Shown in pieces: positions 1 to 64,000 of a stretch of 64,000 bases of DNA. The stretch's first letter is position 1; each line of letters starts with the position of its first letter. The stretch covers positions 1-64,000 of the forward strand of contig JAPWUD010000003.1 of assembly GCA_028275705.1 (NCBI GenBank). Direction: 5' to 3'. Below the pieces are notes generated by a model that worked only from the letters and a program-made list of their open reading frames with translations, did not search any database and was not told the origin of the DNA. This stretch comes from Desulfurococcaceae archaeon (lineage in GTDB: Archaea; Thermoproteota; Thermoprotei_A; Sulfolobales; Desulfurococcaceae). The position numbers and the translations under genes were made by a program.

Positions 1-1011
1 AGGCTCGGATTAGAGCCTTCTAAAGAAGTTGTCGAGAGGCTCTGGCAGAGTGTCCCAAGCTACTGGAGGTGGCAGTTAGTAGACCCCAAAGACCCCATGT
101 ACCTCTTTAAAGGCGTCGAGAAAACTCCAATGCCCTATAGAACCATCCTCAGGCTCCCGCTCGTAGACGCTCTACACGAGAAGAAGGGGGCGTATATAAA
201 GGATGGTAAGCTCGTTCTGAGGCTCAATAGGAGAGTAGAGCTTGAAATCCCCGAGAGGGCTTTAAAGTGGCTTGAGAAGAGGCTTGCCGAGAGACCTGAT
301 AAGAAGTATGTTAGGGTGTTTGAGAGGGATGATAAGCTGACTATGCAGGTAGTTCTCCACAAAATCAACAAAGTCGAGGTGCCCAGAGACCCGCTACTGG
401 TTGTTGTAGACGTGAACAGCTCCTACGGAGTAGTTGTACACTTCTGGGACGGGGAGCTGATTAAAACTATGAAGTTCAGACCACCAAATAGGGGAAATAT
501 GTGGAGTCATGTTAGAGAATGGATGTCTCACAGAGACTTGCTCTACAACCAGGGTTGCCTCTCTCAAAAACAAATCAATATATACAGCTCTCTAATTAGA
601 CTAACACTAAAAGGCTCTGCGAAGGGGTGGGTGCAACAAGCAGTTGCGAAGATCGTTAAGAGGGCTAGGAGAATGGCTAAAAGGCATGGGAAAGAACCCC
701 TAGTCTTGATTGATAAGCCAGGCTACAGCTCAATACACAGCACACCTCTCCAGAGGACACTATACAGCTTTACGAGGTATCTGGAGAACTTGCTCTCATG
801 GTATGGCGTCTACTGGGAGGAGAAGAGGCTCTATAGCACTATATGCCCAGTCTGCGGAGGCGAACTAGTAGCCGTAGAAAAGACTAAAAGAGCCAGAATC
901 ATGAAGTGCACAAACTGCGACTTCAAAGAAGATAGAGACAATATTCCATTATACTGGGCGATAAAACACCTCCCCCTCCCCGCCCTAAAGGGCGAGGCTT
1001 CCAAATGGTGA
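1..1011 (+). CDS. TnpB/IS605 OrfB-family RuvC-like protein, 5' truncated by window edge
   Basis: Frame is open from base 1 (RLGLEPSKEVV...). C-terminal zinc ribbon CPVCGG..CTNC followed by EDRDNIPLYWAIKHL; RuvC-I-like VVVDVNSSYG. A GC-rich hairpin overlaps the stop, as in IS605 right ends. Confidence 0.8.
   Translation, partial: RLGLEPSKEVVERLWQSVPSYWRWQLVDPKDPMYLFKGVEKTPMPYRTILRLPLVDALHEKKGAYIKDGKLVLRLNRRVELEIPERALKWLEKRLAERPDKKYVRVFERDDKLTMQVVLHKINKVEVPRDPLLVVVDVNSSYGVVVHFWDGELIKTMKFRPPNRGNMWSHVREWMSHRDLLYNQGCLSQKQINIYSSLIRLTLKGSAKGWVQQAVAKIVKRARRMAKRHGKEPLVLIDKPGYSSIHSTPLQRTLYSFTRYLENLLSWYGVYWEEKRLYSTICPVCGGELVAVEKTKRARIMKCTNCDFKEDRDNIPLYWAIKHLPLPALKGEASKW
969..1004. mobile_element. IS605-type right-end/omegaRNA-like hairpin (ctccccctccccgccctaaagggcgaggcttcca)
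   Basis: GCCCTaaAGGGC hairpin at the 3' end of the tnpB-like ORF; related sequences occur at 49254-49292 and 61795-61838. Confidence 0.6.
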
Positions 1012-1012
1012 A

Positions 1013-1570
1013 TTATAGCTTACTAAGTATTTTCAAAACATCACTAGTGGTCTTTAATTCAGCGCCTAGAATGTTCTTCATGTACTTCAAGGCGTACTCA
1101 TGATCCTCTCTACTAAAAGCGGAAACAGCGTCTTCTACAACTATGAGTTTAAATCTCTCGTAGAAGGCGTCAATAGCTGTGTGTAATACACATATATGCG
1201 TGTGTATACCGGTGAGGATCAATGTGTCTACGCCCAGGTCCCTGAGTATATACGTCAAGCCCGTTTCTCTAAACCCACTGTAAGAGCGCTTGTATAGTAT
1301 GATGTCTCGATTCTCCACAGGCTTCAACTCTTGTATGATCTCCGCCTCGGGATCACCCCTCATGGCGTGCGGGCCCCAAATCCCAAGTTCATGGTCGAAT
1401 GGTAAGTGGGAGTCTGCGAGATATATCACTGGGATCCCTCTTTCCCGGGCTTTACTAATTAACTCACTAATTCTTGGAACTATTTCAATGGCGCCTGGGC
1501 TCTTTAAACGACCATATACAAATTCTCTCAGCATATCTATTACTAGTATTGCCGGCTTCACAAAAGCCAC
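1013..1570 (-). CDS. Isochorismatase-family cysteine hydrolase (nicotinamidase-like)
   Basis: VIDMLREF, YKRSYSGF and GIHTHICV motifs (D/K/C triad pattern). Confidence 0.85.
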   Translation of the reverse strand: MAFVKPAILVIDMLREFVYGRLKSPGAIEIVPRISELISKARERGIPVIYLADSHLPFDHELGIWGPHAMRGDPEAEIIQELKPVENRDIILYKRSYSGFRETGLTYILRDLGVDTLILTGIHTHICVLHTAIDAFYERFKLIVVEDAVSAFSREDHEYALKYMKNILGAELKTTSDVLKILSKL

Positions 1571-1607
1571 CGTGTAGGTATATAGGGATTTAATTTTAAT
1601 TATTTTT

Positions 1608-1666
1608 TATCGATGATGAGCGACTTCGGTTCGGATAGCGTGAAGAGCCGTGTGAGGGCTGATTTC
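1608..1666 (+). ncRNA. Candidate box C/D sRNA
   Basis: C ATGATGA (1613-1619), 12 nt, D' CGGA (1632-1635), 4 nt, C' GTGAAGA (1640-1646), 12 nt, D CTGA (1659-1662). TATA-like tatatag about 26 nt upstream. Confidence 0.6.
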
Positions 1667-1762
1667 CCACTCTACGTGAACATACTCGTATATACTAATA
1701 TACATGCGCTTCTTAACATTAGATATTTATAAACTCTCCAGATATGTATTCATTCACGGTGG

Positions 1763-3052
1763 GTGTATATAATGTCTGAATACTCGACTCTATATGAAAC
1801 AGACCCTGTGTATCAAATGGCTGTGAAACAGCTCAAGGAGGCTGCATCGATCCTTGGTCTACCGGATGAATACGTGGAAGTGCTAAGACACCCTGAGAAA
1901 CTAGTTCAAGTCAGAGTAACTATTAGAAGAGATAATGGGAAAATAGCTACTTTCATTGGTTGGAGAAGTCAGCATAATAGCGCACTGGGGCCATATAAGG
2001 GAGGTATAAGGTATAGTCCAAACGCAACCGCGGGCGAGACTGTTGCATTATCAATGTGGATGACTTGGAAGAACTCACTTGCTGGAATACCATATGGTGG
2101 AGGCAAGGGATCTGTTAGAGTAGATCCTAAGGCACTATCACAGCGTGAGATAGAGGAGCTTAGTAGGAGGTACTTTGCAAGTATAGCGAGGGAGGTTGGA
2201 CCAGACATTGATATACCAGCACCAGACGTATACACTAATCCACAGACAATGGCGTGGTACTTCGATGAATACAGTAGGATTGTTGGTTATCCAGCTTGGG
2301 GTGTTGTAACAGCGAAGCCGCCGGAGCTTGGAGGACTCTATGTAAGAACTGTTTCAACAGGTTATGGAGTAGCGTTAGTCGCGAGAGAAGCGGCTAAGAG
2401 AGTTCTTGGTGGATTAGAGGGTAGAACAGTCGCTGTACATGGATTTGGAAATGTTGGATTGTATGCAGCTAAGTACTTAGCGGAGTGGGGTGCGAGAGTA
2501 GTTGCTGTTAGTGATAGTAAGGGATATATTTACGATCCCAAGGGATTAAACATCGAGGAGGTCTCAAAGGTTAAAGAGAAAACAGGTAGCGTTATAAACT
2601 ACAAAGTTGGAGATGTTAAGGCTTCTGCAAACCACATGGAGTTACTTGAACTACCAGTAGATATACTCGTACCAGCGGCAATCGAAAACGTTATTACAGC
2701 TGAGAACGCACCAAGAGTTAAAGCCAAGATTATATCGGAGGGAGCTAATGGACCGACAACCCCTGAGGCAGATAAACTACTACATGAGAAACAAGTCGTA
2801 GTCATACCAGACATTCTAGCTAATGCAGGTGGAGTAGTAATGAGTTGGATTGAGTGGTCTCACAATAGAATGGGTTGCTTCTTAACCGACGAAGAGGCTA
2901 TTACTAGACTAGACAAAATGATGTCTCAAAACTTCAATAGAGTATTCGACGAGTGGCAGAAGAAATACAGCAACTACCCAATGAGGATAGCGGCATACGC
3001 TATCGCAGTAGATAGAGTAGTAAAGGCAATGAAGCTCCGTGGATGGATCTAG
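1763..3052 (+). CDS. gdhA: Glutamate dehydrogenase
   Basis: GPYKGGIRY, GGGKGSVR, GFGNVG and EGANGPTTPEAD motifs; full length. Confidence 0.95.
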   Translation: MYIMSEYSTLYETDPVYQMAVKQLKEAASILGLPDEYVEVLRHPEKLVQVRVTIRRDNGKIATFIGWRSQHNSALGPYKGGIRYSPNATAGETVALSMWMTWKNSLAGIPYGGGKGSVRVDPKALSQREIEELSRRYFASIAREVGPDIDIPAPDVYTNPQTMAWYFDEYSRIVGYPAWGVVTAKPPELGGLYVRTVSTGYGVALVAREAAKRVLGGLEGRTVAVHGFGNVGLYAAKYLAEWGARVVAVSDSKGYIYDPKGLNIEEVSKVKEKTGSVINYKVGDVKASANHMELLELPVDILVPAAIENVITAENAPRVKAKIISEGANGPTTPEADKLLHEKQVVVIPDILANAGGVVMSWIEWSHNRMGCFLTDEEAITRLDKMMSQNFNRVFDEWQKKYSNYPMRIAAYAIAVDRVVKAMKLRGWI

Positions 3053-3297
3053 CCCCTCTTATACACAACCACTCCTTTTTTATCCCTAATCTCTACAACT
3101 CTATGGAACGGTATTTGCTCCCCACTAGCAGTGTATATATAGCCCCCGCGTACATCTACTACAACCTCGCCTGGGATGGGCTTCAAAGTCTCCTCGCCAT
3201 CCACTCTAAACTTCACGTAGATAAAGTACTCTCTACTCCTCCCAGTGAAGAAGATCCTCTTAAGCCACTCTTCAACCTTCCCTCTCTTCCTACCCAT
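3049..3297 (-). CDS. DUF504/UPF0248-like small protein
   Basis: 82 aa with IPFHRVVEIRDKKGVVVYKRG C-terminus typical of UPF0248. Confidence 0.6.
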   Translation of the reverse strand: MGRKRGKVEEWLKRIFFTGRSREYFIYVKFRVDGEETLKPIPGEVVVDVRGGYIYTASGEQIPFHRVVEIRDKKGVVVYKRG

Positions 3298-3406
3298 TAA
3301 GGTCTCCTAGTAATTATGATTGGTGAACTACATTATAATGCATTTATAGGGCATTGGAATATATTGACTCCATGTACTCTGTGGAGGAGAAACCTGTGGT
3401 GGTTGA

Positions 3407-3652
3407 ATGAACCATAGGAAATTAGTCGGCATTGCTACGGTGACTATTTCGATTACGCTACTTATTACATATACTTACTTAATATTCCTAGCGAAACCAG
3501 ATGTTCAGGTTATGGTTGTTAAGCTAACTGTATATGCTATAGTAGTTCTTCTCACAGTATTATTTACACTACTAGGATTTGGACTACTAAAATCCCCCCT
3601 TATTCCTCCAGGTGGGCAATGGGATGAAGACCCCGAGTGTAGTGAAAATTGA
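3407..3652 (+). CDS. Small membrane protein, two predicted TM segments
   Basis: 81 aa with two long hydrophobic stretches. Confidence 0.5.
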   Translation: MNHRKLVGIATVTISITLLITYTYLIFLAKPDVQVMVVKLTVYAIVVLLTVLFTLLGFGLLKSPLIPPGGQWDEDPECSEN

Positions 3653-3657
3653 TTTAA

Positions 3658-4764
3658 TTATCTCTCCCTGTATGCTAGTTTATAAGTTAACCACTTAAGG
3701 AACTCTCTTGACTCACCAGAGATCTCCTCTGATCTATTTAACGCGTCAAGGGCTTTACCCACATTACTCTCTATTACCTTCTCACAGTAGCTTAGTGAAC
3801 CACTAGACTTAACTATTTCTCTAACTCTCTCCACGTGCTCATCCATTATCTCCCCCTCACTCAGCTCATCATATACGAGTTCTAGTAGTCTCTTATCTTC
3901 TCCACCAACTAGTTCGAAAGCCTTCAATACCAATAAAGTCTTCTTCTTACTCTTTACATCACTACCGGCTGGTTTACCAGTTACACTAGGGTCTCCATAT
4001 AGTCCAATTATATCGTCTCTTATTTGAAATGCTATACCAGCGGGGATTGCGTAGTCTGAGAGTTCTCTAAGTAATTTATCACTGTATCTTCGAGAGGCTA
4101 TTGCCCCGAGGTGGAGTGGTAGTTCAATAGTATAGGACGATGTCTTCAACTTGTAAACTAGTAGTATGTGTTCTTCGCGAATCTCGCGTAGTGGTAGCTT
4201 CGAGAAGTACACGTCTAGGTATTGCCCATAAGCTACTTTTCTAAGACCCTTTGAATACGTAGACACTAGCTTAGAGACAACGCTGGAGTCTAAGTGTTTT
4301 GAAGAAAGTAGTCCAATTGCAGATGCTTCCAACATATCTCCAGCTGTTATAGCCTGGGATACACCATAGTGCTCGCAATCACCCCAGTTCATACCTATAC
4401 ACTTGTTTCTAAAGACTACGTGAGTAGTTGGGCCACCTCTTCTAACTTCATCTCTATCCATTATGTCATCGTGTATTAGGAGGTAACTTTGCAGCAACTC
4501 GATTGCAGCCATAACGTCTACAATGGACTCTAAGTCTCCAACACCCCACTCTCTACTCCAATAACCAACTAGTGCGAGTACAGCACGTAGTCTCTTACCA
4601 CCCCTCAACGTGAAGTCGCGTGAAGCCTCAACTAGATCCACCGCGAGAGGGGCCTCTAAATCCACTTCTCTCCTTAATTCATTAAAGAACTCTAGGAGCC
4701 TCTTGTTAACTACTTTAACGACAAACTCGACTAGTTTCTCCCCACTAGTTGGATAGACCTCCAC
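3658..4764 (-). CDS. Polyprenyl synthetase (GGPP synthase-like)
   Basis: DDIMDRDEVRRGGPTTH and QIRDDIIGLYGD Asp-rich motifs. Confidence 0.92.
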   Translation of the reverse strand: MEVYPTSGEKLVEFVVKVVNKRLLEFFNELRREVDLEAPLAVDLVEASRDFTLRGGKRLRAVLALVGYWSREWGVGDLESIVDVMAAIELLQSYLLIHDDIMDRDEVRRGGPTTHVVFRNKCIGMNWGDCEHYGVSQAITAGDMLEASAIGLLSSKHLDSSVVSKLVSTYSKGLRKVAYGQYLDVYFSKLPLREIREEHILLVYKLKTSSYTIELPLHLGAIASRRYSDKLLRELSDYAIPAGIAFQIRDDIIGLYGDPSVTGKPAGSDVKSKKKTLLVLKAFELVGGEDKRLLELVYDELSEGEIMDEHVERVREIVKSSGSLSYCEKVIESNVGKALDALNRSEEISGESREFLKWLTYKLAYRER

Positions 4765-4814
4765 AATAACACCCCGGGGTTTATTTATAAAACACTAGTA
4801 AATATAGTGGTCTC

Positions 4815-5558
4815 CTAACTAGTCTTCTTGGTTAACTCCATTAATTCCCCTATCACGCGGAGTTGCCGCTTATCAGGTGTTAAAAGCTCCCAGTATATCC
4901 CCCTCGGCCTGTACTTAAACCTCTCATCTAGTTTTACAAGTCTAGAGGGTGTTGCATAGTAGTCTACTGTGTAGTCGTGTACTTCGAGTGGTATATCATC
5001 GTGGACTACCTGGAGGTCATGGATTGTAGTGACTATAGGGGTGGATTCGTCAATAACGCCGAGCTCTCGGAGAATACCATACTCTAGCTCAGAGTAGCCC
5101 CCTCCCTTACCTAGTCTAACGCCTTTTCCATTTACTGCTACGCAGCCGGTTATGATCAAGTCTATTCTAGGCATCTCCCTCAGTGAAATCAGCCTTCCAT
5201 ACTTGAAAGCCCCAGCAATTGTGGCTGCCTGTGGTAACTTATATTGAGGTATAAACCTGGGGTCAAGGATTATGAAGCCATTTAAGAGGCGGGGTGTAGC
5301 CATGACTACTACTTTACCCTCTCTCAGTGCTTGTAGTCTGAGGTGGTATTGTGGAGAGTCTGGGTTTGATTTAACAACAAATGCTTTACTCCACTCACTC
5401 AGTTTAATTAACATTCGTGCTGCCGTGTCAGCGCCCTTAAAGTTAGGTATTCTACCGTGTACTGGTCTTGGGAAGAGGGCTACGTTGCGTTCTTCGAGGA
5501 GGTCCCATATCTTCCTCCTCAATTGATCTTTTACTTTTTTAACCTCTACACCGCTCAT
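4815..5558 (-). CDS. 5-formyltetrahydrofolate cyclo-ligase family protein
   Basis: LGKGGGYSELEYGIL motif; start placed at internal Met (MSGVEVKK). Confidence 0.75.
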   Translation of the reverse strand: MSGVEVKKVKDQLRRKIWDLLEERNVALFPRPVHGRIPNFKGADTAARMLIKLSEWSKAFVVKSNPDSPQYHLRLQALREGKVVVMATPRLLNGFIILDPRFIPQYKLPQAATIAGAFKYGRLISLREMPRIDLIITGCVAVNGKGVRLGKGGGYSELEYGILRELGVIDESTPIVTTIHDLQVVHDDIPLEVHDYTVDYYATPSRLVKLDERFKYRPRGIYWELLTPDKRQLRVIGELMELTKKTS

Positions 5559-5615
5559 TCCAGTACCAACCACTTCACCTATATTTTTATACACACGTTT
5601 TCGATAATTAACAAA

Positions 5616-6284
5616 GTGGTGTTTAACTTGTACCCGGTTCTACAGGTGGCGCTCGACCTCGAGGAGTTAGTTAAAGCTGTCGATATAGCTTCAAAGATAG
5701 CGACAGTAACGAAGTGTGAACACGTGTGGATCGAGGCTGGTACACCCTTAATTAAGTCGTGGGGTAGAATAGCAATAAAGGCTTTGAAAGAACTAACAAA
5801 CTGCTACCTCGTAGCAGACACTAAGACTATGGATGTACCATCTCTAGAGGCTAAAATAGTCTACTCAGCTGGTGCAGACGCGTTCACAGTTCTCGGTTTA
5901 GCTGATGAGGAAACCCTTAGAGAAGCTAGAGAAGTAAAGATGGATTTCAATAAAGCCTTGATAATAGACTTGATAGGGGTGAAAGACCCATATAGAAGAG
6001 CAGTAGAGGTTTCTAGGTATGAGCCAGACTTACTGCTCCTCCACGTGGGTATTAGTGTTCAAAGATTGAGAGGAGTTACTGGAGAGGAATTATTGAGTGA
6101 AGCAGCTAAAGTTAAAGAAGAACTTGGATTGAGAGTGGGGGTTGCTGGGGGCTTGAAGCCAGGCTCTATAAAGCCACTTATAGATAGAGGAGTGGACGTA
6201 GTGGTTGTCGGCTCAGCTATTACAAAGTCCAGTAAACCAAGTGAAGTAGTCTTGGAAATAATGAGGGAAATGGGTTATAAATAA
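5616..6284 (+). CDS. hps: 3-hexulose-6-phosphate synthase (OMP decarboxylase-like fold)
   Basis: LQVALDLEELVKA, ADTKTMD, VGVAGGLKPGSI, VVVGSAIT; likely GTG start inside the track ORF. Confidence 0.85.
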   Translation: MVFNLYPVLQVALDLEELVKAVDIASKIATVTKCEHVWIEAGTPLIKSWGRIAIKALKELTNCYLVADTKTMDVPSLEAKIVYSAGADAFTVLGLADEETLREAREVKMDFNKALIIDLIGVKDPYRRAVEVSRYEPDLLLLHVGISVQRLRGVTGEELLSEAAKVKEELGLRVGVAGGLKPGSIKPLIDRGVDVVVVGSAITKSSKPSEVVLEIMREMGYK

Positions 6285-6288
6285 TCCA

Positions 6289-7404
6289 CTAGAAAGAGGG
6301 CTTCTCTACGTATTTTTCAACATTGTTTCTAAAGTCATAGTACCTCTTCTGGTGCTCCACTAGGAGAGCTCTCAGTTTCTCGGCAGCCCTCCTCTTGCAC
6401 TGACCACAGAGAACCCTCCCTGATACACAGTCATTATACACCTCTCTAAGCTCATTTTCATCGCTCGCTAAGTGGTATGTATATAACTCGAATACGATGC
6501 ACTTCCATGGCTCACCGCCAAGCCTCCTCTGCTCCTCTGCAGTTGCCCTCCCACCAGTTAAAGCATTCATTAATTTCTTCTCAGCGAAGTCTGGTGGATC
6601 TGTTAAGTGTATTGCATACTCTGGCCTACTCTTACTCATTTTACCTCCATCGAGGCCTCTGAGTAGTTTATGGTATATGGAGGCCGGCCTCTTCAATGCT
6701 AACTCATTTTCAAATCTATCAGCTAGGTCTCTTGTAAGTCTTAAGTGCGGGTCTTGATCCACGCCAACAGGTACCAGTATATACTTAAAGCCTCCATACT
6801 CATCTAGCTGTAGGTGTAGTATGTCTGCTGCTTGTGTCAATGCAGCCATTATTTTAGCTGGTGATAAATCACCATATATAGCCTTCATCTCAGCCTCTGA
6901 TACCTTCCTTGAAAACAACTGTATGAGTCTATAGTAGGAGCTATCCATACTTGTCTGGTAGTAAAACCCTGCATTATCCGGGTTAATGCCCCAGGCTAAT
7001 GCATGTGCAATAAAATCCAACCCCTTCTTGACGACGCTATCTCTATCCTCTCGCCTAACAGCATACGCCTCTGCATCCGCAATAGCCATCTTAACAAAAA
7101 CCCCTTTCTCCTGGAAAAACCTCAATTCCTCATAAACCATTGCAGTTCCTAAATGGGGGTCGCCACTAGGCATAAGCCCCGTTAAAACAGCTACTCTCCC
7201 ACCAGACTGGTAGGCGTTAAGCCACTGGTTGAAGTCCCTGTGTCCAAAGATCACACGGCGAGTAAAGTACTTGTGGTTAATTGAGTAGCTATTTAATACC
7301 TCATCTATAGGTCTAATACCAAACTCTACGAGTAGCTTCTCATAGTTCTCTATAGCAATGTGTCCCCATGGATCAAGCACAATACTCATAAAGCCACCCT
7401 TCAC
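6289..7404 (-). CDS. trpS: Tryptophanyl-tRNA synthetase
   Basis: TGLMPSGDPHLGT, GGKMSKSRPEYAIHLTD, LTGGRATAEEQRRLGGEPWKCIVFELYTYHL. Confidence 0.9.
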   Translation of the reverse strand: MKGGFMSIVLDPWGHIAIENYEKLLVEFGIRPIDEVLNSYSINHKYFTRRVIFGHRDFNQWLNAYQSGGRVAVLTGLMPSGDPHLGTAMVYEELRFFQEKGVFVKMAIADAEAYAVRREDRDSVVKKGLDFIAHALAWGINPDNAGFYYQTSMDSSYYRLIQLFSRKVSEAEMKAIYGDLSPAKIMAALTQAADILHLQLDEYGGFKYILVPVGVDQDPHLRLTRDLADRFENELALKRPASIYHKLLRGLDGGKMSKSRPEYAIHLTDPPDFAEKKLMNALTGGRATAEEQRRLGGEPWKCIVFELYTYHLASDENELREVYNDCVSGRVLCGQCKRRAAEKLRALLVEHQKRYYDFRNNVEKYVEKPSF

Positions 7405-7521
7405 TAACCCATTTGTCTAAACTGTGATTTATTTCAAACTCCAAGTAGTCATCCCTCGGGTCTATATTTAAACCGCGTCAACTCAGAGTAGAATTAATAA
7501 TGTTTTTAATTAATAATTAAC

Positions 7522-9342
7522 CTACGTTGTTAAAGCTTTAGCGAGTCCTGGCGGTGTGTCTACGGGGAGTCCACGTGCTACTCCCGTGTGGTATGCTATT
7601 AATTGAAGTGCTAATGCGACGGAGACTGGGTAGAGGTATTTAGAGGATTGCGGTATTTCCATAGTAAGATACTTAGTCTTAAGCCTCGACTCTATCGATA
7701 TAATGTTCGCTCTCCTTGACTCTAGTTCACCCATTACTTTCAAGTAGAGTGGATGCGCTTGCTCTTCATAAGGCTCTATGAGGATAACGGGGAATCTTGG
7801 AGTTATTATAGATACTGGTCCATGACGAAGCTCACCGAGTTGATACCCCTCGGCGTGGAGTAGTGAGGCCTCCTTGATCTTTAAAGCCCCCTCAATCGCG
7901 ACGGGGTACGCTATACCACTACTAGTAATGTATACCCCTATAGCATCCTTTAGTTCACGCGCCACTTTAACCGCCTTCTCCTCAATTAATGGAATATACT
8001 CCTTCAACTTCTTACTGTGGCTCCGTACCTCGTCGACTAAAGCCTTGTGATCATCCATTTTACGCAGTCCCGAGAAAACACCAGTGTAGGATGCAAGTAA
8101 GAGTAGTGCTATGAGAGTTGAGGTAAAAGTCTTTGTAGCTGGAACAGCGAGCTCCGGCCCCGCGCCAATAGGTAGGTATACATTTGACTCGAGTGCAAGC
8201 CTTGAACCAACGTTGTTCGTAATACCAATAATCACGGCCCCTCTCTGCTTAGCCTGCTTAACGCTGGTGATTACATCACTTGTTTCACCACTTTGACTTA
8301 TGGCGACAACCACTGTCCCCGTCTCAACGTTTTCCAGGGCTGAAAATGGAAACTCTGCTGCTGAGACAGGTGTAACTCCTAAACCAGCGAGTTCAGCGAA
8401 GTAGTATACAGATGCTTGTGCAGCGTGGTAGCTTGTCCCAGTTCCAATAACGTAGACTCTACTAGCTCTACGCAGTATCATCGCGGATAGTCTCAGGTAT
8501 TTCTCCATAATGGAGATCGTTGTGGATTGAATAGCTTCAGGTACCTCGTAGATCTCCTTGATCATGTAGTGGGGGAAGCCACCTTTATCAACAAATTCTA
8601 CAACATACTTAACTCTCTTAGATTGCAGCCTCTCCTCTCCCACTCTTTCACCTGTTTTTACATCGTAGACTTCTAGTCCATCCCGTGATAGAATCGCTAT
8701 TGTCTCATCTTCAAGGATGTAGGCGTATTCAGCGAAACCATATAGTGATGGTAGATCACTTGACACGTAAACACAGGATTTATCACTACTATACCCCACT
8801 ACAAGGGGTTGTCCGTGTTGTACGAGGTAAAGCTTTGCTTCCGGCGCTGAGAGGAATACGAGTGCATAGTTTCCCTTTAACTCTGCAGTAGCCTTAATCA
8901 ACGCTGATGCAGGGCTATGCCCAGCTGAGAGGTAGTCTTCGATGAGGTGTACAGCAACCTCGGTATCCGTTCTCGACTTAAATAAGTGGCCTTTCCTCTC
9001 AAGTATGGCTTTGTATTCTTCATAGTTCTCGATAATACCATCCCCGACTACAGCTAGTTTTCCACTGCAGTCAAGTAGTGGATGTGTATTCTCATATACA
9101 GGCCAGCCTCTACTAGCATAGCGTGTGTGTCCAATGGCTATATTGGAGTCTATCTCCACGAAGTCTACTTGCTTAGAGATGTTTAGTAAGTGGCCGGGTG
9201 ACTTACGTACTTCTATTTTATCTCCTCGTAGGATCGCTACTCCAGCTCCATCATAGCCTCTATATATAAGTCGCCTAAGACCCTCAAAGATCGCCCCTCT
9301 TGGAATAATCTCTCTGCAGACAGCGCTGAATATTCCACCCAA
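7522..9342 (-). CDS. glmS: GlmS-type glucosamine-6-phosphate synthase with degenerate glutaminase domain
   Basis: GAT2-like N-domain (GHTRYASRG, RTDTEV) plus two SIS domains (GTGTSYHAA, SQSGETSDV, PPGLAKALTT). N-terminus is MGGIF, not MCGI. Confidence 0.92.
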   Translation of the reverse strand: MGGIFSAVCREIIPRGAIFEGLRRLIYRGYDGAGVAILRGDKIEVRKSPGHLLNISKQVDFVEIDSNIAIGHTRYASRGWPVYENTHPLLDCSGKLAVVGDGIIENYEEYKAILERKGHLFKSRTDTEVAVHLIEDYLSAGHSPASALIKATAELKGNYALVFLSAPEAKLYLVQHGQPLVVGYSSDKSCVYVSSDLPSLYGFAEYAYILEDETIAILSRDGLEVYDVKTGERVGEERLQSKRVKYVVEFVDKGGFPHYMIKEIYEVPEAIQSTTISIMEKYLRLSAMILRRASRVYVIGTGTSYHAAQASVYYFAELAGLGVTPVSAAEFPFSALENVETGTVVVAISQSGETSDVITSVKQAKQRGAVIIGITNNVGSRLALESNVYLPIGAGPELAVPATKTFTSTLIALLLLASYTGVFSGLRKMDDHKALVDEVRSHSKKLKEYIPLIEEKAVKVARELKDAIGVYITSSGIAYPVAIEGALKIKEASLLHAEGYQLGELRHGPVSIITPRFPVILIEPYEEQAHPLYLKVMGELESRRANIISIESRLKTKYLTMEIPQSSKYLYPVSVALALQLIAYHTGVARGLPVDTPPGLAKALTT

Positions 9343-9404
9343 TTAAAACCCCCTACTCTATATATTTGAAGGCAAGTATTTTATTACTAGGTTAATGCAG
9401 AGCG

Positions 9405-10004
9405 TTGTTTGCAATGTGTAGATATACTGTTATATTAATTGAGAGGCAAAGTGGAGACCGGGAGAAGAGGGGTTTTTGGAGTCTATTAGAGGAGAATTTA
9501 AGAGAATTCACTAGTGAAGAGGGAGTATTCTTCGTGTTGAAGCCTAACATAGTTATCGTGTTGTCGAATGGCATTAGTAGAGATAAGCACTTAGAGATAC
9601 ATAAAGTTCTTTCAAATAGTTCACTCCAAGTGCGGGTTGCATCTGTTCTACACGAGTCTCCTGTACTAGCATTAATTAAGGCATCTAAAATACTTGAAAG
9701 AAGTATTTTCTACTACGAGGAGGGTGAAGAAAAAGAATACATTATTGGATACTTCTCGTTCAAACCTAGAAGAGGGGGTAGTATAATAGATGAATTTATT
9801 CATAGACGCCTTATTCTATATAAAGTATTAAGGTTTCTAGAGTACACGGGTTCTCTGCCAATAGAGATTAGCATAAATAACGTTCTAGCCGTGTTAAGCA
9901 AGAAGAGTGAGGAATTAGTTGATGAACTAAAAGAAGACGTAGTATTGAAAACTGCCCGCGGTCTTCAGGCTAAGAGTTTGGTTAGTGAAGTAACTAGGGA
10001 GTGA
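9405..10004 (+). CDS. Hypothetical protein
   Basis: 199 aa ORF just upstream of the ZPR1-like gene, same strand. Confidence 0.6.
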   Translation: MFAMCRYTVILIERQSGDREKRGFWSLLEENLREFTSEEGVFFVLKPNIVIVLSNGISRDKHLEIHKVLSNSSLQVRVASVLHESPVLALIKASKILERSIFYYEEGEEKEYIIGYFSFKPRRGGSIIDEFIHRRLILYKVLRFLEYTGSLPIEISINNVLAVLSKKSEELVDELKEDVVLKTARGLQAKSLVSEVTRE

Positions 10005-10013
10005 TCAAGGGGT

Positions 10014-10562
10014 TTGTGGATGGAGAACTCGAATAGAGAGAAACTAGTTGAGTTATGGGAAGTAGTTTCCAAATGCCCCATGTGTGGTGGAAGGTTATTG
10101 ACAAGAGACTATAGGTATAATGCACCGTTAGTTGGTGATTTAATAATATCTGTATCTAAGTGCGAGGACTGCGGTTATAGACACACAGATGTATTTACTA
10201 TGGGGAGCGGAGAACCGAGAAAAGTAGTGTATAGAGTTGAAGTACAAGGTGATGATAGAGCATTAATTGTGAAAAGCTCTACTTGTAGAATAGAAATACC
10301 AGAACTCGGAGTTACAATAGAGCCGGGCTCTTATTCACAGGGATACATAACAACAATTGAGGGCATAATCCTAGATGTTAAGTCAATAGCGCAGAGTATA
10401 TGTCGAGATGAAGAAGCTCCTAGAGATAAATGTATAGAGGTATTAAGTCTACTTGAGAAAGCACATAATAATGAAATCCCCTACACAATAGTACTCTACG
10501 ACTACCTTGGAGTGTGTAATATCATTAGCGATAAGAAGAAACCAATTTATGAAAAACTATAG
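10014..10562 (+). CDS. ZPR1 zinc-finger domain protein
   Basis: CPMCGGRLLTRDYRYNAPLVGDLIISVSKCEDCGYRHTDVF. Confidence 0.85.
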   Translation: MWMENSNREKLVELWEVVSKCPMCGGRLLTRDYRYNAPLVGDLIISVSKCEDCGYRHTDVFTMGSGEPRKVVYRVEVQGDDRALIVKSSTCRIEIPELGVTIEPGSYSQGYITTIEGIILDVKSIAQSICRDEEAPRDKCIEVLSLLEKAHNNEIPYTIVLYDYLGVCNIISDKKKPIYEKL

Positions 10563-10870
10563 TACATGGCAACCTCGGTCCTCGATGCTAACTCAATTAT
10601 ACAAAACTAATAGAATCACCCCTTTGTGCAATAATTAAATTTTTAAATAACATTGATAAATTTCACATAAGCAATGAATACTTTACACATACGTTATTAG
10701 ATTATCCACACACGCGATCCAGTATTACACATAATCTCTAGTATTTCTATATATATTTAAGTTTCCAATGATTTTTTATATAAAACTGTGTACGTTTAAA
10801 ACATTCTAACAAAAAGTTAAATTTAAAAGCGTGCAATGTAAATTGTTATATTGAAAAAGGGGTGTATAAA

Positions 10871-11038
10871 ATGGCTGAGAAGCTAAAATTCTTCGACCTA
10901 AAGGCAAAGAAGTACTTTGAGACAGACAAGTACGATGTTGTAATTAAAGAGACTAAGAGAGGCAAGATAAAGATCGCCTTTGCGGTAAGCCCATACACAG
11001 GAAAGAAGTTTGCTAGAATTCTAGGACCCGCGAAGTAG
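10871..11038 (+). CDS. CC1-like crenarchaeal chromatin protein, 55 aa
   Basis: Translated by eye: MAEKLKFFDLKAKKYFETDKYDVVIKETKRGKIKIAFAVSPYTGKKFARILGPAK*. Below the ORF-track length cutoff. Confidence 0.7.
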   Translation: MAEKLKFFDLKAKKYFETDKYDVVIKETKRGKIKIAFAVSPYTGKKFARILGPAK

Positions 11039-11078
11039 ACACATAGTAATAAATTTCTTTTTTCCTTCCCTCCTCTTC

Positions 11079-12353
11079 TCATGTCCCAGTACATACGTGA
11101 CTTGGTACTTGCTCTGCAAACCTCCCCTTCAACAACACTATTTTCTCAAGCGACTCAATGAAGTAGTCCACCTCCTCCAGTGTATTATATAGGTAAAAGC
11201 TAGCTCTAACAGTACCAGTAATCCCAAGCCTATAGTGCAATGGGTGTGCACAGTGCATTCCAGTCCTCACAGCTATTCCAAATAAATCTAGTGCGGCTCC
11301 AACTGTGTGGTGATTCAACCCCTTTACGTTGAAGGATACAACGCCGGTTTTATCCGCGGGGTTTAATGGGCCATAAAACTTTACTTCACCAGCAAATTCT
11401 TCAAATCTCTTCAATGTATACCTTACTAACTCCTCCTCGTGTCTATGGATATTATCCATGCCTATTCTCGCTAAGTACCTGGCAGCCTCAGCCAAGCCAA
11501 TGCCTTCAACTATATTTGGTGTACCGGCTTCGAATCTCCATGGGAGGTCGTGCCATACCACAGCATCTAATGTAACATCTTTAATAGTGTCTCCACCTAC
11601 TTTAAACGGCTTCATCTCTTCGAGTATGTCCTCCCTACCCCACAGTACACCACTACCCGTGGGGCCAAGCATTTTATGCCCACTGAACGCAAGGAAGTCT
11701 ACTTCGAGTTCTCTAACATTGGTTGGTATGTGTGGTACACTTTGTGCTCCATCAGCTACTACTATTGCCCCTACTTCATGGGCTTTTCTAGCAATTCTCT
11801 TGGCGTCATTTATTGTACCTAGTACGTTGCTTGCTAATGGAAAAGCCACGATTTTTGTTTTCTCCGTTATGAGTTGATCTAGTAGATCGTACCTCAAGTA
11901 CCCATCATCAGTTATGTCTAAGTACTTAACTCTAGCATTCTTTAATTGAGCTACTAGTCTCCAAGGCAGCATATTGCTGTGGTGATCCATTACTGTTACA
12001 ACGATTTCATCTCCTTCTCTTATATTCCACAAAGCCCATCCATAGGCAATAGTATTTAATGCCTCTGTGGTATTGTTCACAAAGATCACTTCTCTCCACG
12101 AGTAGGCGTTGATGAATTTAGCTAAGACCTCGTGGGCTTCCTCGTATAACTTACTTGCTTCCTGGCTAAGTGTGTGTAGTCCGCGATGTACATTTGCATA
12201 GTGATTCTTCATAAACTCCTCCATGGTTTTAATGACTTGTATAGGCTTCTGCGTGGAGGCCGCATTATCAAAATAAACAATCTTCCTACCTCCAACAACT
12301 CTCTCTAATAATGGAAAATCCCTCCTGATCTCGTCAACGTTCAACAATAGCAT
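11079..12353 (-). CDS. sufS: Cysteine desulfurase, SufS type
   Basis: YFDNAASTQKP, FSGHKMLGPTGSGVLWG, RTGMHCAHP. Confidence 0.93.
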   Translation of the reverse strand: MLLLNVDEIRRDFPLLERVVGGRKIVYFDNAASTQKPIQVIKTMEEFMKNHYANVHRGLHTLSQEASKLYEEAHEVLAKFINAYSWREVIFVNNTTEALNTIAYGWALWNIREGDEIVVTVMDHHSNMLPWRLVAQLKNARVKYLDITDDGYLRYDLLDQLITEKTKIVAFPLASNVLGTINDAKRIARKAHEVGAIVVADGAQSVPHIPTNVRELEVDFLAFSGHKMLGPTGSGVLWGREDILEEMKPFKVGGDTIKDVTLDAVVWHDLPWRFEAGTPNIVEGIGLAEAARYLARIGMDNIHRHEEELVRYTLKRFEEFAGEVKFYGPLNPADKTGVVSFNVKGLNHHTVGAALDLFGIAVRTGMHCAHPLHYRLGITGTVRASFYLYNTLEEVDYFIESLEKIVLLKGRFAEQVPSHVCTGT

Positions 12354-12403
12354 CCCCTAGAATGTGATTAAATGAATTAAGGGTTGATATATCTACAGGA
12401 TAA

Positions 12404-13081
12404 TTAAATCCTGCCAACTTCAATGTATTCCACGTAGTTGTCCCGCAGCTTTATTACTGCGAAATACCCCTTCATAAGGGGCCCTGGGTGGACAATAACA
12501 GTGCCACCTACTCTAATCCACCCACTATTCTCATGTATGTGTCCAGTAATCCAGAGTAAGGGGTTGATCCTCTCGAGGTATTCACGGAAAATCCTAGACC
12601 CTGCATTGACTCCACCTACGTCATCAAAGAATCCATGTATTGGCTGGTGTGTTACGAGAATTAATTTTTCCTCTAGGCGATTAGTGGATAGATAAATGTT
12701 TTCAATCATGTCCTTAAACTCCTCCTCTGTAAACTCTATCATTGTATTGAACGGTGTAATCCCGCTTCCACCTATACCAGTAAAGACGTATTTGTCTATT
12801 TTAATGAGGGAGGAGTGTATGTTTATAATTTCTCCCCCCACCCCCTTAACACTAATTAACTCAGGGGGATCACAGTTTCCAGGTACAAAAACCACTTTTG
12901 CTTCAAATACCTCCCTTATTCTCCTAGCAATTCTCAAAGCCACATCAACGCTTTTAAAGTAAGTCAAATCACCTGCAACAACTACAACGTCTGGTTTAAA
13001 CTCCTTCTCGCCTAGTTTTGATTTAAGTATTGGGAGTTTACTAGATCTCTCGTGGATATCGCTTATTGCCAGTATATTCAT
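12404..13081 (-). CDS. Metallophosphoesterase
   Basis: AISDIHE, GDLTYF, PGNCD, THQPIHG, GHIHE. Confidence 0.85.
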   Translation of the reverse strand: MNILAISDIHERSSKLPILKSKLGEKEFKPDVVVVAGDLTYFKSVDVALRIARRIREVFEAKVVFVPGNCDPPELISVKGVGGEIINIHSSLIKIDKYVFTGIGGSGITPFNTMIEFTEEEFKDMIENIYLSTNRLEEKLILVTHQPIHGFFDDVGGVNAGSRIFREYLERINPLLWITGHIHENSGWIRVGGTVIVHPGPLMKGYFAVIKLRDNYVEYIEVGRI

Positions 13082-13165
13082 GCTTCTTCACTCCTATTCG
13101 TTTTTATTATAAATAGGGAGTGGTAATAACCTAACTTGTTGAGGAATCATTGTAGATTCCCTTGA

Positions 13166-14200
13166 ATGGTGGATGTAGTGGTTGAGTGTAGTTTTTGCAG
13201 TGCACAAGCAGTGTATGTTAATAGAGTGAGTGGTTTAGCATACTGTAGAAGGCACTTTATCGAGTACTTTGAGAGAAAGGCGAGAAAGGCCATTAGAAAA
13301 TACCACATGTTATCCCCTGGAGATAAAGTAGTAGTGGGGGTTAGTGGAGGCAAAGACTCCATGGCGCTCCTACACTTACTCTTGAAAATCAAGAAGAAGA
13401 TACCTAGATTAGAAGTAGTGGCTGTACTAGTGGATGAGGGGATTAAGGGGTATAGGGAGAAGACTATTCCAAATCTAGTTAAATACGCTGAGAAACAGGG
13501 TGTAAAATATCTAATTGCTAGTTTTAGAGACTATGTTGGGGCAACACTAGATGAAATAGTTGAGAGGAGCTCTGAGTATAAATTACCATACATGCCGTGT
13601 AGCTATTGTGGCGTATTTAGGAGATATGTCTTAAACACTGTGGCGAGGGAGTTAGGTGCAACAATTATTGCAACTGCACACAACATGGACGATGTTGTTC
13701 AAACATACATTATGAACCTCGTGAACAATAGCTGGGATAGAATAATAAGCTTAGCACCTGTTAGGGAGTCTAGTGAGGAGTATATAGTTAAGAGGATTAA
13801 GCCATTCTATGAAATCCCCGAGAAGGAGACAGCGCTATATTCATTACTAAATAACTTAATACAACCAGAATTCATTCAATGCCCATATGTAAAATACAAC
13901 GTAAGATTCACTATTAGAAAACTACTCAATGAACTAGAAGAAAACCACCCTGGCTCTAAGTACGGTTTATTGAGAAGCCTACTGGAATTAATTGAGATGG
14001 AGAGAAAGCATAAGATAATTGAGAAGAAGTATACGAGGTGCATTATTTGTGGAAACCCAGCATCACAAGCAATCTGTAGAGCATGCTTATTTAGAGCACA
14101 ACTCAACTTACTCCGCGAAAGTGAAAAAGCATTATTGAGGGAGAGCATTGAAAAGCACCCTGAACTACACCGTTTACTATCCAAGATGAACACTCAGTAG
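13166..14200 (+). CDS. tRNA 2-thiolation ATP-PPase (TtuA/Ncs6-like)
   Basis: GVSGGKDSMALLHLL PP-loop, N- and C-terminal zinc fingers, PCSYCGVFRR. Confidence 0.85.
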   Translation: MVDVVVECSFCSAQAVYVNRVSGLAYCRRHFIEYFERKARKAIRKYHMLSPGDKVVVGVSGGKDSMALLHLLLKIKKKIPRLEVVAVLVDEGIKGYREKTIPNLVKYAEKQGVKYLIASFRDYVGATLDEIVERSSEYKLPYMPCSYCGVFRRYVLNTVARELGATIIATAHNMDDVVQTYIMNLVNNSWDRIISLAPVRESSEEYIVKRIKPFYEIPEKETALYSLLNNLIQPEFIQCPYVKYNVRFTIRKLLNELEENHPGSKYGLLRSLLELIEMERKHKIIEKKYTRCIICGNPASQAICRACLFRAQLNLLRESEKALLRESIEKHPELHRLLSKMNTQ

Positions 14201-14316
14201 TGGTGTATGTGTTTTATTTTACTTTAATTGCCTACTATATTAGTAGTTAAATAATTCAAATTGTTTCAAATTGTTGGTGCAATGAGCATTATGGATTATT
14301 AGCGGTGGTTTGAAAA

Positions 14317-15012
14317 ATGGAGTTGCTAATGGAGCTACTTAGTAAGTGGGGTTTTCTCGGGTTATTTCTATTGGCTTTCGCCTCAAACGCTATTCCATAC
14401 TCTACAATACCATACTTAGTGTTTATTGCTCCACTATTACCTTGCTTCACGGGGTTTGAATTACTATATGCAATATTATCGCTAGCAGTAGGCGCAACTC
14501 TGGGCAAGCTCATAGTGTATTTTATTGGAAGGTCTTTTGGGAGGATAAAGAGGATTAGCAACTATACATGGAGCACTACTAGGTTTTTCACAAAACACCA
14601 AAAACCAGTCTTTATACTAGTCCTACTAGTTGCGGCTCTTCCAATACCAGACGACGTCTTCTATATTCCAATAGGGACATTGGGGTATAGCATAGTGAAG
14701 TATACAATAGCACTCTTCATTGGAAAACTAATTGTCACTATCCTAACGTATATATATGGGGCTTCAATGGCCTTCCTACTAGAGGGTATTGTAGGTATAC
14801 CTGTATACCTAAGTATCCCGATATCAATCATAGTCACAATAATACTATACTGGGTTATTGGGAAAATTGATTGGAATAATGTGGAAAACGTGTTTATCGA
14901 GAAGGGTTCATTAACGGCTTTTATCTACATATTAAACTCACTAATGTATATAGTCTCGGAGCTAGCTTCTAAGTTTATAATGCTCTTTAAGAAAATAATA
15001 GCAAGGAGATGA
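14317..15012 (+). CDS. VTT/DedA-like membrane protein
   Basis: Multiple TM segments; ALPIPDDVFYIPIGTLGYS. Confidence 0.55.
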   Translation: MELLMELLSKWGFLGLFLLAFASNAIPYSTIPYLVFIAPLLPCFTGFELLYAILSLAVGATLGKLIVYFIGRSFGRIKRISNYTWSTTRFFTKHQKPVFILVLLVAALPIPDDVFYIPIGTLGYSIVKYTIALFIGKLIVTILTYIYGASMAFLLEGIVGIPVYLSIPISIIVTIILYWVIGKIDWNNVENVFIEKGSLTAFIYILNSLMYIVSELASKFIMLFKKIIARR

Positions 15013-15076
15013 GGAGGAACCCGGGAGATCGAGTGTAAGCGATGAGTTAAAATAATAGATAGCGGGCACCGATCCA

Positions 15077-16273
15077 CTACTTCAATAGGAGACCCGCCGC
15101 CGTCAACATGATCAAAGTAGATAATACAATATTCTCATATCCTATCATAGAGTACACTACCCCTGATAAAAGAGTTGCAATTAACCCCACAGACTCACCT
15201 ATCATTAAGTAGCGTGTTGATACAGCGCGTCCAAGTACCTCTGTGTAGGTAGTATATAGTAAAGCGTCAATAACGCTATTTAAGTATAGTATTAAACCAA
15301 GAACTAACGCTACTACGATGCTGTTTGTACATAGATATGTATATAGGAAGACAACAGGGGCCAGTGCTCTCAACACTAGTGAAACTGTAATAGAGCTAGT
15401 TGTCCCGCGTAGTAAATAGTAGAATACCACTAATATCCCCCTACTCAAGGCGTAAACCCCGAGAATACTTGCCCCCAGTAAACCAAGGCTTTTATTTAGG
15501 TAAACTGGTAGTTGAACCAGTAGTAGGGAGTTAGAAAACCTAAATAATACAAGCCCGAGGATTACCAACAATGGGCTTCTATGCTTAGGCTTCACTAGTA
15601 TATTCCTCCAGCGGGGTTTCACCAAGAGCCTGTGGTCTCCGCGGATTAACTCATATATAAACAGGTTATTCGTCACGGAATTCTCTATTCTAGATAATCC
15701 AATCTCTATTCTATACATTATCCTCTCTATTCTAAGTGGTGGGTCTCGAGTTATGGAGAGGGCTAAAATGGCTGGGATTGTAATGCAAATGACATATAAG
15801 TACGTGTTTGACAATACATAAGCCAACCCTGTTGATAAAAAACCAAGGAGTAGCGCCTCGAAGGCTCTAGTAGCTATAAGTCTCTTAATTAAGAATTCCT
15901 CCCATTGATAGCTCGCATAGAACTCATGAATAAAGGCGGTTACAGAGGTCATTGAAAAAGCCTCTGCTATGGAGTATGTAAAGTACATTAATAAAAGCGG
16001 AGCTAGTCCAAGTGTGTTTAAATAAGCATTCAACCCAACTCCATAGGTAATCAATGAAAGGGTAATAGCGAAAACCTGGATTTTTATTAATCCATTGTCT
16101 CCAAGCCTTCCACCTATAAATAAAGCTATTAAGAACACTATGTATCCAAGGGTATTGTAAACTCCTAGTTGTATAGAGGATATCCTCCCTATTGTAATCG
16201 CAATAATATCTGTTGATATGTCGAGTGCGTTTGAAATAGCTGTTAAAAGCGATAGTAGCCATAATCCAATCAT
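15077..16273 (-). CDS. MFS-like multi-TM transporter
   Basis: About 12 hydrophobic segments in a 398-aa ORF. Confidence 0.6.
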   Translation of the reverse strand: MIGLWLLSLLTAISNALDISTDIIAITIGRISSIQLGVYNTLGYIVFLIALFIGGRLGDNGLIKIQVFAITLSLITYGVGLNAYLNTLGLAPLLLMYFTYSIAEAFSMTSVTAFIHEFYASYQWEEFLIKRLIATRAFEALLLGFLSTGLAYVLSNTYLYVICITIPAILALSITRDPPLRIERIMYRIEIGLSRIENSVTNNLFIYELIRGDHRLLVKPRWRNILVKPKHRSPLLVILGLVLFRFSNSLLLVQLPVYLNKSLGLLGASILGVYALSRGILVVFYYLLRGTTSSITVSLVLRALAPVVFLYTYLCTNSIVVALVLGLILYLNSVIDALLYTTYTEVLGRAVSTRYLMIGESVGLIATLLSGVVYSMIGYENIVLSTLIMLTAAGLLLK

Positions 16274-16365
16274 TGCTACTTAACTCACCTTGATTTATTG
16301 AAGCTTTATACTTTGAGTTAGAGGCCGCTCTAATTATAAATATTTATCTGTTTAAAACACCTCGT

Positions 16366-16460
16366 GGTATTAGATGTGGGAGAGCTTAATAGGTAGTGAG
16401 CCCTCAGTGGGTGTAAGATCCCCTGTTTCTAGGTGGGGATGGTAGTTCTCTAGGTGTATA
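16366..16460 (+). ncRNA. Candidate small structured RNA
   Basis: TATA-like ttataaatattt upstream; 7-bp closing stem gagagct (16380-16386)/agttctc (16444-16450) and inner hairpin atcccc..ggggat. Confidence 0.25.
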
Positions 16461-18651
16461 CAGATGTCTTAGTGTACTTAGGTAGTGTGCGCCTTATTTT
16501 CTCACTCCACTCGCTGTAGAATCTTACGAGTTCTTCGCTAAGGCTTGGTTTAACGATCTCTAGTGCCTTTATAAAGTATTTTCTCTCAATCTTCTTTACT
16601 AATGGATTCTCGCGTAGAGATAAAATAAATGCCTCTCTAACGAGTGCTTCGAGGTCTGCACCACTGTAATTCTCTGTGGCTTTAGCCAATTCGACGAGGT
16701 CGACGTCCTCTGCTAGAGGTAGGTACCTCGTGTGTATTCTAAGTATTTCTAGTCTTGCCTTAAAGTCGGGTGGTGGTACATATACAATTTTATCTAGTCT
16801 ACCGGGTCTAAGTAGGGCTGGGTCTAGTAGGTCTGGTCTATTTGTGGCTGCCATTACAACTACGTTGTTTAGTTCCTTTACTCCATCTAACTCTGTAATT
16901 AATTGAGTTACAACACGCTCTGTTACACCAGAGTCGCTGGCTAGCCCCCTAATGGGGGCTATTGAATCAACTTCATCGAAGAAAACTATAACGGGTGCGT
17001 GCATTCTAGCTTTTCTAAATATATCCCGGATGGCTCTCTCTGATTCACCAACCCACTTACTCAGTATTTCGGGGCCTCTCACAGCAATGAAGTTTACTCC
17101 ACTCTCCCTTGATACAGCCTTTGCTAGTAGTGTTTTTCCACAGCCTGGTGGACCATATAGAAGTAGCCCTTTAGGCGGCTTCACACCGTACTTTTCATAT
17201 AGATCTGGGTTTTTGAGTGGTAGCTCTATGTTTTCCCTTAGTACTTGTTTAACCTCTTCGAGTCCTCCAATATCGCTCCACGATATATCTGGGGCTTCAA
17301 TAAAGATCTCTCTTAGTCCACTCGGTATAATACTTCTAAATGCATGGAGGAAGTCCTCAGTGGACACTACAAGCTCTGTGAGAACCTCGTCTTGCCCACA
17401 TGAAGAGCATTTTTCAATAGTGCGCTTAATAGCCCTCATAACTGCTTCTTTTACAAGTGCAGCGAGATCTGCCCCCGTGAAGCCATGTGTCATTTCAGCT
17501 ATTTTCTCCAGGTCTACATCTGGTGCGAGTAAGCCAAGCTCTTTTAGCTTTCTAGTGTGTACACTGAGTATTTCAAAGCGCCCCCTTCTATCAGGCATTG
17601 GTATCTCTATTTCAACATCTAGTCTACCAGGCCTCCTCAAAGCTGGATCTAGTGCATTTGGTCTATTTGTTGCAGCTATGACTATTACGTTGCCCCTGCT
17701 CTCAAGCCCGTCGAGTAGTGCTAGTAGTTGAGCAACCACTCGCTTCTCAACCTCCCCTGTAACTTCATCTCTCTTAGGTGCTATAGCGTCTATTTCATCT
17801 ATGAATATTATTGCTGGATACTTCTTAGCTTTCTTCTTAGCCATTTTAAAGATCTCTCTAAGCCTCTGCTCTGACTCACCATAGAATTTACTCATTATCT
17901 CCGGTCCATTTATTACAATGAAGTATGCATTGAGCTCGTTTGCTAGAGCTTTCGCTAGTAGTGTTTTTCCACAGCCTGGTGGACCATATAGAAGAACTCC
18001 CTTCGGGGGTTCAATTCCAAGCTTTAAGAATAACTTGCGGTATTTGAAGGGGAGTTCAACTATGTCTCGCAGCTTCTGTATAGTTGCTTCTAGTCCCCCA
18101 ATATCTTCAAAGGTAACGCGGGGCACTTCGCCTACAGGCTCGTCGAAAACAATTATTTCTGTGTCTTCCCCTACGAGTGCGGGACCCCTGGGTTTGACTG
18201 TAATTACTTTAAACGGTATTTTAACCCCTTCAACCATTACAACTACTTCATCGCCTTCGTGAACTGGTTGATTCAAGATGCTATGCTTAATCCTAGTTAT
18301 AACAGAGGCATCTACAGGCGCGTGGAAGTTAACTGGCGCTAGTTTAACGACCCGGGCATACCTACGATCCACCTTCTCAATGTACACAATGTCTCCAACA
18401 TCAACCCTGGCGTTTTTCATTACAAGCATACTCAACCTAATAACCCCACTACCACGATCTTTCTCACTACCTCTACGGGCAATGGCGCCAGTCTCCTGCT
18501 CCCCCTCAATTAAGACAAGATCTCCAGGTAGAATGCCAAATTTATCCATGATCTCAGGGTCAATCTCGGCAACACCACTATACTCATCCAGCCCCGATTC
18601 CCCAACTCTAAGAGTTAATCTAACTTGCCTCAACATTTCATAATCCACCAT
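16450..18651 (-). CDS. CDC48/VCP-type AAA+ ATPase
   Basis: Two Walker A/B modules ([27 protein letters not shown] / [15 protein letters not shown]). The track ORF runs into the tRNA; true ATG likely at 18651 ([10 protein letters not shown]). Confidence 0.95.
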
Positions 18652-18680
18652 TATTATCCAAGCAGTAGAACCACATCTAG

Positions 18681-18754
18681 TGGGCCCGCGGGGATTTGAA
18701 CCCCGGACCTCCGCCTCGTCAGGGCGGCATCCTACCAGGCTAGACGACGGGCCC
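18681..18754 (-). tRNA. tRNA-Val(GAC), no intron
   Basis: Cloverleaf with CCGCC-CTGACGA-GGCGG anticodon arm. Confidence 0.93.
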
Positions 18755-18810
18755 TTCAATCATAGAACATGGTTAATGGGTTTAAAAATAGATTAGAGAA
18801 TAGATCGCAG

Positions 18811-18936
18811 TGGGCCCGGGGGGATTTGAACCCCCGACCTACGGGTCTCTCCTCCAGACTTATATCATCCCTGTTAGTCAATTGACCCGTAGTGAAGTCT
18901 GGAGCCCGCCGCTCCGCCTGGCTGAGCTACGGGCCC
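18811..18936 (-). tRNA. tRNA-Trp(CCA) with ~52-nt intron (18847-18898)
   Basis: Cloverleaf closes as GCGGG-CTCCAG|intron|A-CCCGT. Confidence 0.9.
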
Positions 18937-19040
18937 ACTGCAGGTCATCCCATTAATAGATTTTGGATACAAGGTATTAAAAACCTTATTTCTATATTCA
19001 TAGTATCAAGGGAAAGTGCTTAATCACGGTGCTTTAAGCA

Positions 19041-19538
19041 TTGAAATACCCACTTGACAGGATATGTATAAAGAGTGGTGTTTACTGCCCCTCTTGCCAG
19101 AGGAAGATAGAGTCTGGCGTTGTATCTGAGGTGGATTTAATGGTTTTAAGGGAGCTTGTAGTCTTAGAGGATAAATTGAAGTTTCTAAAGAAGGGTGAGT
19201 ATGTAAAGTCCATTGACTCTGGGAATGAAGTAGTGGTGTTAGTTAAAGGGGGTTTTGAACAAGTGGAGTTAGTGCAATTAGAGAGGGAACTATCCAGCGT
19301 ACTTGGGAGAAAAATTAGAGTTGTAGAGTATGTTAGCGACTCTAGAAGGCTGATCGAGCAGTTAATAGTGCCTGCATCTCTATTAGGTGTGAACAAAATA
19401 TGGCTTCCAACAGGCGAAGAAGTGATCAGCATAAGGATACCGAGGAGAGATAGGAGGATCATTGGTAAAAATAAAGAACAATACGAGGCTCTCATAGAGC
19501 AAATAACCGGTGTTAAAGCAAGAATTGTTTTTGAATAA
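19041..19538 (+). CDS. NusA-like KH-domain protein
   Basis: IRIPRRDRRIIGKNKEQYEALIEQITGVKARI KH signature; N-terminal CPSC. Confidence 0.7.
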   Translation: MKYPLDRICIKSGVYCPSCQRKIESGVVSEVDLMVLRELVVLEDKLKFLKKGEYVKSIDSGNEVVVLVKGGFEQVELVQLERELSSVLGRKIRVVEYVSDSRRLIEQLIVPASLLGVNKIWLPTGEEVISIRIPRRDRRIIGKNKEQYEALIEQITGVKARIVFE

Positions 19539-19560
19539 AATGCTCCTAGCTCTATATCCG

Positions 19561-20658
19561 TTAATCTCTGAAAACTAAGTTCTCTTTAAAAACCTCTCTC
19601 AAGACTATGGAGGCGTAGAAACCAGGATTTAGCTCAAACTCATAGATCAAATCATGATCAGAGCACAATACATTGCTTCCTCTGGGTATGAAGTAGCCAA
19701 TCCTATAGAAACAAGGTAGTTTCGAGGAGTTCACAATTCCAACCCCCTCAGATTTAAATACTTCACCGTAGAGAGTAATGGAGCCTGGGCAGCCAGGCAT
19801 TGGTATCTCAGTTGACAATCCACTAAATCCTGTTGACTCAATGATTTTATTTAAGGCGAGATTGTATAGATAGCTAGCGTAAGCATCAATTAGTAATCCA
19901 CGAGTTATGCGTATTAGTTTCTCAACTCCACTATTAATACTTGAGGAGACGTATTGGTATTCATATAATAAATCCTTGTAATTCCTCTGTAGCCTCTTAA
20001 CCACAACCTCTACTTCTTCACGAGGATAAATCGTCGATAGTAGTGTACTTGAAAGTAAGTCCTCCCTACCTAGCAGTATGTATTTTCCAAGTATATGTGT
20101 ATTGTATCGTTTAACCCCGAATCGCTGGTATCCATAGTATGATGGAAGACCAATTGAATTAATTAGATTAATTATTTCTCTTAGTTCACCACGTATTGAA
20201 GCACTGGCATTTCTTATCAACACTCTAAACTTATTTCCCAGGAAAAAGCCTTTAACAGGTTTTCTACGTGTAAACCCAAGTAGCTCAACCCGAAGACCCT
20301 TGTATTCAATTGGCAATGTAGATTTATCCAATAGATGTGATTTAATGAAGAAGTGGGAAATAGTGGTTGCACTCTTATCCTTTACCCCGAAGAAAAGTAT
20401 GTTCGAAGATGGTAAGCCGAGCTTCCTTGATACTACTTCAACTGCTTTAAGTGTATCAATATTCCTCTTCATAACCCTCAAAACCGCGTATTCCCCCCTC
20501 TCATTGTTAAACCCTATTTTCTCGAAGTCTATGATCTCCTCGACTATGAAGGATTCTGCATTTGGAGAGTACTCTATTGGTAGCTTCTTCTCTGTAATAG
20601 CGTACTTTATTCCAGTGGCGTAGTCGAGTGGGTGAGGATATGTAATCATTGAGACCAC
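19561..20658 (-). CDS. truD: TruD/Pus7-family tRNA pseudouridine synthase
   Basis: FFGVKDKSATT, GNKFRVLIRN, YYGYQRFG. Confidence 0.92.
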   Translation of the reverse strand: MVSMITYPHPLDYATGIKYAITEKKLPIEYSPNAESFIVEEIIDFEKIGFNNERGEYAVLRVMKRNIDTLKAVEVVSRKLGLPSSNILFFGVKDKSATTISHFFIKSHLLDKSTLPIEYKGLRVELLGFTRRKPVKGFFLGNKFRVLIRNASASIRGELREIINLINSIGLPSYYGYQRFGVKRYNTHILGKYILLGREDLLSSTLLSTIYPREEVEVVVKRLQRNYKDLLYEYQYVSSSINSGVEKLIRITRGLLIDAYASYLYNLALNKIIESTGFSGLSTEIPMPGCPGSITLYGEVFKSEGVGIVNSSKLPCFYRIGYFIPRGSNVLCSDHDLIYEFELNPGFYASIVLREVFKENLVFRD

Positions 20659-21008
20659 TATAGGGTCTTTAAGTGGCCTGTAATCCTGTCTATTCTCTCA
20701 TCTGGAGCCGGCCCTATTCCAACAGCTGTGATTGTGCCTGGTGGGAGCTCTGTGAGGCCTGCATCAGCTATCACTACTGCTGGAAGCCCACTACTCCTCG
20801 CCTTCTCATAGATATCTATTAATTCCCTCTCACTGGACACCTTTAACACTACTTTCTTCTGCCCACTATCAAGCCATTCTCTAAACCAATCTGGATAGTG
20901 TTTCATCGCTGTTAACGCAGCGGAGACAGCTGCGTGTGCAGCTTGCACTGCTACTTTACCCTTACTCATGTCTAAATCTACTCTGACAACAATAACTTGC
21001 TTCAGCAT
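20658..21008 (-). CDS. pth2: Peptidyl-tRNA hydrolase Pth2
   Basis: KGKVAVQAAHAAVSA, DAGLTELPPGTITAVGIGPAP. Confidence 0.95.
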   Translation of the reverse strand: MLKQVIVVRVDLDMSKGKVAVQAAHAAVSAALTAMKHYPDWFREWLDSGQKKVVLKVSSERELIDIYEKARSSGLPAVVIADAGLTELPPGTITAVGIGPAPDERIDRITGHLKTL

Positions 21009-21070
21009 TTACCACCATTAATTTATAAGCTTTTTAATCTATGAAAAACCCTTTAGAGCAATAAGTAAGG

Positions 21071-21289
21071 GTGGCTAATTTGAGTACTGTGCTTAGGGAA
21101 GAAATTAAACTACATGAAACAGCAGTAATGGCTATTTGTACAAGTTGTAAAAAGCCTTTCTCCCCAGGGGAGCATGGAGTTGAGTTTCCATGCCCTAACT
21201 GTGGAAAAGCAATTATTAGGAGGTGTAAGAGATGCCGAAAACTCGCAGTAGAATACGTCTGCCCCAACTGTGGCTTTAGAGGGCCGTGA
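21071..21289 (+). CDS. Small zinc-ribbon protein (DUF1610-like)
   Basis: Four CxxC motifs; directly upstream of EF1-beta. Confidence 0.8.
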   Translation: MANLSTVLREEIKLHETAVMAICTSCKKPFSPGEHGVEFPCPNCGKAIIRRCKRCRKLAVEYVCPNCGFRGP

Positions 21290-21299
21290 GGTGGTTGAA

Positions 21300-21575
21300 G
21301 TGGCGAAAGTAGCTGTTTTCCTAAGGATATTCCCGGAGGATATCTCTACAAGCCTTGAGAACATAGTCAAGGAGATCGAGCAAAAACTACCACAGGGGTA
21401 TAGCCTTAAAGCATGGGATGAAGAACCAATAGCTTTTGGGCTAAAAGCGCTGAGACTATTAATAACAATGCCCGAGGAGATTGAGGGGGGTACAGAGCCG
21501 CTAGAGCAACTAATAAGCCAAGTACCAGGTGTAAGCCAAGTAGAAGTATTAATGGTGCACAGAGTCCTCGAATAG
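21300..21575 (+). CDS. Translation elongation factor aEF1-beta
   Basis: VAKVAVFLRIFPEDIS...WDEEPIAFGLKAL...PGVSQVEVL; GTG start preferred. Confidence 0.9.
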   Translation: MAKVAVFLRIFPEDISTSLENIVKEIEQKLPQGYSLKAWDEEPIAFGLKALRLLITMPEEIEGGTEPLEQLISQVPGVSQVEVLMVHRVLE

Positions 21576-21899
21576 CTGCGAAAATAATAGAGCTATGTAA
21601 AACCAATAGCTTTTTATAAACCCTAAATCCCCTCCTCTACGAGAACACATAAATTCGACACTAGTGGAAAACTACAAGAAACGCGCAAAGTGCGTATTCA
21701 TCCAAACTCCATAAGACCTCTGTAAACCCATAATGCTATAGAGCTACATAACTCCAAAGAGAAGTATTAGTCCTCTTGATGCGGGCCTTTTCAGCATACT
21801 TCAGATTAACTAACCCGGGCTCTCTCTTCATCGGAACCTTGTAGAAGATTATTGTTTCTTGGTCTTATAATCCTAACAATAAGTATAGACCACTGCTTT

Positions 21900-22508
21900 C
21901 TACGTTTTTTCTTCTTTTCTCCATAGTTCCGTCATTCTCCGTCTTCTCAGTGTGTACATTTCCCTATCTATGTACTTATATACAGTTGCGTGCATTCTCC
22001 CCTGTATGAGCATTTCTATGGCTTTTTTCGCAATGTTCGCTGTTTCATAGTCTCCTATAATGGCTACGTAGTGGTCGTATATAGAGATATATGTACCAGT
22101 ATACTCCTCGAGAATTCTACGTGCTTTACCCTCTTCACCTATAATTCTCCCCAATACTCTCTTGACATGGTTTGGCTTGTCTCCAACATATTGCCTCACA
22201 TCTACTACCTCGAGAACTTGGTCGTCTTCGAGTAGTCTAAATGCTCTCTCTGGGCTAAATCCATAGCCAATAGCGCGGACAATGTTTTGAGCCTTTATGA
22301 GCTCTAGCGCGGTTGTACTGGGAGAGGCGGGTTCAATAATTACACTCCCTGTTTGTGTATCTACCGTGAGAAGAGTTTTTGTCTTCTCCTCGATCTCTTT
22401 TCTCACCGACCCCTCTCGGCCGAGGAGTACTCCAATTCTATCTAGTGGAAGCTTCTCGTAGAGCCTTGTTACACCCATTATAAACCTTCCTTTCTCCTCT
22501 CGAGACAT
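21900..22508 (-). CDS. KH-domain RNA-binding protein (archaeal Dim2/Krr1-like)
   Basis: Two KH domains; VLGRIIGEEGKARRILEEYTGTYISIYD. Confidence 0.88.
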   Translation of the reverse strand: MSREEKGRFIMGVTRLYEKLPLDRIGVLLGREGSVRKEIEEKTKTLLTVDTQTGSVIIEPASPSTTALELIKAQNIVRAIGYGFSPERAFRLLEDDQVLEVVDVRQYVGDKPNHVKRVLGRIIGEEGKARRILEEYTGTYISIYDHYVAIIGDYETANIAKKAIEMLIQGRMHATVYKYIDREMYTLRRRRMTELWRKEEKT

Positions 22509-23296
22509 GGTAGAACCCTTTTGAAAACTGCTTCATCGTCCTCTACTTCAATCCCAGCTTCTTTCCTAAAAAATCTATTTATGTTTTCTACATCTCTTTT
22601 GAGAAACTCCTTTGCATTAGGGTGATTTATGTCTACTGCTTGACTCACGTCTATAATCACAATGTCTATTTCTGGTTTTAGCATTACATTGTACTCTGAT
22701 AGATCACCATGTATTAACTTAGCTCTGCAGACTATTTTCTCTAGTTCATCGAGAATCAATCTATATACATCCCCAAGCTCCTCTACTGTTAGATCCCTAT
22801 ATGCCTCCACTAGGAGTGGATATCGTTCACGGCCCTCACCAATAAACTCCATGACTAAAACGTTATTAAGACACGCTATTGGCTTAGGTACTTTTACACC
22901 TGCTTCATGCATTTTCGAGAGGTTTCGATACTCTTTCCTAGCCCATGTATATATCAGTGAACGAGTATTCCTTATTTTTAAACCCTCGAATCTAGGGTCT
23001 CCAATAATATACTTGTATATACTCTTGCGGAACTCTGCTGAGCTAGTGAGATATATTTTTAGGGCGAGGGGCTCTCCGCTTCTACCATAACCGAGGTATA
23101 CTCTTGATTCTTTACCAGCACTTATTACCCCATTAATCTTCCGGAGTACACCTCTTCTATAAAGTTCAATTATTGTTAAGACCGTGGAGGTGTCAAAAAC
23201 TTCTTCAACTACCTCAAAGAGGTCTTTGTCTTTTACTCTCTCCTCCCATTCTTTAGTAGCCTCCTTTACAAGTCTATCAATTTCATCGATCCTCAT
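22478..23296 (-). CDS. rio1: RIO1-family serine protein kinase
   Basis: GVISAGKESRVYLG, LIHGDLSEYNVML, IIDVSQAVDINHPNA. Confidence 0.95.
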   Translation of the reverse strand: MRIDEIDRLVKEATKEWEERVKDKDLFEVVEEVFDTSTVLTIIELYRRGVLRKINGVISAGKESRVYLGYGRSGEPLALKIYLTSSAEFRKSIYKYIIGDPRFEGLKIRNTRSLIYTWARKEYRNLSKMHEAGVKVPKPIACLNNVLVMEFIGEGRERYPLLVEAYRDLTVEELGDVYRLILDELEKIVCRAKLIHGDLSEYNVMLKPEIDIVIIDVSQAVDINHPNAKEFLKRDVENINRFFRKEAGIEVEDDEAVFKRVLPCLERRKEGL

Positions 23297-23631
23297 ATAG
23301 CGCCACTAATGGCATCTATGAACTCCTTTGGTACAATGCCTTGCTCAACAAGCTTCTCTACTTCGTTTCTAGCATATTTGTGTATAATGTCTCCTTTATC
23401 AGAACCCATACTCCACAATCCCACGAGTACAATATCCCCCTCCATGATCCAGACTTTCTTCCTCAACTTCCCCGGTATTCTCGCTTTCCTATCATATCCA
23501 TCAAGGCACTTCACTGCAACGTAGTCTCCACCTAGGTGTTTTACAACACCACATATAACTATCGCCTCCTCGGGGTTTGGAAGCGGGATATTTACTGGTT
23601 TCTCTTCAACTGCTCCTTTCTTCTTACCCAA
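23293..23631 (-). CDS. Translation initiation factor aIF-1A
   Basis: OB fold RKARIPGKLRKKVWIMEGDIVLVGLW. Confidence 0.93.
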   Translation of the reverse strand: MGKKKGAVEEKPVNIPLPNPEEAIVICGVVKHLGGDYVAVKCLDGYDRKARIPGKLRKKVWIMEGDIVLVGLWSMGSDKGDIIHKYARNEVEKLVEQGIVPKEFIDAISGAI

Positions 23632-23640
23632 TTAACCACC

Positions 23641-24687
23641 CTATTTAACCGGCATAATAGACTCTATATTGTCTGCCCTAATTAATATAACCTTGCATCC
23701 TGGTTTGAGGCCCTCGAGTAATTTACTCTGCTTAATTACCCTCACCTCGCTTGTCGCGGGGTTTTCAATCACTATTTTATCTCCAATTACCTCCTTAACT
23801 ATGAATTCTTCTCTCTCAACCCTCACTGGTTGTTTTAACTCTCCTCTCCAATACATATCTACATCGACTTCCTCAATACTTCCCGTCTCGGGGTTTAATA
23901 CTAGTAGTGTTTTTTGATCAATTGATTTGACGATGCCCACTCTACCCTTATAGACAACCACCTCTTCTTCGCTAAATACAGGTATTCTAGCAACATATGT
24001 AACTACTCCAATCCACTTACCGCTAGATGCGTCAAAACGCGTTGGTCTAAAAGAAGATGTTATCTTTGCAGAGTACTTTTTAACCAAGGCTTCGAGAACT
24101 CTCTTTGCATCTGTAGCTTCATCAAGCTCCAAGTCCACTCCCTCAACTAATTCTTTAATATCCACTATGGAGTCTTCACTCACGGCATTTAATGCAGTAC
24201 TAACCACTTGCTCTAGCACTCTCCTCGAATAGTTTTTAGTGGTAAATCTTATTTGTACGAGGTGAGTGAATTTCCCTGTTTTCCTCGCTATACACCGAGG
24301 GCATTTTTGATGCACGATTTTAGCTATAATTGACTTCTCGAGTCTTAATGGTTTATCATCAATACTAATCTCTAATTCAACTAAAGCTTTTATCGTGGAG
24401 GCGTCTACCTGCTCCCAGCTCTCTATGTATAAATTAATTAACTTGGCTCCATCAATTAAGTTTTTACCGAGTTCACGCGTTAAAACTTGTTCAAGTACCT
24501 CTGGTATTGAGAGCGCTGGATACCACTCACCCCTAATAAGCCAAGAGCCGCAGGATGGACATGTAGTAAGCTTTACTTCGGGGATTTGCTTGAATAAATC
24601 AACGTATTTAATGAAGCAGTCTGGGCAGTAGCCACGTATAAGCTTCTCCCTAGGCGTAGGCTTACCGCACTTTACACAATACCACAT
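23641..24687 (-). CDS. NMD3-family protein
   Basis: CVKCGKPT..CPDCF..CPSCGSW; HQKCPRCIARKTGKFTHLVQIR. Confidence 0.9.
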   Translation of the reverse strand: MWYCVKCGKPTPREKLIRGYCPDCFIKYVDLFKQIPEVKLTTCPSCGSWLIRGEWYPALSIPEVLEQVLTRELGKNLIDGAKLINLYIESWEQVDASTIKALVELEISIDDKPLRLEKSIIAKIVHQKCPRCIARKTGKFTHLVQIRFTTKNYSRRVLEQVVSTALNAVSEDSIVDIKELVEGVDLELDEATDAKRVLEALVKKYSAKITSSFRPTRFDASSGKWIGVVTYVARIPVFSEEEVVVYKGRVGIVKSIDQKTLLVLNPETGSIEEVDVDMYWRGELKQPVRVEREEFIVKEVIGDKIVIENPATSEVRVIKQSKLLEGLKPGCKVILIRADNIESIMPVK

Positions 24688-24688
24688 T

Positions 24689-25012
24689 TTAAGCCCTCGC
24701 GAAAAAGGCTATTGGAACATTATCCACTAGTAGAATCGCCTCTTCATGAATAAATCCAGCACTTAAAGCTATTTCCACAGTGTTCTTGCCAACTAGGTTT
24801 GCACCACTAGCTTTTTTCAACACCTCGACTAGTTCCTCAGGGTTCCTCAACTCCCCTTTAAAAAACAGTGGATCCACGTAGAATTTCACTCTACGTGTTG
24901 AATCTATAAGGGTAGCCCCAATTAACTCTACATCGCAGGCTGCTACGAGGACTTCACCCTCAACATTATATATTTTAACATATATTTTCCTGCCACTAGT
25001 CATGAATATCAC
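24689..25012 (-). CDS. DUF424 protein
   Basis: ACDVELIGATLI...NLVGKNTVEIALSAGFIHEEAIL. Confidence 0.8.
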   Translation of the reverse strand: MIFMTSGRKIYVKIYNVEGEVLVAACDVELIGATLIDSTRRVKFYVDPLFFKGELRNPEELVEVLKKASGANLVGKNTVEIALSAGFIHEEAILLVDNVPIAFFARA

Positions 25013-25438
25013 TTAGAATGCCTGGAAAGAAGTCTCAGCACCGCATGCATCACACTTTAATATGAAGACCTTCCCCTTCTTAGTGAGCTTAGTGTGGAAT
25101 GAACCACATGTTGAGCACTTAACATACTTCTGGATAAATCTCTCGAGTAGTTGGTTTATTGCCGCAGCGTTGAATTTTCCTCGGAGCTCTAATTGACCCG
25201 CTTCATTAGTAGAGCCTGGGACGTTGAGTTCTTTCATGAAATATCTTTTCAGTAACTCCTCGTCTCGGTTTAGGGCTTGCGCGATAACTCTAAAGTTCTG
25301 TATAATGGTTTTATTACCTATGACTAAAACACTTGCTTTTGGAACCTCAAATACTTCTTCACTACCTCTTCTACCAGCTAGCTTTGTGAAAGCCCGTTCT
25401 AATAACTCTTCATATTTGTATTCATATATGTTTTTCAA
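25013..25438 (-). CDS. Translation initiation factor aIF2 beta
   Basis: MKELNVPGSTNEAGQLELRGKF; C-terminal CSTCGSFHT..CDACG. Confidence 0.95.
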   Translation of the reverse strand: MKNIYEYKYEELLERAFTKLAGRRGSEEVFEVPKASVLVIGNKTIIQNFRVIAQALNRDEELLKRYFMKELNVPGSTNEAGQLELRGKFNAAAINQLLERFIQKYVKCSTCGSFHTKLTKKGKVFILKCDACGAETSFQAF

Positions 25439-25530
25439 TTCATTAGCACCTATAGCTTCATAATCTAAATTAGGGTGTATTATAATTAAAAGTAGCTTTA
25501 CTAGGGACGCATTGTTGAAGTGAATAGAGG

Positions 25531-26820
25531 ATGGCTAGAGTCTACATAGAGACGTATGGGTGTGCATTGAATAAGAGTGATGAAGCAATAATGGCCAGTG
25601 TTCTAAAGGAGAGGGGGCATAGAGTAGTTAGTAGTGTTGAAGACGCTGATGTAGTTGTTGTCAATACATGTATTGTGAGGCTCGACACGGAGTATAAAAT
25701 GATCAATAGGATTAAGCAACTACGTATCTACTGCAAGTCGACTGGTAAAAAACTCGTTATTGCGGGATGTATGGCGAAGACTCATCCATATTCGTTAAGC
25801 ATTATTGCTCCCGAGGCGTCCCTAGTCTCCCCTCAAAACGCTGATAAAATACACCTAGTTGTTGAGAGCTCTGAGAGACTTGTACTCCTAGAGGGTGCTA
25901 GACGGAGGAATTTAATTGGCTTGGTTGAAGGTTCTAGGGTTGTACCTATACCTATACAGGAGGGTTGCTTAAGTAATTGTAGCTTCTGCATAACGAAGCA
26001 CGCTAGGAGGCAATTACTTAGTCACAGTATAGAGGCTGTAGTGGATAGTGTGAGGAAGGCTGTTGAAGCAGGGGCTGTGGAGGTGGAGTTGACTGGCATG
26101 GATCTTGGTTCGTATGGTATTGATCTATATGGGAAGAGGAAGCTTGTAGAACTAATAGAGAGAATAGTGGGGGAAGTCAGGGGGAACTACATGTTGAGAA
26201 TTGGAATGTTAAACCCCGAGCACATGAGTGAATTAATTGACGGCATTATAGAAGTACTGAGGTCTTCGAGGAGGATCTATAAATTCCTCCACATACCCCT
26301 ACAATCGGGGAGTGATAAAGTATTAAGGCTGATGGGTAGAAGATACACTGTCGACTACTACCGTGAGATAGTTAGAGAGTTGAAGAAGAGTGTTGCGGAC
26401 ATTAGTATAGCCACGGACATCATTGTAGGTCACCCGGGTGAAGATGAAGAAGACTTCGAGGAGACACTTCGAGTAATCCGTGAACTAGAGTTTGAAAGAG
26501 TACACCTCTCCGGCTATAGTATGAGGCCTTTAACACTATCGGCTTCAATGCCTCAAATAGATACTTCTACAAAGAAGACTAGGTTAAAGAAAGCACTAGA
26601 GGCTATAGTAGAAGTTGGATTAAAGGTGAGAAGGAAGTACTTGCATAACGTCGTAGAGGGGTTTGTAACGGAGAGGACTAATACATGGATAGCACGGCTT
26701 GAAAACTACATACCCGTTGTTGTTAAGAGTAGTGATGGAGTTGGATTCGGAGAGTGGGTTAGAGTCTATATTGATGACATAACATTCTATGACATTAGAG
26801 GGCATCTATGGAGTTCCTAG
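25531..26820 (+). CDS. tRNA threonylcarbamoyladenosine methylthiotransferase (e-MtaB/CDKAL1 type)
   Basis: YIETYGCALNKSD, CLSNCSFCITKHARR radical SAM, HIPLQSGSDKVLRLMGR. Confidence 0.93.
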   Translation: MARVYIETYGCALNKSDEAIMASVLKERGHRVVSSVEDADVVVVNTCIVRLDTEYKMINRIKQLRIYCKSTGKKLVIAGCMAKTHPYSLSIIAPEASLVSPQNADKIHLVVESSERLVLLEGARRRNLIGLVEGSRVVPIPIQEGCLSNCSFCITKHARRQLLSHSIEAVVDSVRKAVEAGAVEVELTGMDLGSYGIDLYGKRKLVELIERIVGEVRGNYMLRIGMLNPEHMSELIDGIIEVLRSSRRIYKFLHIPLQSGSDKVLRLMGRRYTVDYYREIVRELKKSVADISIATDIIVGHPGEDEEDFEETLRVIRELEFERVHLSGYSMRPLTLSASMPQIDTSTKKTRLKKALEAIVEVGLKVRRKYLHNVVEGFVTERTNTWIARLENYIPVVVKSSDGVGFGEWVRVYIDDITFYDIRGHLWSS

Positions 26821-27498
26821 TGTGATTGCTTTGATTTTGCCGAGGAATTTCTCGTCTTTTGCAAGCACGTAGAGTATGTTTCCTGGAGCGAGCTTTACGT
26901 CTCTATCTACTGGTATTAGTTCTTTTCCATTGTGTACTAGTAGTGGGTGTGCATCGTCTTCTTCGAGGTGTAGGTCTCCAATGGTGTTGTCAACTGCTAA
27001 GTCGTCATCGCTTATGGTTACAGCATATAGCTTGTATTCTCCAAGTGGTAGTTGGGTTAAAACTAGCGGGGTTGTTAGAGAGGATATTACCTGCTTTATA
27101 ATTCCAGCTGTAATAGCGGGCTTAACTATTGGTATTCCTAGTTTGAGTTTTCTAGCGATCTCGGCTATTTTGGGGTCTCTGAAAACACCTATTCTAATTG
27201 GGACATTGTATTGATAAGCAATCGAGAGGACTAGGAAGTTTACTTCATCTCTATTAGTGAGAGCTAGTACGGCATCTATTTCACCCATATTCAAGTTCTC
27301 ATATATACTAGTATCACTAGCATTGCCTTCAATAATTAAGATATCGCCAAGCTTCTCGAGTGCAAGCCTCCTCCGGGGCTCTCTCTCAATAACAATAACT
27401 TGATCAACAAGTCCACTTATAGCCTGATCTCTCAAAAGCAACTCTACAGTGCCTCCACCACCAGCTATGAGAACACTAAGCTTACCCAAATTAAACAC
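26806..27498 (-). CDS. TrkA-N/RCK-type NAD-binding protein
   Basis: VLIAGGGGTVELLLRD, EGNASDTSIY, TrkA-C-like tail. Confidence 0.85.
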   Translation of the reverse strand: MFNLGKLSVLIAGGGGTVELLLRDQAISGLVDQVIVIEREPRRRLALEKLGDILIIEGNASDTSIYENLNMGEIDAVLALTNRDEVNFLVLSIAYQYNVPIRIGVFRDPKIAEIARKLKLGIPIVKPAITAGIIKQVISSLTTPLVLTQLPLGEYKLYAVTISDDDLAVDNTIGDLHLEEDDAHPLLVHNGKELIPVDRDVKLAPGNILYVLAKDEKFLGKIKAITLGTP

Positions 27499-27615
27499 CC
27501 CTTAGCAAACACCATGTGGAACTCCACGAGATTAAATAATACTGTAAAACCAGCTATTATTTAAAATCCTCCCTTTAAAGCAGTTTTAGAAAAATAAAAA
27601 CCCCTAGTAGAGACG

Positions 27616-27709
27616 CGGGCCCGCCGGGATTCGAACCCGGGTCCTCCGGCTATCCTCGTATTTGCCGGCTTAGAAGGCCGGCGCCCTCTCCTGGCTAGGC
27701 GACGGGCCC
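27616..27709 (-). tRNA. tRNA-Arg(UCU) with ~19-nt intron (27652-27670)
   Basis: CCGGC-CTTCTA|intron|A-GCCGG; GGGCCCG/CGGGCCC acceptor. Confidence 0.92.
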
Positions 27710-27778
27710 ACTATTTTGTTGTATTTTCAATGGTGATTTATATTTTTATCCTGCATGGGATTGAGGGTATTTCTTCTA

Positions 27779-30514
27779 CTAGCTACATATTGTTTTCTTT
27801 AGTGCTTCTACTATGAGTTCTCTACCTATTAGTTTCGGGGTTTTATATATTACGTGGTCTTGCTTCCCCCCACCCTTAACGCCATGGCTTGAGAGTATTG
27901 GTGTTAGTTTCCTCAAGTCTATGTTTTTCGTTCTTGCTGTTTCAGGGTCTATTGAGACTTCAATGCTATCCTCTAGTATTATAACTGTGAGTATTTTACG
28001 CCTAAATACAAGCTCATCTAAAACCTCCTCTAGAAGTTTACTGTCTCTGTGGGGAGGCTCAATTAATACTGTGTGGACACCGCATATATCTATAGCCTCT
28101 CTCTCAGCTGAGTCAATAATTTGCTTTTCCACAAGCTTCCTATACTTAGACACCACTGTAGCTAGCTCTTTATTATCTTCTACTAGTTTTCTAACAGCTG
28201 ATACCACGTCTTGACCCTTAGCATTGATCAAGCTTAAAACCTCGTCTCGCTCTTTCTCGAGTTTATCAATGTAGTCAACGAGTTTAGAGCCGGCGACAAA
28301 CTCTAATCTAACAACTCCATCCTGTATCCTCTCGTGGTTAATGATTTTTACTCCACCAACCTCGGCTGTATTATATAAGTGGGTCCCAAAGCATGCTTGT
28401 GCATCCCAGCCTGGTATTTCAACTATTCTCAACTTCTCAGCGTGTACAGCACCTCCTTGGTGAATCTTTACTCCAAACTTATTCTCCGCTTCAAAGCGGT
28501 CTAGGTAGTGGAATTTGAGATTAATTCTATTATTGACTATTTCATTAGCGACACTCTCGATCTCCTTTACTAACTCCGGTGTTAGTGGTTTATGGTGTGT
28601 TATGTCTAGTCTAGATTTATCACGGGTTTTCTCCGCTCCAGCCTGCCATACATGGTCTCCGAGAACTCTTCTCGCAGCGGCTAGTACTATGTGTGTTGCG
28701 GTATGGTGCCTCATTAGTGTAAAGCGCTTACTCCAGTCTATTTCAACAACTACGCTATCGCCGGGTTTAAAGATGGGCTCTCGATCTAGTACATGTACAA
28801 TTGTATCCCCTACTTTTCCAACATAGATTAACTTATAGACTTCGTTGTTAAACCTTAGAATCCCCTCGTCGTGTTCCTGCCCGCCAGCCCAGGGATATGC
28901 GATTGTCTTATCCAACACGACATACTTACCGTAAACACCAAGCACTACAGCCTCTGCACGGGTTAAATATGGGTCTTCGTGGAATAGCCTCTTTGTCTCA
29001 CCATAGCTCACAGCCCACTTAGCAACGTCGCCTGGTAATTCATACTCTCTAGACTTCACTATTTGACTTGGTGAAGCATGGCGAGCGGCGATCATGGAGT
29101 AGAAGTCTCTGGGTACCTCTATATGTAATCCCTGTTGCTCAGCTCTCTCAGCTACAAACTCTGGCGGTATTCCATGGGAGTCGTATAGTTCTACGAGTTC
29201 ATCTATACTCAAAGCCTTCCTCCTCTTCAATACTTTATCAACTACTTCAACTCCCCTTAGGATCGTGTTTATGAATTTATTTGTCTCTAATACAGCAACG
29301 TCTAGTATATAGTCCCTGTGCCTCTCGAATTTTCCATATATATAGTCGTTTCTCCAGTACTCTATCTGGCGGTTAAATAATTCCGCGACGATGTCCGGTA
29401 GTTTATTATACTCTACACGTAGCTTAGCTAGGTTTCTAAGAAGCCTCCTCATAACAAGCCGTGCTAAGTAGCCTTCACCAGTATTTGATGGAACTATACC
29501 ATCAGATAGCATTAATGAAAGAGTTCTCACGTGGTCTAGTACACTATATAGGTATATAGAGTCGATTAACTCCCTCAAGTACTCTCCATACCCAATTGTA
29601 TTGATCTCTCTCACATACTCATCAATACTCTTCAACTCCTTATCGCTAAGTAAATAGACAATTTTCTTTAATACATCATGAGGCGGTTCTTCAACGCCAA
29701 GTATATTCTTATACTCGTCCACTAGGGAGCCGTAGATCGCATGGAAGCCTGTTGGAGTCTTCTGCGTAAACCAAGCAATTCTCTCAATTCCATAACCGCA
29801 GTCAACTACTAAGACTGGGTTTAATTCGTATTTTCCATTTATAACTTTATATGCCATGTGTACTAGTGTAGCTACCTCCATTCCATCAATAAGCACCTCT
29901 GGTGCAGGGCCTGCATTGCCTCCTCCCTCCCACCAACCCTCTTTGAAAACTAAGTCTTCAATACTCACACCTATTTCCTTGGTGAAGAACTCTATTGTAT
30001 TGTCTATAATTCCCTCAGACCAGTAAATGAACTTACCGGGTTTGTTGAATGCGTGCATTCCACCCATTTCAAAGCTAGATAAGTGTCTTCCAAAGGTTAA
30101 TCCAACATTGTCAATGTCTGTTAAGCGAATAGAGGGCTGTATTATTACTAGTGGATTGTGTGGAGGCTCTGTTAAACCATCTGTTGCCTCGGGTTGGAAG
30201 ACAACTATAGATGCTATTGTTAAGTAGAGATCGTTTCTCCACTTAGCCAATACAGGGTAGGGGTCGATTACTCCATGGCCCTTTCTCTTGAGGAAATCTA
30301 TAAACTTCCCTCTAACCTCGCTTAGACTCATCGACTTCACATACTTATAGTCCTTGTAGAGAAAATCATACTTACTACACGGTCGATCAGGGCATTTATC
30401 ACGGGGTATAATACTCCAGAAGTACTCCCCGCAAACACTACACTTATACCTCTCGTATCCATAGCGCTTACTCAAATACTCGTAGTTAACAATCTTCTCC
30501 ACGGAGTCCACCAA
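27779..30514 (-). CDS. alaS: Alanyl-tRNA synthetase
   Basis: RHHTATHIVLAAARRVLGDHVWQAGAEKT; CFGTHL; N-terminal CSVCGEYFWS archaeal zinc motif. Confidence 0.97.
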   Translation of the reverse strand: MVDSVEKIVNYEYLSKRYGYERYKCSVCGEYFWSIIPRDKCPDRPCSKYDFLYKDYKYVKSMSLSEVRGKFIDFLKRKGHGVIDPYPVLAKWRNDLYLTIASIVVFQPEATDGLTEPPHNPLVIIQPSIRLTDIDNVGLTFGRHLSSFEMGGMHAFNKPGKFIYWSEGIIDNTIEFFTKEIGVSIEDLVFKEGWWEGGGNAGPAPEVLIDGMEVATLVHMAYKVINGKYELNPVLVVDCGYGIERIAWFTQKTPTGFHAIYGSLVDEYKNILGVEEPPHDVLKKIVYLLSDKELKSIDEYVREINTIGYGEYLRELIDSIYLYSVLDHVRTLSLMLSDGIVPSNTGEGYLARLVMRRLLRNLAKLRVEYNKLPDIVAELFNRQIEYWRNDYIYGKFERHRDYILDVAVLETNKFINTILRGVEVVDKVLKRRKALSIDELVELYDSHGIPPEFVAERAEQQGLHIEVPRDFYSMIAARHASPSQIVKSREYELPGDVAKWAVSYGETKRLFHEDPYLTRAEAVVLGVYGKYVVLDKTIAYPWAGGQEHDEGILRFNNEVYKLIYVGKVGDTIVHVLDREPIFKPGDSVVVEIDWSKRFTLMRHHTATHIVLAAARRVLGDHVWQAGAEKTRDKSRLDITHHKPLTPELVKEIESVANEIVNNRINLKFHYLDRFEAENKFGVKIHQGGAVHAEKLRIVEIPGWDAQACFGTHLYNTAEVGGVKIINHERIQDGVVRLEFVAGSKLVDYIDKLEKERDEVLSLINAKGQDVVSAVRKLVEDNKELATVVSKYRKLVEKQIIDSAEREAIDICGVHTVLIEPPHRDSKLLEEVLDELVFRRKILTVIILEDSIEVSIDPETARTKNIDLRKLTPILSSHGVKGGGKQDHVIYKTPKLIGRELIVEALKKTICS

Positions 30515-30635
30515 TACACTGCTTATTTATCAAAAAGTAAAAACAAGTATTTATTTAAGAAAGGAGAACTAGTATTAAGAGTTAAAAATCATCTAAAAAC
30601 CTCTACTATGTCTAAGAATGGTAGAATTAGCTCTA

Positions 30636-30965
30636 CTAACCGAATAGTGCTGAGAATCCTTCTGCTAGTGCTTCCTCACTTAGTTCTTTACTCTCTTCTT
30701 TCTCCTTCTTCTCCTCCTCTTTCCTTGGTTGCTCTGCAGCTGCTGGAGCAGCTTGAGCTGGGGCAGCTGCTACGGGTGCTGCTAATGCCTGCTCTAGAAC
30801 CTTTGCTATATCAATGTTCTTTAAGGCGGCAACTAGTGATTTAACGCGGACTTCATCTACATTTACACCAGCGGCTTCAAGTACTTTCTTAAGATTCTCT
30901 TCATTTATTTCTTTACCGGCTTTGTAAAGCAGTAGCGAAGCATATACATACTCTATACTAACCAC
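30636..30965 (-). CDS. Ribosomal protein P1/L12
   Basis: [24 protein letters not shown]; acidic tail [20 protein letters not shown]. Confidence 0.95.
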
Positions 30966-31296
30966 CCCTCGTAACTCTAGCCTTTTGGTTTTAGATGTAG
31001 TTAAGGGCTTTTAAATACGACTCCATAGCGGTAATAGAGAAAAATCCAAGTAAATCCAAGTGCTATAAGTAAATAAATATTCATCAACGTTTCAAACAAC
31101 ATAAGAACATGTCCTGGGGCCGGCTTAAAAGTACTTGTTTCAAATAAATCTGAAATTTATCCCGCATTCTCATATGACGCGGGCATCTAGTTGTAAAATA
31201 CTGAGTGGCATTTAGAGATTCTATTAGCAAACCCGAATAATTAAATCTAACTTCCACCTACCTTGAAAGGGGGTTTTTGTTGTAAAATGTGGAAAA

Positions 31297-32304
31297 CTAA
31301 CCGAATAGTGCTGAGAATCCTTCTGCTAGTGCTTCCTCACTTAGTTCTTTACTCTCCTCTTTCTCCTTCTCCTCCTCTTTCTTTTCTTCTTTTACTTGGG
31401 GTTGTGGTGTTGGTGTTTTAACTTCAAGCCCCAATTCTGGTGCGTATTTTGAGATTTCCGATGCTAGTAGTAGTGCTTTTAATTGTGCAGTCTTTAGTAT
31501 GTGTTCAGCTGTTTCATTTGTTATGTATCCAGCCTCGGTTGCTAGCACTAAGGCTTGTAGATGAGCTCTAGTGAAAACGAGGCTTAATACCGGTGGTTCG
31601 GGTATCACTAGTTCTATTGCGAGTTTTAATGCATCGAATGCAGCATTTCTCAGCATTCCTTCATACTCTGGGATATTAAGTACTAGTTTTTCACCTGGAA
31701 TTATTAATTCCCCGTCTCGACCGCACTTTATTTTAACTCTTACCTCTTTAAGAGCCAGTCCTAGTTTTTGGAGTAGACTAGCTAGTTCAGGCGAGATCTT
31801 ATCTCCTGGTTTAGCTACTACAGTGTCCTTAGCGACATATATTACGTTACCCTGTACTTTAGTGGGTATTTTTAACCTACCAAAGGTACTTAGCATTGGA
31901 CCTGCAGGAATCCCCGTGTTACCCTCTGGTATGAGGATTTCTTTGTCTGTTACCTCGCCTGGTCCATAGTAGTCCCTTGTGACGAAGTTTCTTACGATAT
32001 CTGCTATTTCGAATACGTTTAGATTTGTAAAGATCAGCATTACTTGCCCAGTCATGTGGGGTTCTAGTTCTTTAACTGGGAGATTAAGGGCTTCAAGTGC
32101 TTTCAATGCAACTCTCGGCTTGACAACTCTTGCAATAGCTATTTTATTGAGTTTTTTACGTAGCATTTGAATGTGTTTTGCTGGAACACCAGTTAAATCC
32201 AGTACTAGGAATACTGGATACTTCTCAGCGAGTTCTCTTATTTCACTAGCTATCTTAGCCTTCCACTCGGGTACTTTTTTGTGAATAGCCCTCAAAGCAC
32301 TCAA
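31297..32304 (-). CDS. Ribosomal protein L10 (P0)
   Basis: VLDLTGVPAKHIQMLRKKL; P-protein tail. Confidence 0.96.
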   Translation of the reverse strand: MSALRAIHKKVPEWKAKIASEIRELAEKYPVFLVLDLTGVPAKHIQMLRKKLNKIAIARVVKPRVALKALEALNLPVKELEPHMTGQVMLIFTNLNVFEIADIVRNFVTRDYYGPGEVTDKEILIPEGNTGIPAGPMLSTFGRLKIPTKVQGNVIYVAKDTVVAKPGDKISPELASLLQKLGLALKEVRVKIKCGRDGELIIPGEKLVLNIPEYEGMLRNAAFDALKLAIELVIPEPPVLSLVFTRAHLQALVLATEAGYITNETAEHILKTAQLKALLLASEISKYAPELGLEVKTPTPQPQVKEEKKEEEKEKEESKELSEEALAEGFSALFG

Positions 32305-32315
32305 TTAATCCACCT

Positions 32316-32963
32316 CTATAAGCTAAGCTCTACTGGTATACCCATTGTTGTCTTAAATATAATTTTACCTATATTAGCCATTCTAGCCGGTAATTTCCCC
32401 TCGATAGCTGAGAGAACTGCGAGAGCGTTTTCAGCTAGGTCTTCGGGCTTCATATCTTCTGTTCCAATAGTTGTCATTATTACTGGTTGATCCTTTATTT
32501 TAACTAAGACAATGTTCTTATATCTCTCGATAATGGGCTTAATTGCGCCTCCAGATGGTAGTGGAATGGGTATTTTCCCTCTAGGTCCTAAAGCTGGGCC
32601 AAGAACTCTTCCAGCAATACCCATGAGGTCTGGCTTTATCAATACCCAATCACACTCTGATGCAATTCTCTTTGCCTGCTTCTTATTTATGTCTCGTAGC
32701 TCACTACTTAGTATTACTTTATATGCACCTGCCTCCTTAGCTGCCTCAGCGAGGTCTGGATCTACTACAACGCATACTCTCCCCTCTCTACCCCTTCCCT
32801 TTGGTAGGTGAACCGCCTCCCTGATCTTCAATTGCTGGGTTTTTAAATCTACATCACGTAGGACTATTATAAAGTCCACGCTCTGCTTGAAGCCACGTCC
32901 TTTTCCCAGCTCAATTGCCTTTTCAATGTGTTTAGCTAGTAAATCCCTACTTGGTAGAGACAT
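32316..32963 (-). CDS. Ribosomal protein L1
   Basis: GRVLGPALGPRGKIPIPLP. Confidence 0.96.
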   Translation of the reverse strand: MSLPSRDLLAKHIEKAIELGKGRGFKQSVDFIIVLRDVDLKTQQLKIREAVHLPKGRGREGRVCVVVDPDLAEAAKEAGAYKVILSSELRDINKKQAKRIASECDWVLIKPDLMGIAGRVLGPALGPRGKIPIPLPSGGAIKPIIERYKNIVLVKIKDQPVIMTTIGTEDMKPEDLAENALAVLSAIEGKLPARMANIGKIIFKTTMGIPVELSL

Positions 32964-32967
32964 TTAA

Positions 32968-33477
32968 TTACACCTCCTTCTCCCACTCCTCCAAATACTT
33001 CGAGAGTACTTCATCATAGTAACCCTGCTCTAGCAATTTAATAGCTTCTCCAGGGTCTTTTCCATCAACAGTAACCCCTATAGACTTAGCGGTTCCAAGT
33101 ACTGTTTTCACAGCTGCTTTTAATGTTTTACTAGTAAGCTGTGACTTCTTCATAATTGCTACTTTAACAACATCTTCGAATTTAATATCTCCAATCTTCT
33201 TGTGTGCAGGGTCGCCGGTGGGCTCTTTTGCACCAGCGGCTTTCATTAAGAGAGCAGTAGTTGTTGGGATCCCAACTCTAACTTCAAATTTACGGGCATC
33301 AGTATCAACTTCTACTTCAACTGGTACCGGCAACCCCTCGTAGTCCTTAGTTAATTCATTTATTTTGTTTACTACTTCACCTATGTTGAGTTTATAGGGT
33401 GAGAGAGAGGGTCCTATTGGTGGACCCGGTGTAGCCTTACCTCCCTCAACTATGAATTTCAGTGTTTTCTTAACCAC
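32968..33477 (-). CDS. Ribosomal protein L11
   Basis: [20 protein letters not shown]. Confidence 0.97.
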
Positions 33478-33479
33478 GT

Positions 33480-33968
33480 CTAGCCACCTTTCTTAACATA
33501 GTTTATTGGTATTGTTACAGGTATTGAAAAAGTAGCCTCTAATAGATTAACAGTAAGGGTATTTTTGCTTTTATCTATTGATACAACGCGGGCCCTCATA
33601 CCTCTAAATGGCCCTCGAGTGATCTCAACTATTTCCCCAACACTAATTTCCTCCACTATTTCCTTTGGCTTGAGTAATCCCACGAGGTCACTTATTGGAA
33701 TTCTCATTACTCTTTGGGAGGCATACTTAATTCCAGTTATGAAGCTATATAACTCAGTTGGGTTAGAGGTCTCTACGAATACGTATCCCTTCACTCCTGG
33801 GGCTACAAGAATACTCTTTATGTTTAAACCCCTACCCTTATTCAGTGACTCGAGTATTCTCCTCTCTATGATTAATGCAACGTCTAGTTCTCTACCTGAA
33901 GTAGTCTTAACTGCATATACAGATAGCTCTGGCTTCTCCTCCTTACCTCCACTACTCATATTGCTCAA
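33480..33968 (-). CDS. Transcription elongation factor NusG/Spt5
   Basis: [31 protein letters not shown] motif. Confidence 0.95.
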
Positions 33969-34144
33969 CCTGGAAATGGATATAGTGTAGTGTAGAAGAT
34001 TAAGCGAATTACAAAAGCTATTGCCCCCACGAGAACTAAGCCTATTAAAGTTATTTTTAATAGTGTCATATACTCCTCTCTATCGGGCTTCGTAGCTATT
34101 TGAATAATCCTTCTCCAAGCATCAATAAGCTCTCTCAAATTCAA
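33965..34144 (-). CDS. SecE/Sec61-gamma translocon subunit
   Basis: Not in ORF track (59 aa). Translation [59 protein letters not shown]; stop overlaps NusG start. Confidence 0.9.
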   Translation of the reverse strand: MNLRELIDAWRRIIQIATKPDREEYMTLLKITLIGLVLVGAIAFVIRLIFYTTLYPFPG

Positions 34145-34154
34145 TTCAATACAC

Positions 34155-35054
34155 CTATCCCTCTACTGGAAGCACTTTATCTAGGTATTCTAAGTAATTA
34201 AAAGGTTTTAAATCCCTATAGGACTGCCCAGTTCCAACATAAATAACAGGCTTCTTCAACACGTAGACTAGTGAGATTGGAACCCCGCCTTCTTCGTAAG
34301 CATCAAACTTCGTTACAATAAATCCATCTACGCCCACTGCTTCATTAAAGAACCTGGCTTGCTCAACAGCGTCATTACCTGTTAATGCATCAACCACTAG
34401 GAGTTTAAAATCTGGCTTAACAACTCTAACAATCTTCCTGAGTTCATTCACTAAGTCTACATCTGTGTGCATTCTCCCAGCTGTATCCACCAGGAGAACA
34501 TCAAATCCCCTACTCTGAGCAAACTGTATAGCATCGTAGGCTACTGATGCAGGGTCAACGCCATACTTACTCATGAACACTGGTATACCAGTCCTCTCCG
34601 AGTGCTTTTTCAATTGTTCTTGTGCAGCAGCTCTAAATGTATCAGCTGCAACCATGAGTGGGCGGAGTCCTTGTTCTCTAAAATACACTGCTACTTTTGC
34701 AATAGTTGTGGTTTTACCAACTCCATTTACACCCATAAATAGTACTTTAAACGGCTTCTTTCCACTAGCGAGCCCTAATAAGTCTACACTGCCTGCATTC
34801 TCGAAATAAGATGAAATTATACCTCGTAGTGATTCTACAAGTGTTTTCCTATCCCTGATCTCCCCTTCAAGAATCAATACTCTCAATTTACCTGCAATGT
34901 CCTCAGCAGCCTCGTACGCTACATCTCTACTAATGAGCTCTAGTTTTAGATCTTCAAGTAGATCGAGGAGTTTATCCTTAGATGTAAGTAGTGAAGCCGC
35001 TGAGTCTACAAACTTCTTGAATACATCCCTTAGCTTGGAGAGCTTTGAAAACAA
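34155..35054 (-). CDS. ftsY: SRP receptor FtsY
   Basis: GVNGVGKTTTIAK, DTFRAAAQEQLK, DTAGRMHTD, TKFDAYEEGG. Confidence 0.96.
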   Translation of the reverse strand: MFSKLSKLRDVFKKFVDSAASLLTSKDKLLDLLEDLKLELISRDVAYEAAEDIAGKLRVLILEGEIRDRKTLVESLRGIISSYFENAGSVDLLGLASGKKPFKVLFMGVNGVGKTTTIAKVAVYFREQGLRPLMVAADTFRAAAQEQLKKHSERTGIPVFMSKYGVDPASVAYDAIQFAQSRGFDVLLVDTAGRMHTDVDLVNELRKIVRVVKPDFKLLVVDALTGNDAVEQARFFNEAVGVDGFIVTKFDAYEEGGVPISLVYVLKKPVIYVGTGQSYRDLKPFNYLEYLDKVLPVEG

Positions 35055-35067
35055 TTTAACTACACTC

Positions 35068-35529
35068 CTACCGTGTTTTCTGTTGCTGTGACTGAATCAC
35101 TTGGTTTAAAATCCTCTGTAGACCGAGATATTCCTCAGCCATTGCTCGGCGCCTTGATTGGAGTTGATTGATCTCCCCTTCCAGTACTTGAATCCTCTTT
35201 GTGAGTATCTCTATAGCTTTTTCCCTATTTGTCTTTAAGTAGTAGCCTAATCCCAGGTTTACTAGTAGATTGCTCTCCCATCTCTCAAGTATTTTAGCGG
35301 GGATCATTATGCTCGACAACCTGTCAATTATTATAAAGCCTTCACCTGGGGTTTCACTGAGGTTTTTCAGGGTTTCAAGTGATAGCTGTAGTTCTCTATA
35401 TTGTGATAGGTATGTATTGATCGCTGAGTCTAGCACTTCAATGCTCTCTCTTAGTTCCTCGACTCTAGCGACTAATTCTTCAAGTGTTATAACTCTCCTC
35501 TCCTCTCTAGGTGTCTTCTCAAGGGTCAT
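35068..35529 (-). CDS. Prefoldin alpha subunit
   Basis: Paired coiled coils flanking a beta region, LVNLGLGYYLKTNREKAIEIL; position in superoperon. Confidence 0.85.
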   Translation of the reverse strand: MTLEKTPREERRVITLEELVARVEELRESIEVLDSAINTYLSQYRELQLSLETLKNLSETPGEGFIIIDRLSSIMIPAKILERWESNLLVNLGLGYYLKTNREKAIEILTKRIQVLEGEINQLQSRRRAMAEEYLGLQRILNQVIQSQQQKTR

Positions 35530-35792
35530 TGCTTAACTAGCCTCTCCACTTTGAGTAGTGAGAGTACTTCGGGACGTGTAGCCTCCTCTGGTGTTATAAC
35601 CTCCACTTTCTCAATCCTTATATGGCATCTCTTCAACTTATGCCTACTCCCAAGATTAGAGTAGACTTTCTCCAGTGCTTCTTTCTCTGTAAGTGCTCTC
35701 ACCTCCTGGGTAAACTTCTGCCATACTGGGTATTTATGATGACTAATCATCATATACCCTACTACTCTGTACACTTTAACCTCCTCACTCAT
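35526..35792 (-). CDS. Ribosomal protein L18a/LX
   Basis: KFTQEVRALTEKEALEKVYSNLGSRHKLKRCHIRI. Confidence 0.9.
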   Translation of the reverse strand: MSEEVKVYRVVGYMMISHHKYPVWQKFTQEVRALTEKEALEKVYSNLGSRHKLKRCHIRIEKVEVITPEEATRPEVLSLLKVERLVKQ

Positions 35793-36490
35793 CCCCCACC
35801 ACCAAAACCAGTTCTTATACGGAGTATCTCCGGTCCTGTAGTATTTCCACCTACAACAACACCTTTATTATTTGCTACAATACCGCTTTTAACGTAGGGT
35901 ACACCCCCGTTAACAGTAGCGTACTCCACTGAAACCTTAGTTATGGACTTTAAGAGCTTTATATCGTCTTCACTCGCATCTGGGTGTATTACCCCACCAT
36001 TATCATTTACTACGGCAACGCTTCCAGGTATATCTAGGTTTACTAATCTAGCCTTGTAAACTTCTACACCTAGGGAATTAGTTAGCCGCTTTACCTCTTC
36101 TTCTTCGAGGAGCGGGCTTACAATGCATCCATGATTATTGCAGAGTATGAGGTTTCCTAGAGCCGTGTACTTAGTGTTTAAAACAACGATCTCCACGTCT
36201 ACACTGTTTTCCCTTATTGTTTTCTTCACCCACTCTAATTCATCCTCGAAGATTATACGGGGAACTACTATAGCATTGTTGTTTCCAGCTAGGAAAACCC
36301 CGTTGAGAATAGTCCCAGCGATTTTCGTTACTATGGGAGTAGCGTTTAATACACTATTTACTTCCCTCACATCGTCTTCTCCAATGCCAGGTGGGAGAAT
36401 GAGCACTTTATCATTTGCAAATGCATATATCCCTATATTTGAATTTCCAAAAAAGCTCATCCTAGTTATCTCAACCATTAAAAGCACCAT
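35789..36490 (-). CDS. Translation initiation factor aIF6
   Basis: GNSNIGIYAFANDKVLILPPG; pentein repeats; GNTTGPEILRI. Confidence 0.95.
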   Translation of the reverse strand: MVLLMVEITRMSFFGNSNIGIYAFANDKVLILPPGIGEDDVREVNSVLNATPIVTKIAGTILNGVFLAGNNNAIVVPRIIFEDELEWVKKTIRENSVDVEIVVLNTKYTALGNLILCNNHGCIVSPLLEEEEVKRLTNSLGVEVYKARLVNLDIPGSVAVVNDNGGVIHPDASEDDIKLLKSITKVSVEYATVNGGVPYVKSGIVANNKGVVVGGNTTGPEILRIRTGFGGGG

Positions 36491-36494
36491 TAGA

Positions 36495-36788
36495 CTACCT
36501 AGCAGTAGCTCTACTGGATCTAGCTAAGAGTACTTCAGCTACTTTCTCCTCTTTATTAAACCTTACCTCGACAACTACTCTACGCGGTGGCTTCTCTCTT
36601 CCACGAGACCATATGAAGTCGTTTACAGCTGGGTGAATAATGATCCTCTCTGCCTCCTTGTAGTGGCGTGCAATATACTTCTTCAAGAGCCTTAAAGCAC
36701 GGTCTGCTCTATTCATTCTCCTGCCATAATAAACGCGCCTCAGTGGAACTACGTGTATCTCCTTCTCAACACCCTTCTCCTCGCTCAC
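36495..36788 (-). CDS. Ribosomal protein L31e
   Basis: NRADRALRLLKKYIARHYK...FIWSRGREKPPRRV. Confidence 0.93.
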   Translation of the reverse strand: MSEEKGVEKEIHVVPLRRVYYGRRMNRADRALRLLKKYIARHYKEAERIIIHPAVNDFIWSRGREKPPRRVVVEVRFNKEEKVAEVLLARSSRATAR

Positions 36789-36800
36789 ACCCCGCCACCT

Positions 36801-36959
36801 CTATATATTCTTCAGCTTTGACCTCCTCCAGTGTCTGAGTCTAAATGAACGCCTCACTCTGAGCCTAGTTTTGAGTGTAACCCATAGGGGGATAGGCTTG
36901 TTACTATTATGTGCAGCTGCGAGTCTTAGTTTCCTAGCTACGTGTTTATTTCTAGCCAT
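36801..36959 (-). CDS. Ribosomal protein L39e
   Basis: Not in ORF track (52 aa). Translation MARNKHVARKLRLAAAHNSNKPIPLWVTLKTRLRVRRSFRLRHWRRSKLKNI*. Confidence 0.95.
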   Translation of the reverse strand: MARNKHVARKLRLAAAHNSNKPIPLWVTLKTRLRVRRSFRLRHWRRSKLKNI

Positions 36960-36971
36960 AAACACCACCAA

Positions 36972-37307
36972 CTACTTCCTCTTAAAAGTAATCTTAGTCT
37001 CCCTACGCGTCTGCTCATATAGCTCAGTCAACAACTTCTTTAAAAACTCATCTGTTATAGGTATTTGCACTCTACCACTCTGAGCAAGCATTATTAACTG
37101 TTCTTCAAGTGCAGAAGCCAACTCAGGCTTAACAAGCCGGAGATTGCTCAGTCTCTCCCTAGCCTCTGGTGTGAGTATTTGCCTTAATATTGCCTCTATA
37201 CGAGCCCTCCTCTCCCTCTCCTCCTCCATTCTCTTCCTTAACTCAGCTAGTTTACGCATTCTGATTGCTTCTAATTCTTCATCATAGCCAGCGTATTCAT
37301 CGCTCAT
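36972..37307 (-). CDS. PDCD5-family DNA-binding protein
   Basis: [40 protein letters not shown]. Confidence 0.93.
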
Positions 37308-37810
37308 GAACCACCACTCGTAGAACCAAGGATCTTTACTTGAATAGACTCGGGGAGGTATTTGGCAAGCTCTGGCTTCTCTCTAGCAACATCCATTAAA
37401 ACCTCAATAGCTAGTCTATCTAGGAGAGCCTTCCCTTGAGGCGTCAAGATCCTCCCCTCCCTAGTTCTCCTAACGAGTTGCGCTTGCTCTAGTTGCTGGA
37501 GGATTTTTCTAATAGAATTACCCGGGGCCCAGTAACTCCTCTCCGGCCTACCACCCCTTCTCTTCCTCCCACCATACTCTTTTCTAAACTCGCTTAATCC
37601 AACTGGTTTACCGGCTTTGTATAGTTTCCTCAATATACTGGCGGCTCTATAGTACCACCAATCGGGGTCTTCAGGTGGTTTTTCCTTGAAGCAACCTGTC
37701 TTAACAAATTGGGCCCAGCTCGGCGGCTTCACCTCTGGAACGTTCTCTCTTAGATAACTAGCTAGCTTCTCAATTAACCTATCAGCTGGCACCTCTAGAG
37801 CAGTAACCAT
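37304..37810 (-). CDS. Ribosomal protein S19e
   Basis: [49 protein letters not shown]. Confidence 0.95.
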
Positions 37811-37838
37811 GTCTAATTCCCCGTTTAAGTAATTAATT

Positions 37839-38153
37839 CTAGTGTTTTCTAGGTTGTTTTTCCTTTATAAGTATAATCGTGTAGCCACGCGTCTCGTATA
37901 CTCTTGCACTAGTCGCTCTAGCTATTTCTTCAGCTATAGACTCAACATCATCTGTATAGCTCTTTCTAAAAGACTTCAATACTTTTATCTTTACCACGTT
38001 GTGCTTCTCAAGTCTATTTTTAACCTCATTTATAAAAGACTCTGTTAACCCGCTTTTACCCAAGTGAACGTCAATCTTACCCGCTACCCTCTCCTTAATC
38101 CTCTCTTCGAGGCCTTTACCATGTATCTCCTCACCCAGCCGCATAGTAAACAC
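37839..38153 (-). CDS. YhbY/CRS1-type RNA-binding protein (start uncertain)
   Basis: DVHLGKSGLTESFINEVKNRLEKHNVVKIKVL; track start overlaps Rpp21, so a downstream GTG is likely. Confidence 0.8.
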   Translation of the reverse strand: MFTMRLGEEIHGKGLEERIKERVAGKIDVHLGKSGLTESFINEVKNRLEKHNVVKIKVLKSFRKSYTDDVESIAEEIARATSARVYETRGYTIILIKEKQPRKH

Positions 38154-38422
38154 CTATATACTACCCTCGATCCCCTGCCCTCACTCTTAATTCTCACACT
38201 TAGTGTTAAGCTGGGTATTAAGGGTGCGAAGCACTTCCTACAATAACTTCTCTTGTATTTTCTGGGGATTTTAATCCTCGCCTTGCTCGCTATTCTTAGA
38301 GCTATTTCAATATATCTTCTCGCTAAGTCAAAATCCCCTGCACGGGCTTTCTCAAATGCTAGATTAAATAGTATCTCAACTCTCTCCCTTGCAATGGACT
38401 TCATTAATCTCTCTCGACTCAT
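38084..38422 (-). CDS. RNase P protein component Rpp21/Rpr2
   Basis: ARRYIEIALRIASKARIKIPRKYKRSYCRKCFAPLIPSLTLSVRI...YRCLLCGWVRR. Confidence 0.93.
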   Translation of the reverse strand: MSRERLMKSIARERVEILFNLAFEKARAGDFDLARRYIEIALRIASKARIKIPRKYKRSYCRKCFAPLIPSLTLSVRIKSEGRGSRVVYRCLLCGWVRRYMVKASKRGLRRG

Positions 38423-38503
38423 AGCTTATTCCACGTTGCTACATTAGAAAGAATAGTGTAGATAAGTTAAATACTAGATAAAGACATTAAAGGCGGTGTA
38501 AGA

Positions 38504-39196
38504 ATGGAGTCCAAGTTTAAACTCTTATTGCTAGAGGCTTCTCTCGAGACTGTACCCGTGGCGATAGCTCATCACCCATCAGTAGTAAAGACAGCTGCTA
38601 GGCGTGGTAAGAAGCCACTAGAAATACTTCTCGATAAGAGTTTACACTATCATGCAATGAAAAAACTACCTAACGCTGAGAAGAGGGGGAGACCTGATAT
38701 AGTCCACATAGCTCTACTCGAGGCTTTAGAAAGCCCACTGAATAAAAAAGGTGAGCTACTCGTGTGCATGTACACTATAGAGAAACACGCAGTGTACATA
38801 GACCCCTCCACGAGGATTCCACGTAGCTACAATAGATTTGTTGGGTTAATGGAGCAGTTATTTAAAGAGGGGAGGATTCCTCCTGGTAGTGATAAACCAT
38901 TAATTTACTTAAAGACAATTAGGCTCGGAGAATTGATCAAGGAGATTGGTGCAAGGGGGTTAATTCTACTCAGTGAGAAATGCAACTACAAATCAGTTTC
39001 ATTTATAGCTGAAAAAGCCATTAGAGAAGAGCTTGCCGTGGGTGTAGGGGCTTTCCCACACGGAGACTTCGATGAGGAAACCACTAGGTATGCAGACTAT
39101 TGCTACTCTATTTACCCAGAGCCCTTGGCAACGCATATTGTTGTCTCAAGGGTATTAGTGGCTGTTGAAAAACTCCTCGGTGTTTTCGAGCTCTAG
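38504..39196 (+). CDS. Nep1/Emg1 16S rRNA pseudouridine-N1-methyltransferase
   Basis: LLDKSLHYHAMKKLPNAEKRGRPDIVHIALLEALESPLNK. Confidence 0.93.
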   Translation: MESKFKLLLLEASLETVPVAIAHHPSVVKTAARRGKKPLEILLDKSLHYHAMKKLPNAEKRGRPDIVHIALLEALESPLNKKGELLVCMYTIEKHAVYIDPSTRIPRSYNRFVGLMEQLFKEGRIPPGSDKPLIYLKTIRLGELIKEIGARGLILLSEKCNYKSVSFIAEKAIREELAVGVGAFPHGDFDEETTRYADYCYSIYPEPLATHIVVSRVLVAVEKLLGVFEL

Positions 39197-39224
39197 CGGT
39201 ATTACGATTAATAAGCGGTATTAC
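39195..39224. promoter_or_regulatory. Tandem direct repeat AGCGGTATTAC upstream of nrdD
   Basis: 11-mer at 39195-39205 and 39214-39224 (19-bp period). Confidence 0.35.
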
Positions 39225-39325
39225 AGTAGACTTGGGAACATTTTGAGAGGGTTTTATGTATTGTCAACAAGCTGTACTTATAACCCTGTTATTACGGAGA
39301 ATTACTATAGAGGGGATTCGTCGTC

Positions 39326-42300
39326 ATGCAGGAGAGTGTTGCTAAGCCTCGTGACCCACTAGATGAGTATGCTGAGTGGAATAGACTTGATGTTAATGAA
39401 AATGCTAATAGGTATCAGGGCCCAAGTAGTTTCTTCGCATGGCTACTAGATAACTACACAGAGAGAGACGCCTTAAGCCTACTTCCAAGCCATATTTTAA
39501 AAGCCCACATGGATGGAGTGATCTACGTCCACAAACTACCATACAGTGTCTGGATACCCTACTGCACAGGGCACAGTATTGCGGGTTTATTGAAGAAGGG
39601 GTTGAAGACGCCGACAGTTATATCTAGGCCTGCAAGGCACTTAGATACCTTTGTAGACCACGTGGCGAACTTCTTGATCACAATGCAGCACTACTTCACT
39701 GGTGCTCAGGCATTATCAAGTGTTGAATGGTATGCAGGTCCCTTCATTAGAGTTGATAAACCAGAGGATAAAGCTATAAAACAGCAAGTACAGAGGTTGT
39801 TATTCAACTTAAACTATCCAACGAGGATTGGCCTACAAACACCATTCACAAACTTCACGGTCACAATGAACGCTCCCAAGAAAATGCTTGAGGGAGATAA
39901 AGCAATATATGGAGGTGAGGAAGTAGGATTAATAGGCGAGTACGAGGAGGAGGCAAAGAGATTCATCAAAGTGCTTACAAAGCTATACCTCGAAGGAGAT
40001 GCAGTAGGGCAGCCATTTACATTCCCAATACCAACACTCATGGTCACAGCAAAGTGGATCTGGGAAGACCCCGAAATACATGAGTTAATATTCAAAACAA
40101 CAGCCAAGCGCGGAAGCTTCTACTGGCTAAACACAAGAATAGTTGATGCCGACGCATCATACGCGATGTGCCTCCACGACAATGAAAAAATTACTGTAAA
40201 AGATGGTGATGTCGTCCGCGTTGTCACAATGGGAGAGCTTTTTGACGAGTACGCAGGTGAAAGAGAGTCTGTTGACCCAGATGGTGCAGAGTGGTATAAG
40301 CCCGTGAAAGAGTTTGGAGTTTTAGCATTTGATTTCGAGTCAAAAGCGGTTGAATGGCGCTCGGTTAAGAGATTTCTTGTTAAGAAATCGAAGCGCGCTG
40401 TAAGGATCAAGTTAAGTGATGGAAAGGCCTTCATAGTTACACCTGATCATCCAATACCAGTATACTGTAAGTACACGAAACGAGTGGATCTCAAGAGAGC
40501 CGAAGATCTTCTCGGAGTCGAACAACTCGGAATGTACAAGATCCCGGTTCTAATGCATGAATTACCAGGTAAATACATTAAGCTAAAAGGAGAGATCGAG
40601 ATTACTGTTGACGAGGAATTTGCCCGGTTCCTCGGATTATACTATGGCGGTGGAACGCTCATTAGGAACAAATATAACGCTATGAGAATGAAGAGTCCTG
40701 ATGAAATACGTGGAGAGTCTTACCTAAGTGGTGTTCAATTCTCTCTCGATAAGAGCAAGGTTGAATCTATAAACTTTATTACTAGTTACGCGGTAAAGAA
40801 TGGCTGGAGTATAAGGGAATGGGATGATCCAAGATATCCAAGCACTCACTACATTGCTATTTATTCAGCTCCACTTGCACACATACTATGGGATAATGGT
40901 GTAAGCCCGCACTCTGATGAGAAAAGAATACCTTGGTTTATCTACGCAAGCCCCCCATCAGTGAGGTTAAGCTTCCTCAAGGGCTTACTTGAAGCGGATG
41001 GATACTTCAGGCTTAAAACAATGAGTAAAATGCAGGCACGTTGGGAGCTTCATATCGGGAACCGAGACCTAGTAGAAGACATAGTCTTGCTTGCATCAAT
41101 AACGGGGATATCTACATACATACGTGGAAACAAAGATGGCTCAGACGCTGTATACATCCCTGCAAAGCCTGATGGGAGTTTTGAAACTAGTAATCCATTA
41201 AAGCACAGGAGAGAGGAACCAATTGCCTGGGTAAGTATTAAGAGTGTAGAAGAAGTAGTATTTGACTCAGAACAACGCTTTATCGATATCGAGGTTGAAG
41301 GAATTCACTACTTCGTCCACAGTTCAGGTGCGATCACTCATAACTGTTGTCGCATATCTATTGATAAGAGTGAGTTGATGTATGCTTATCAAAATGCTCT
41401 AAGGACTGGCTCTAAGTTCACTCTAAGTGCGCTTAAGAGGGATCTGGAACAGGTGCGTGAGGATTACTGGAGTAAGATTGAGAGGCAGAGGTTTGGTGGT
41501 TTATGGGCTTTGCCCGATATTACTGGCTCTGTGAATGTCGTGGATGTTAATTTACCACGGATCGCCCTGGAGGCGGGGAGAGAGGAGTCTAGGTTCTGGG
41601 AGCTCTACTCCGAGAGGCTTAAGTTGATCAAGGAGGCCGTTGACTGGTTTAGAAGTAGGTATATCAGAATTATGAAGCAGTACCCGAACTTCTACGCGAT
41701 GATCCTAGAGTACATGCCTGGATTTCCAAGCTCACACTTCAACACTATTGGCATTATTGGATTACCTGAGGCCGCTGCGTTACTAATGGGTGAGCCTAAG
41801 CTGTGGCTCAATGGCTCTAGGAGGGATTGGCTGAGGGCAGCTGAGTTAATGAGGAGAATGGTTGAGTATGCTACAAAACATGCTAGAGACTGGATGAAGG
41901 AGGAGGGTGTTCCATGGAATGTAGAGGAGGTTCCTGGAGAATCTGCCGCTCCAAAATTAGCAATCAAGGATTTGAAGCTGTATCCAGAGCTTAGAGAGTA
42001 CCTACCAGCGGAGCCACTGTATAGTACGAGTATTGCACCATACTACTCGGATATGGAGTTACCAGATAGAATTGAAGTAGAGCAGAGAGTGCAGAAGTAC
42101 TTCACTGGCGGCGTAATGATGCACATATTCCTCGGTGAGGAAGCAGATCCAGAGGCATTGGCAAATCTAGCCAAGAAGCTTATTGATACAGACATAGTCT
42201 ACTGGAGCTTTACACCCGCTATAACACACTGTAACAACTGCGATGCAACGTTCACGGGGATATATAAGACTTGCCCAAGGTGTGGTAGTGAAAACGTAGA

Positions 42301-42397
42301 TATATGGAGTAGGATTATAGGGTACTACCGTCCACTGAGAAACTGGAATCCATATAGACGCAGAGAGTTCTGGCAGAGGAAACACTATAGTTTTTAA
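39326..42397 (+). CDS. nrdD: Anaerobic (class III) ribonucleotide reductase, intein-containing
   Basis: Exteins join as SYAM-CCRISID; C-terminal CNNC..CPRC zinc site and SRIIGYYRP glycyl-radical motif. Confidence 0.95.
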   Translation: MQESVAKPRDPLDEYAEWNRLDVNENANRYQGPSSFFAWLLDNYTERDALSLLPSHILKAHMDGVIYVHKLPYSVWIPYCTGHSIAGLLKKGLKTPTVISRPARHLDTFVDHVANFLITMQHYFTGAQALSSVEWYAGPFIRVDKPEDKAIKQQVQRLLFNLNYPTRIGLQTPFTNFTVTMNAPKKMLEGDKAIYGGEEVGLIGEYEEEAKRFIKVLTKLYLEGDAVGQPFTFPIPTLMVTAKWIWEDPEIHELIFKTTAKRGSFYWLNTRIVDADASYAMCLHDNEKITVKDGDVVRVVTMGELFDEYAGERESVDPDGAEWYKPVKEFGVLAFDFESKAVEWRSVKRFLVKKSKRAVRIKLSDGKAFIVTPDHPIPVYCKYTKRVDLKRAEDLLGVEQLGMYKIPVLMHELPGKYIKLKGEIEITVDEEFARFLGLYYGGGTLIRNKYNAMRMKSPDEIRGESYLSGVQFSLDKSKVESINFITSYAVKNGWSIREWDDPRYPSTHYIAIYSAPLAHILWDNGVSPHSDEKRIPWFIYASPPSVRLSFLKGLLEADGYFRLKTMSKMQARWELHIGNRDLVEDIVLLASITGISTYIRGNKDGSDAVYIPAKPDGSFETSNPLKHRREEPIAWVSIKSVEEVVFDSEQRFIDIEVEGIHYFVHSSGAITHNCCRISIDKSELMYAYQNALRTGSKFTLSALKRDLEQVREDYWSKIERQRFGGLWALPDITGSVNVVDVNLPRIALEAGREESRFWELYSERLKLIKEAVDWFRSRYIRIMKQYPNFYAMILEYMPGFPSSHFNTIGIIGLPEAAALLMGEPKLWLNGSRRDWLRAAELMRRMVEYATKHARDWMKEEGVPWNVEEVPGESAAPKLAIKDLKLYPELREYLPAEPLYSTSIAPYYSDMELPDRIEVEQRVQKYFTGGVMMHIFLGEEADPEALANLAKKLIDTDIVYWSFTPAITHCNNCDATFTGIYKTCPRCGSENVDIWSRIIGYYRPLRNWNPYRRREFWQRKHYSF
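40169..41344 (+). other. Intein in NrdD (392 aa), Hint domain plus LAGLIDADG endonuclease
   Basis: N-terminal C (CLHDNEKITVKDG), TPDHPIPVY, FIDIEVEGIHYFVHSSGAITHN|C; endonuclease blocks FLGLYYGGGTL and FLKGLLEADGYF. Confidence 0.95.
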
Positions 42398-42406
42398 GCA
42401 ACTGGT

Positions 42407-43174
42407 GTGTATTTATTGAGTAAACTACTCGCAGCGGGATGGAAGAGCGTATCACTAGTAGATGTCGTTGAACACCCGTCTTTTACACTATGGCTATGCG
42501 GATGCAACTTAATGTGTCCATTCTGCCACAACTGGAGACTAGCCGAGCGAGACTCGAAGATATGTAAGTGGATTGACATTGCTGAGATACTCAAAGAGGT
42601 TGTTGCTAGTAGGTTTCTAGTAGACTACCTCCACGTGACTGGTGGAGAGCCACTAATGCAATATAGTTCACTAAGGGATCTACTCGTCGGGGCCCACAGG
42701 GCTGGATTAATGAACTCTCTGAATTCAAACCTAACACTACCCGTTAAATACCTAGCATACCTAGTTGAAGCTGGAGTAGTGGACCACGTCGCGACAGATC
42801 TCAAAATCCCGCCAAGTATTTTATTTGGACTACCTGAGAAGTCTACATTGGTCTTGTGGAGAAACTACTTGGAGAACTTAAAGTTGATCATGGGGAGTAA
42901 AATACCATTAGAGTTGAGGATACCACTACACAGAGGCCTCACATTAGAAGTTCTCAAGAGGCATCTAAGCGAAGTACTCCCATACATAACACGTACTGAG
43001 ACAACAGTAGTGTTGAATCAACTCATAGGCGAGCCGTTGACAAACCCCCGTAATCCAGCTTGGTGTAGGGAGTACTGTGGAGTTGGAGAAGAGTTAGTTA
43101 AAGCCATTGTAGAGGCTTTGAGTGATGTGGGGTTTAAAAAGATCATTGTGAGGAGTATACCGGGGTTCGCGTGA
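42407..43174 (+). CDS. nrdG: Anaerobic RNR-activating radical SAM protein
   Basis: CGCNLMCPFCHNW, HVTGGEPLMQ; adjacent to nrdD. Confidence 0.9.
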   Translation: MYLLSKLLAAGWKSVSLVDVVEHPSFTLWLCGCNLMCPFCHNWRLAERDSKICKWIDIAEILKEVVASRFLVDYLHVTGGEPLMQYSSLRDLLVGAHRAGLMNSLNSNLTLPVKYLAYLVEAGVVDHVATDLKIPPSILFGLPEKSTLVLWRNYLENLKLIMGSKIPLELRIPLHRGLTLEVLKRHLSEVLPYITRTETTVVLNQLIGEPLTNPRNPAWCREYCGVGEELVKAIVEALSDVGFKKIIVRSIPGFA

Positions 43175-43175
43175 A

Positions 43176-44069
43176 ATGAAGCACTTGCCCTCAGTTAAGC
43201 TACTGTACTATATACCCGAGGCAGAGAATATAGTGGCTTCAAGCGCTAAGGCAACACTTACACCGAGGGAATTCAATAGTATAATTGAAAAAATGAGTAG
43301 AGGTGATGTAGATAAATGGATTTTAGAGTTAATTGTGAGGGGTCATGGTAGTCCATTGGAGCACAGTGTGTACATATACGAGGTTACTTGTAGTAGAGTT
43401 TGTAGTCATCAATTGGTTAGACATAGACATGCAAGCTACACTCAGCTAAGTCAGAGGTATAGTGATAAGTACTTGCGGGGTTTAGTGGAGTATGCATCTA
43501 GGGTTCTAGGCAGGGAGAACCCAAAAACTTTTAATGAAGCAGCGAGTCTACTACTAGAGGCTGTGGAGAAAATTAGTGACTTCGGTGAATTACTAGAATT
43601 GGCTTCAGAGGCGTATATTATTCCACCACGCGTCGTGGAGAATAGAGATGTAGAGTTTCTGAGGGAATTACTGAGATCAACTGTAATCTACTACCGTGCA
43701 CTAGGTAATGGAGCTTCATACGAGGATGCACGATACATACTGCCACAAGCTGTTAAGACAAGGGTAATAGTGTCTATGAATGCTAGGGAGCTTGTAGAGG
43801 TGTTCCTACCACTTAGAATGTGTAGTCGTGCACAATGGGAGATTAGATCTATAGCTTGGCAACTCTGGAGGCAGCTGGTAGATGTACACCCAGCTATTTT
43901 CAAGTACTCTGGTCCAAGATGCATACTAATGGAGAATAGGACTAGGGGGTCCCCATGTACACTACAGGAGTTTCTAGAGGGTAGGTGTGAATTCACAATA
44001 GAGAGATGCCCCGAGAAAACCCCTAGAAACAAGATAAGGGATTGTTTAAAAACATCTATTTATCATTGA
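43176..44069 (+). CDS. thyX: FAD-dependent thymidylate synthase
   Basis: RHRHASYTQLSQRYS ThyX motif. Confidence 0.96.
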   Translation: MKHLPSVKLLYYIPEAENIVASSAKATLTPREFNSIIEKMSRGDVDKWILELIVRGHGSPLEHSVYIYEVTCSRVCSHQLVRHRHASYTQLSQRYSDKYLRGLVEYASRVLGRENPKTFNEAASLLLEAVEKISDFGELLELASEAYIIPPRVVENRDVEFLRELLRSTVIYYRALGNGASYEDARYILPQAVKTRVIVSMNARELVEVFLPLRMCSRAQWEIRSIAWQLWRQLVDVHPAIFKYSGPRCILMENRTRGSPCTLQEFLEGRCEFTIERCPEKTPRNKIRDCLKTSIYH

Positions 44070-44168
44070 TTGGAGACTCGGAAAGCAATACTAAGTTGAT
44101 AATTTTAGCCAATAGAACTACTGCTCTACTGCTTTAAAGTCTATACTTTGGAATACACCTAGGGGTGG

Positions 44169-44702
44169 TTGATAGTGATTCTTAGTGACTGGGATATAAG
44201 GGTTTACCTCGAGAAGAAACTACTCGTCATTAACCCCCTTTATGAGGACACTGTAAGGGAGAATGGAGTTGACTTGAGGTTTGGCTTTCGCTTCTGTAGA
44301 TTCAAGGGTGGCGATGTATTGATTGACACGTTGACTATGAATATACCTGAAGCACTAGAGTGTGTAGATGTAGAGAGGAGTCTGGGGTTTATTGTCAAGC
44401 CACATGAGCACGTGTTAGCGACTACAATGGAGTGGGTTGAGCTACCACACGACCTCGTTGGACTAGTGAACCTTAGGAGTAGCTTTGCAAGGGCAGGACT
44501 CTACATACCCCCAACAGTCATAGACGCGGGCTTCAAGGGGAATATAACCATTGAGTTAATTGGTGGAGTCCACCCAGTTAAAATATACCCAGAGCAGAGG
44601 TTCCTACACGTAGTCTTCCTCAGGACAAGCAGCCCAGTCTACAAGCCATACCAGGGGAAATACCAGGGGCAAGTAAACGTGACACCGCCGAAGCCAGATT
44701 AG
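44169..44702 (+). CDS. dcd: dCTP deaminase
   Basis: LVNLRSSFARAGL, DAGFKGNITIEL, YQGKYQGQ. Confidence 0.95.
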   Translation: MIVILSDWDIRVYLEKKLLVINPLYEDTVRENGVDLRFGFRFCRFKGGDVLIDTLTMNIPEALECVDVERSLGFIVKPHEHVLATTMEWVELPHDLVGLVNLRSSFARAGLYIPPTVIDAGFKGNITIELIGGVHPVKIYPEQRFLHVVFLRTSSPVYKPYQGKYQGQVNVTPPKPD

Positions 44703-44715
44703 AATAAAGAGGTTG

Positions 44716-44814
44716 TGCCGCCGCCGGGATTTGAACCCGGGTCACGGGCTACCCACGCCTCCCACACCGGGGCTCGAGAGGCCCGCATACTTGACCGGGC
44801 TATACTACGGCGGC
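44716..44814 (-). tRNA. tRNA-Glu(CUC) with ~24-nt intron (44751-44774)
   Basis: CGGGC-CTCTCG|intron|A-GCCCG; GCCGCCG/CGGCGGC acceptor. Confidence 0.92.
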
Positions 44815-44859
44815 ATCTATTATGTTTAAGTAGATTACGGGTTTTTTAAGCATTTATAT

Positions 44860-45594
44860 CTATTTTATTTCACAGTCTAGATCAGTCTTTAAGTCCACAT
44901 CTCCGAGAACAACCTCTTTCATTAATGGATCGAGAAAAATGTTAATCGATTTAAAAACAACACCAGCCTTAACTGCTTTATCAACAAATCTCTTAATAGC
45001 TTGGTCTACGCCACAGTATAGTTTAAAACCACGTGGATTTGGAACACCGGTGATGAAGACTACAAAAGCTCTACCACCATGCAATGCGTACTCCGCTAGC
45101 ACTTCTAATTGTCTCCTACCACGCTGAGTTGGCGCATCAGGGTACCCGGCAAAACCACCCTCTAGCTCCATTACCGCGCTCTTCAACTCGACCAATACGA
45201 TTTCACTATTGCATTTGAAGGCATAGTCTATTATCTCGCTTGATAACCTATAGTTTTTACCGAGTAGACTACAACCTCTAAGCCATGGAATTAGGCCTTT
45301 ACCATGTGCCGCGATAAATGCTCTCTCCTGTATCAGTGTATCTACGAGGTATGCGTATTTGTCTTTTTCAACACCTATTAATTTATGCTTCAACTTACCT
45401 GATTTATTCTCGATGCAGAAACCCTTCTTACCGTATTCAATAATCCCGCGTAGTCTACCAGTGTTGCCAAGGTATACTGTCTCTCTCCTCCCCGCGATCT
45501 CTGCTTCAACGGTGAATAAACTAGTTCTAGCTATAATCCTGCACTCTATGATCAGGGGTAGTGGGAGTATGGGTAGAGGGTTCAATACGCTCAA
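44860..45594 (-). CDS. sfsA: SfsA-family protein
   Basis: GNTGRLRGII, KLKHKLIGVEKD, VELKSAVMELEGGFAGYPDAPTQRGRRQLE. Confidence 0.9.
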   Translation of the reverse strand: MSVLNPLPILPLPLIIECRIIARTSLFTVEAEIAGRRETVYLGNTGRLRGIIEYGKKGFCIENKSGKLKHKLIGVEKDKYAYLVDTLIQERAFIAAHGKGLIPWLRGCSLLGKNYRLSSEIIDYAFKCNSEIVLVELKSAVMELEGGFAGYPDAPTQRGRRQLEVLAEYALHGGRAFVVFITGVPNPRGFKLYCGVDQAIKRFVDKAVKAGVVFKSINIFLDPLMKEVVLGDVDLKTDLDCEIK

Positions 45595-45958
45595 TCCTTA
45601 ATTTCCTAATGTAATTTCTGATTTCACCACGCCACATTAAAGCAAGGAGTATTATTGCTAACTGCCCGATGTCTGGGTAGAATACACTGTACTCACCTAG
45701 GGATTCAATTATTATTAATGGATATATTGAGACTTGGTAGAAGGCTCTACAATTAATTGCAGATAAGTACACTAGGTAGAGGTACACGTAGTGGAATACC
45801 GCGATGAATACTAGTATGTATGATAAAGCAATCTTACTGGTTCTCCTTAATTCAAATAATGCATAGATAGCGGCACCCGTGATGATCAATAGGGATATGT
45901 AAATTGATAAACTGTATGCAGCATCTCCTATATTGCACATAATGCTCAATAAGCACAC
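45527..45958 (-). CDS. Hypothetical membrane protein
   Basis: About four hydrophobic segments; overlaps sfsA start by 68 nt. Confidence 0.5.
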   Translation of the reverse strand: MCLLSIMCNIGDAAYSLSIYISLLIITGAAIYALFELRRTSKIALSYILVFIAVFHYVYLYLVYLSAINCRAFYQVSIYPLIIIESLGEYSVFYPDIGQLAIILLALMWRGEIRNYIRKLRIERIEPSTHTPTTPDHRVQDYS

Positions 45959-45991
45959 CTCACCTCGAATCTAGTATTAGACAGTATGCAA

Positions 45992-48900
45992 TCACTGGTT
46001 TTTAATAAGCTCACTTAACAATAAGTAGGAGATGTAGAGTGTTCTCGCCTTATACTCTAAATACTTCATAATAAACTCCCGCTCTCTATCGAGAAGCCTC
46101 TTATACTCTCTCACTTTTCTAAATACATCGATGACTCCAGCTGGATTTATAGATTCCCCAGCGTCTATTAGTGAAGCCAATTCCTCAGCGCTAATAGCCT
46201 CTAAACCAGTTTTACTCAGCAACTCAGACACGTCTAAAACCCCCTCGCCACTGGATAAATGGGATGCGAGGCGTCTAAGGTTTGACTGCTTCAACTGCAT
46301 TAAAACAGGGTTTTTGGCTTCAAGTATTAATCTATATTCTTCATAGTAAACTCTATCCAGTATGGAGTTCTCTATCTCAAGTAGTGGTTGAGGCGGCTTA
46401 ATTAGTGGTAGTGGTGGGTATAGCTCAACTGCTCCATAAAACTTTTCACCGTCGTAGAATCCATGCCCCGTGAGTAGTGTTGGTGTTAGAGATTCTTCGT
46501 CGAGTACTTCGCTTATAATAACGTATGCTAGTAGTTTGAGGCCCGGGCTTGGGCGGGGTATTAGTAACTCTCTCCCGTGTATTACGGCTTTTAGTTTGTC
46601 CCTTGAGAGTATATAGTCTACTACTCTAATTGCTTGTTCCCTCACAAGATCCCAGTTGAACTCTATTGTTACGAGGGTTGAGTAGGCGATATCATCTATC
46701 TCGGAAATCATTATCCTATCGAGATCGCCTGGTTCATGTCTCCTTACAGCATCTCTTACTTTTAACCAGTCAAGCTTCTCAATTAACCCAGCTGATTCAG
46801 GCTCGTGTAGAGCAAAGTACTTGTACTCTCCAATCTTCACTACATCATATAGTATAACGTGTAGTGGTATTCCAAAATACCTTCTCAACAATATTACTAT
46901 GTATGATAGCGCAAGGCGGATTAAATCAGCATTCTCCCTCGGGTCTAGTGGGTACACGTAGCCATAAGTGTAGTCTCTATACTCACCACCAGTGGGCATT
47001 GGTACGTAAATAGTCTTCTTATCATAGTACACCATTGGCTCTCCCTTGACAACAATGTATTTAGGCCTCTCTGATCTAATGGTCCAAATACACCTCTCAG
47101 GTATCTTAATGTACTTTCCAAAACCGCTCCTAGGAGTATACACCACGCAGAGCTCTTCACTAGTGATCCTCCCCGTTAGTAAGTCCCTTATAATACTGGG
47201 TGATTCACCCCACTTCAACTTAGTGAATCTATATTCTTCAAGAGCCTCGGCTAGTGCATCATCGACTTTGAAGTCAATGTCCCTAATACTCTTCTCTATC
47301 ACGCTCCTAACAATCCTAGTGGATTTACCATAGTTGAGTGAAACTACTAGTGCCTCCTCTCCATAGTCAATGTTGCCTGGTTGAAACCTCTCAACTAAGT
47401 CAACGTGTCCAATCGGCTCTAGCGGTATTAACTTATTGTTTTTCTCAAGGTACCTCTTAATACCATATGGTGGTGCATACTCATAGAAGTTTAATCTATC
47501 AAATACCTCCCTAAGCTTCCTCTCATTTACCCCACCGTCTTCTCTTAAAACCCCTGTTGATCTAAGTGCTTCAACCTCCCTTGAATTCAACTCTCCTTTA
47601 AACCATGGAGAAACAAGCTTCAAAACCCCGGTGAATAAGTATATGTAAAGGTTATCAGGGTTTACAATAGTTTTCTCTAATCCAAGACCAAGCCACTCCC
47701 TAAATACATCTACTCCACTACTAAGTAGCTCTCTATCCCACCTAGAGTAGGGGATTATAACTGACTCGGAGAAACCTAAATCTCTACGCCTACCCTTTCT
47801 ACCCTCCCGCTGGTGGAATTCACGAACGCTCTCGGGTAGACCCAAGTGAACAACTCTTGCGACTAACCCGATATCTATACCCTGCGATAGTGTGCGTGGT
47901 GATACGATCACCTTAATTAACCCACTCCTAGCTTTCTCCTCTATATCCTCTCTTGTCTTTTTCGGTACAAGGTGGTGGTGCGGCGCGATCGGCGCATCTT
48001 CCCCGTACTTCTGCTTTATTGACTTAACTAGTTCCTCAGCTGAGTTAATGCTCCTAGTGAAGACTAGTGTTACGTATTGATCGTTGAGGTACTCTGCAAT
48101 GATCTCTGCTGGGTCTAGGCTAATGCTTGGGACGCTGTAACCTAAGCTCTCAAGGATTGAGACTACTCTGTAGGCATTCTTTTTGAACTCTTCATACTCC
48201 TCAATAGTCTTCGTCAACGTGTTTAACTCTGGGTGTTTCACCAGTATACTACTCCACTGTTCTCTAATACTCCTCCAAATGTACTCTAAATTCTTCCCGA
48301 GCACTATGTATGTTTTGTTTTCAACTCTGAATGGTTCTCCCGTTATAGCTATACAATCTCTACTTGTTGTTTTAGATAGGTAGTTGCATAGGTCTTCGGG
48401 GTTTGAAATACCCGCTGATAGTATGGCCACCTGTAGCTTTCTATCACTGATTTTAGCCAATACGTCAATAATGGCCATTAAGAGTGCGAGGCTCCTCGGG
48501 CTATAGAAGTCTAGTTCATCTATAACGAGGAGGTTTAACTTAGTGTAGAATGGAGCTAAGATGCCTCCATGTTTAATCATGTGTTTCTTTAAATCGTGGA
48601 GTAGGAAGGCGGGGTTTGTTATTACAAGGTTTGATGTCGCTATATATGAGCGTAGAGATCCGAGCCCCTTCTCTTTAACATACTCCTCCTTCCTAACACT
48701 ATCTATTTGAACAGGTGTTTTACCAATTAAACCCATATATCTAACTATGCGTTTAACCTGGTCATTTGCAAGTGCGAGTGTTGGGTATAAGGCAACCACG
48801 TAGAAATCTCCACTACTCTTCAACTCGTCGAGGACGTATAGAACCCAAGCCTCTGTCTTACCACTCCCAGTACCAGCTCGTAGAACTATATTAAACCCCT

Positions 48901-49090
48901 TCTTCAACGCACTGTACGCCTCATACTGGTGTAGATATAGGCGTTCACCTCCAAGCTCGATTCCCGAGAACTCTGGCACTATATCGCGGAACCTCATATC
49001 AGAGTAACTTGGCTCACTAGAAGGCTCAGCAAACTCTGTGAAACTATAACCCCTACTAGACAATACAATACCACTAGATACTCTAGGCAT
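45992..49090 (-). CDS. Large superfamily 2 DEAD/DEAH-box helicase
   Basis: RAGTGSGKTEAW, VIDELDF, SAGISNP, REGRKGRRRDLG; long uncharacterised C-terminal half. Confidence 0.85.
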   Translation of the reverse strand: MPRVSSGIVLSSRGYSFTEFAEPSSEPSYSDMRFRDIVPEFSGIELGGERLYLHQYEAYSALKKGFNIVLRAGTGSGKTEAWVLYVLDELKSSGDFYVVALYPTLALANDQVKRIVRYMGLIGKTPVQIDSVRKEEYVKEKGLGSLRSYIATSNLVITNPAFLLHDLKKHMIKHGGILAPFYTKLNLLVIDELDFYSPRSLALLMAIIDVLAKISDRKLQVAILSAGISNPEDLCNYLSKTTSRDCIAITGEPFRVENKTYIVLGKNLEYIWRSIREQWSSILVKHPELNTLTKTIEEYEEFKKNAYRVVSILESLGYSVPSISLDPAEIIAEYLNDQYVTLVFTRSINSAEELVKSIKQKYGEDAPIAPHHHLVPKKTREDIEEKARSGLIKVIVSPRTLSQGIDIGLVARVVHLGLPESVREFHQREGRKGRRRDLGFSESVIIPYSRWDRELLSSGVDVFREWLGLGLEKTIVNPDNLYIYLFTGVLKLVSPWFKGELNSREVEALRSTGVLREDGGVNERKLREVFDRLNFYEYAPPYGIKRYLEKNNKLIPLEPIGHVDLVERFQPGNIDYGEEALVVSLNYGKSTRIVRSVIEKSIRDIDFKVDDALAEALEEYRFTKLKWGESPSIIRDLLTGRITSEELCVVYTPRSGFGKYIKIPERCIWTIRSERPKYIVVKGEPMVYYDKKTIYVPMPTGGEYRDYTYGYVYPLDPRENADLIRLALSYIVILLRRYFGIPLHVILYDVVKIGEYKYFALHEPESAGLIEKLDWLKVRDAVRRHEPGDLDRIMISEIDDIAYSTLVTIEFNWDLVREQAIRVVDYILSRDKLKAVIHGRELLIPRPSPGLKLLAYVIISEVLDEESLTPTLLTGHGFYDGEKFYGAVELYPPLPLIKPPQPLLEIENSILDRVYYEEYRLILEAKNPVLMQLKQSNLRRLASHLSSGEGVLDVSELLSKTGLEAISAEELASLIDAGESINPAGVIDVFRKVREYKRLLDREREFIMKYLEYKARTLYISYLLLSELIKNQ

Positions 49091-49253
49091 TTACTAATCA
49101 ATCCCTACTAGTACTCTAAATTAATCTTATACGAGCCCAAATTATATTTGAATTCAAGCACTGTAGAGTGTCCAGCTCAAATTAATTAACCAAGTGTCTC
49201 CTACTTCTACACAACAGAATAGCGGAGCACTGATGCACTAACACCTCACTGAC

Positions 49254-49292
49254 CTCCTCCCCGCCCTAAAAGGCGATGCTTTCAGTTGTAAA
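49254..49292. mobile_element. Solo IS605-end-like hairpin remnant
   Basis: cctcctccccgccctaaaaggcgatgctttcagttg, close to 969-1004; no tnpB nearby. Confidence 0.5.
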
Positions 49293-49436
49293 CCATGCGC
49301 CAATTGGATACCGCTGAACCCCGCACCTCAACGCACATTCTATGCACAGGCAATATTGTTATCAGCGTAATAGTAGTGCGTGGATAATAGTATTTCCTGC
49401 GTAAGTGGGATTATAGATAAATTAATGAAGAAGACG

Positions 49437-49525
49437 CGGGCCCGCCGGGATTTGAACCCGGGTCCTCCGGCTTTCCACGCGGGGCTTAGGAGGCCGGCGC
49501 CCTCTCCTGGCTAGGCGACGGGCCC
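49437..49525 (-). tRNA. tRNA-Arg(CCU) with 14-nt intron (49473-49486)
   Basis: CCGGC-CTCCTA|AGCCCCGCGTGGAA|A-GCCGG. Confidence 0.93.
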
Positions 49526-49585
49526 TTTCTATCCCCTATTCTCTATGTGATTTATTCGGGGTATTTAAGTTGGTTTACTCTGGTT

Positions 49586-51673
49586 TTAATTAATAGTTAA
49601 TAGTATATTTGCAATGTGGAATGCTAGCACTCCCAGGCTGTATGCAACTATTAGCATTAGTATTATTGATAGAATAGTGTACTTCCAGCTCCTTGTTTCA
49701 CCGTGTATGGTTGCCACGGTTGCTAAGCATGGTATATATAGTGATATGAATAGTGCTAGTGAGATAGCGGATGGTGTTGATAAACCAAGTGTTTTAAATG
49801 CCTCTATGGGGTCTGAAGCGCCTGTCGCTGTTACAATAGTGCTTAGTACGAGCTCTTTAGCTAGAAACCCCATAATTACAGCGTACATAGCGATCCAGGA
49901 GTATTCACCTGAGACTCCAAGAGGCCTCAGTATTATCGATAAACTCCTTGAAGCCGATGCAATAATGCTCTCAGAGGCGTTATCAGTGTACATAAAGCCT
50001 AGTGATGTATGTTGGAGTAGCCACGAGGCAATACTAACAATGAGTATGACTGTACCCGCCTTGGTAATGAAGTGTTTTAAGTAATGCCATGTAAACCACC
50101 ACACTACCTTTAAGTAAGGCTTGTGGACAGGGGGGATCTCTAGTAGTAACTCCACTTCCTCCCTCCGCTCGCTAGTGGTTAGTCTATGTATAATGTAGCT
50201 CAGGGTAAACACAATAATGAATGAAACCACGTAGATAAATGGTACTAGTAATGCACCTGCAAATCCACCTATAGCCGTAGCTATAGCCAATAATACCACT
50301 AGGCGTGCTTGACATGGAATAAATGGAGTCAACAAAATTAGCTTTAACCTCTCAGAGCTACTTGGAACAGCACGCGTAGACATAACACCGGGTACGTTAC
50401 ACCCCATCGAGATAGATAATGGTAGGAGTGCGTGGCCAGATAAACCAGCTTTATTTAGTAGTAAGTGTACTCCAATGGCTAATCTAGGTAGTAGACCAGA
50501 GTCTTCTAGAGCTCCAAGAGCCATCATGACTATAAGTATTAGTGGTATAAATACAATAACTGATGCCACTCCGCCAAGCAATCCATTAACTAAGAATAGT
50601 GTCCATGGCGACTCTCCAAGGGAGTTTACGATATAGTTGCTTAGTGCAGTAAACAACTTATCTATAATACCCGAAATTGAGTACTCCCTTATGATCGAGG
50701 CTAACTCGGTATATCCAAGTTTATCAAGTATAGTTGTCAATGGAAACCCGGTGTTTACTATGAATACAGCTAGGAAGACTACGAGTAGTATTCCAAGTGA
50801 CAGTAGTGGTGCAGTGAATGGATTGTAGAATAATCTATACCAACTCTTCTCAATCTTTTTCAGAGGCGCTATGATTAAAGCGTCCTTTAAAATTTTCTCC
50901 CTTATAAAGCGCATTCTACTAATTGAGATAAAAGCAGCTAGGTCTTGCCCAATCCTCCTCTTAGCCTCCTCTCTCACCATACATAGCTCTGAGTAGACTC
51001 CACTCAATTGTCTTCTAGCCAATTCCTCTACTTCAACATCCCCTTCGAGGAACTTCAACGCTAGCCATCGAGGCGGATACTTACTAGACAGTTGCCTACT
51101 CCCCGCGAAGAGCTCCTCTATTGCATTTATAAACGCCTCTAATTCACCATATTCAACCCTGAGAACTGGGGATTCTACACCAGCTTTCTCCACTATACTT
51201 GATAGTAATTGGTCAATACCATTACCTTTAATCGCGGAGACAGGGACTACGGGCACACCGAGCCTTTTACTTATTAAATCATAGTTTACGTGAACCCCCC
51301 TACTGTGTGCTTCATCAACTTTTGTAACCGCGACAACAACTCTCCCAGTTAACTCAAGGATCTCTATGACTAAGTATAGTGTTCGCTCAAGTATAGTTGA
51401 ATCAGCGAGAACAACTATTACGTCTGGGTTTTCCTCAGTTATAAACTTCCTAGTTATCCTCTCCTCGGGCGTTAAGTAGGATAATCCATATATACCTGGG
51501 AGGTCAATAATCTTTATCTCACTATTATTATGCCTTATCACGGCCTCAGAGCGCTCAACAGTTGTTCCAGGCCAATTAGTAACTATGGCGTTCCCCCTTG
51601 TTAATACATTGAATAAAGTTGACTTACCAACATTTGGCTGACCTACAAGCCCTACAATGATTTGCCTGCTCAA
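49586..51673 (-). CDS. feoB: Ferrous iron transporter FeoB
   Basis: GQPNVGKSTLFN, NWPGTTVE, DLPGIYGL; gate motifs GCNVPGVMSTR, PCQAR. Confidence 0.97.
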   Translation of the reverse strand: MSRQIIVGLVGQPNVGKSTLFNVLTRGNAIVTNWPGTTVERSEAVIRHNNSEIKIIDLPGIYGLSYLTPEERITRKFITEENPDVIVVLADSTILERTLYLVIEILELTGRVVVAVTKVDEAHSRGVHVNYDLISKRLGVPVVPVSAIKGNGIDQLLSSIVEKAGVESPVLRVEYGELEAFINAIEELFAGSRQLSSKYPPRWLALKFLEGDVEVEELARRQLSGVYSELCMVREEAKRRIGQDLAAFISISRMRFIREKILKDALIIAPLKKIEKSWYRLFYNPFTAPLLSLGILLVVFLAVFIVNTGFPLTTILDKLGYTELASIIREYSISGIIDKLFTALSNYIVNSLGESPWTLFLVNGLLGGVASVIVFIPLILIVMMALGALEDSGLLPRLAIGVHLLLNKAGLSGHALLPLSISMGCNVPGVMSTRAVPSSSERLKLILLTPFIPCQARLVVLLAIATAIGGFAGALLVPFIYVVSFIIVFTLSYIIHRLTTSERREEVELLLEIPPVHKPYLKVVWWFTWHYLKHFITKAGTVILIVSIASWLLQHTSLGFMYTDNASESIIASASRSLSIILRPLGVSGEYSWIAMYAVIMGFLAKELVLSTIVTATGASDPIEAFKTLGLSTPSAISLALFISLYIPCLATVATIHGETRSWKYTILSIILMLIVAYSLGVLAFHIANILLTIN

Positions 51674-51909
51674 CCCTGAGTCACCTTTACCACTATCCTC
51701 CTAGCAATACCCCTTCCAAGAGATACTTCAACATCGCCAATTCTAACTACAATAGGCCCCACTCCTCTATTGAATACTACCTTCACCTGCGATCCCGGTA
51801 GAATCCCCATTTGATATAATCTACGCACCCACCCTCCACCCCTGATCTCCAATACCGTCACTACACTTCCCTCTCGTGTTAAATCAAGGGTAGTGGTCTC
51901 CATAAGCAC
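51670..51909 (-). CDS. feoA: FeoA-domain protein
   Basis: SH3-like GGGWVRRLYQMGILPGSQVKVV; overlaps feoB start. Confidence 0.92.
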   Translation of the reverse strand: MLMETTTLDLTREGSVVTVLEIRGGGWVRRLYQMGILPGSQVKVVFNRGVGPIVVRIGDVEVSLGRGIARRIVVKVTQG

Positions 51910-51921
51910 CTCACCCGGTTA

Positions 51922-51947
51922 ATAAATTTAGACATATCTAAACTTAT
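51922..51947. promoter_or_regulatory. Palindrome ATAAATTTAGACATATCTAAACTTAT at the feoA promoter
   Basis: Perfect TTTAGA-CATA-TCTAAA core (51927-51942) with extended symmetric arms, between the DtxR-family gene and feoA. Confidence 0.5.
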
Positions 51948-51988
51948 AAACCCTGCAACTTAATGAATAATAGCAGTGTACTTGGCTA

Positions 51989-52639
51989 TTAGCGAACTGC
52001 ACATTCAACCATAATTAATCTAGCTATTCTCCTGGGTACTTCAACTTCTACTCCTCTATTTAAAGAGATCTTTATAGAGCTACTGGTTTTAGATACAACA
52101 ACTACTCCCACTCCAACCCTAATTGAGTATCGGCTAGTAAACTCTAAGAGTATTGAGAGCTCACCTAGAAGTCTCTTAACTATGCACTCCTCTCCCTCGT
52201 TAACCTCGGTTAGTCTAATTGTATCGTATGTAACTGTATACCCTGGTATTGGGTTTCCATGTGGACATGTAGTTGGATAACCAAGATAACTGTGTATTTT
52301 ACTTATTAACTCGTCTGGCAAGTGCTCGAGGTAGTGTGCGTAGTAGTGCGACTCAAGGTCGTTTAACCCCAGTGTTTTTACTAGGAATTGTTCTGCGATT
52401 CTGTGTTTTCTAATAACTTTTTCCGCTATTTCTCTCCCAGTCTCGGTTAAGTCAACATAGTGGTATTTCACCCGCTTCACGAGGCTTTGTTTTTCAAGTT
52501 TCTCGAGTATCTTGGAGGTAGTGGCATATGACACATGGAGCTCTCTAGCTATATCCACTACTCTAACTACTCCAAGGGCTTCTCTAATTCTATAAATAGT
52601 CGTCAAGTAGTCTTCCATTCTAGCAGATAATAGATGCAT
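51989..52639 (-). CDS. DtxR/MntR-family metal-dependent regulator
   Basis: MEDYLTTIYRIREALGVVRVVDIARELHVSYATTSKILEKLEKQSLV; HYAHYLEHLPDE; CPHGNPIP. Confidence 0.93.
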   Translation of the reverse strand: MHLLSARMEDYLTTIYRIREALGVVRVVDIARELHVSYATTSKILEKLEKQSLVKRVKYHYVDLTETGREIAEKVIRKHRIAEQFLVKTLGLNDLESHYYAHYLEHLPDELISKIHSYLGYPTTCPHGNPIPGYTVTYDTIRLTEVNEGEECIVKRLLGELSILLEFTSRYSIRVGVGVVVVSKTSSSIKISLNRGVEVEVPRRIARLIMVECAVR

Positions 52640-52713
52640 AAAGCATCTCTCTAAAAGCTACGTAAACTACTCTAATCAAGGATATTTAAACCTAGTACTT
52701 ATTCATAAACAAG

Positions 52714-52929
52714 GTGCTTACCATGCCAAAGGAGATTACGAGTAGAGAAGAGTTCATTAAGATAACTGAGAGAGCAGTAGAGTGTAGAGTAGTGAAGAAC
52801 GAGAAGGAGGGTGTAGCAAAGGTAAAGGCGCGCACTCCAAGATACCTCTATACAATAAAAATCCCGATAAGCGAACTAGATGAATTCCTCAAGCAATTAA
52901 AGTGCCAGAACATCAAGTACATAGAGTAA
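52714..52929 (+). CDS. Ribosomal protein L38e
   Basis: MPKEITSREEFIKITERAVECRVVKNEKEGVAKVKARTPRYLYTIKI. Confidence 0.85.
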   Translation: MLTMPKEITSREEFIKITERAVECRVVKNEKEGVAKVKARTPRYLYTIKIPISELDEFLKQLKCQNIKYIE

Positions 52930-52938
52930 ATCACAAAG

Positions 52939-53040
52939 AGCCGGGGGCGGGATTCGAACCCGCGGTATAGCGGGTATCTGAGCCCCTGCTTAACTCAAAG
53001 CCCTGCAGCCCGCCGCCTTAGGCCGCTCGGCCACCCCGGC
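52939..53040 (-). tRNA. tRNA-Cys(GCA) with ~27-nt intron (52976-53002)
   Basis: GCGGG-CTGCAG|intron|A-CCCGC; GCCGGGG/CCCCGGC acceptor, U discriminator. Confidence 0.88.
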
Positions 53041-53134
53041 TTCCCAGTATAGATTCTTCTGAGACACTCTTATAAAGCTAACCTAGAAGAGGTGTGTTAT
53101 GGTGGAGAAAAATTGTTTCTATGGATTTTTCAAT

Positions 53135-54172
53135 TTACTTAATGTCTATTTCCGTGGTTTTAGCGATCTTGATGTTTAAAACGGATTCTGCTATTCCATT
53201 GGAGTATCTAGCTATTCTCTTAATACTATCTAGTATTAGTGTAGCTACTACTTTCTCCTTCACGTCTATTGGTGACGTAACTACAGTGTTGTATAGTGCA
53301 TCCTCTATGTTGTTCACGTGTATTTTTACCTCGTTAATTACTTCCTCGGCCTCCCTCCTACTAAGTGTGTATAGTGCATTCATTGCTTTATTAAATAACT
53401 CCGTGTCCTTCACAAGGTAGTCTAGGACTATTGAGCTCCCAGATTTAAACCCATCTGCAGCTAGAACTCTCTTCGCAATGTTCACCGCGTGGTCTGCTAT
53501 TCTCTCGAGGTTTCTAGCTATTATGCGGTAGCTTAGTATCTCCGCGGTGCTTGTTATTCCAAGGTCGTGCTGTGTCTTGATATCGAGTAGAGCTGTGGAT
53601 AGCTCTCTGGCGATCATGTGGTGGAATCTATCTGCTTCATCATCTCTCTGTATTATACCGTGGGCTATGTTTAAATCACTTGTTTTAAGAAGCATTATGG
53701 AGTCTTGTAGCATGCTGTTAACTATTAAGTGTAGTCTCTTAATGGCGTTTATTAATGGAATTTCCTGTATGTTGAGTAAAACCTTGAATGTTATAGTGTT
53801 ATATGTCTCCTCGATTACTTCAATACCCGGGAGCTTTATTCTCGCTAGGTTTTTGACTTCACTAATGAATTTAGCTAGTTCAGGTATGTTCTTGTCGAAT
53901 ACTATGTTTATAATGCTGTACCCAGTTATATATGAGCCGAGAATACCTCGAAACACTTGTGCAACGTCAACGCCGGGGTATACTTTTATATTTATCTTTA
54001 ACTGCGTTGGCTCAACAACAGGCGGTATTAATACTAATTTATCACCATACCTCTCGATCACTACATAATCCCCGCTCTTTAATTTAACTGCTTCAACCCA
54101 CTCCTTGGGGAGAGTGATTATAAATGATGATGAACCAGTTCTCTGAACTCTACGTCTCTCTAATCCCGCCAT
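53135..54172 (-). CDS. AbrB-PhoU fusion regulator
   Basis: N-terminal SFIITLPKEWVEAVKLKSGDYVVIERYGDKLVLIP; C-terminal PhoU-like helices with RIADHAVNIAKRV. Confidence 0.88.
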   Translation of the reverse strand: MAGLERRRVQRTGSSSFIITLPKEWVEAVKLKSGDYVVIERYGDKLVLIPPVVEPTQLKINIKVYPGVDVAQVFRGILGSYITGYSIINIVFDKNIPELAKFISEVKNLARIKLPGIEVIEETYNTITFKVLLNIQEIPLINAIKRLHLIVNSMLQDSIMLLKTSDLNIAHGIIQRDDEADRFHHMIARELSTALLDIKTQHDLGITSTAEILSYRIIARNLERIADHAVNIAKRVLAADGFKSGSSIVLDYLVKDTELFNKAMNALYTLSRREAEEVINEVKIHVNNIEDALYNTVVTSPIDVKEKVVATLILDSIKRIARYSNGIAESVLNIKIAKTTEIDIK

Positions 54173-54362
54173 TAGAGTTCACCCACAAATATGTGAACAC
54201 TCTTTATGTATTTTCTCTTAATAGCCTTATATATACCTACAATTTATTCACCTCCATAGATCCTTGCACAGTAAATAACAAATTAGACAAGTAACTACAC
54301 ATACAATACTCAAAACACTGAACCCGCACTCTACACATGGATAAATAGGGTAGTGTTATTAA

Positions 54363-54450
54363 TGGGCCCGCGGGGATTTGAACCCCGGACCTCCGCCTCT
54401 CCCAGCGGGGCTTGTAAGGGCGGCGTCCTACCAGGCTAGACGACGGGCCC
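54363..54450 (-). tRNA. tRNA-Val(UAC) with 14-nt intron (54399-54412)
   Basis: CCGCC-CTTACA|AGCCCCGCTGGGAG|A-GGCGG. Confidence 0.93.
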
Positions 54451-54505
54451 TACAATTTCTCCCACTAGATTTTACGATTATTATAGGTTTTAAAAGCATT
54501 ATTTT

Positions 54506-55156
54506 CTACTTGCTCTCAACGGGGTTTAAACACCTCAGTGAGTTCTTTGTTGAGAGAATGAGCACTCTTGTATCTTCAATTAATCTTGCTGCAACATCTA
54601 CTTTATGCCTAACACCCGGTATCAAAGCGTCTGGGTATTCCAATGTCTTTAGGGATCTATAGATAAACTCCATTAATTCGAGTTCTCTCTCAGCTTCCTC
54701 TATTTTCAAGTCGTCGAGTAGTTTAACTACGTGTCTTCGGATCTCCCCTATTAAGTCACCTAGTCCCTGAAGATATGGTGCAATTGGTACTTTTAGTTCA
54801 CTTAGTGATGGGGCTTTTCTCTCCGCGATTAATTTAAAGAAGAAGAATGCTTCTACATACTCAGCGAGACTATTGTAGACTAGACCAGAATACTTTAAAT
54901 CAGGGTGTTTCTCGAGGATAGAGTCTAGTTTCTCAACGAGCATTACAGCCTTAGCTAGGTTTAATCGTGCACCTTCCCAGCCGCCGTGGTGTACGAGGTG
55001 GACTATGCTACTGGACAATCGCGTTAAATCACGTGTGATCTCAATAACCTCCTCTCTAACACCATCCTTCTCCCTAAGAGTGGAATCCACGGTTTCAAAA
55101 TCCCTCTTTATGACCTCAATAACCTCAAGCCACGGAGACTCCACAAAACCACCCAC
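54506..55156 (-). CDS. Translin-family protein
   Basis: Translin-like helical pattern; GLVYNSLAEYVEAFFFFKLI, PYLQGLGDLIGEIRRHVVKLL. Confidence 0.75.
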   Translation of the reverse strand: MGGFVESPWLEVIEVIKRDFETVDSTLREKDGVREEVIEITRDLTRLSSSIVHLVHHGGWEGARLNLAKAVMLVEKLDSILEKHPDLKYSGLVYNSLAEYVEAFFFFKLIAERKAPSLSELKVPIAPYLQGLGDLIGEIRRHVVKLLDDLKIEEAERELELMEFIYRSLKTLEYPDALIPGVRHKVDVAARLIEDTRVLILSTKNSLRCLNPVESK

Positions 55157-55228
55157 TGTAATTATATATTATCCAAGTGGATAAAGAAAGCTTTTAAGAC
55201 ACCCTAGAAAAATACAAATAAGGAGAAA

Positions 55229-55313
55229 CCCGCCGTAGCTCAGCGGAAGAGCGCCCGGCTGTAGTGAGGGGGCAGTCACCGGGTGGTCGGGGGTTCAAAT
55301 CCCCCCGGCGGGA
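55229..55313 (+). tRNA. tRNA-Tyr(GUA) with 13-nt intron (55265-55277)
   Basis: CCCGG-CTGTAG|TGAGGGGGCAGTC|A-CCGGG. Confidence 0.92.
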
Positions 55314-55480
55314 CTTAACAAGAGTAGTTTGATTAGAAATAAGTGTTGCATGGTAGTTCACTCTAAACTATGAATACTTCTAGTTACCTTGTTGGAGCTG
55401 TTCAGCCCCTATATTTTTGTTTAAGCGTGTTTGGATCAGTACGGCTCTTCCTCGTCACCACTCAGTTTCGCGGTTTTTCC

Positions 55481-56626
55481 TCATCTACTTGACACTATTG
55501 ACTGTACTGCTTCATATATTTTTCTCCTAAATACTCTTCTATCGAATTCCCGTGCTCTCTTGTATCCGTTTTCACTGAGTTCTTGCCAGTGTTTTGGTTT
55601 TTCCAGTAGTTTCTTTATGTTGCAATAGGCATCGCGGAGGCTATTATATGGAATTGCTATACTATCGTCTCCCATGGCTATATCTATCCACGCCCCGGAG
55701 TCTCTCGGTATGACGACCGGTGTACCAGTAGCCATGGCTTCAACAATGCTCACTCCGAAGTGTTCTTTTGGAGTAATATGTACATATAAGAGAGCGTTTC
55801 TATAGAGCTCTACTAGTTTATCTCTAGGGGTGTTAATGGCGAAGTCTATGACATCGTCCACTTGCATTTTCCCAGCGTACTCGACTATGGATTCATAGTA
55901 TGGTTTATTGTACTTTGAGAGAGCACCTGCTAGAATAATCCTCAAGCCAAGTTTTCTGAGGAGCCTAGCTAATTCAACTACTCTATGTGGGTGTTTCTCG
56001 GGGCTTATTCTAGTTGCGGTTAAAACATATCTTCCCCTCGCACTTAGGTCTAAAGGCCTTGAGGCGACGAGGTCGTCGATGTTAACGGGTGGGTGTATAA
56101 CTATGGGGTTTACTCCAAGCTTTTTAAGGTATAAAGCTGTGTACGAGGAATTAGCGATATATAACTTGATTTTCCGGGAGAGTAGTGGGTATGTAAGTGC
56201 GTTTAATAGGGAGTAAGCTTTCCCAACGATATCATATACTCCATGGAGAGCTGAGTAGTAGTAAGTGTAGTTTAAGAAGAAGGGGTAGTGAACGTAGACT
56301 ACATCGCCCGATCCAAGCAGTAAATCCCCACTGGTATTTATAACTACATCTCTATCACTCGGATCCCCAATACCCAGATCGCCTAATTCACTTAGTGATA
56401 CTCCAAAGACTCTAGCTATCTTAATCAAGTCCTCTCTACACATAATAAATGGAGAATCAATGTAGACTTCAACACCTCTCTCCGAGAAAGCTATTGCAGT
56501 CTCAAGCATTACGTACTGTGCACCACCAGGACCCATGAAGTAGTAGTTCAACATGTGATGGCGGACAACAACTCTTCTCACGCTAAACACCACCTGGTAA
56601 TACAGTAGTGCAAAATCCCCTCTCAC
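55481..56626 (-). CDS. Glycosyltransferase family 4-like
   Basis: RISPEKHPHRVVELARLL, HFGVSIVEAMATGTPVVIP. Confidence 0.85.
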   Translation of the reverse strand: MRGDFALLYYQVVFSVRRVVVRHHMLNYYFMGPGGAQYVMLETAIAFSERGVEVYIDSPFIMCREDLIKIARVFGVSLSELGDLGIGDPSDRDVVINTSGDLLLGSGDVVYVHYPFFLNYTYYYSALHGVYDIVGKAYSLLNALTYPLLSRKIKLYIANSSYTALYLKKLGVNPIVIHPPVNIDDLVASRPLDLSARGRYVLTATRISPEKHPHRVVELARLLRKLGLRIILAGALSKYNKPYYESIVEYAGKMQVDDVIDFAINTPRDKLVELYRNALLYVHITPKEHFGVSIVEAMATGTPVVIPRDSGAWIDIAMGDDSIAIPYNSLRDAYCNIKKLLEKPKHWQELSENGYKRAREFDRRVFRRKIYEAVQSIVSSR

Positions 56627-57647
56627 TCAATGCTTCTTTCAAAGCCCCTGCTTCACCGGGTCGAAAGCCATCAATTACTACTAATTGTGGATTTGAGCGC
56701 TCAACGTATCCAACCAGGTCATTGAAGTCTGCGTGGTCGCTTAGTGAAACAACATACGTATAGTCATCAACTTTAATGTATGGTTCTCTCGTGTATCGAC
56801 CAGTAAGTACTATATGTAGCCCCACACCATTAAGCCTTCTAGACTTAGCTAGGTTGAAGTGTTTAAATACTATGAACCTACTTCTCTCATCATACTTTAC
56901 CTCGTTGTCTTTAAAGTATGAACCATAGTTAAAACCATACTTCTCCTCTAAAACCCTTACTGCCCGGTAAACTTTATCCGGTAGTATGAAGGGTTCTGAA
57001 ACGCCCCCCTCTCTAAGGATCTTCATTGCTTCCTGCATTTTACCGTGGTATGCATAGATGTATACCCGCTTATACTTAATCAACCCCTCAAGGACTACGT
57101 CGACGAGTATTTGCGGCACGCTATCTTTAAATGGCCTCGTGTATAGTGGGTTTCCATAAGTAGACTCTATGACTAAAACATCTGGAGACTCTATAATGTC
57201 TGTTTTATTGGTTAGCTTAAAGTCGCCTGTGTAGCCAACTCTAATCTTAGGCTCCGCCAATTCTACGAGTACTTGTGTAGATCCCGGTATATGGTCTGCA
57301 TTCAACAAGACTAATTCATCTCCATTAACTCTAAGTACTTTATGGTAGTCTAGCGGCGTGCTCTTTAGCCTGTAGAGGGGTAAGAGGTCTTTATCTACGT
57401 ATCCAAGTAGCTCTGCTAGGTCTAGAGTTATCGGCGTCGCAACAATGTATTTCGAGTACTTAATGCTTTCATTCAATCCAATAACGTGGTCTGAGTGAGC
57501 GTGAGTAATTACTCTCACGGGTTTTTCAGCAAATCCATCTATTGAAATACTCTTACCTACAACTATAGCCCCTGTCTCAATTACCTTAACTTGTTCAAGG
57601 TAATCCCTATATCTATAAATACAGAGAGGGCTCGTCAAGCACCTCAA
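56583..57647 (-). CDS. Metallo-beta-lactamase-fold nuclease-like protein
   Basis: ITHAHSDHV, LLNADHIPGSTQVL, YTGDFKL, VIESTYGNP. Confidence 0.85.
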   Translation of the reverse strand: MRCLTSPLCIYRYRDYLEQVKVIETGAIVVGKSISIDGFAEKPVRVITHAHSDHVIGLNESIKYSKYIVATPITLDLAELLGYVDKDLLPLYRLKSTPLDYHKVLRVNGDELVLLNADHIPGSTQVLVELAEPKIRVGYTGDFKLTNKTDIIESPDVLVIESTYGNPLYTRPFKDSVPQILVDVVLEGLIKYKRVYIYAYHGKMQEAMKILREGGVSEPFILPDKVYRAVRVLEEKYGFNYGSYFKDNEVKYDERSRFIVFKHFNLAKSRRLNGVGLHIVLTGRYTREPYIKVDDYTYVVSLSDHADFNDLVGYVERSNPQLVVIDGFRPGEAGALKEALSERGFCTTVLPGGV

Positions 57648-57650
57648 CCA

Positions 57651-58343
57651 CTAGGGTACACTGCCTTCTACAAACCTCCACTTCTTTGCCTTCGGGTCGT
57701 AGTATATTAGGCTATCCCTATATAGAGCCTTCCACAATTCATAGCCCGTGTTACCTAGTACCTGGCTTATATCCTCCTCTCTACTTGAGGACAACTCGCT
57801 TAGTTTGTTCTTAAAGTCACGCCAGTAGTCTGGATCTACTGCAACTCGTTCTTTGCTTAATTTAAGTACAATAGCGTTCATTCTCTCGAAGTATGCAAAT
57901 AACCGGTCTCTTTGAATCCTTGCCGGTAGCTTACTTTCAAAAACTACTTTTTCCTCACGAAGTCTCTCAATACCGGTTCTACGAGTTATAGCCTCCTTTG
58001 GCTTCTCCTCTTGTTTAGCTTTTAATGAATCCTCTAAATTCACAACTTTTTGACTTAATTCTTCTATTTTCTCATAGAGTTCCACTACTTGCTTTCTCAA
58101 CCCCTCTAGGGAAGCCAGCCTCTTGTTTAACTCGTCTTGAATATAGCGCTCCAGCCTTGTCTTGAAGCGCTCGAATTCATCTACCGGGGTTTTCTCCTTG
58201 GTAATACTTATTAATAAGTGGGCCACGAAGTCGGGGACGCTTGTAAACCCCTCCCTCCTCGCGAGGTCTTCTAGTCTAGCATAAGTATCCTCGGTCACTC
58301 TAACACGTAACTCTCTCTCCTGCTTCTTCTCCATATTGTCCAC
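57651..58343 (-). CDS. RHH-like N-terminus plus coiled-coil protein
   Basis: LRVRVTEDTYARLEDLARREGFTSVPDFVAHLL followed by heptad-rich region. Confidence 0.6.
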   Translation of the reverse strand: MDNMEKKQERELRVRVTEDTYARLEDLARREGFTSVPDFVAHLLISITKEKTPVDEFERFKTRLERYIQDELNKRLASLEGLRKQVVELYEKIEELSQKVVNLEDSLKAKQEEKPKEAITRRTGIERLREEKVVFESKLPARIQRDRLFAYFERMNAIVLKLSKERVAVDPDYWRDFKNKLSELSSSREEDISQVLGNTGYELWKALYRDSLIYYDPKAKKWRFVEGSVP

Positions 58344-58414
58344 TACTACCTGTGTTTCTTAACCTATTAATTATTCTCATTAAATGATTATATAGGCTTC
58401 ACGGGGGCTTTAAA

Positions 58415-59263
58415 TTGCTCTACAGTGACGCACATTTACATGTTAATCCAATAAGAGGATTTGGAGCGGGGAAAATAGCCAGGAAGTTTAAGAGTACTGG
58501 TGGGTGGTTTTTATCAATAATTAGTCTTCCACCACACTACTATGGCTTCGTGGAGCCAAGTATAGAGTCTTATAGAAAGGTTCTTGATCTACTAATAAGG
58601 GAGGCTTCGAGGGCTAAGGAGCAAGGGGTTATAGTAGCTGTTTTTATGGGTTTTCACCCCGCGGAGGTAGACTATTACTATAAAATGGGGGTCAAGGCGG
58701 ATAGACTCTCCGGGATCGTAGATGAGGTGTTCAAGCTCATAGAGGATGCTTTGAGAATGGGTTTAATTGATGGTATTGGAGAAGTGGGTAGGCCACACTA
58801 TGGTACAAGCCCCGAGAGATTTGTATTCTCAGAGACCATTATGGTGAAGGCCATTAGTCTAGTAAGAGACTACGACGTCCCTATTCAGTTACACACAGAG
58901 CAAGGTGGGTATGCAACAGCGTACTCTGTTAGGCAATTAGTGGATTTATTGAAGATACCAGTATCGAGGATTATACTACACCACGCTAGCTTTGAAACAG
59001 CTACATGGTCTGACTTCTTCGGGTTACCGTTTACGGCTCCTATAAAGCAATTTGATGAGAAATACGCATCTCATAAATGGAGTAACTGCATGGTTGAATC
59101 TGATTTTCTAGATGACCCTAATAGACCGGGTGTATCTGCTTATCCATGGGAGATACCTAGCACTGTGAGAAAACTACTTGAAAGCGGAGTATTGAGTGAG
59201 GAGGAGGTTTACAGGATCATGGTTGACAACATAGTGAGGTTTTTCAGGGTTAAACCACCATAG
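58415..59263 (+). CDS. TatD-like metal-dependent hydrolase
   Basis: YSDAHLHVNP, GEVGRPHYG, QLHTEQGG, ILHHASFET. Confidence 0.85.
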   Translation: MLYSDAHLHVNPIRGFGAGKIARKFKSTGGWFLSIISLPPHYYGFVEPSIESYRKVLDLLIREASRAKEQGVIVAVFMGFHPAEVDYYYKMGVKADRLSGIVDEVFKLIEDALRMGLIDGIGEVGRPHYGTSPERFVFSETIMVKAISLVRDYDVPIQLHTEQGGYATAYSVRQLVDLLKIPVSRIILHHASFETATWSDFFGLPFTAPIKQFDEKYASHKWSNCMVESDFLDDPNRPGVSAYPWEIPSTVRKLLESGVLSEEEVYRIMVDNIVRFFRVKPP

Positions 59264-59539
59264 GTGTTGCCCATGAGTTGTGAAATCTGTGGATTAAAAC
59301 AAGCAGAGTATACTTGTAGAATATGTGGTAGGAGAGTCTGTAGTGAAGACTATGATTACGAAGAAAGGGTTTGCTTAGTGTGTAAACACACACTGTGTCA
59401 AATATGTAGAAGGCAGTTATCAATCGCTACATGTAAGTACTGTAGGAGAGCAGCGTGTGAGGATTGCTTAATACAGGTATCACTCCATGAATACGTATGT
59501 GTAGAGTGTTATAGGAGAATACATGGTGGTAGAGAGTGA
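59264..59539 (+). CDS. Small Cys-rich zinc-finger protein (B-box-like)
   Basis: Repeated CxxC pairs over 91 aa. Confidence 0.75.
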   Translation: MLPMSCEICGLKQAEYTCRICGRRVCSEDYDYEERVCLVCKHTLCQICRRQLSIATCKYCRRAACEDCLIQVSLHEYVCVECYRRIHGGRE

Positions 59540-60525
59540 AAACAGGGAAGCTACCATGGGATAAAGTGGCGAGTTTACTCTCACGACTCCCCGTAGACGA
59601 CATAGATTTAGTTATGGGTCCATCGCAGGGTGAAGATGCAGCGGTTATTAGAGTTAGGGATGGATTCCTAGTAGTACATGCAGATCCTATAACTACCGGT
59701 GTAAAACACGCTGGATACCTAGCTGTACACGTTGCGGCAAACGATATTGCTGTTAGAGGTGTTAAACCAAGGTGGTTTCTCCCAGTTATATTGTTCCCAG
59801 AGGCCTTTAGTGAAGTGGAGATTGATGAGTTCTTTAGCGACATAGGTAAAGCTCTACGAGAGATCGGGGGTGTGGTGGTGGGTGGTCATACGGAGGTTAC
59901 ACCTGGTATAAATAGACCTATAATCTCGATGACTGCAGCAGGCTTCACTACGTCTAGAATTATACTAACCCGCGACGCTAGACCAGGCGATGTACTATAC
60001 GTTGTGGGTAGAGTTGGAGGTGAAGGGGCAGGGATTATAGCGTGGGACTTCCTAGAGGTCCTCTTGGAGAGGAATATAGAGGCTTGGATAATTGAGGAGG
60101 CTAGGAAATACATGTATCAGATAAGCATAGTTAACACAGCATTGGGGATAAGGGATTATGTTTCAGCTATGCATGACGCCACGGAGGGTGGTGTTTTACA
60201 GGCGCTTAGAGAACTAGCAGTCGCAAGTGGTGGTAGGGCAGTCATTGATGTTGATAAATTAAAAATCGATGAACCAGTGGAGGCTATAACTAAGGCTGTG
60301 AATCTAGATCCTTTGAGGATACTGAGTAGTGGGTGTATTGTTGCAAGCGTACCTCCAAGCAGTGTAGGGGGATTTGAGAAAGCAGTTGAAGAGTTGAGGG
60401 TTCAATATAGTCGAGTAGGTTACATGGAGAGGGGGAGTGGAGAAGTAGTTTTAAAAAAGGGTAGCGTGGTTTTAGATGTAGTTGATAGAGATATAGTAGA
60501 TGAGATTTATAAATTATGGATTTGA
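59536..60525 (+). CDS. AIR synthase-related (PurM/HypE/ThiL superfamily) protein
   Basis: GPSQGEDAAVIRV, ADPITTG, GGHTEVTPGI, MHDATEGGVLQAL. Confidence 0.85.
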   Translation: MKTGKLPWDKVASLLSRLPVDDIDLVMGPSQGEDAAVIRVRDGFLVVHADPITTGVKHAGYLAVHVAANDIAVRGVKPRWFLPVILFPEAFSEVEIDEFFSDIGKALREIGGVVVGGHTEVTPGINRPIISMTAAGFTTSRIILTRDARPGDVLYVVGRVGGEGAGIIAWDFLEVLLERNIEAWIIEEARKYMYQISIVNTALGIRDYVSAMHDATEGGVLQALRELAVASGGRAVIDVDKLKIDEPVEAITKAVNLDPLRILSSGCIVASVPPSSVGGFEKAVEELRVQYSRVGYMERGSGEVVLKKGSVVLDVVDRDIVDEIYKLWI

Positions 60526-60541
60526 TTCAACGAATTGGTGA

Positions 60542-61075
60542 TTGCTCTTGGAGACTGTGACTCTAGTGCAGGGGTTTGAAGTAGGGTTGAAGACGCTTAG
60601 ATCATTCATAGCCAACATACGGAGCAATGTACTCAAGTCTGAGGAGGTTGATAAGAAAACACTTGCCGTGGTTTCAAGGCTTGTAGAGCTCTTAGAGAAA
60701 ACTGAAAGTGCTCTAGATGCATTAGCTAAGAAATTAGAAGGTGAGGAGAGGGGATTTGTAGAGCTTTCATCGTATTTCTACGTGTTTAGAGCTGGGGGAG
60801 ATGTGATCCTGCTTAGAACAAGACCGGAGCACGTAGTGATTTCAATTAACCTTGAGAATAAAACAGTAACAATTAAGACTAGGAAAGGATCTATTAGTGT
60901 AGCCTCTAATGGATTCTCGGCGAGAGCGAGGGGGATTTCACTAGAGATCACTCCCACTACTCCAGAGGGGTTTATAGAGAGAAGAGATGAGCTTAGAGCG
61001 GTCTTGGGGGTACTTGAAAAAAGCATCTATAGGCGTCTAATATCCTATATTGAGCAAAAAACAATTAGGAAGTAG
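60542..61075 (+). CDS. Hypothetical helical/beta protein
   Basis: 177-aa ORF immediately downstream of the PurM-like gene. Confidence 0.6.
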   Translation: MLLETVTLVQGFEVGLKTLRSFIANIRSNVLKSEEVDKKTLAVVSRLVELLEKTESALDALAKKLEGEERGFVELSSYFYVFRAGGDVILLRTRPEHVVISINLENKTVTIKTRKGSISVASNGFSARARGISLEITPTTPEGFIERRDELRAVLGVLEKSIYRRLISYIEQKTIRK

Positions 61076-61094
61076 AGAATATTGCTTGAAAAAG

Positions 61095-61724
61095 CTAAGC
61101 TGTCGTAGTGGTTTGCCCAGTACTTGGAGTTGGCAGGGCTTTCGGTAACTCTGCGAATCTCTCCCTCATCTTCTGCTCTGCGACAATCTTTGCCTCTTCT
61201 AGTATCTTCTTTGCCTCTACGTCTACGCCTACATCTACACTTATACCGAGGTCTGCCATTGACTCTCCCATAGCGGTTTCCAGCTCCCTCACGGCAACCT
61301 GTAGATCGATCCAAACGTCTGGAGCAATGTTCTTGACTATCCCCACAGCCTCCCTCATTACTCCAATTACTGGTGCAACCTCGTTGACTGCACCTCCATA
61401 GATCAAGAACGTCTCGAGTTTTAGTGATGCGTGCTCTAGTGCATACTGGACTGTTAAGAGCTGCTTACTAATCTTTCTAATCTCAGCTACTTCACCAGCG
61501 TACATCTTTGCCCTAGTCTCATCCTTCTTCATTAAGGCATCTACAATGTTCTCGAATAGAATCTTATCTCTCTCAGATAATTTCTCAATGTAGTTGTTTA
61601 TTCTACCCATAGCGGTTTTAAGCCTGTACTGTGCGAGTATAACCTTCTTCTCCATGGAGTCCTCCTGATTTGTGAACAACTTCTTGATCTTATCCCCTAT
61701 AGTCTCCTCCTTCCTCCAAGCCAT
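61095..61724 (-). CDS. Snf7/ESCRT-III family protein (CdvB paralogue)
   Basis: KKVILAQYRLKTAMGRINNYIEKLSERDKILFENIVDALMKKDETRAKMYAGEVAEIRKI. Confidence 0.9.
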   Translation of the reverse strand: MAWRKEETIGDKIKKLFTNQEDSMEKKVILAQYRLKTAMGRINNYIEKLSERDKILFENIVDALMKKDETRAKMYAGEVAEIRKISKQLLTVQYALEHASLKLETFLIYGGAVNEVAPVIGVMREAVGIVKNIAPDVWIDLQVAVRELETAMGESMADLGISVDVGVDVEAKKILEEAKIVAEQKMRERFAELPKALPTPSTGQTTTTA

Positions 61725-61794
61725 ACATTTATCCCGTAAAGGCTATCGCAATTGATAGGCTTTTAAAGCCCTGGAGCGTTCCGTAATCAAGGTA

Positions 61795-61838
61795 TTTTGC
61801 AACTGAAAGCCCACCTTAAAAGGCGGGGTTGGAGGTGA
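61795..61838. mobile_element. Solo IS605-end-like hairpin remnant
   Basis: tttgcaactgaaagcccaccttaaaaggcggggttggaggt; aligns with reverse complement of 49254-49292 (tttacaactgaaagc...gggcggggaggaggt). Confidence 0.5.
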
Positions 61839-61872
61839 AAGCTTATAAACATTCACTATTTACTGATTTTTG

Positions 61873-62067
61873 GTGATAAGCATTAAAGTCTTTGAGCCAG
61901 TGGCGGTGATAAACAGTTTATTAATAACCCCGAGTCCTAGTTTGGATAGGGGTAATTTGCCGGAGACTCGGCTTGGGATTAAATCACGAAAACAGGGGGA
62001 TGTAATCCTAAACCTTCCAGCACTAGCAAGAATCCACACTATTCACGGCGGGGAGGAGGTCAGTTGA
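61873..62067 (+). CDS. Small hypothetical protein
   Basis: GTG start candidate; overlaps the next ORF start. Confidence 0.4.
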   Translation: MISIKVFEPVAVINSLLITPSPSLDRGNLPETRLGIKSRKQGDVILNLPALARIHTIHGGEEVS

Positions 62068-62351
62068 GTATAGAGCAGTATGTAACCTGCACAGAGAACT
62101 GCACTCTGAGATATGTTGAAGCAATGGCGATGATAGGTCTACTACAAGAAGCCCGTGTAGATAACTGTGAAAAACCCCGCTTCAAGAGAATAATTGCTAC
62201 ACTATATAATGGTCGATTAGTTTCAACTATGTGTTACTTCGAGGACGAGGTACACCACTCCATTAGAATAATACAATTCTACATTAATCTAGCCAGGAAA
62301 AACAACGCTATTGGAAAACTCGCCATAGTTGAGGCGAAGCGGGAGGAGTAA
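62064..62351 (+). CDS. Small hypothetical protein
   Basis: 95-aa ORF, TTG start overlapping the previous stop (TTGA). Confidence 0.5.
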   Translation: MSIEQYVTCTENCTLRYVEAMAMIGLLQEARVDNCEKPRFKRIIATLYNGRLVSTMCYFEDEVHHSIRIIQFYINLARKNNAIGKLAIVEAKREE

Positions 62352-62381
62352 ACTTAATTAATCCAAGTAAGCATGAAAAAA

Positions 62382-62438
62382 CATGATGATGAGCGGTATT
62401 ACCAGTGATTAGTGAACGGGCCCCAGAGGCTGAGTTGG
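62382..62438 (+). ncRNA. Candidate box C/D sRNA
   Basis: C ATGATGA (62386-62392), 12 nt, D' GTGA (62405-62408), 3 nt, C' GTGAACG (62412-62418), 11 nt, D CTGA (62430-62433). Confidence 0.5.
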
Positions 62439-62463
62439 AATTTGATATACAGGGGGTTTTAAA

Positions 62464-62670
62464 TTGCCGAGCACTATTCCAATGACGATGACTAGTTCTC
62501 CTTATACGTCGACAAATACACAGTCCCAGACAGGTTTTAGTGGAGGATGCGATTTCATATTACTTGTCGTCTTAATGGCCTCGATCGCTATATCCCTAAT
62601 AGTTATTTTGCTTGATTGGAGGATGAGTAAGAAGCGGAGCACTAGTACTAGAAGAGAACTCTATTCTTAG
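62464..62670 (+). CDS. Small single-TM protein
   Basis: Ser/Thr-rich N-terminus, one TM (FILLVVLMASIAISLIVILL), basic tail. Confidence 0.45.
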   Translation: MPSTIPMTMTSSPYTSTNTQSQTGFSGGCDFILLVVLMASIAISLIVILLDWRMSKKRSTSTRRELYS

Positions 62671-62686
62671 TGGACATTGGTTAATT

Positions 62687-63640
62687 TTACCTCTCTGTTT
62701 TTACACTATTTGCTAGGTGTGATCCATCACAGCTTGGGGCACTATGGAAGTCCAGGAATCCCTCTCTACATGTTGCATAAGTTAGGTTGTGTTTTTTAGC
62801 TTGCTTAATTACTGGTTCTAGTAGTTGCCTTCTCATATTGGATGGTAGGTAGTAGTATCCGTGTATGAATACCCCCTTCTCTCTGAATAACTCACTTATT
62901 CTCCAACCTACTCCATCTGGGAGCCTGCTTCTCAGTCTCTTCAAGCTATCCCACTTCGCTTTATAAGTAGATGTAACTATGTGTTGTGCTCCAGCATCAG
63001 CTACTGTATCAACGAGTTCTAATAATTCTCCGGGGTCGTCGTTTATAAATGGTATTATGGGGTCTACACGTACACCCACGGGTACTCCATGCTCTGCGAG
63101 TATTCTTAGTGATTTAAGTCTATCACGGGGGTCTGGGGCTCCCGGCTCTATTGTCTTAGCTAATTCGCTATTTAGAGTAGTAATGGTGAGCATTACAGCG
63201 CTGTTTGAGTTTGCGAGAATATCAATGTCTCTCACAACTATATCCGACTTCGTAGTTATGAGTATTCTAAATCCACCTCCACTCAATAGCTCTAGGGCTT
63301 TCCTCGTGAGACCCATGAGCTTCTCTATTGGGGGGTATGGGTCACTACTAGTGCTTAGCTCTATGATAGAGCCTCTGGGTATTACTGAAATGTCCCTTGC
63401 GAGCTTCACGAGTAGTCTCTCCTTTGGTCTACTAGGTTTTAATCCAATATACGATGTAGCATAGCAGTAGAGGCAGTAGTGGCTACAACCCGTGTAAGGG
63501 TGTAGACTATACTTCCTTGGACAAGTACATAGAGGAGACTTCCACGGGTCAAACTCCCTAACAACACTTAGATTCTTCAATGGAGTCAACACCGTGAATA
63601 GAGAGGTGTACCCCGCCCGACCGACCTCCTTCATCTTCAT
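62687..63640 (-). CDS. SPL-like radical SAM protein
   Basis: YTGCSHYCLYCYATSY, ELSTSSDPYPPIEK, ITTKSD. Confidence 0.85.
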   Translation of the reverse strand: MKMKEVGRAGYTSLFTVLTPLKNLSVVREFDPWKSPLCTCPRKYSLHPYTGCSHYCLYCYATSYIGLKPSRPKERLLVKLARDISVIPRGSIIELSTSSDPYPPIEKLMGLTRKALELLSGGGFRILITTKSDIVVRDIDILANSNSAVMLTITTLNSELAKTIEPGAPDPRDRLKSLRILAEHGVPVGVRVDPIIPFINDDPGELLELVDTVADAGAQHIVTSTYKAKWDSLKRLRSRLPDGVGWRISELFREKGVFIHGYYYLPSNMRRQLLEPVIKQAKKHNLTYATCREGFLDFHSAPSCDGSHLANSVKTER

Positions 63641-63757
63641 CTCCCGGGTGGGATTTCTAGAGGTGTGAGGGGGCGGGGTTGTTTATAGCTTAGTGTCTAC
63701 CTGGCTAATAAGTATTATTTATAATAGCTTTGTAGATTAGATATTTGAGGGAATTAG

Positions 63758-64000
63758 ATGGTTTCTGGGCCTACTCGGGATGCTGTTATACAGATTGTGG
63801 ACTATGTCTCGAAGGCTATTGAGTTAATTAGTGATAGTGAGAAAGACTCTATGATAGACCTCTTGTTGAATGCGAGGAAGGAGGGTAGGAGAATATTTGT
63901 TGTTGGCGCTGGGAGGAGTGGTTTAGTTGCAAAGGCTTTTGCTATGAGGCTTACACACATGGGCTTCGACGTGTATGTTATCGGAGAAACCATTACCCCA
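63758..64000 (+). CDS. phi: 6-phospho-3-hexuloisomerase (SIS domain), truncated by window end
   Basis: MVSGPTRDAVIQIVDYVSKAIELI...RRIFVVGAGRSGLVAKAFAMRLTHMGFDVYVIGETITP; no stop before window end, so absent from ORF track. Confidence 0.88.
   Translation, partial: MVSGPTRDAVIQIVDYVSKAIELISDSEKDSMIDLLLNARKEGRRIFVVGAGRSGLVAKAFAMRLTHMGFDVYVIGETITP

Follow-up and report, generated by a model that had tools for sequence, protein, structure and literature searches.

A glutaminase-dead GlmS paralogue of Sulfolobales/Desulfurococcales archaea with a predicted role in glucosamine-6-phosphate deamination

Introduction

GlmS, the glucosamine-6-phosphate (GlcN6P) synthase, is a drug target. Its glutaminase site has a sole catalytic residue, Cys1, its sugar chemistry is carried out by Glu488, His504 and Lys603, and the overall reaction is irreversible (PMC9272926). 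The enzyme is described as the only amidotransferase that does not accept ammonia as donor (PMC9272926). Trp74 and the C-tail close off its ammonia channel (PMC7948480). In human GFAT2, the isomerization of fructose-6-phosphate (Fru6P) to glucose-6-phosphate (Glc6P) is faster than the synthesis of GlcN6P (PMC7948480).

Here we analyze a GlmS paralogue, GlmS2, from a Desulfurococcaceae archaeon; the canonical copy is called GlmS1. Literature searches, mostly outside subscription journals, turned up no account of a paralogue of this kind.

Results

The gene and its start site

The window, i.e., the whole stretch of 64,000 nucleotides analyzed, carries on its minus strand the gene glmS2 (7522..9342), recognized from its open reading frame and by homologue comparison as a glutaminase-dead GlmS paralogue of 606 aa. 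The features of this gene given below are on the same strand. The gene starts with TTG (9342-9340), followed by GGT (9337..9339), which codes for Gly at the site of the catalytic Cys1. An in-frame TAA lies immediately 5' of the start codon (9343..9345), and the minus strand reads ...GGGGGTTTTAA-TTG-GGT-GGA-ATA across this region. This reading frame has no upstream in-frame start and no MCG can be made, in agreement with a first-pass annotation of this DNA, which had reported the same start, the stop before it and the impossibility of restoring MCGI. That annotation had also asked for resequencing of the start codon. The homologues answer this question: they begin at the identical residue, with two Gly codons after the ATG, GTG or TTG, so that the start codon in the window is right, and the change is a fixed one, found across an order. 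By eye, a GGGGG (9349..9353) is a possible ribosome binding site, and a similar GGGG(G) run is found just 5' of the homologues in three genomes of the same genus (G004, G002 and G007).

The N-terminal part, residues 1–240 (8623..9342), is a degenerate class II glutamine amidotransferase (Ntn) domain. Its motifs GHTRYASRG and VGDGIIEN are as the first-pass annotation had read them. In the former, which stands for GHTRWATHG, Tyr-Ala-Ser-Arg (9109..9120) replaces the canonical Trp74-Ala-Thr76-His77 of the ammonia-channel and glutamine-site loop; in the latter, an Asp codon (9040..9042) replaces that of the oxyanion-hole Asn98. Residues 250–606 (7525..8595) form the isomerase domain, with two SIS domains and intact catalytic residues. 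By alignment, these are the equivalents of Glu488 (7870..7872), of His504, responsible for ring opening (7822..7824), and of Lys603, in the C-terminal loop PPGLAK (7537..7539).

Some other genes on the contig are worth recording. Divergent from glmS2 is a gene for a 199-aa protein without Pfam match (9405-10004), conserved in 11 loci, and downstream of it a gene for an archaeal ZPR1-like protein, with a zinc-ribbon plus a jelly-roll (10014-10562). Also near glmS2, at 5457-6284, there is an OMPdecase/HUMPS-family protein, by eye likely a 3-hexulose-6-phosphate synthase. At the window's right edge a separate SIS protein (G000:C40:63887-64174) is, by eye, likely a 6-phospho-3-hexuloisomerase, and the two could be a split RuMP pair on one contig.

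Structure and family assignment

In the AlphaFold model of the window protein, the Ntn-type domain was kept in its entirety (mean pLDDT 88.6). Full-length superposition gave a TM of 0.54 with a large rmsd, the relative domain placement being different or uncertain, and the isomerase half alone reached a TM(target) of up to 0.89. On the GlmS equivalog model TIGR01135 the window protein scored 493.8 bits, above the cut-off of 418, and the canonical copy of the same genome 689 bits. On the curated GlmD and NagB-II models it remained far below the cut-offs (100 vs 580 bits and 125 vs 430 bits); those proteins have a single domain, and the window protein has 606 aa with a GATase-like domain.

Of the features that define GlmS, the Cys1 nucleophile and the Trp74 channel gate were missing from GlmS2, and in the oxyanion pair Asn98-Gly99 only Gly99 was kept, residue 98 being Asp (Glu once). 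Glu488, His504, Lys603 and the phosphate site were present and invariant. By strict membership GlmS2 is thus not a GlmS (EC 2.6.1.16), though the NCBIfam equivalog model names it so, and glutamine-dependent GlcN6P synthesis is predicted to be absent.

Two GlmS proteins in one genome

The window genome (1.47 Mb, 98.9% complete) encoded a second full-length GlmS (C4:34099-35898), 36% identical to the window protein and with the motifs LCGI, GHTRWATHG and VHNGIIENY, i.e., canonical C1, W74 and N98. The window protein is therefore a paralogue of the cell's GlmS rather than that GlmS itself. A GlmS of this second type was also found in 32/32 of the GlmS2-bearing genomes checked, at ~32–39% identity. 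In the aligned GlmS1 proteins of the order, Cys1, Trp74, Thr76, His77 and Asn98 were each present in 12/12. With GlmS1 present in addition to GlmS2, GlcN6P synthesis is already covered, and we rejected GlmS2 as a stand-in for a missing GlmS. The first-pass annotation, well supported in its reading of a dead glutaminase and an intact isomerase, had overlooked this second, canonical GlmS.

Distribution, fixed losses and selection

The GlmS2 profile matched 79/214 genomes of the order (E <= 1e-170), and in the class as a whole (229 genomes) only one more. The 79 together with G006, in which a contig end truncates the gene, make up the 80 GlmS2 genomes used in the co-occurrence counts. A scan of named genomes was dominated by canonical GlmS and gave three clade members: Staphylothermus sp. 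(L037), a Thermoprotei archaeon and a Thermoproteota archaeon. One GlmS from the Conexivisphaerales (L050, JAVBJD010000006.1) starts with MCRIF instead of MCGIF, having kept the Cys and lost the next Gly, with an intact VHNGVIENF. In a tree of the isomerase domain, all GlmS2 formed a single clade (100/100 support, stem 0.77), separate from the canonical archaeal and bacterial GlmS.

Within 34 aligned representatives, Cys1 was Gly in 34/34, residue 98 was acidic in 34/34 (Asp 33, Glu 1) and Trp74 was Tyr or Phe in 34/34; Arg73, Gly99 and Asp123 were retained. Thr76-His77 was kept in one subclade and was mostly Ser-Arg in the other, the window protein having Ser76, Arg77 and Tyr74. Ser303, Ser347-Gln348-Ser349, Thr352, Lys485, Glu488, His504 and Lys603 were invariant, as were the phosphate-binding SQSGET residues. 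The canonical C-loop Arg599-Asn600 was Pro-Gly in the subclade of the window protein. We considered Cys9 (in “AVCREI”) as a replacement nucleophile and rejected it, several clade members having Ser, Thr or Tyr there.

Compared with the very close genome G006, the window gene had a dN of 0.012 and a dS of 0.207 (266 shared codons). Against G004, the two halves gave a dN/dS of 0.13 (glutaminase) and 0.06 (isomerase), with dS saturated. Mean identity among eight genomes was 49% and 60% for the two halves of GlmS2, and 55% for both halves of GlmS1. These values indicate that GlmS2 is under strong purifying selection, with a dN/dS of about 0.06 in the isomerase half, and that the dead glutaminase half evolves faster, yet far from freely.

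The alignment of C1G and N98D with relatives, which the first-pass annotation had proposed as a check, thus returned Gly at every position 1 and an acidic residue at every position 98. Its view of the glutaminase half as a pseudo-enzyme and of the isomerase half as intact is well supported by the clade-wide conservation of both the losses and the catalytic residues. These comparisons show that the dead glutaminase of this GlmS is no artifact, that it is ancient and that the protein is under selection; in the GlmS2 copy, the glutamine-cutting residue is gone for good from a whole lineage of hot-spring archaea.

Genomic context

The commonest neighbor of glmS2 was an amidohydrolase, found in 15/40 neighborhoods, and the neighbors tested passed the NCBIfam nagA cut-off (TIGR00221; N-acetylglucosamine-6-phosphate deacetylase). 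Among the 214 genomes, 55 had both GlmS2 and NagA, 25 only GlmS2, 12 only NagA and 122 neither (odds ratio 22, relatedness ignored). By genus, the corresponding counts were 23, 3, 4 and 48, so that GlmS2 was present in 55/67 NagA genomes and 23/27 NagA genera, again ignoring relatedness. In two genera (g5 and g36), glmS2 and nagA were also missing together from some genomes. The two genes were <200 bp apart in 20/55 genomes from five families, 5 in tandem, 11 divergent and 4 convergent. This varying orientation shows that their adjacency arose, or survived rearrangement, several times.

An isomerase-only, two-SIS GlmD-like protein was found in 7/12 of the genomes with NagA and no GlmS2, vs 9/55 of those with both (p = 0.005). 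In G196 its gene overlaps the start of nagA by 4 bp, in an operon (L177:660-2722); upstream lies the gene of an ABC transporter ATPase. We found no support for deriving these proteins from GlmS2 by loss of the glutaminase domain, as they fell outside the GlmS2 clade in the tree, on long branches. AnmK, a catabolic amino-sugar kinase, was detected in 13/214 genomes, all with NagA, 9 of them with GlmS2 and 4 with a stand-alone GlmD-like protein. By these counts, NagA in this order is usually accompanied by an isomerase-type GlmS relative whose glutaminase is absent or dead. NagB (PF01182) gave no match in any genome (0/214, window genome included).

Some of these loci have further features. In three of them (L143:892-5266, L138:8919-12999 and L133:2-4912) AnmK stands beside a PBP4B-like serine hydrolase and nagA, and two of the three also have a PRK02947-type SIS protein. 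They resemble a bacterial cluster for scavenging cell-wall sugars, in archaea expected to be without peptidoglycan. In another cluster (L141, in G019), nagA and GlmS2 are joined by two SIS proteins, one stand-alone and GlmD-like, the other of the PRK02947 type, so that four candidate amino-sugar steps are encoded side by side; G027 shares its arrangement of nagA, SIS and GlmS2.

In the window genome (98.9% complete) we looked for nagA, a PIG-L deacetylase and AnmK, and found none of them. In the window species and in several relatives that lack them too, glmS2 is nevertheless conserved, in a stable neighborhood beside a tryptophanyl/tyrosyl-type tRNA synthetase gene. PIG-L (Dac) as a general source of the missing substrate would account only for a part of the cases, being present in 8/25 of the genomes with GlmS2 and no NagA. 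With neither NagA nor PIG-L in 17/80 GlmS2 genomes, GlmS2 is not obligately tied to these sources.

Discussion

Proposed function

We consider it moderately likely that GlmS2 is a glutaminase-less GlcN6P deaminase, i.e., a GlmS running backwards. In this full-length, anciently diverged paralogue, Cys1 was replaced by Gly, Asn98 by Asp or Glu, and the channel-sealing Trp74 by Tyr or Phe, once, in a common ancestor. With the sugar chemistry kept, and with the nucleophile Cys1, the oxyanion Asn98 and the sealing Trp74 lost, the uncoupled reaction of the isomerase half should be reversible (GlcN6P + H2O <-> Fru6P + NH3). Following NagA, its direction in the cell would be the catabolic deamination of GlcN6P, and GlmS2 would fill the role of NagB, absent from the order. 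The retained glutaminase-like domain would probably serve structure, dimerization or ligand-dependent control.

Our confidence goes no higher because the window species and several relatives lack nagA, PIG-L and AnmK. Either GlmS2 acts there on GlcN or GlcN6P of some other origin, or its function is wider than that of a partner of NagA. Two further findings count against a deaminase: nine genomes with NagA and GlmS2 also carry a stand-alone GlmD-like protein, and a full glutaminase-like domain, needless for a deaminase, is retained (49% mean identity in the clade). The invariant Gly1, the acidic residue 98 and, in one subclade, Arg77 bring up a more specific and rather doubtful idea, namely that the dead domain was rebuilt as a ligand-sensing control domain, in a full-length, GlmS-derived deaminase supplying the order's missing NagB step.

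Alternative functions

The first-pass annotation had suggested that the protein uses free ammonia or an external ammonia donor, a reading that is not the best supported one. As an ammonia-dependent GlcN6P synthase, GlmS2 would run forward on NH3, either free or supplied by another protein, and make amino sugar at high ammonium and low glutamine. Hot environments can be rich in ammonium, the isomerase residues are intact, and with no deacetylase in the window genome a catabolic source is not evident there. This function is nevertheless unlikely, given the reported inability of GlcN6P synthase to use ammonia (PMC9272926), the second GlmS in all 32 genomes checked and the catabolic character of the association with NagA and AnmK.

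GlmS2 might instead be an isomerase or deaminase for another sugar phosphate (e.g., another amino-hexose phosphate), with the neighboring NagA sharing that sugar. The SIS family is versatile, the Fru6P to Glc6P isomerization by human GFAT2, faster than its GlcN6P formation (PMC7948480), is a case in point, and other sugar genes (Gfo/Idh oxidoreductase, epimerase, a second SIS protein) are sometimes found around glmS2. We find this improbable, since the NagA neighbors scored above the curated TIGR00221 cut-off, the sugar-site residues checked were identical to those of the order's canonical GlmS, and the window genome encodes a dedicated PGI/PMI. With the latter present, a plain Fru6P/Glc6P isomerase is not needed, and we rejected GlmS2 as a substitute for PGI.

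Pseudo-enzyme subunits being a known theme, GlmS2 could also form a heteromer with GlmS1 as its regulatory or stabilizing partner and use the dead glutaminase domain as a sensor; this domain is retained in full and conserved, and an acidic residue is never missing from its old glutamine site. However, all isomerase catalytic residues are kept, which would be superfluous for a mere partner, many genomes of the order have GlmS1 without GlmS2, and GlmS2 tracks NagA, making such a role quite improbable. Sequencing error or a decaying pseudogene has nothing in its favor except the odd residues themselves, and is practically negligible with the changes fixed over 34 aligned homologues, intact relatives without stops or frameshifts in about 80 genomes and a dN/dS of about 0.06.

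Implications

If GlmS2 is indeed a deaminase, a biosynthetic amidotransferase became catabolic through loss of the part responsible for the irreversibility of its reaction, and the unassigned GlcN6P deaminase step of amino-sugar breakdown is filled in for a NagB-less archaeal order (Sulfolobales/Desulfurococcales). Because the NCBIfam glmS equivalog accepts GlmS2, databases will call such proteins glutamine-dependent synthases, a systematic misannotation. As natural full-length homologues without Cys1, they are helpful for teasing apart the glutaminase and isomerase functions.

Comparison with known systems

The best match of GlmS2 in both fold and sequence is GlmS/GFAT (EC 2.6.1.16; E. coli GlmS PDB 2j6h, C1A mutant 3ooj), with which it shares the full-length two-domain architecture and the isomerase residues Glu488, His504 and Lys603. 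It differs in having Gly for Cys1, Asp for Asn98, Tyr for Trp74, Ser for Thr76 and Arg for His77, in coexisting with a canonical copy and in being linked to nagA in relatives. Archaeal GlmD and bacterial NagB-II, of the SIS family, have a homologous isomerase domain and catalyze the reaction proposed for GlmS2, and GlmD-like proteins occupy its genomic niche beside nagA in relatives. Unlike GlmS2, they have no glutaminase domain at all; the window protein scores far below their cut-offs, and in the tree the order's own stand-alone GlmD-like proteins are placed outside the GlmS2 clade. GlmD and NagB-II, as relatives with the isomerase domain only, provide the precedent for the deamination proposed for GlmS2. 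NagB (PF01182), an unrelated family, has only the proposed function in common with it. Beta-lactam synthetase and similar relatives of AsnB also kept the class II fold, lost the N-terminal Cys and took on a new role; their synthetase half and chemistry differ from those of GlmS2. GlmS2 has a known architecture, that of GlmS, and its proposed role is GlmD-like.
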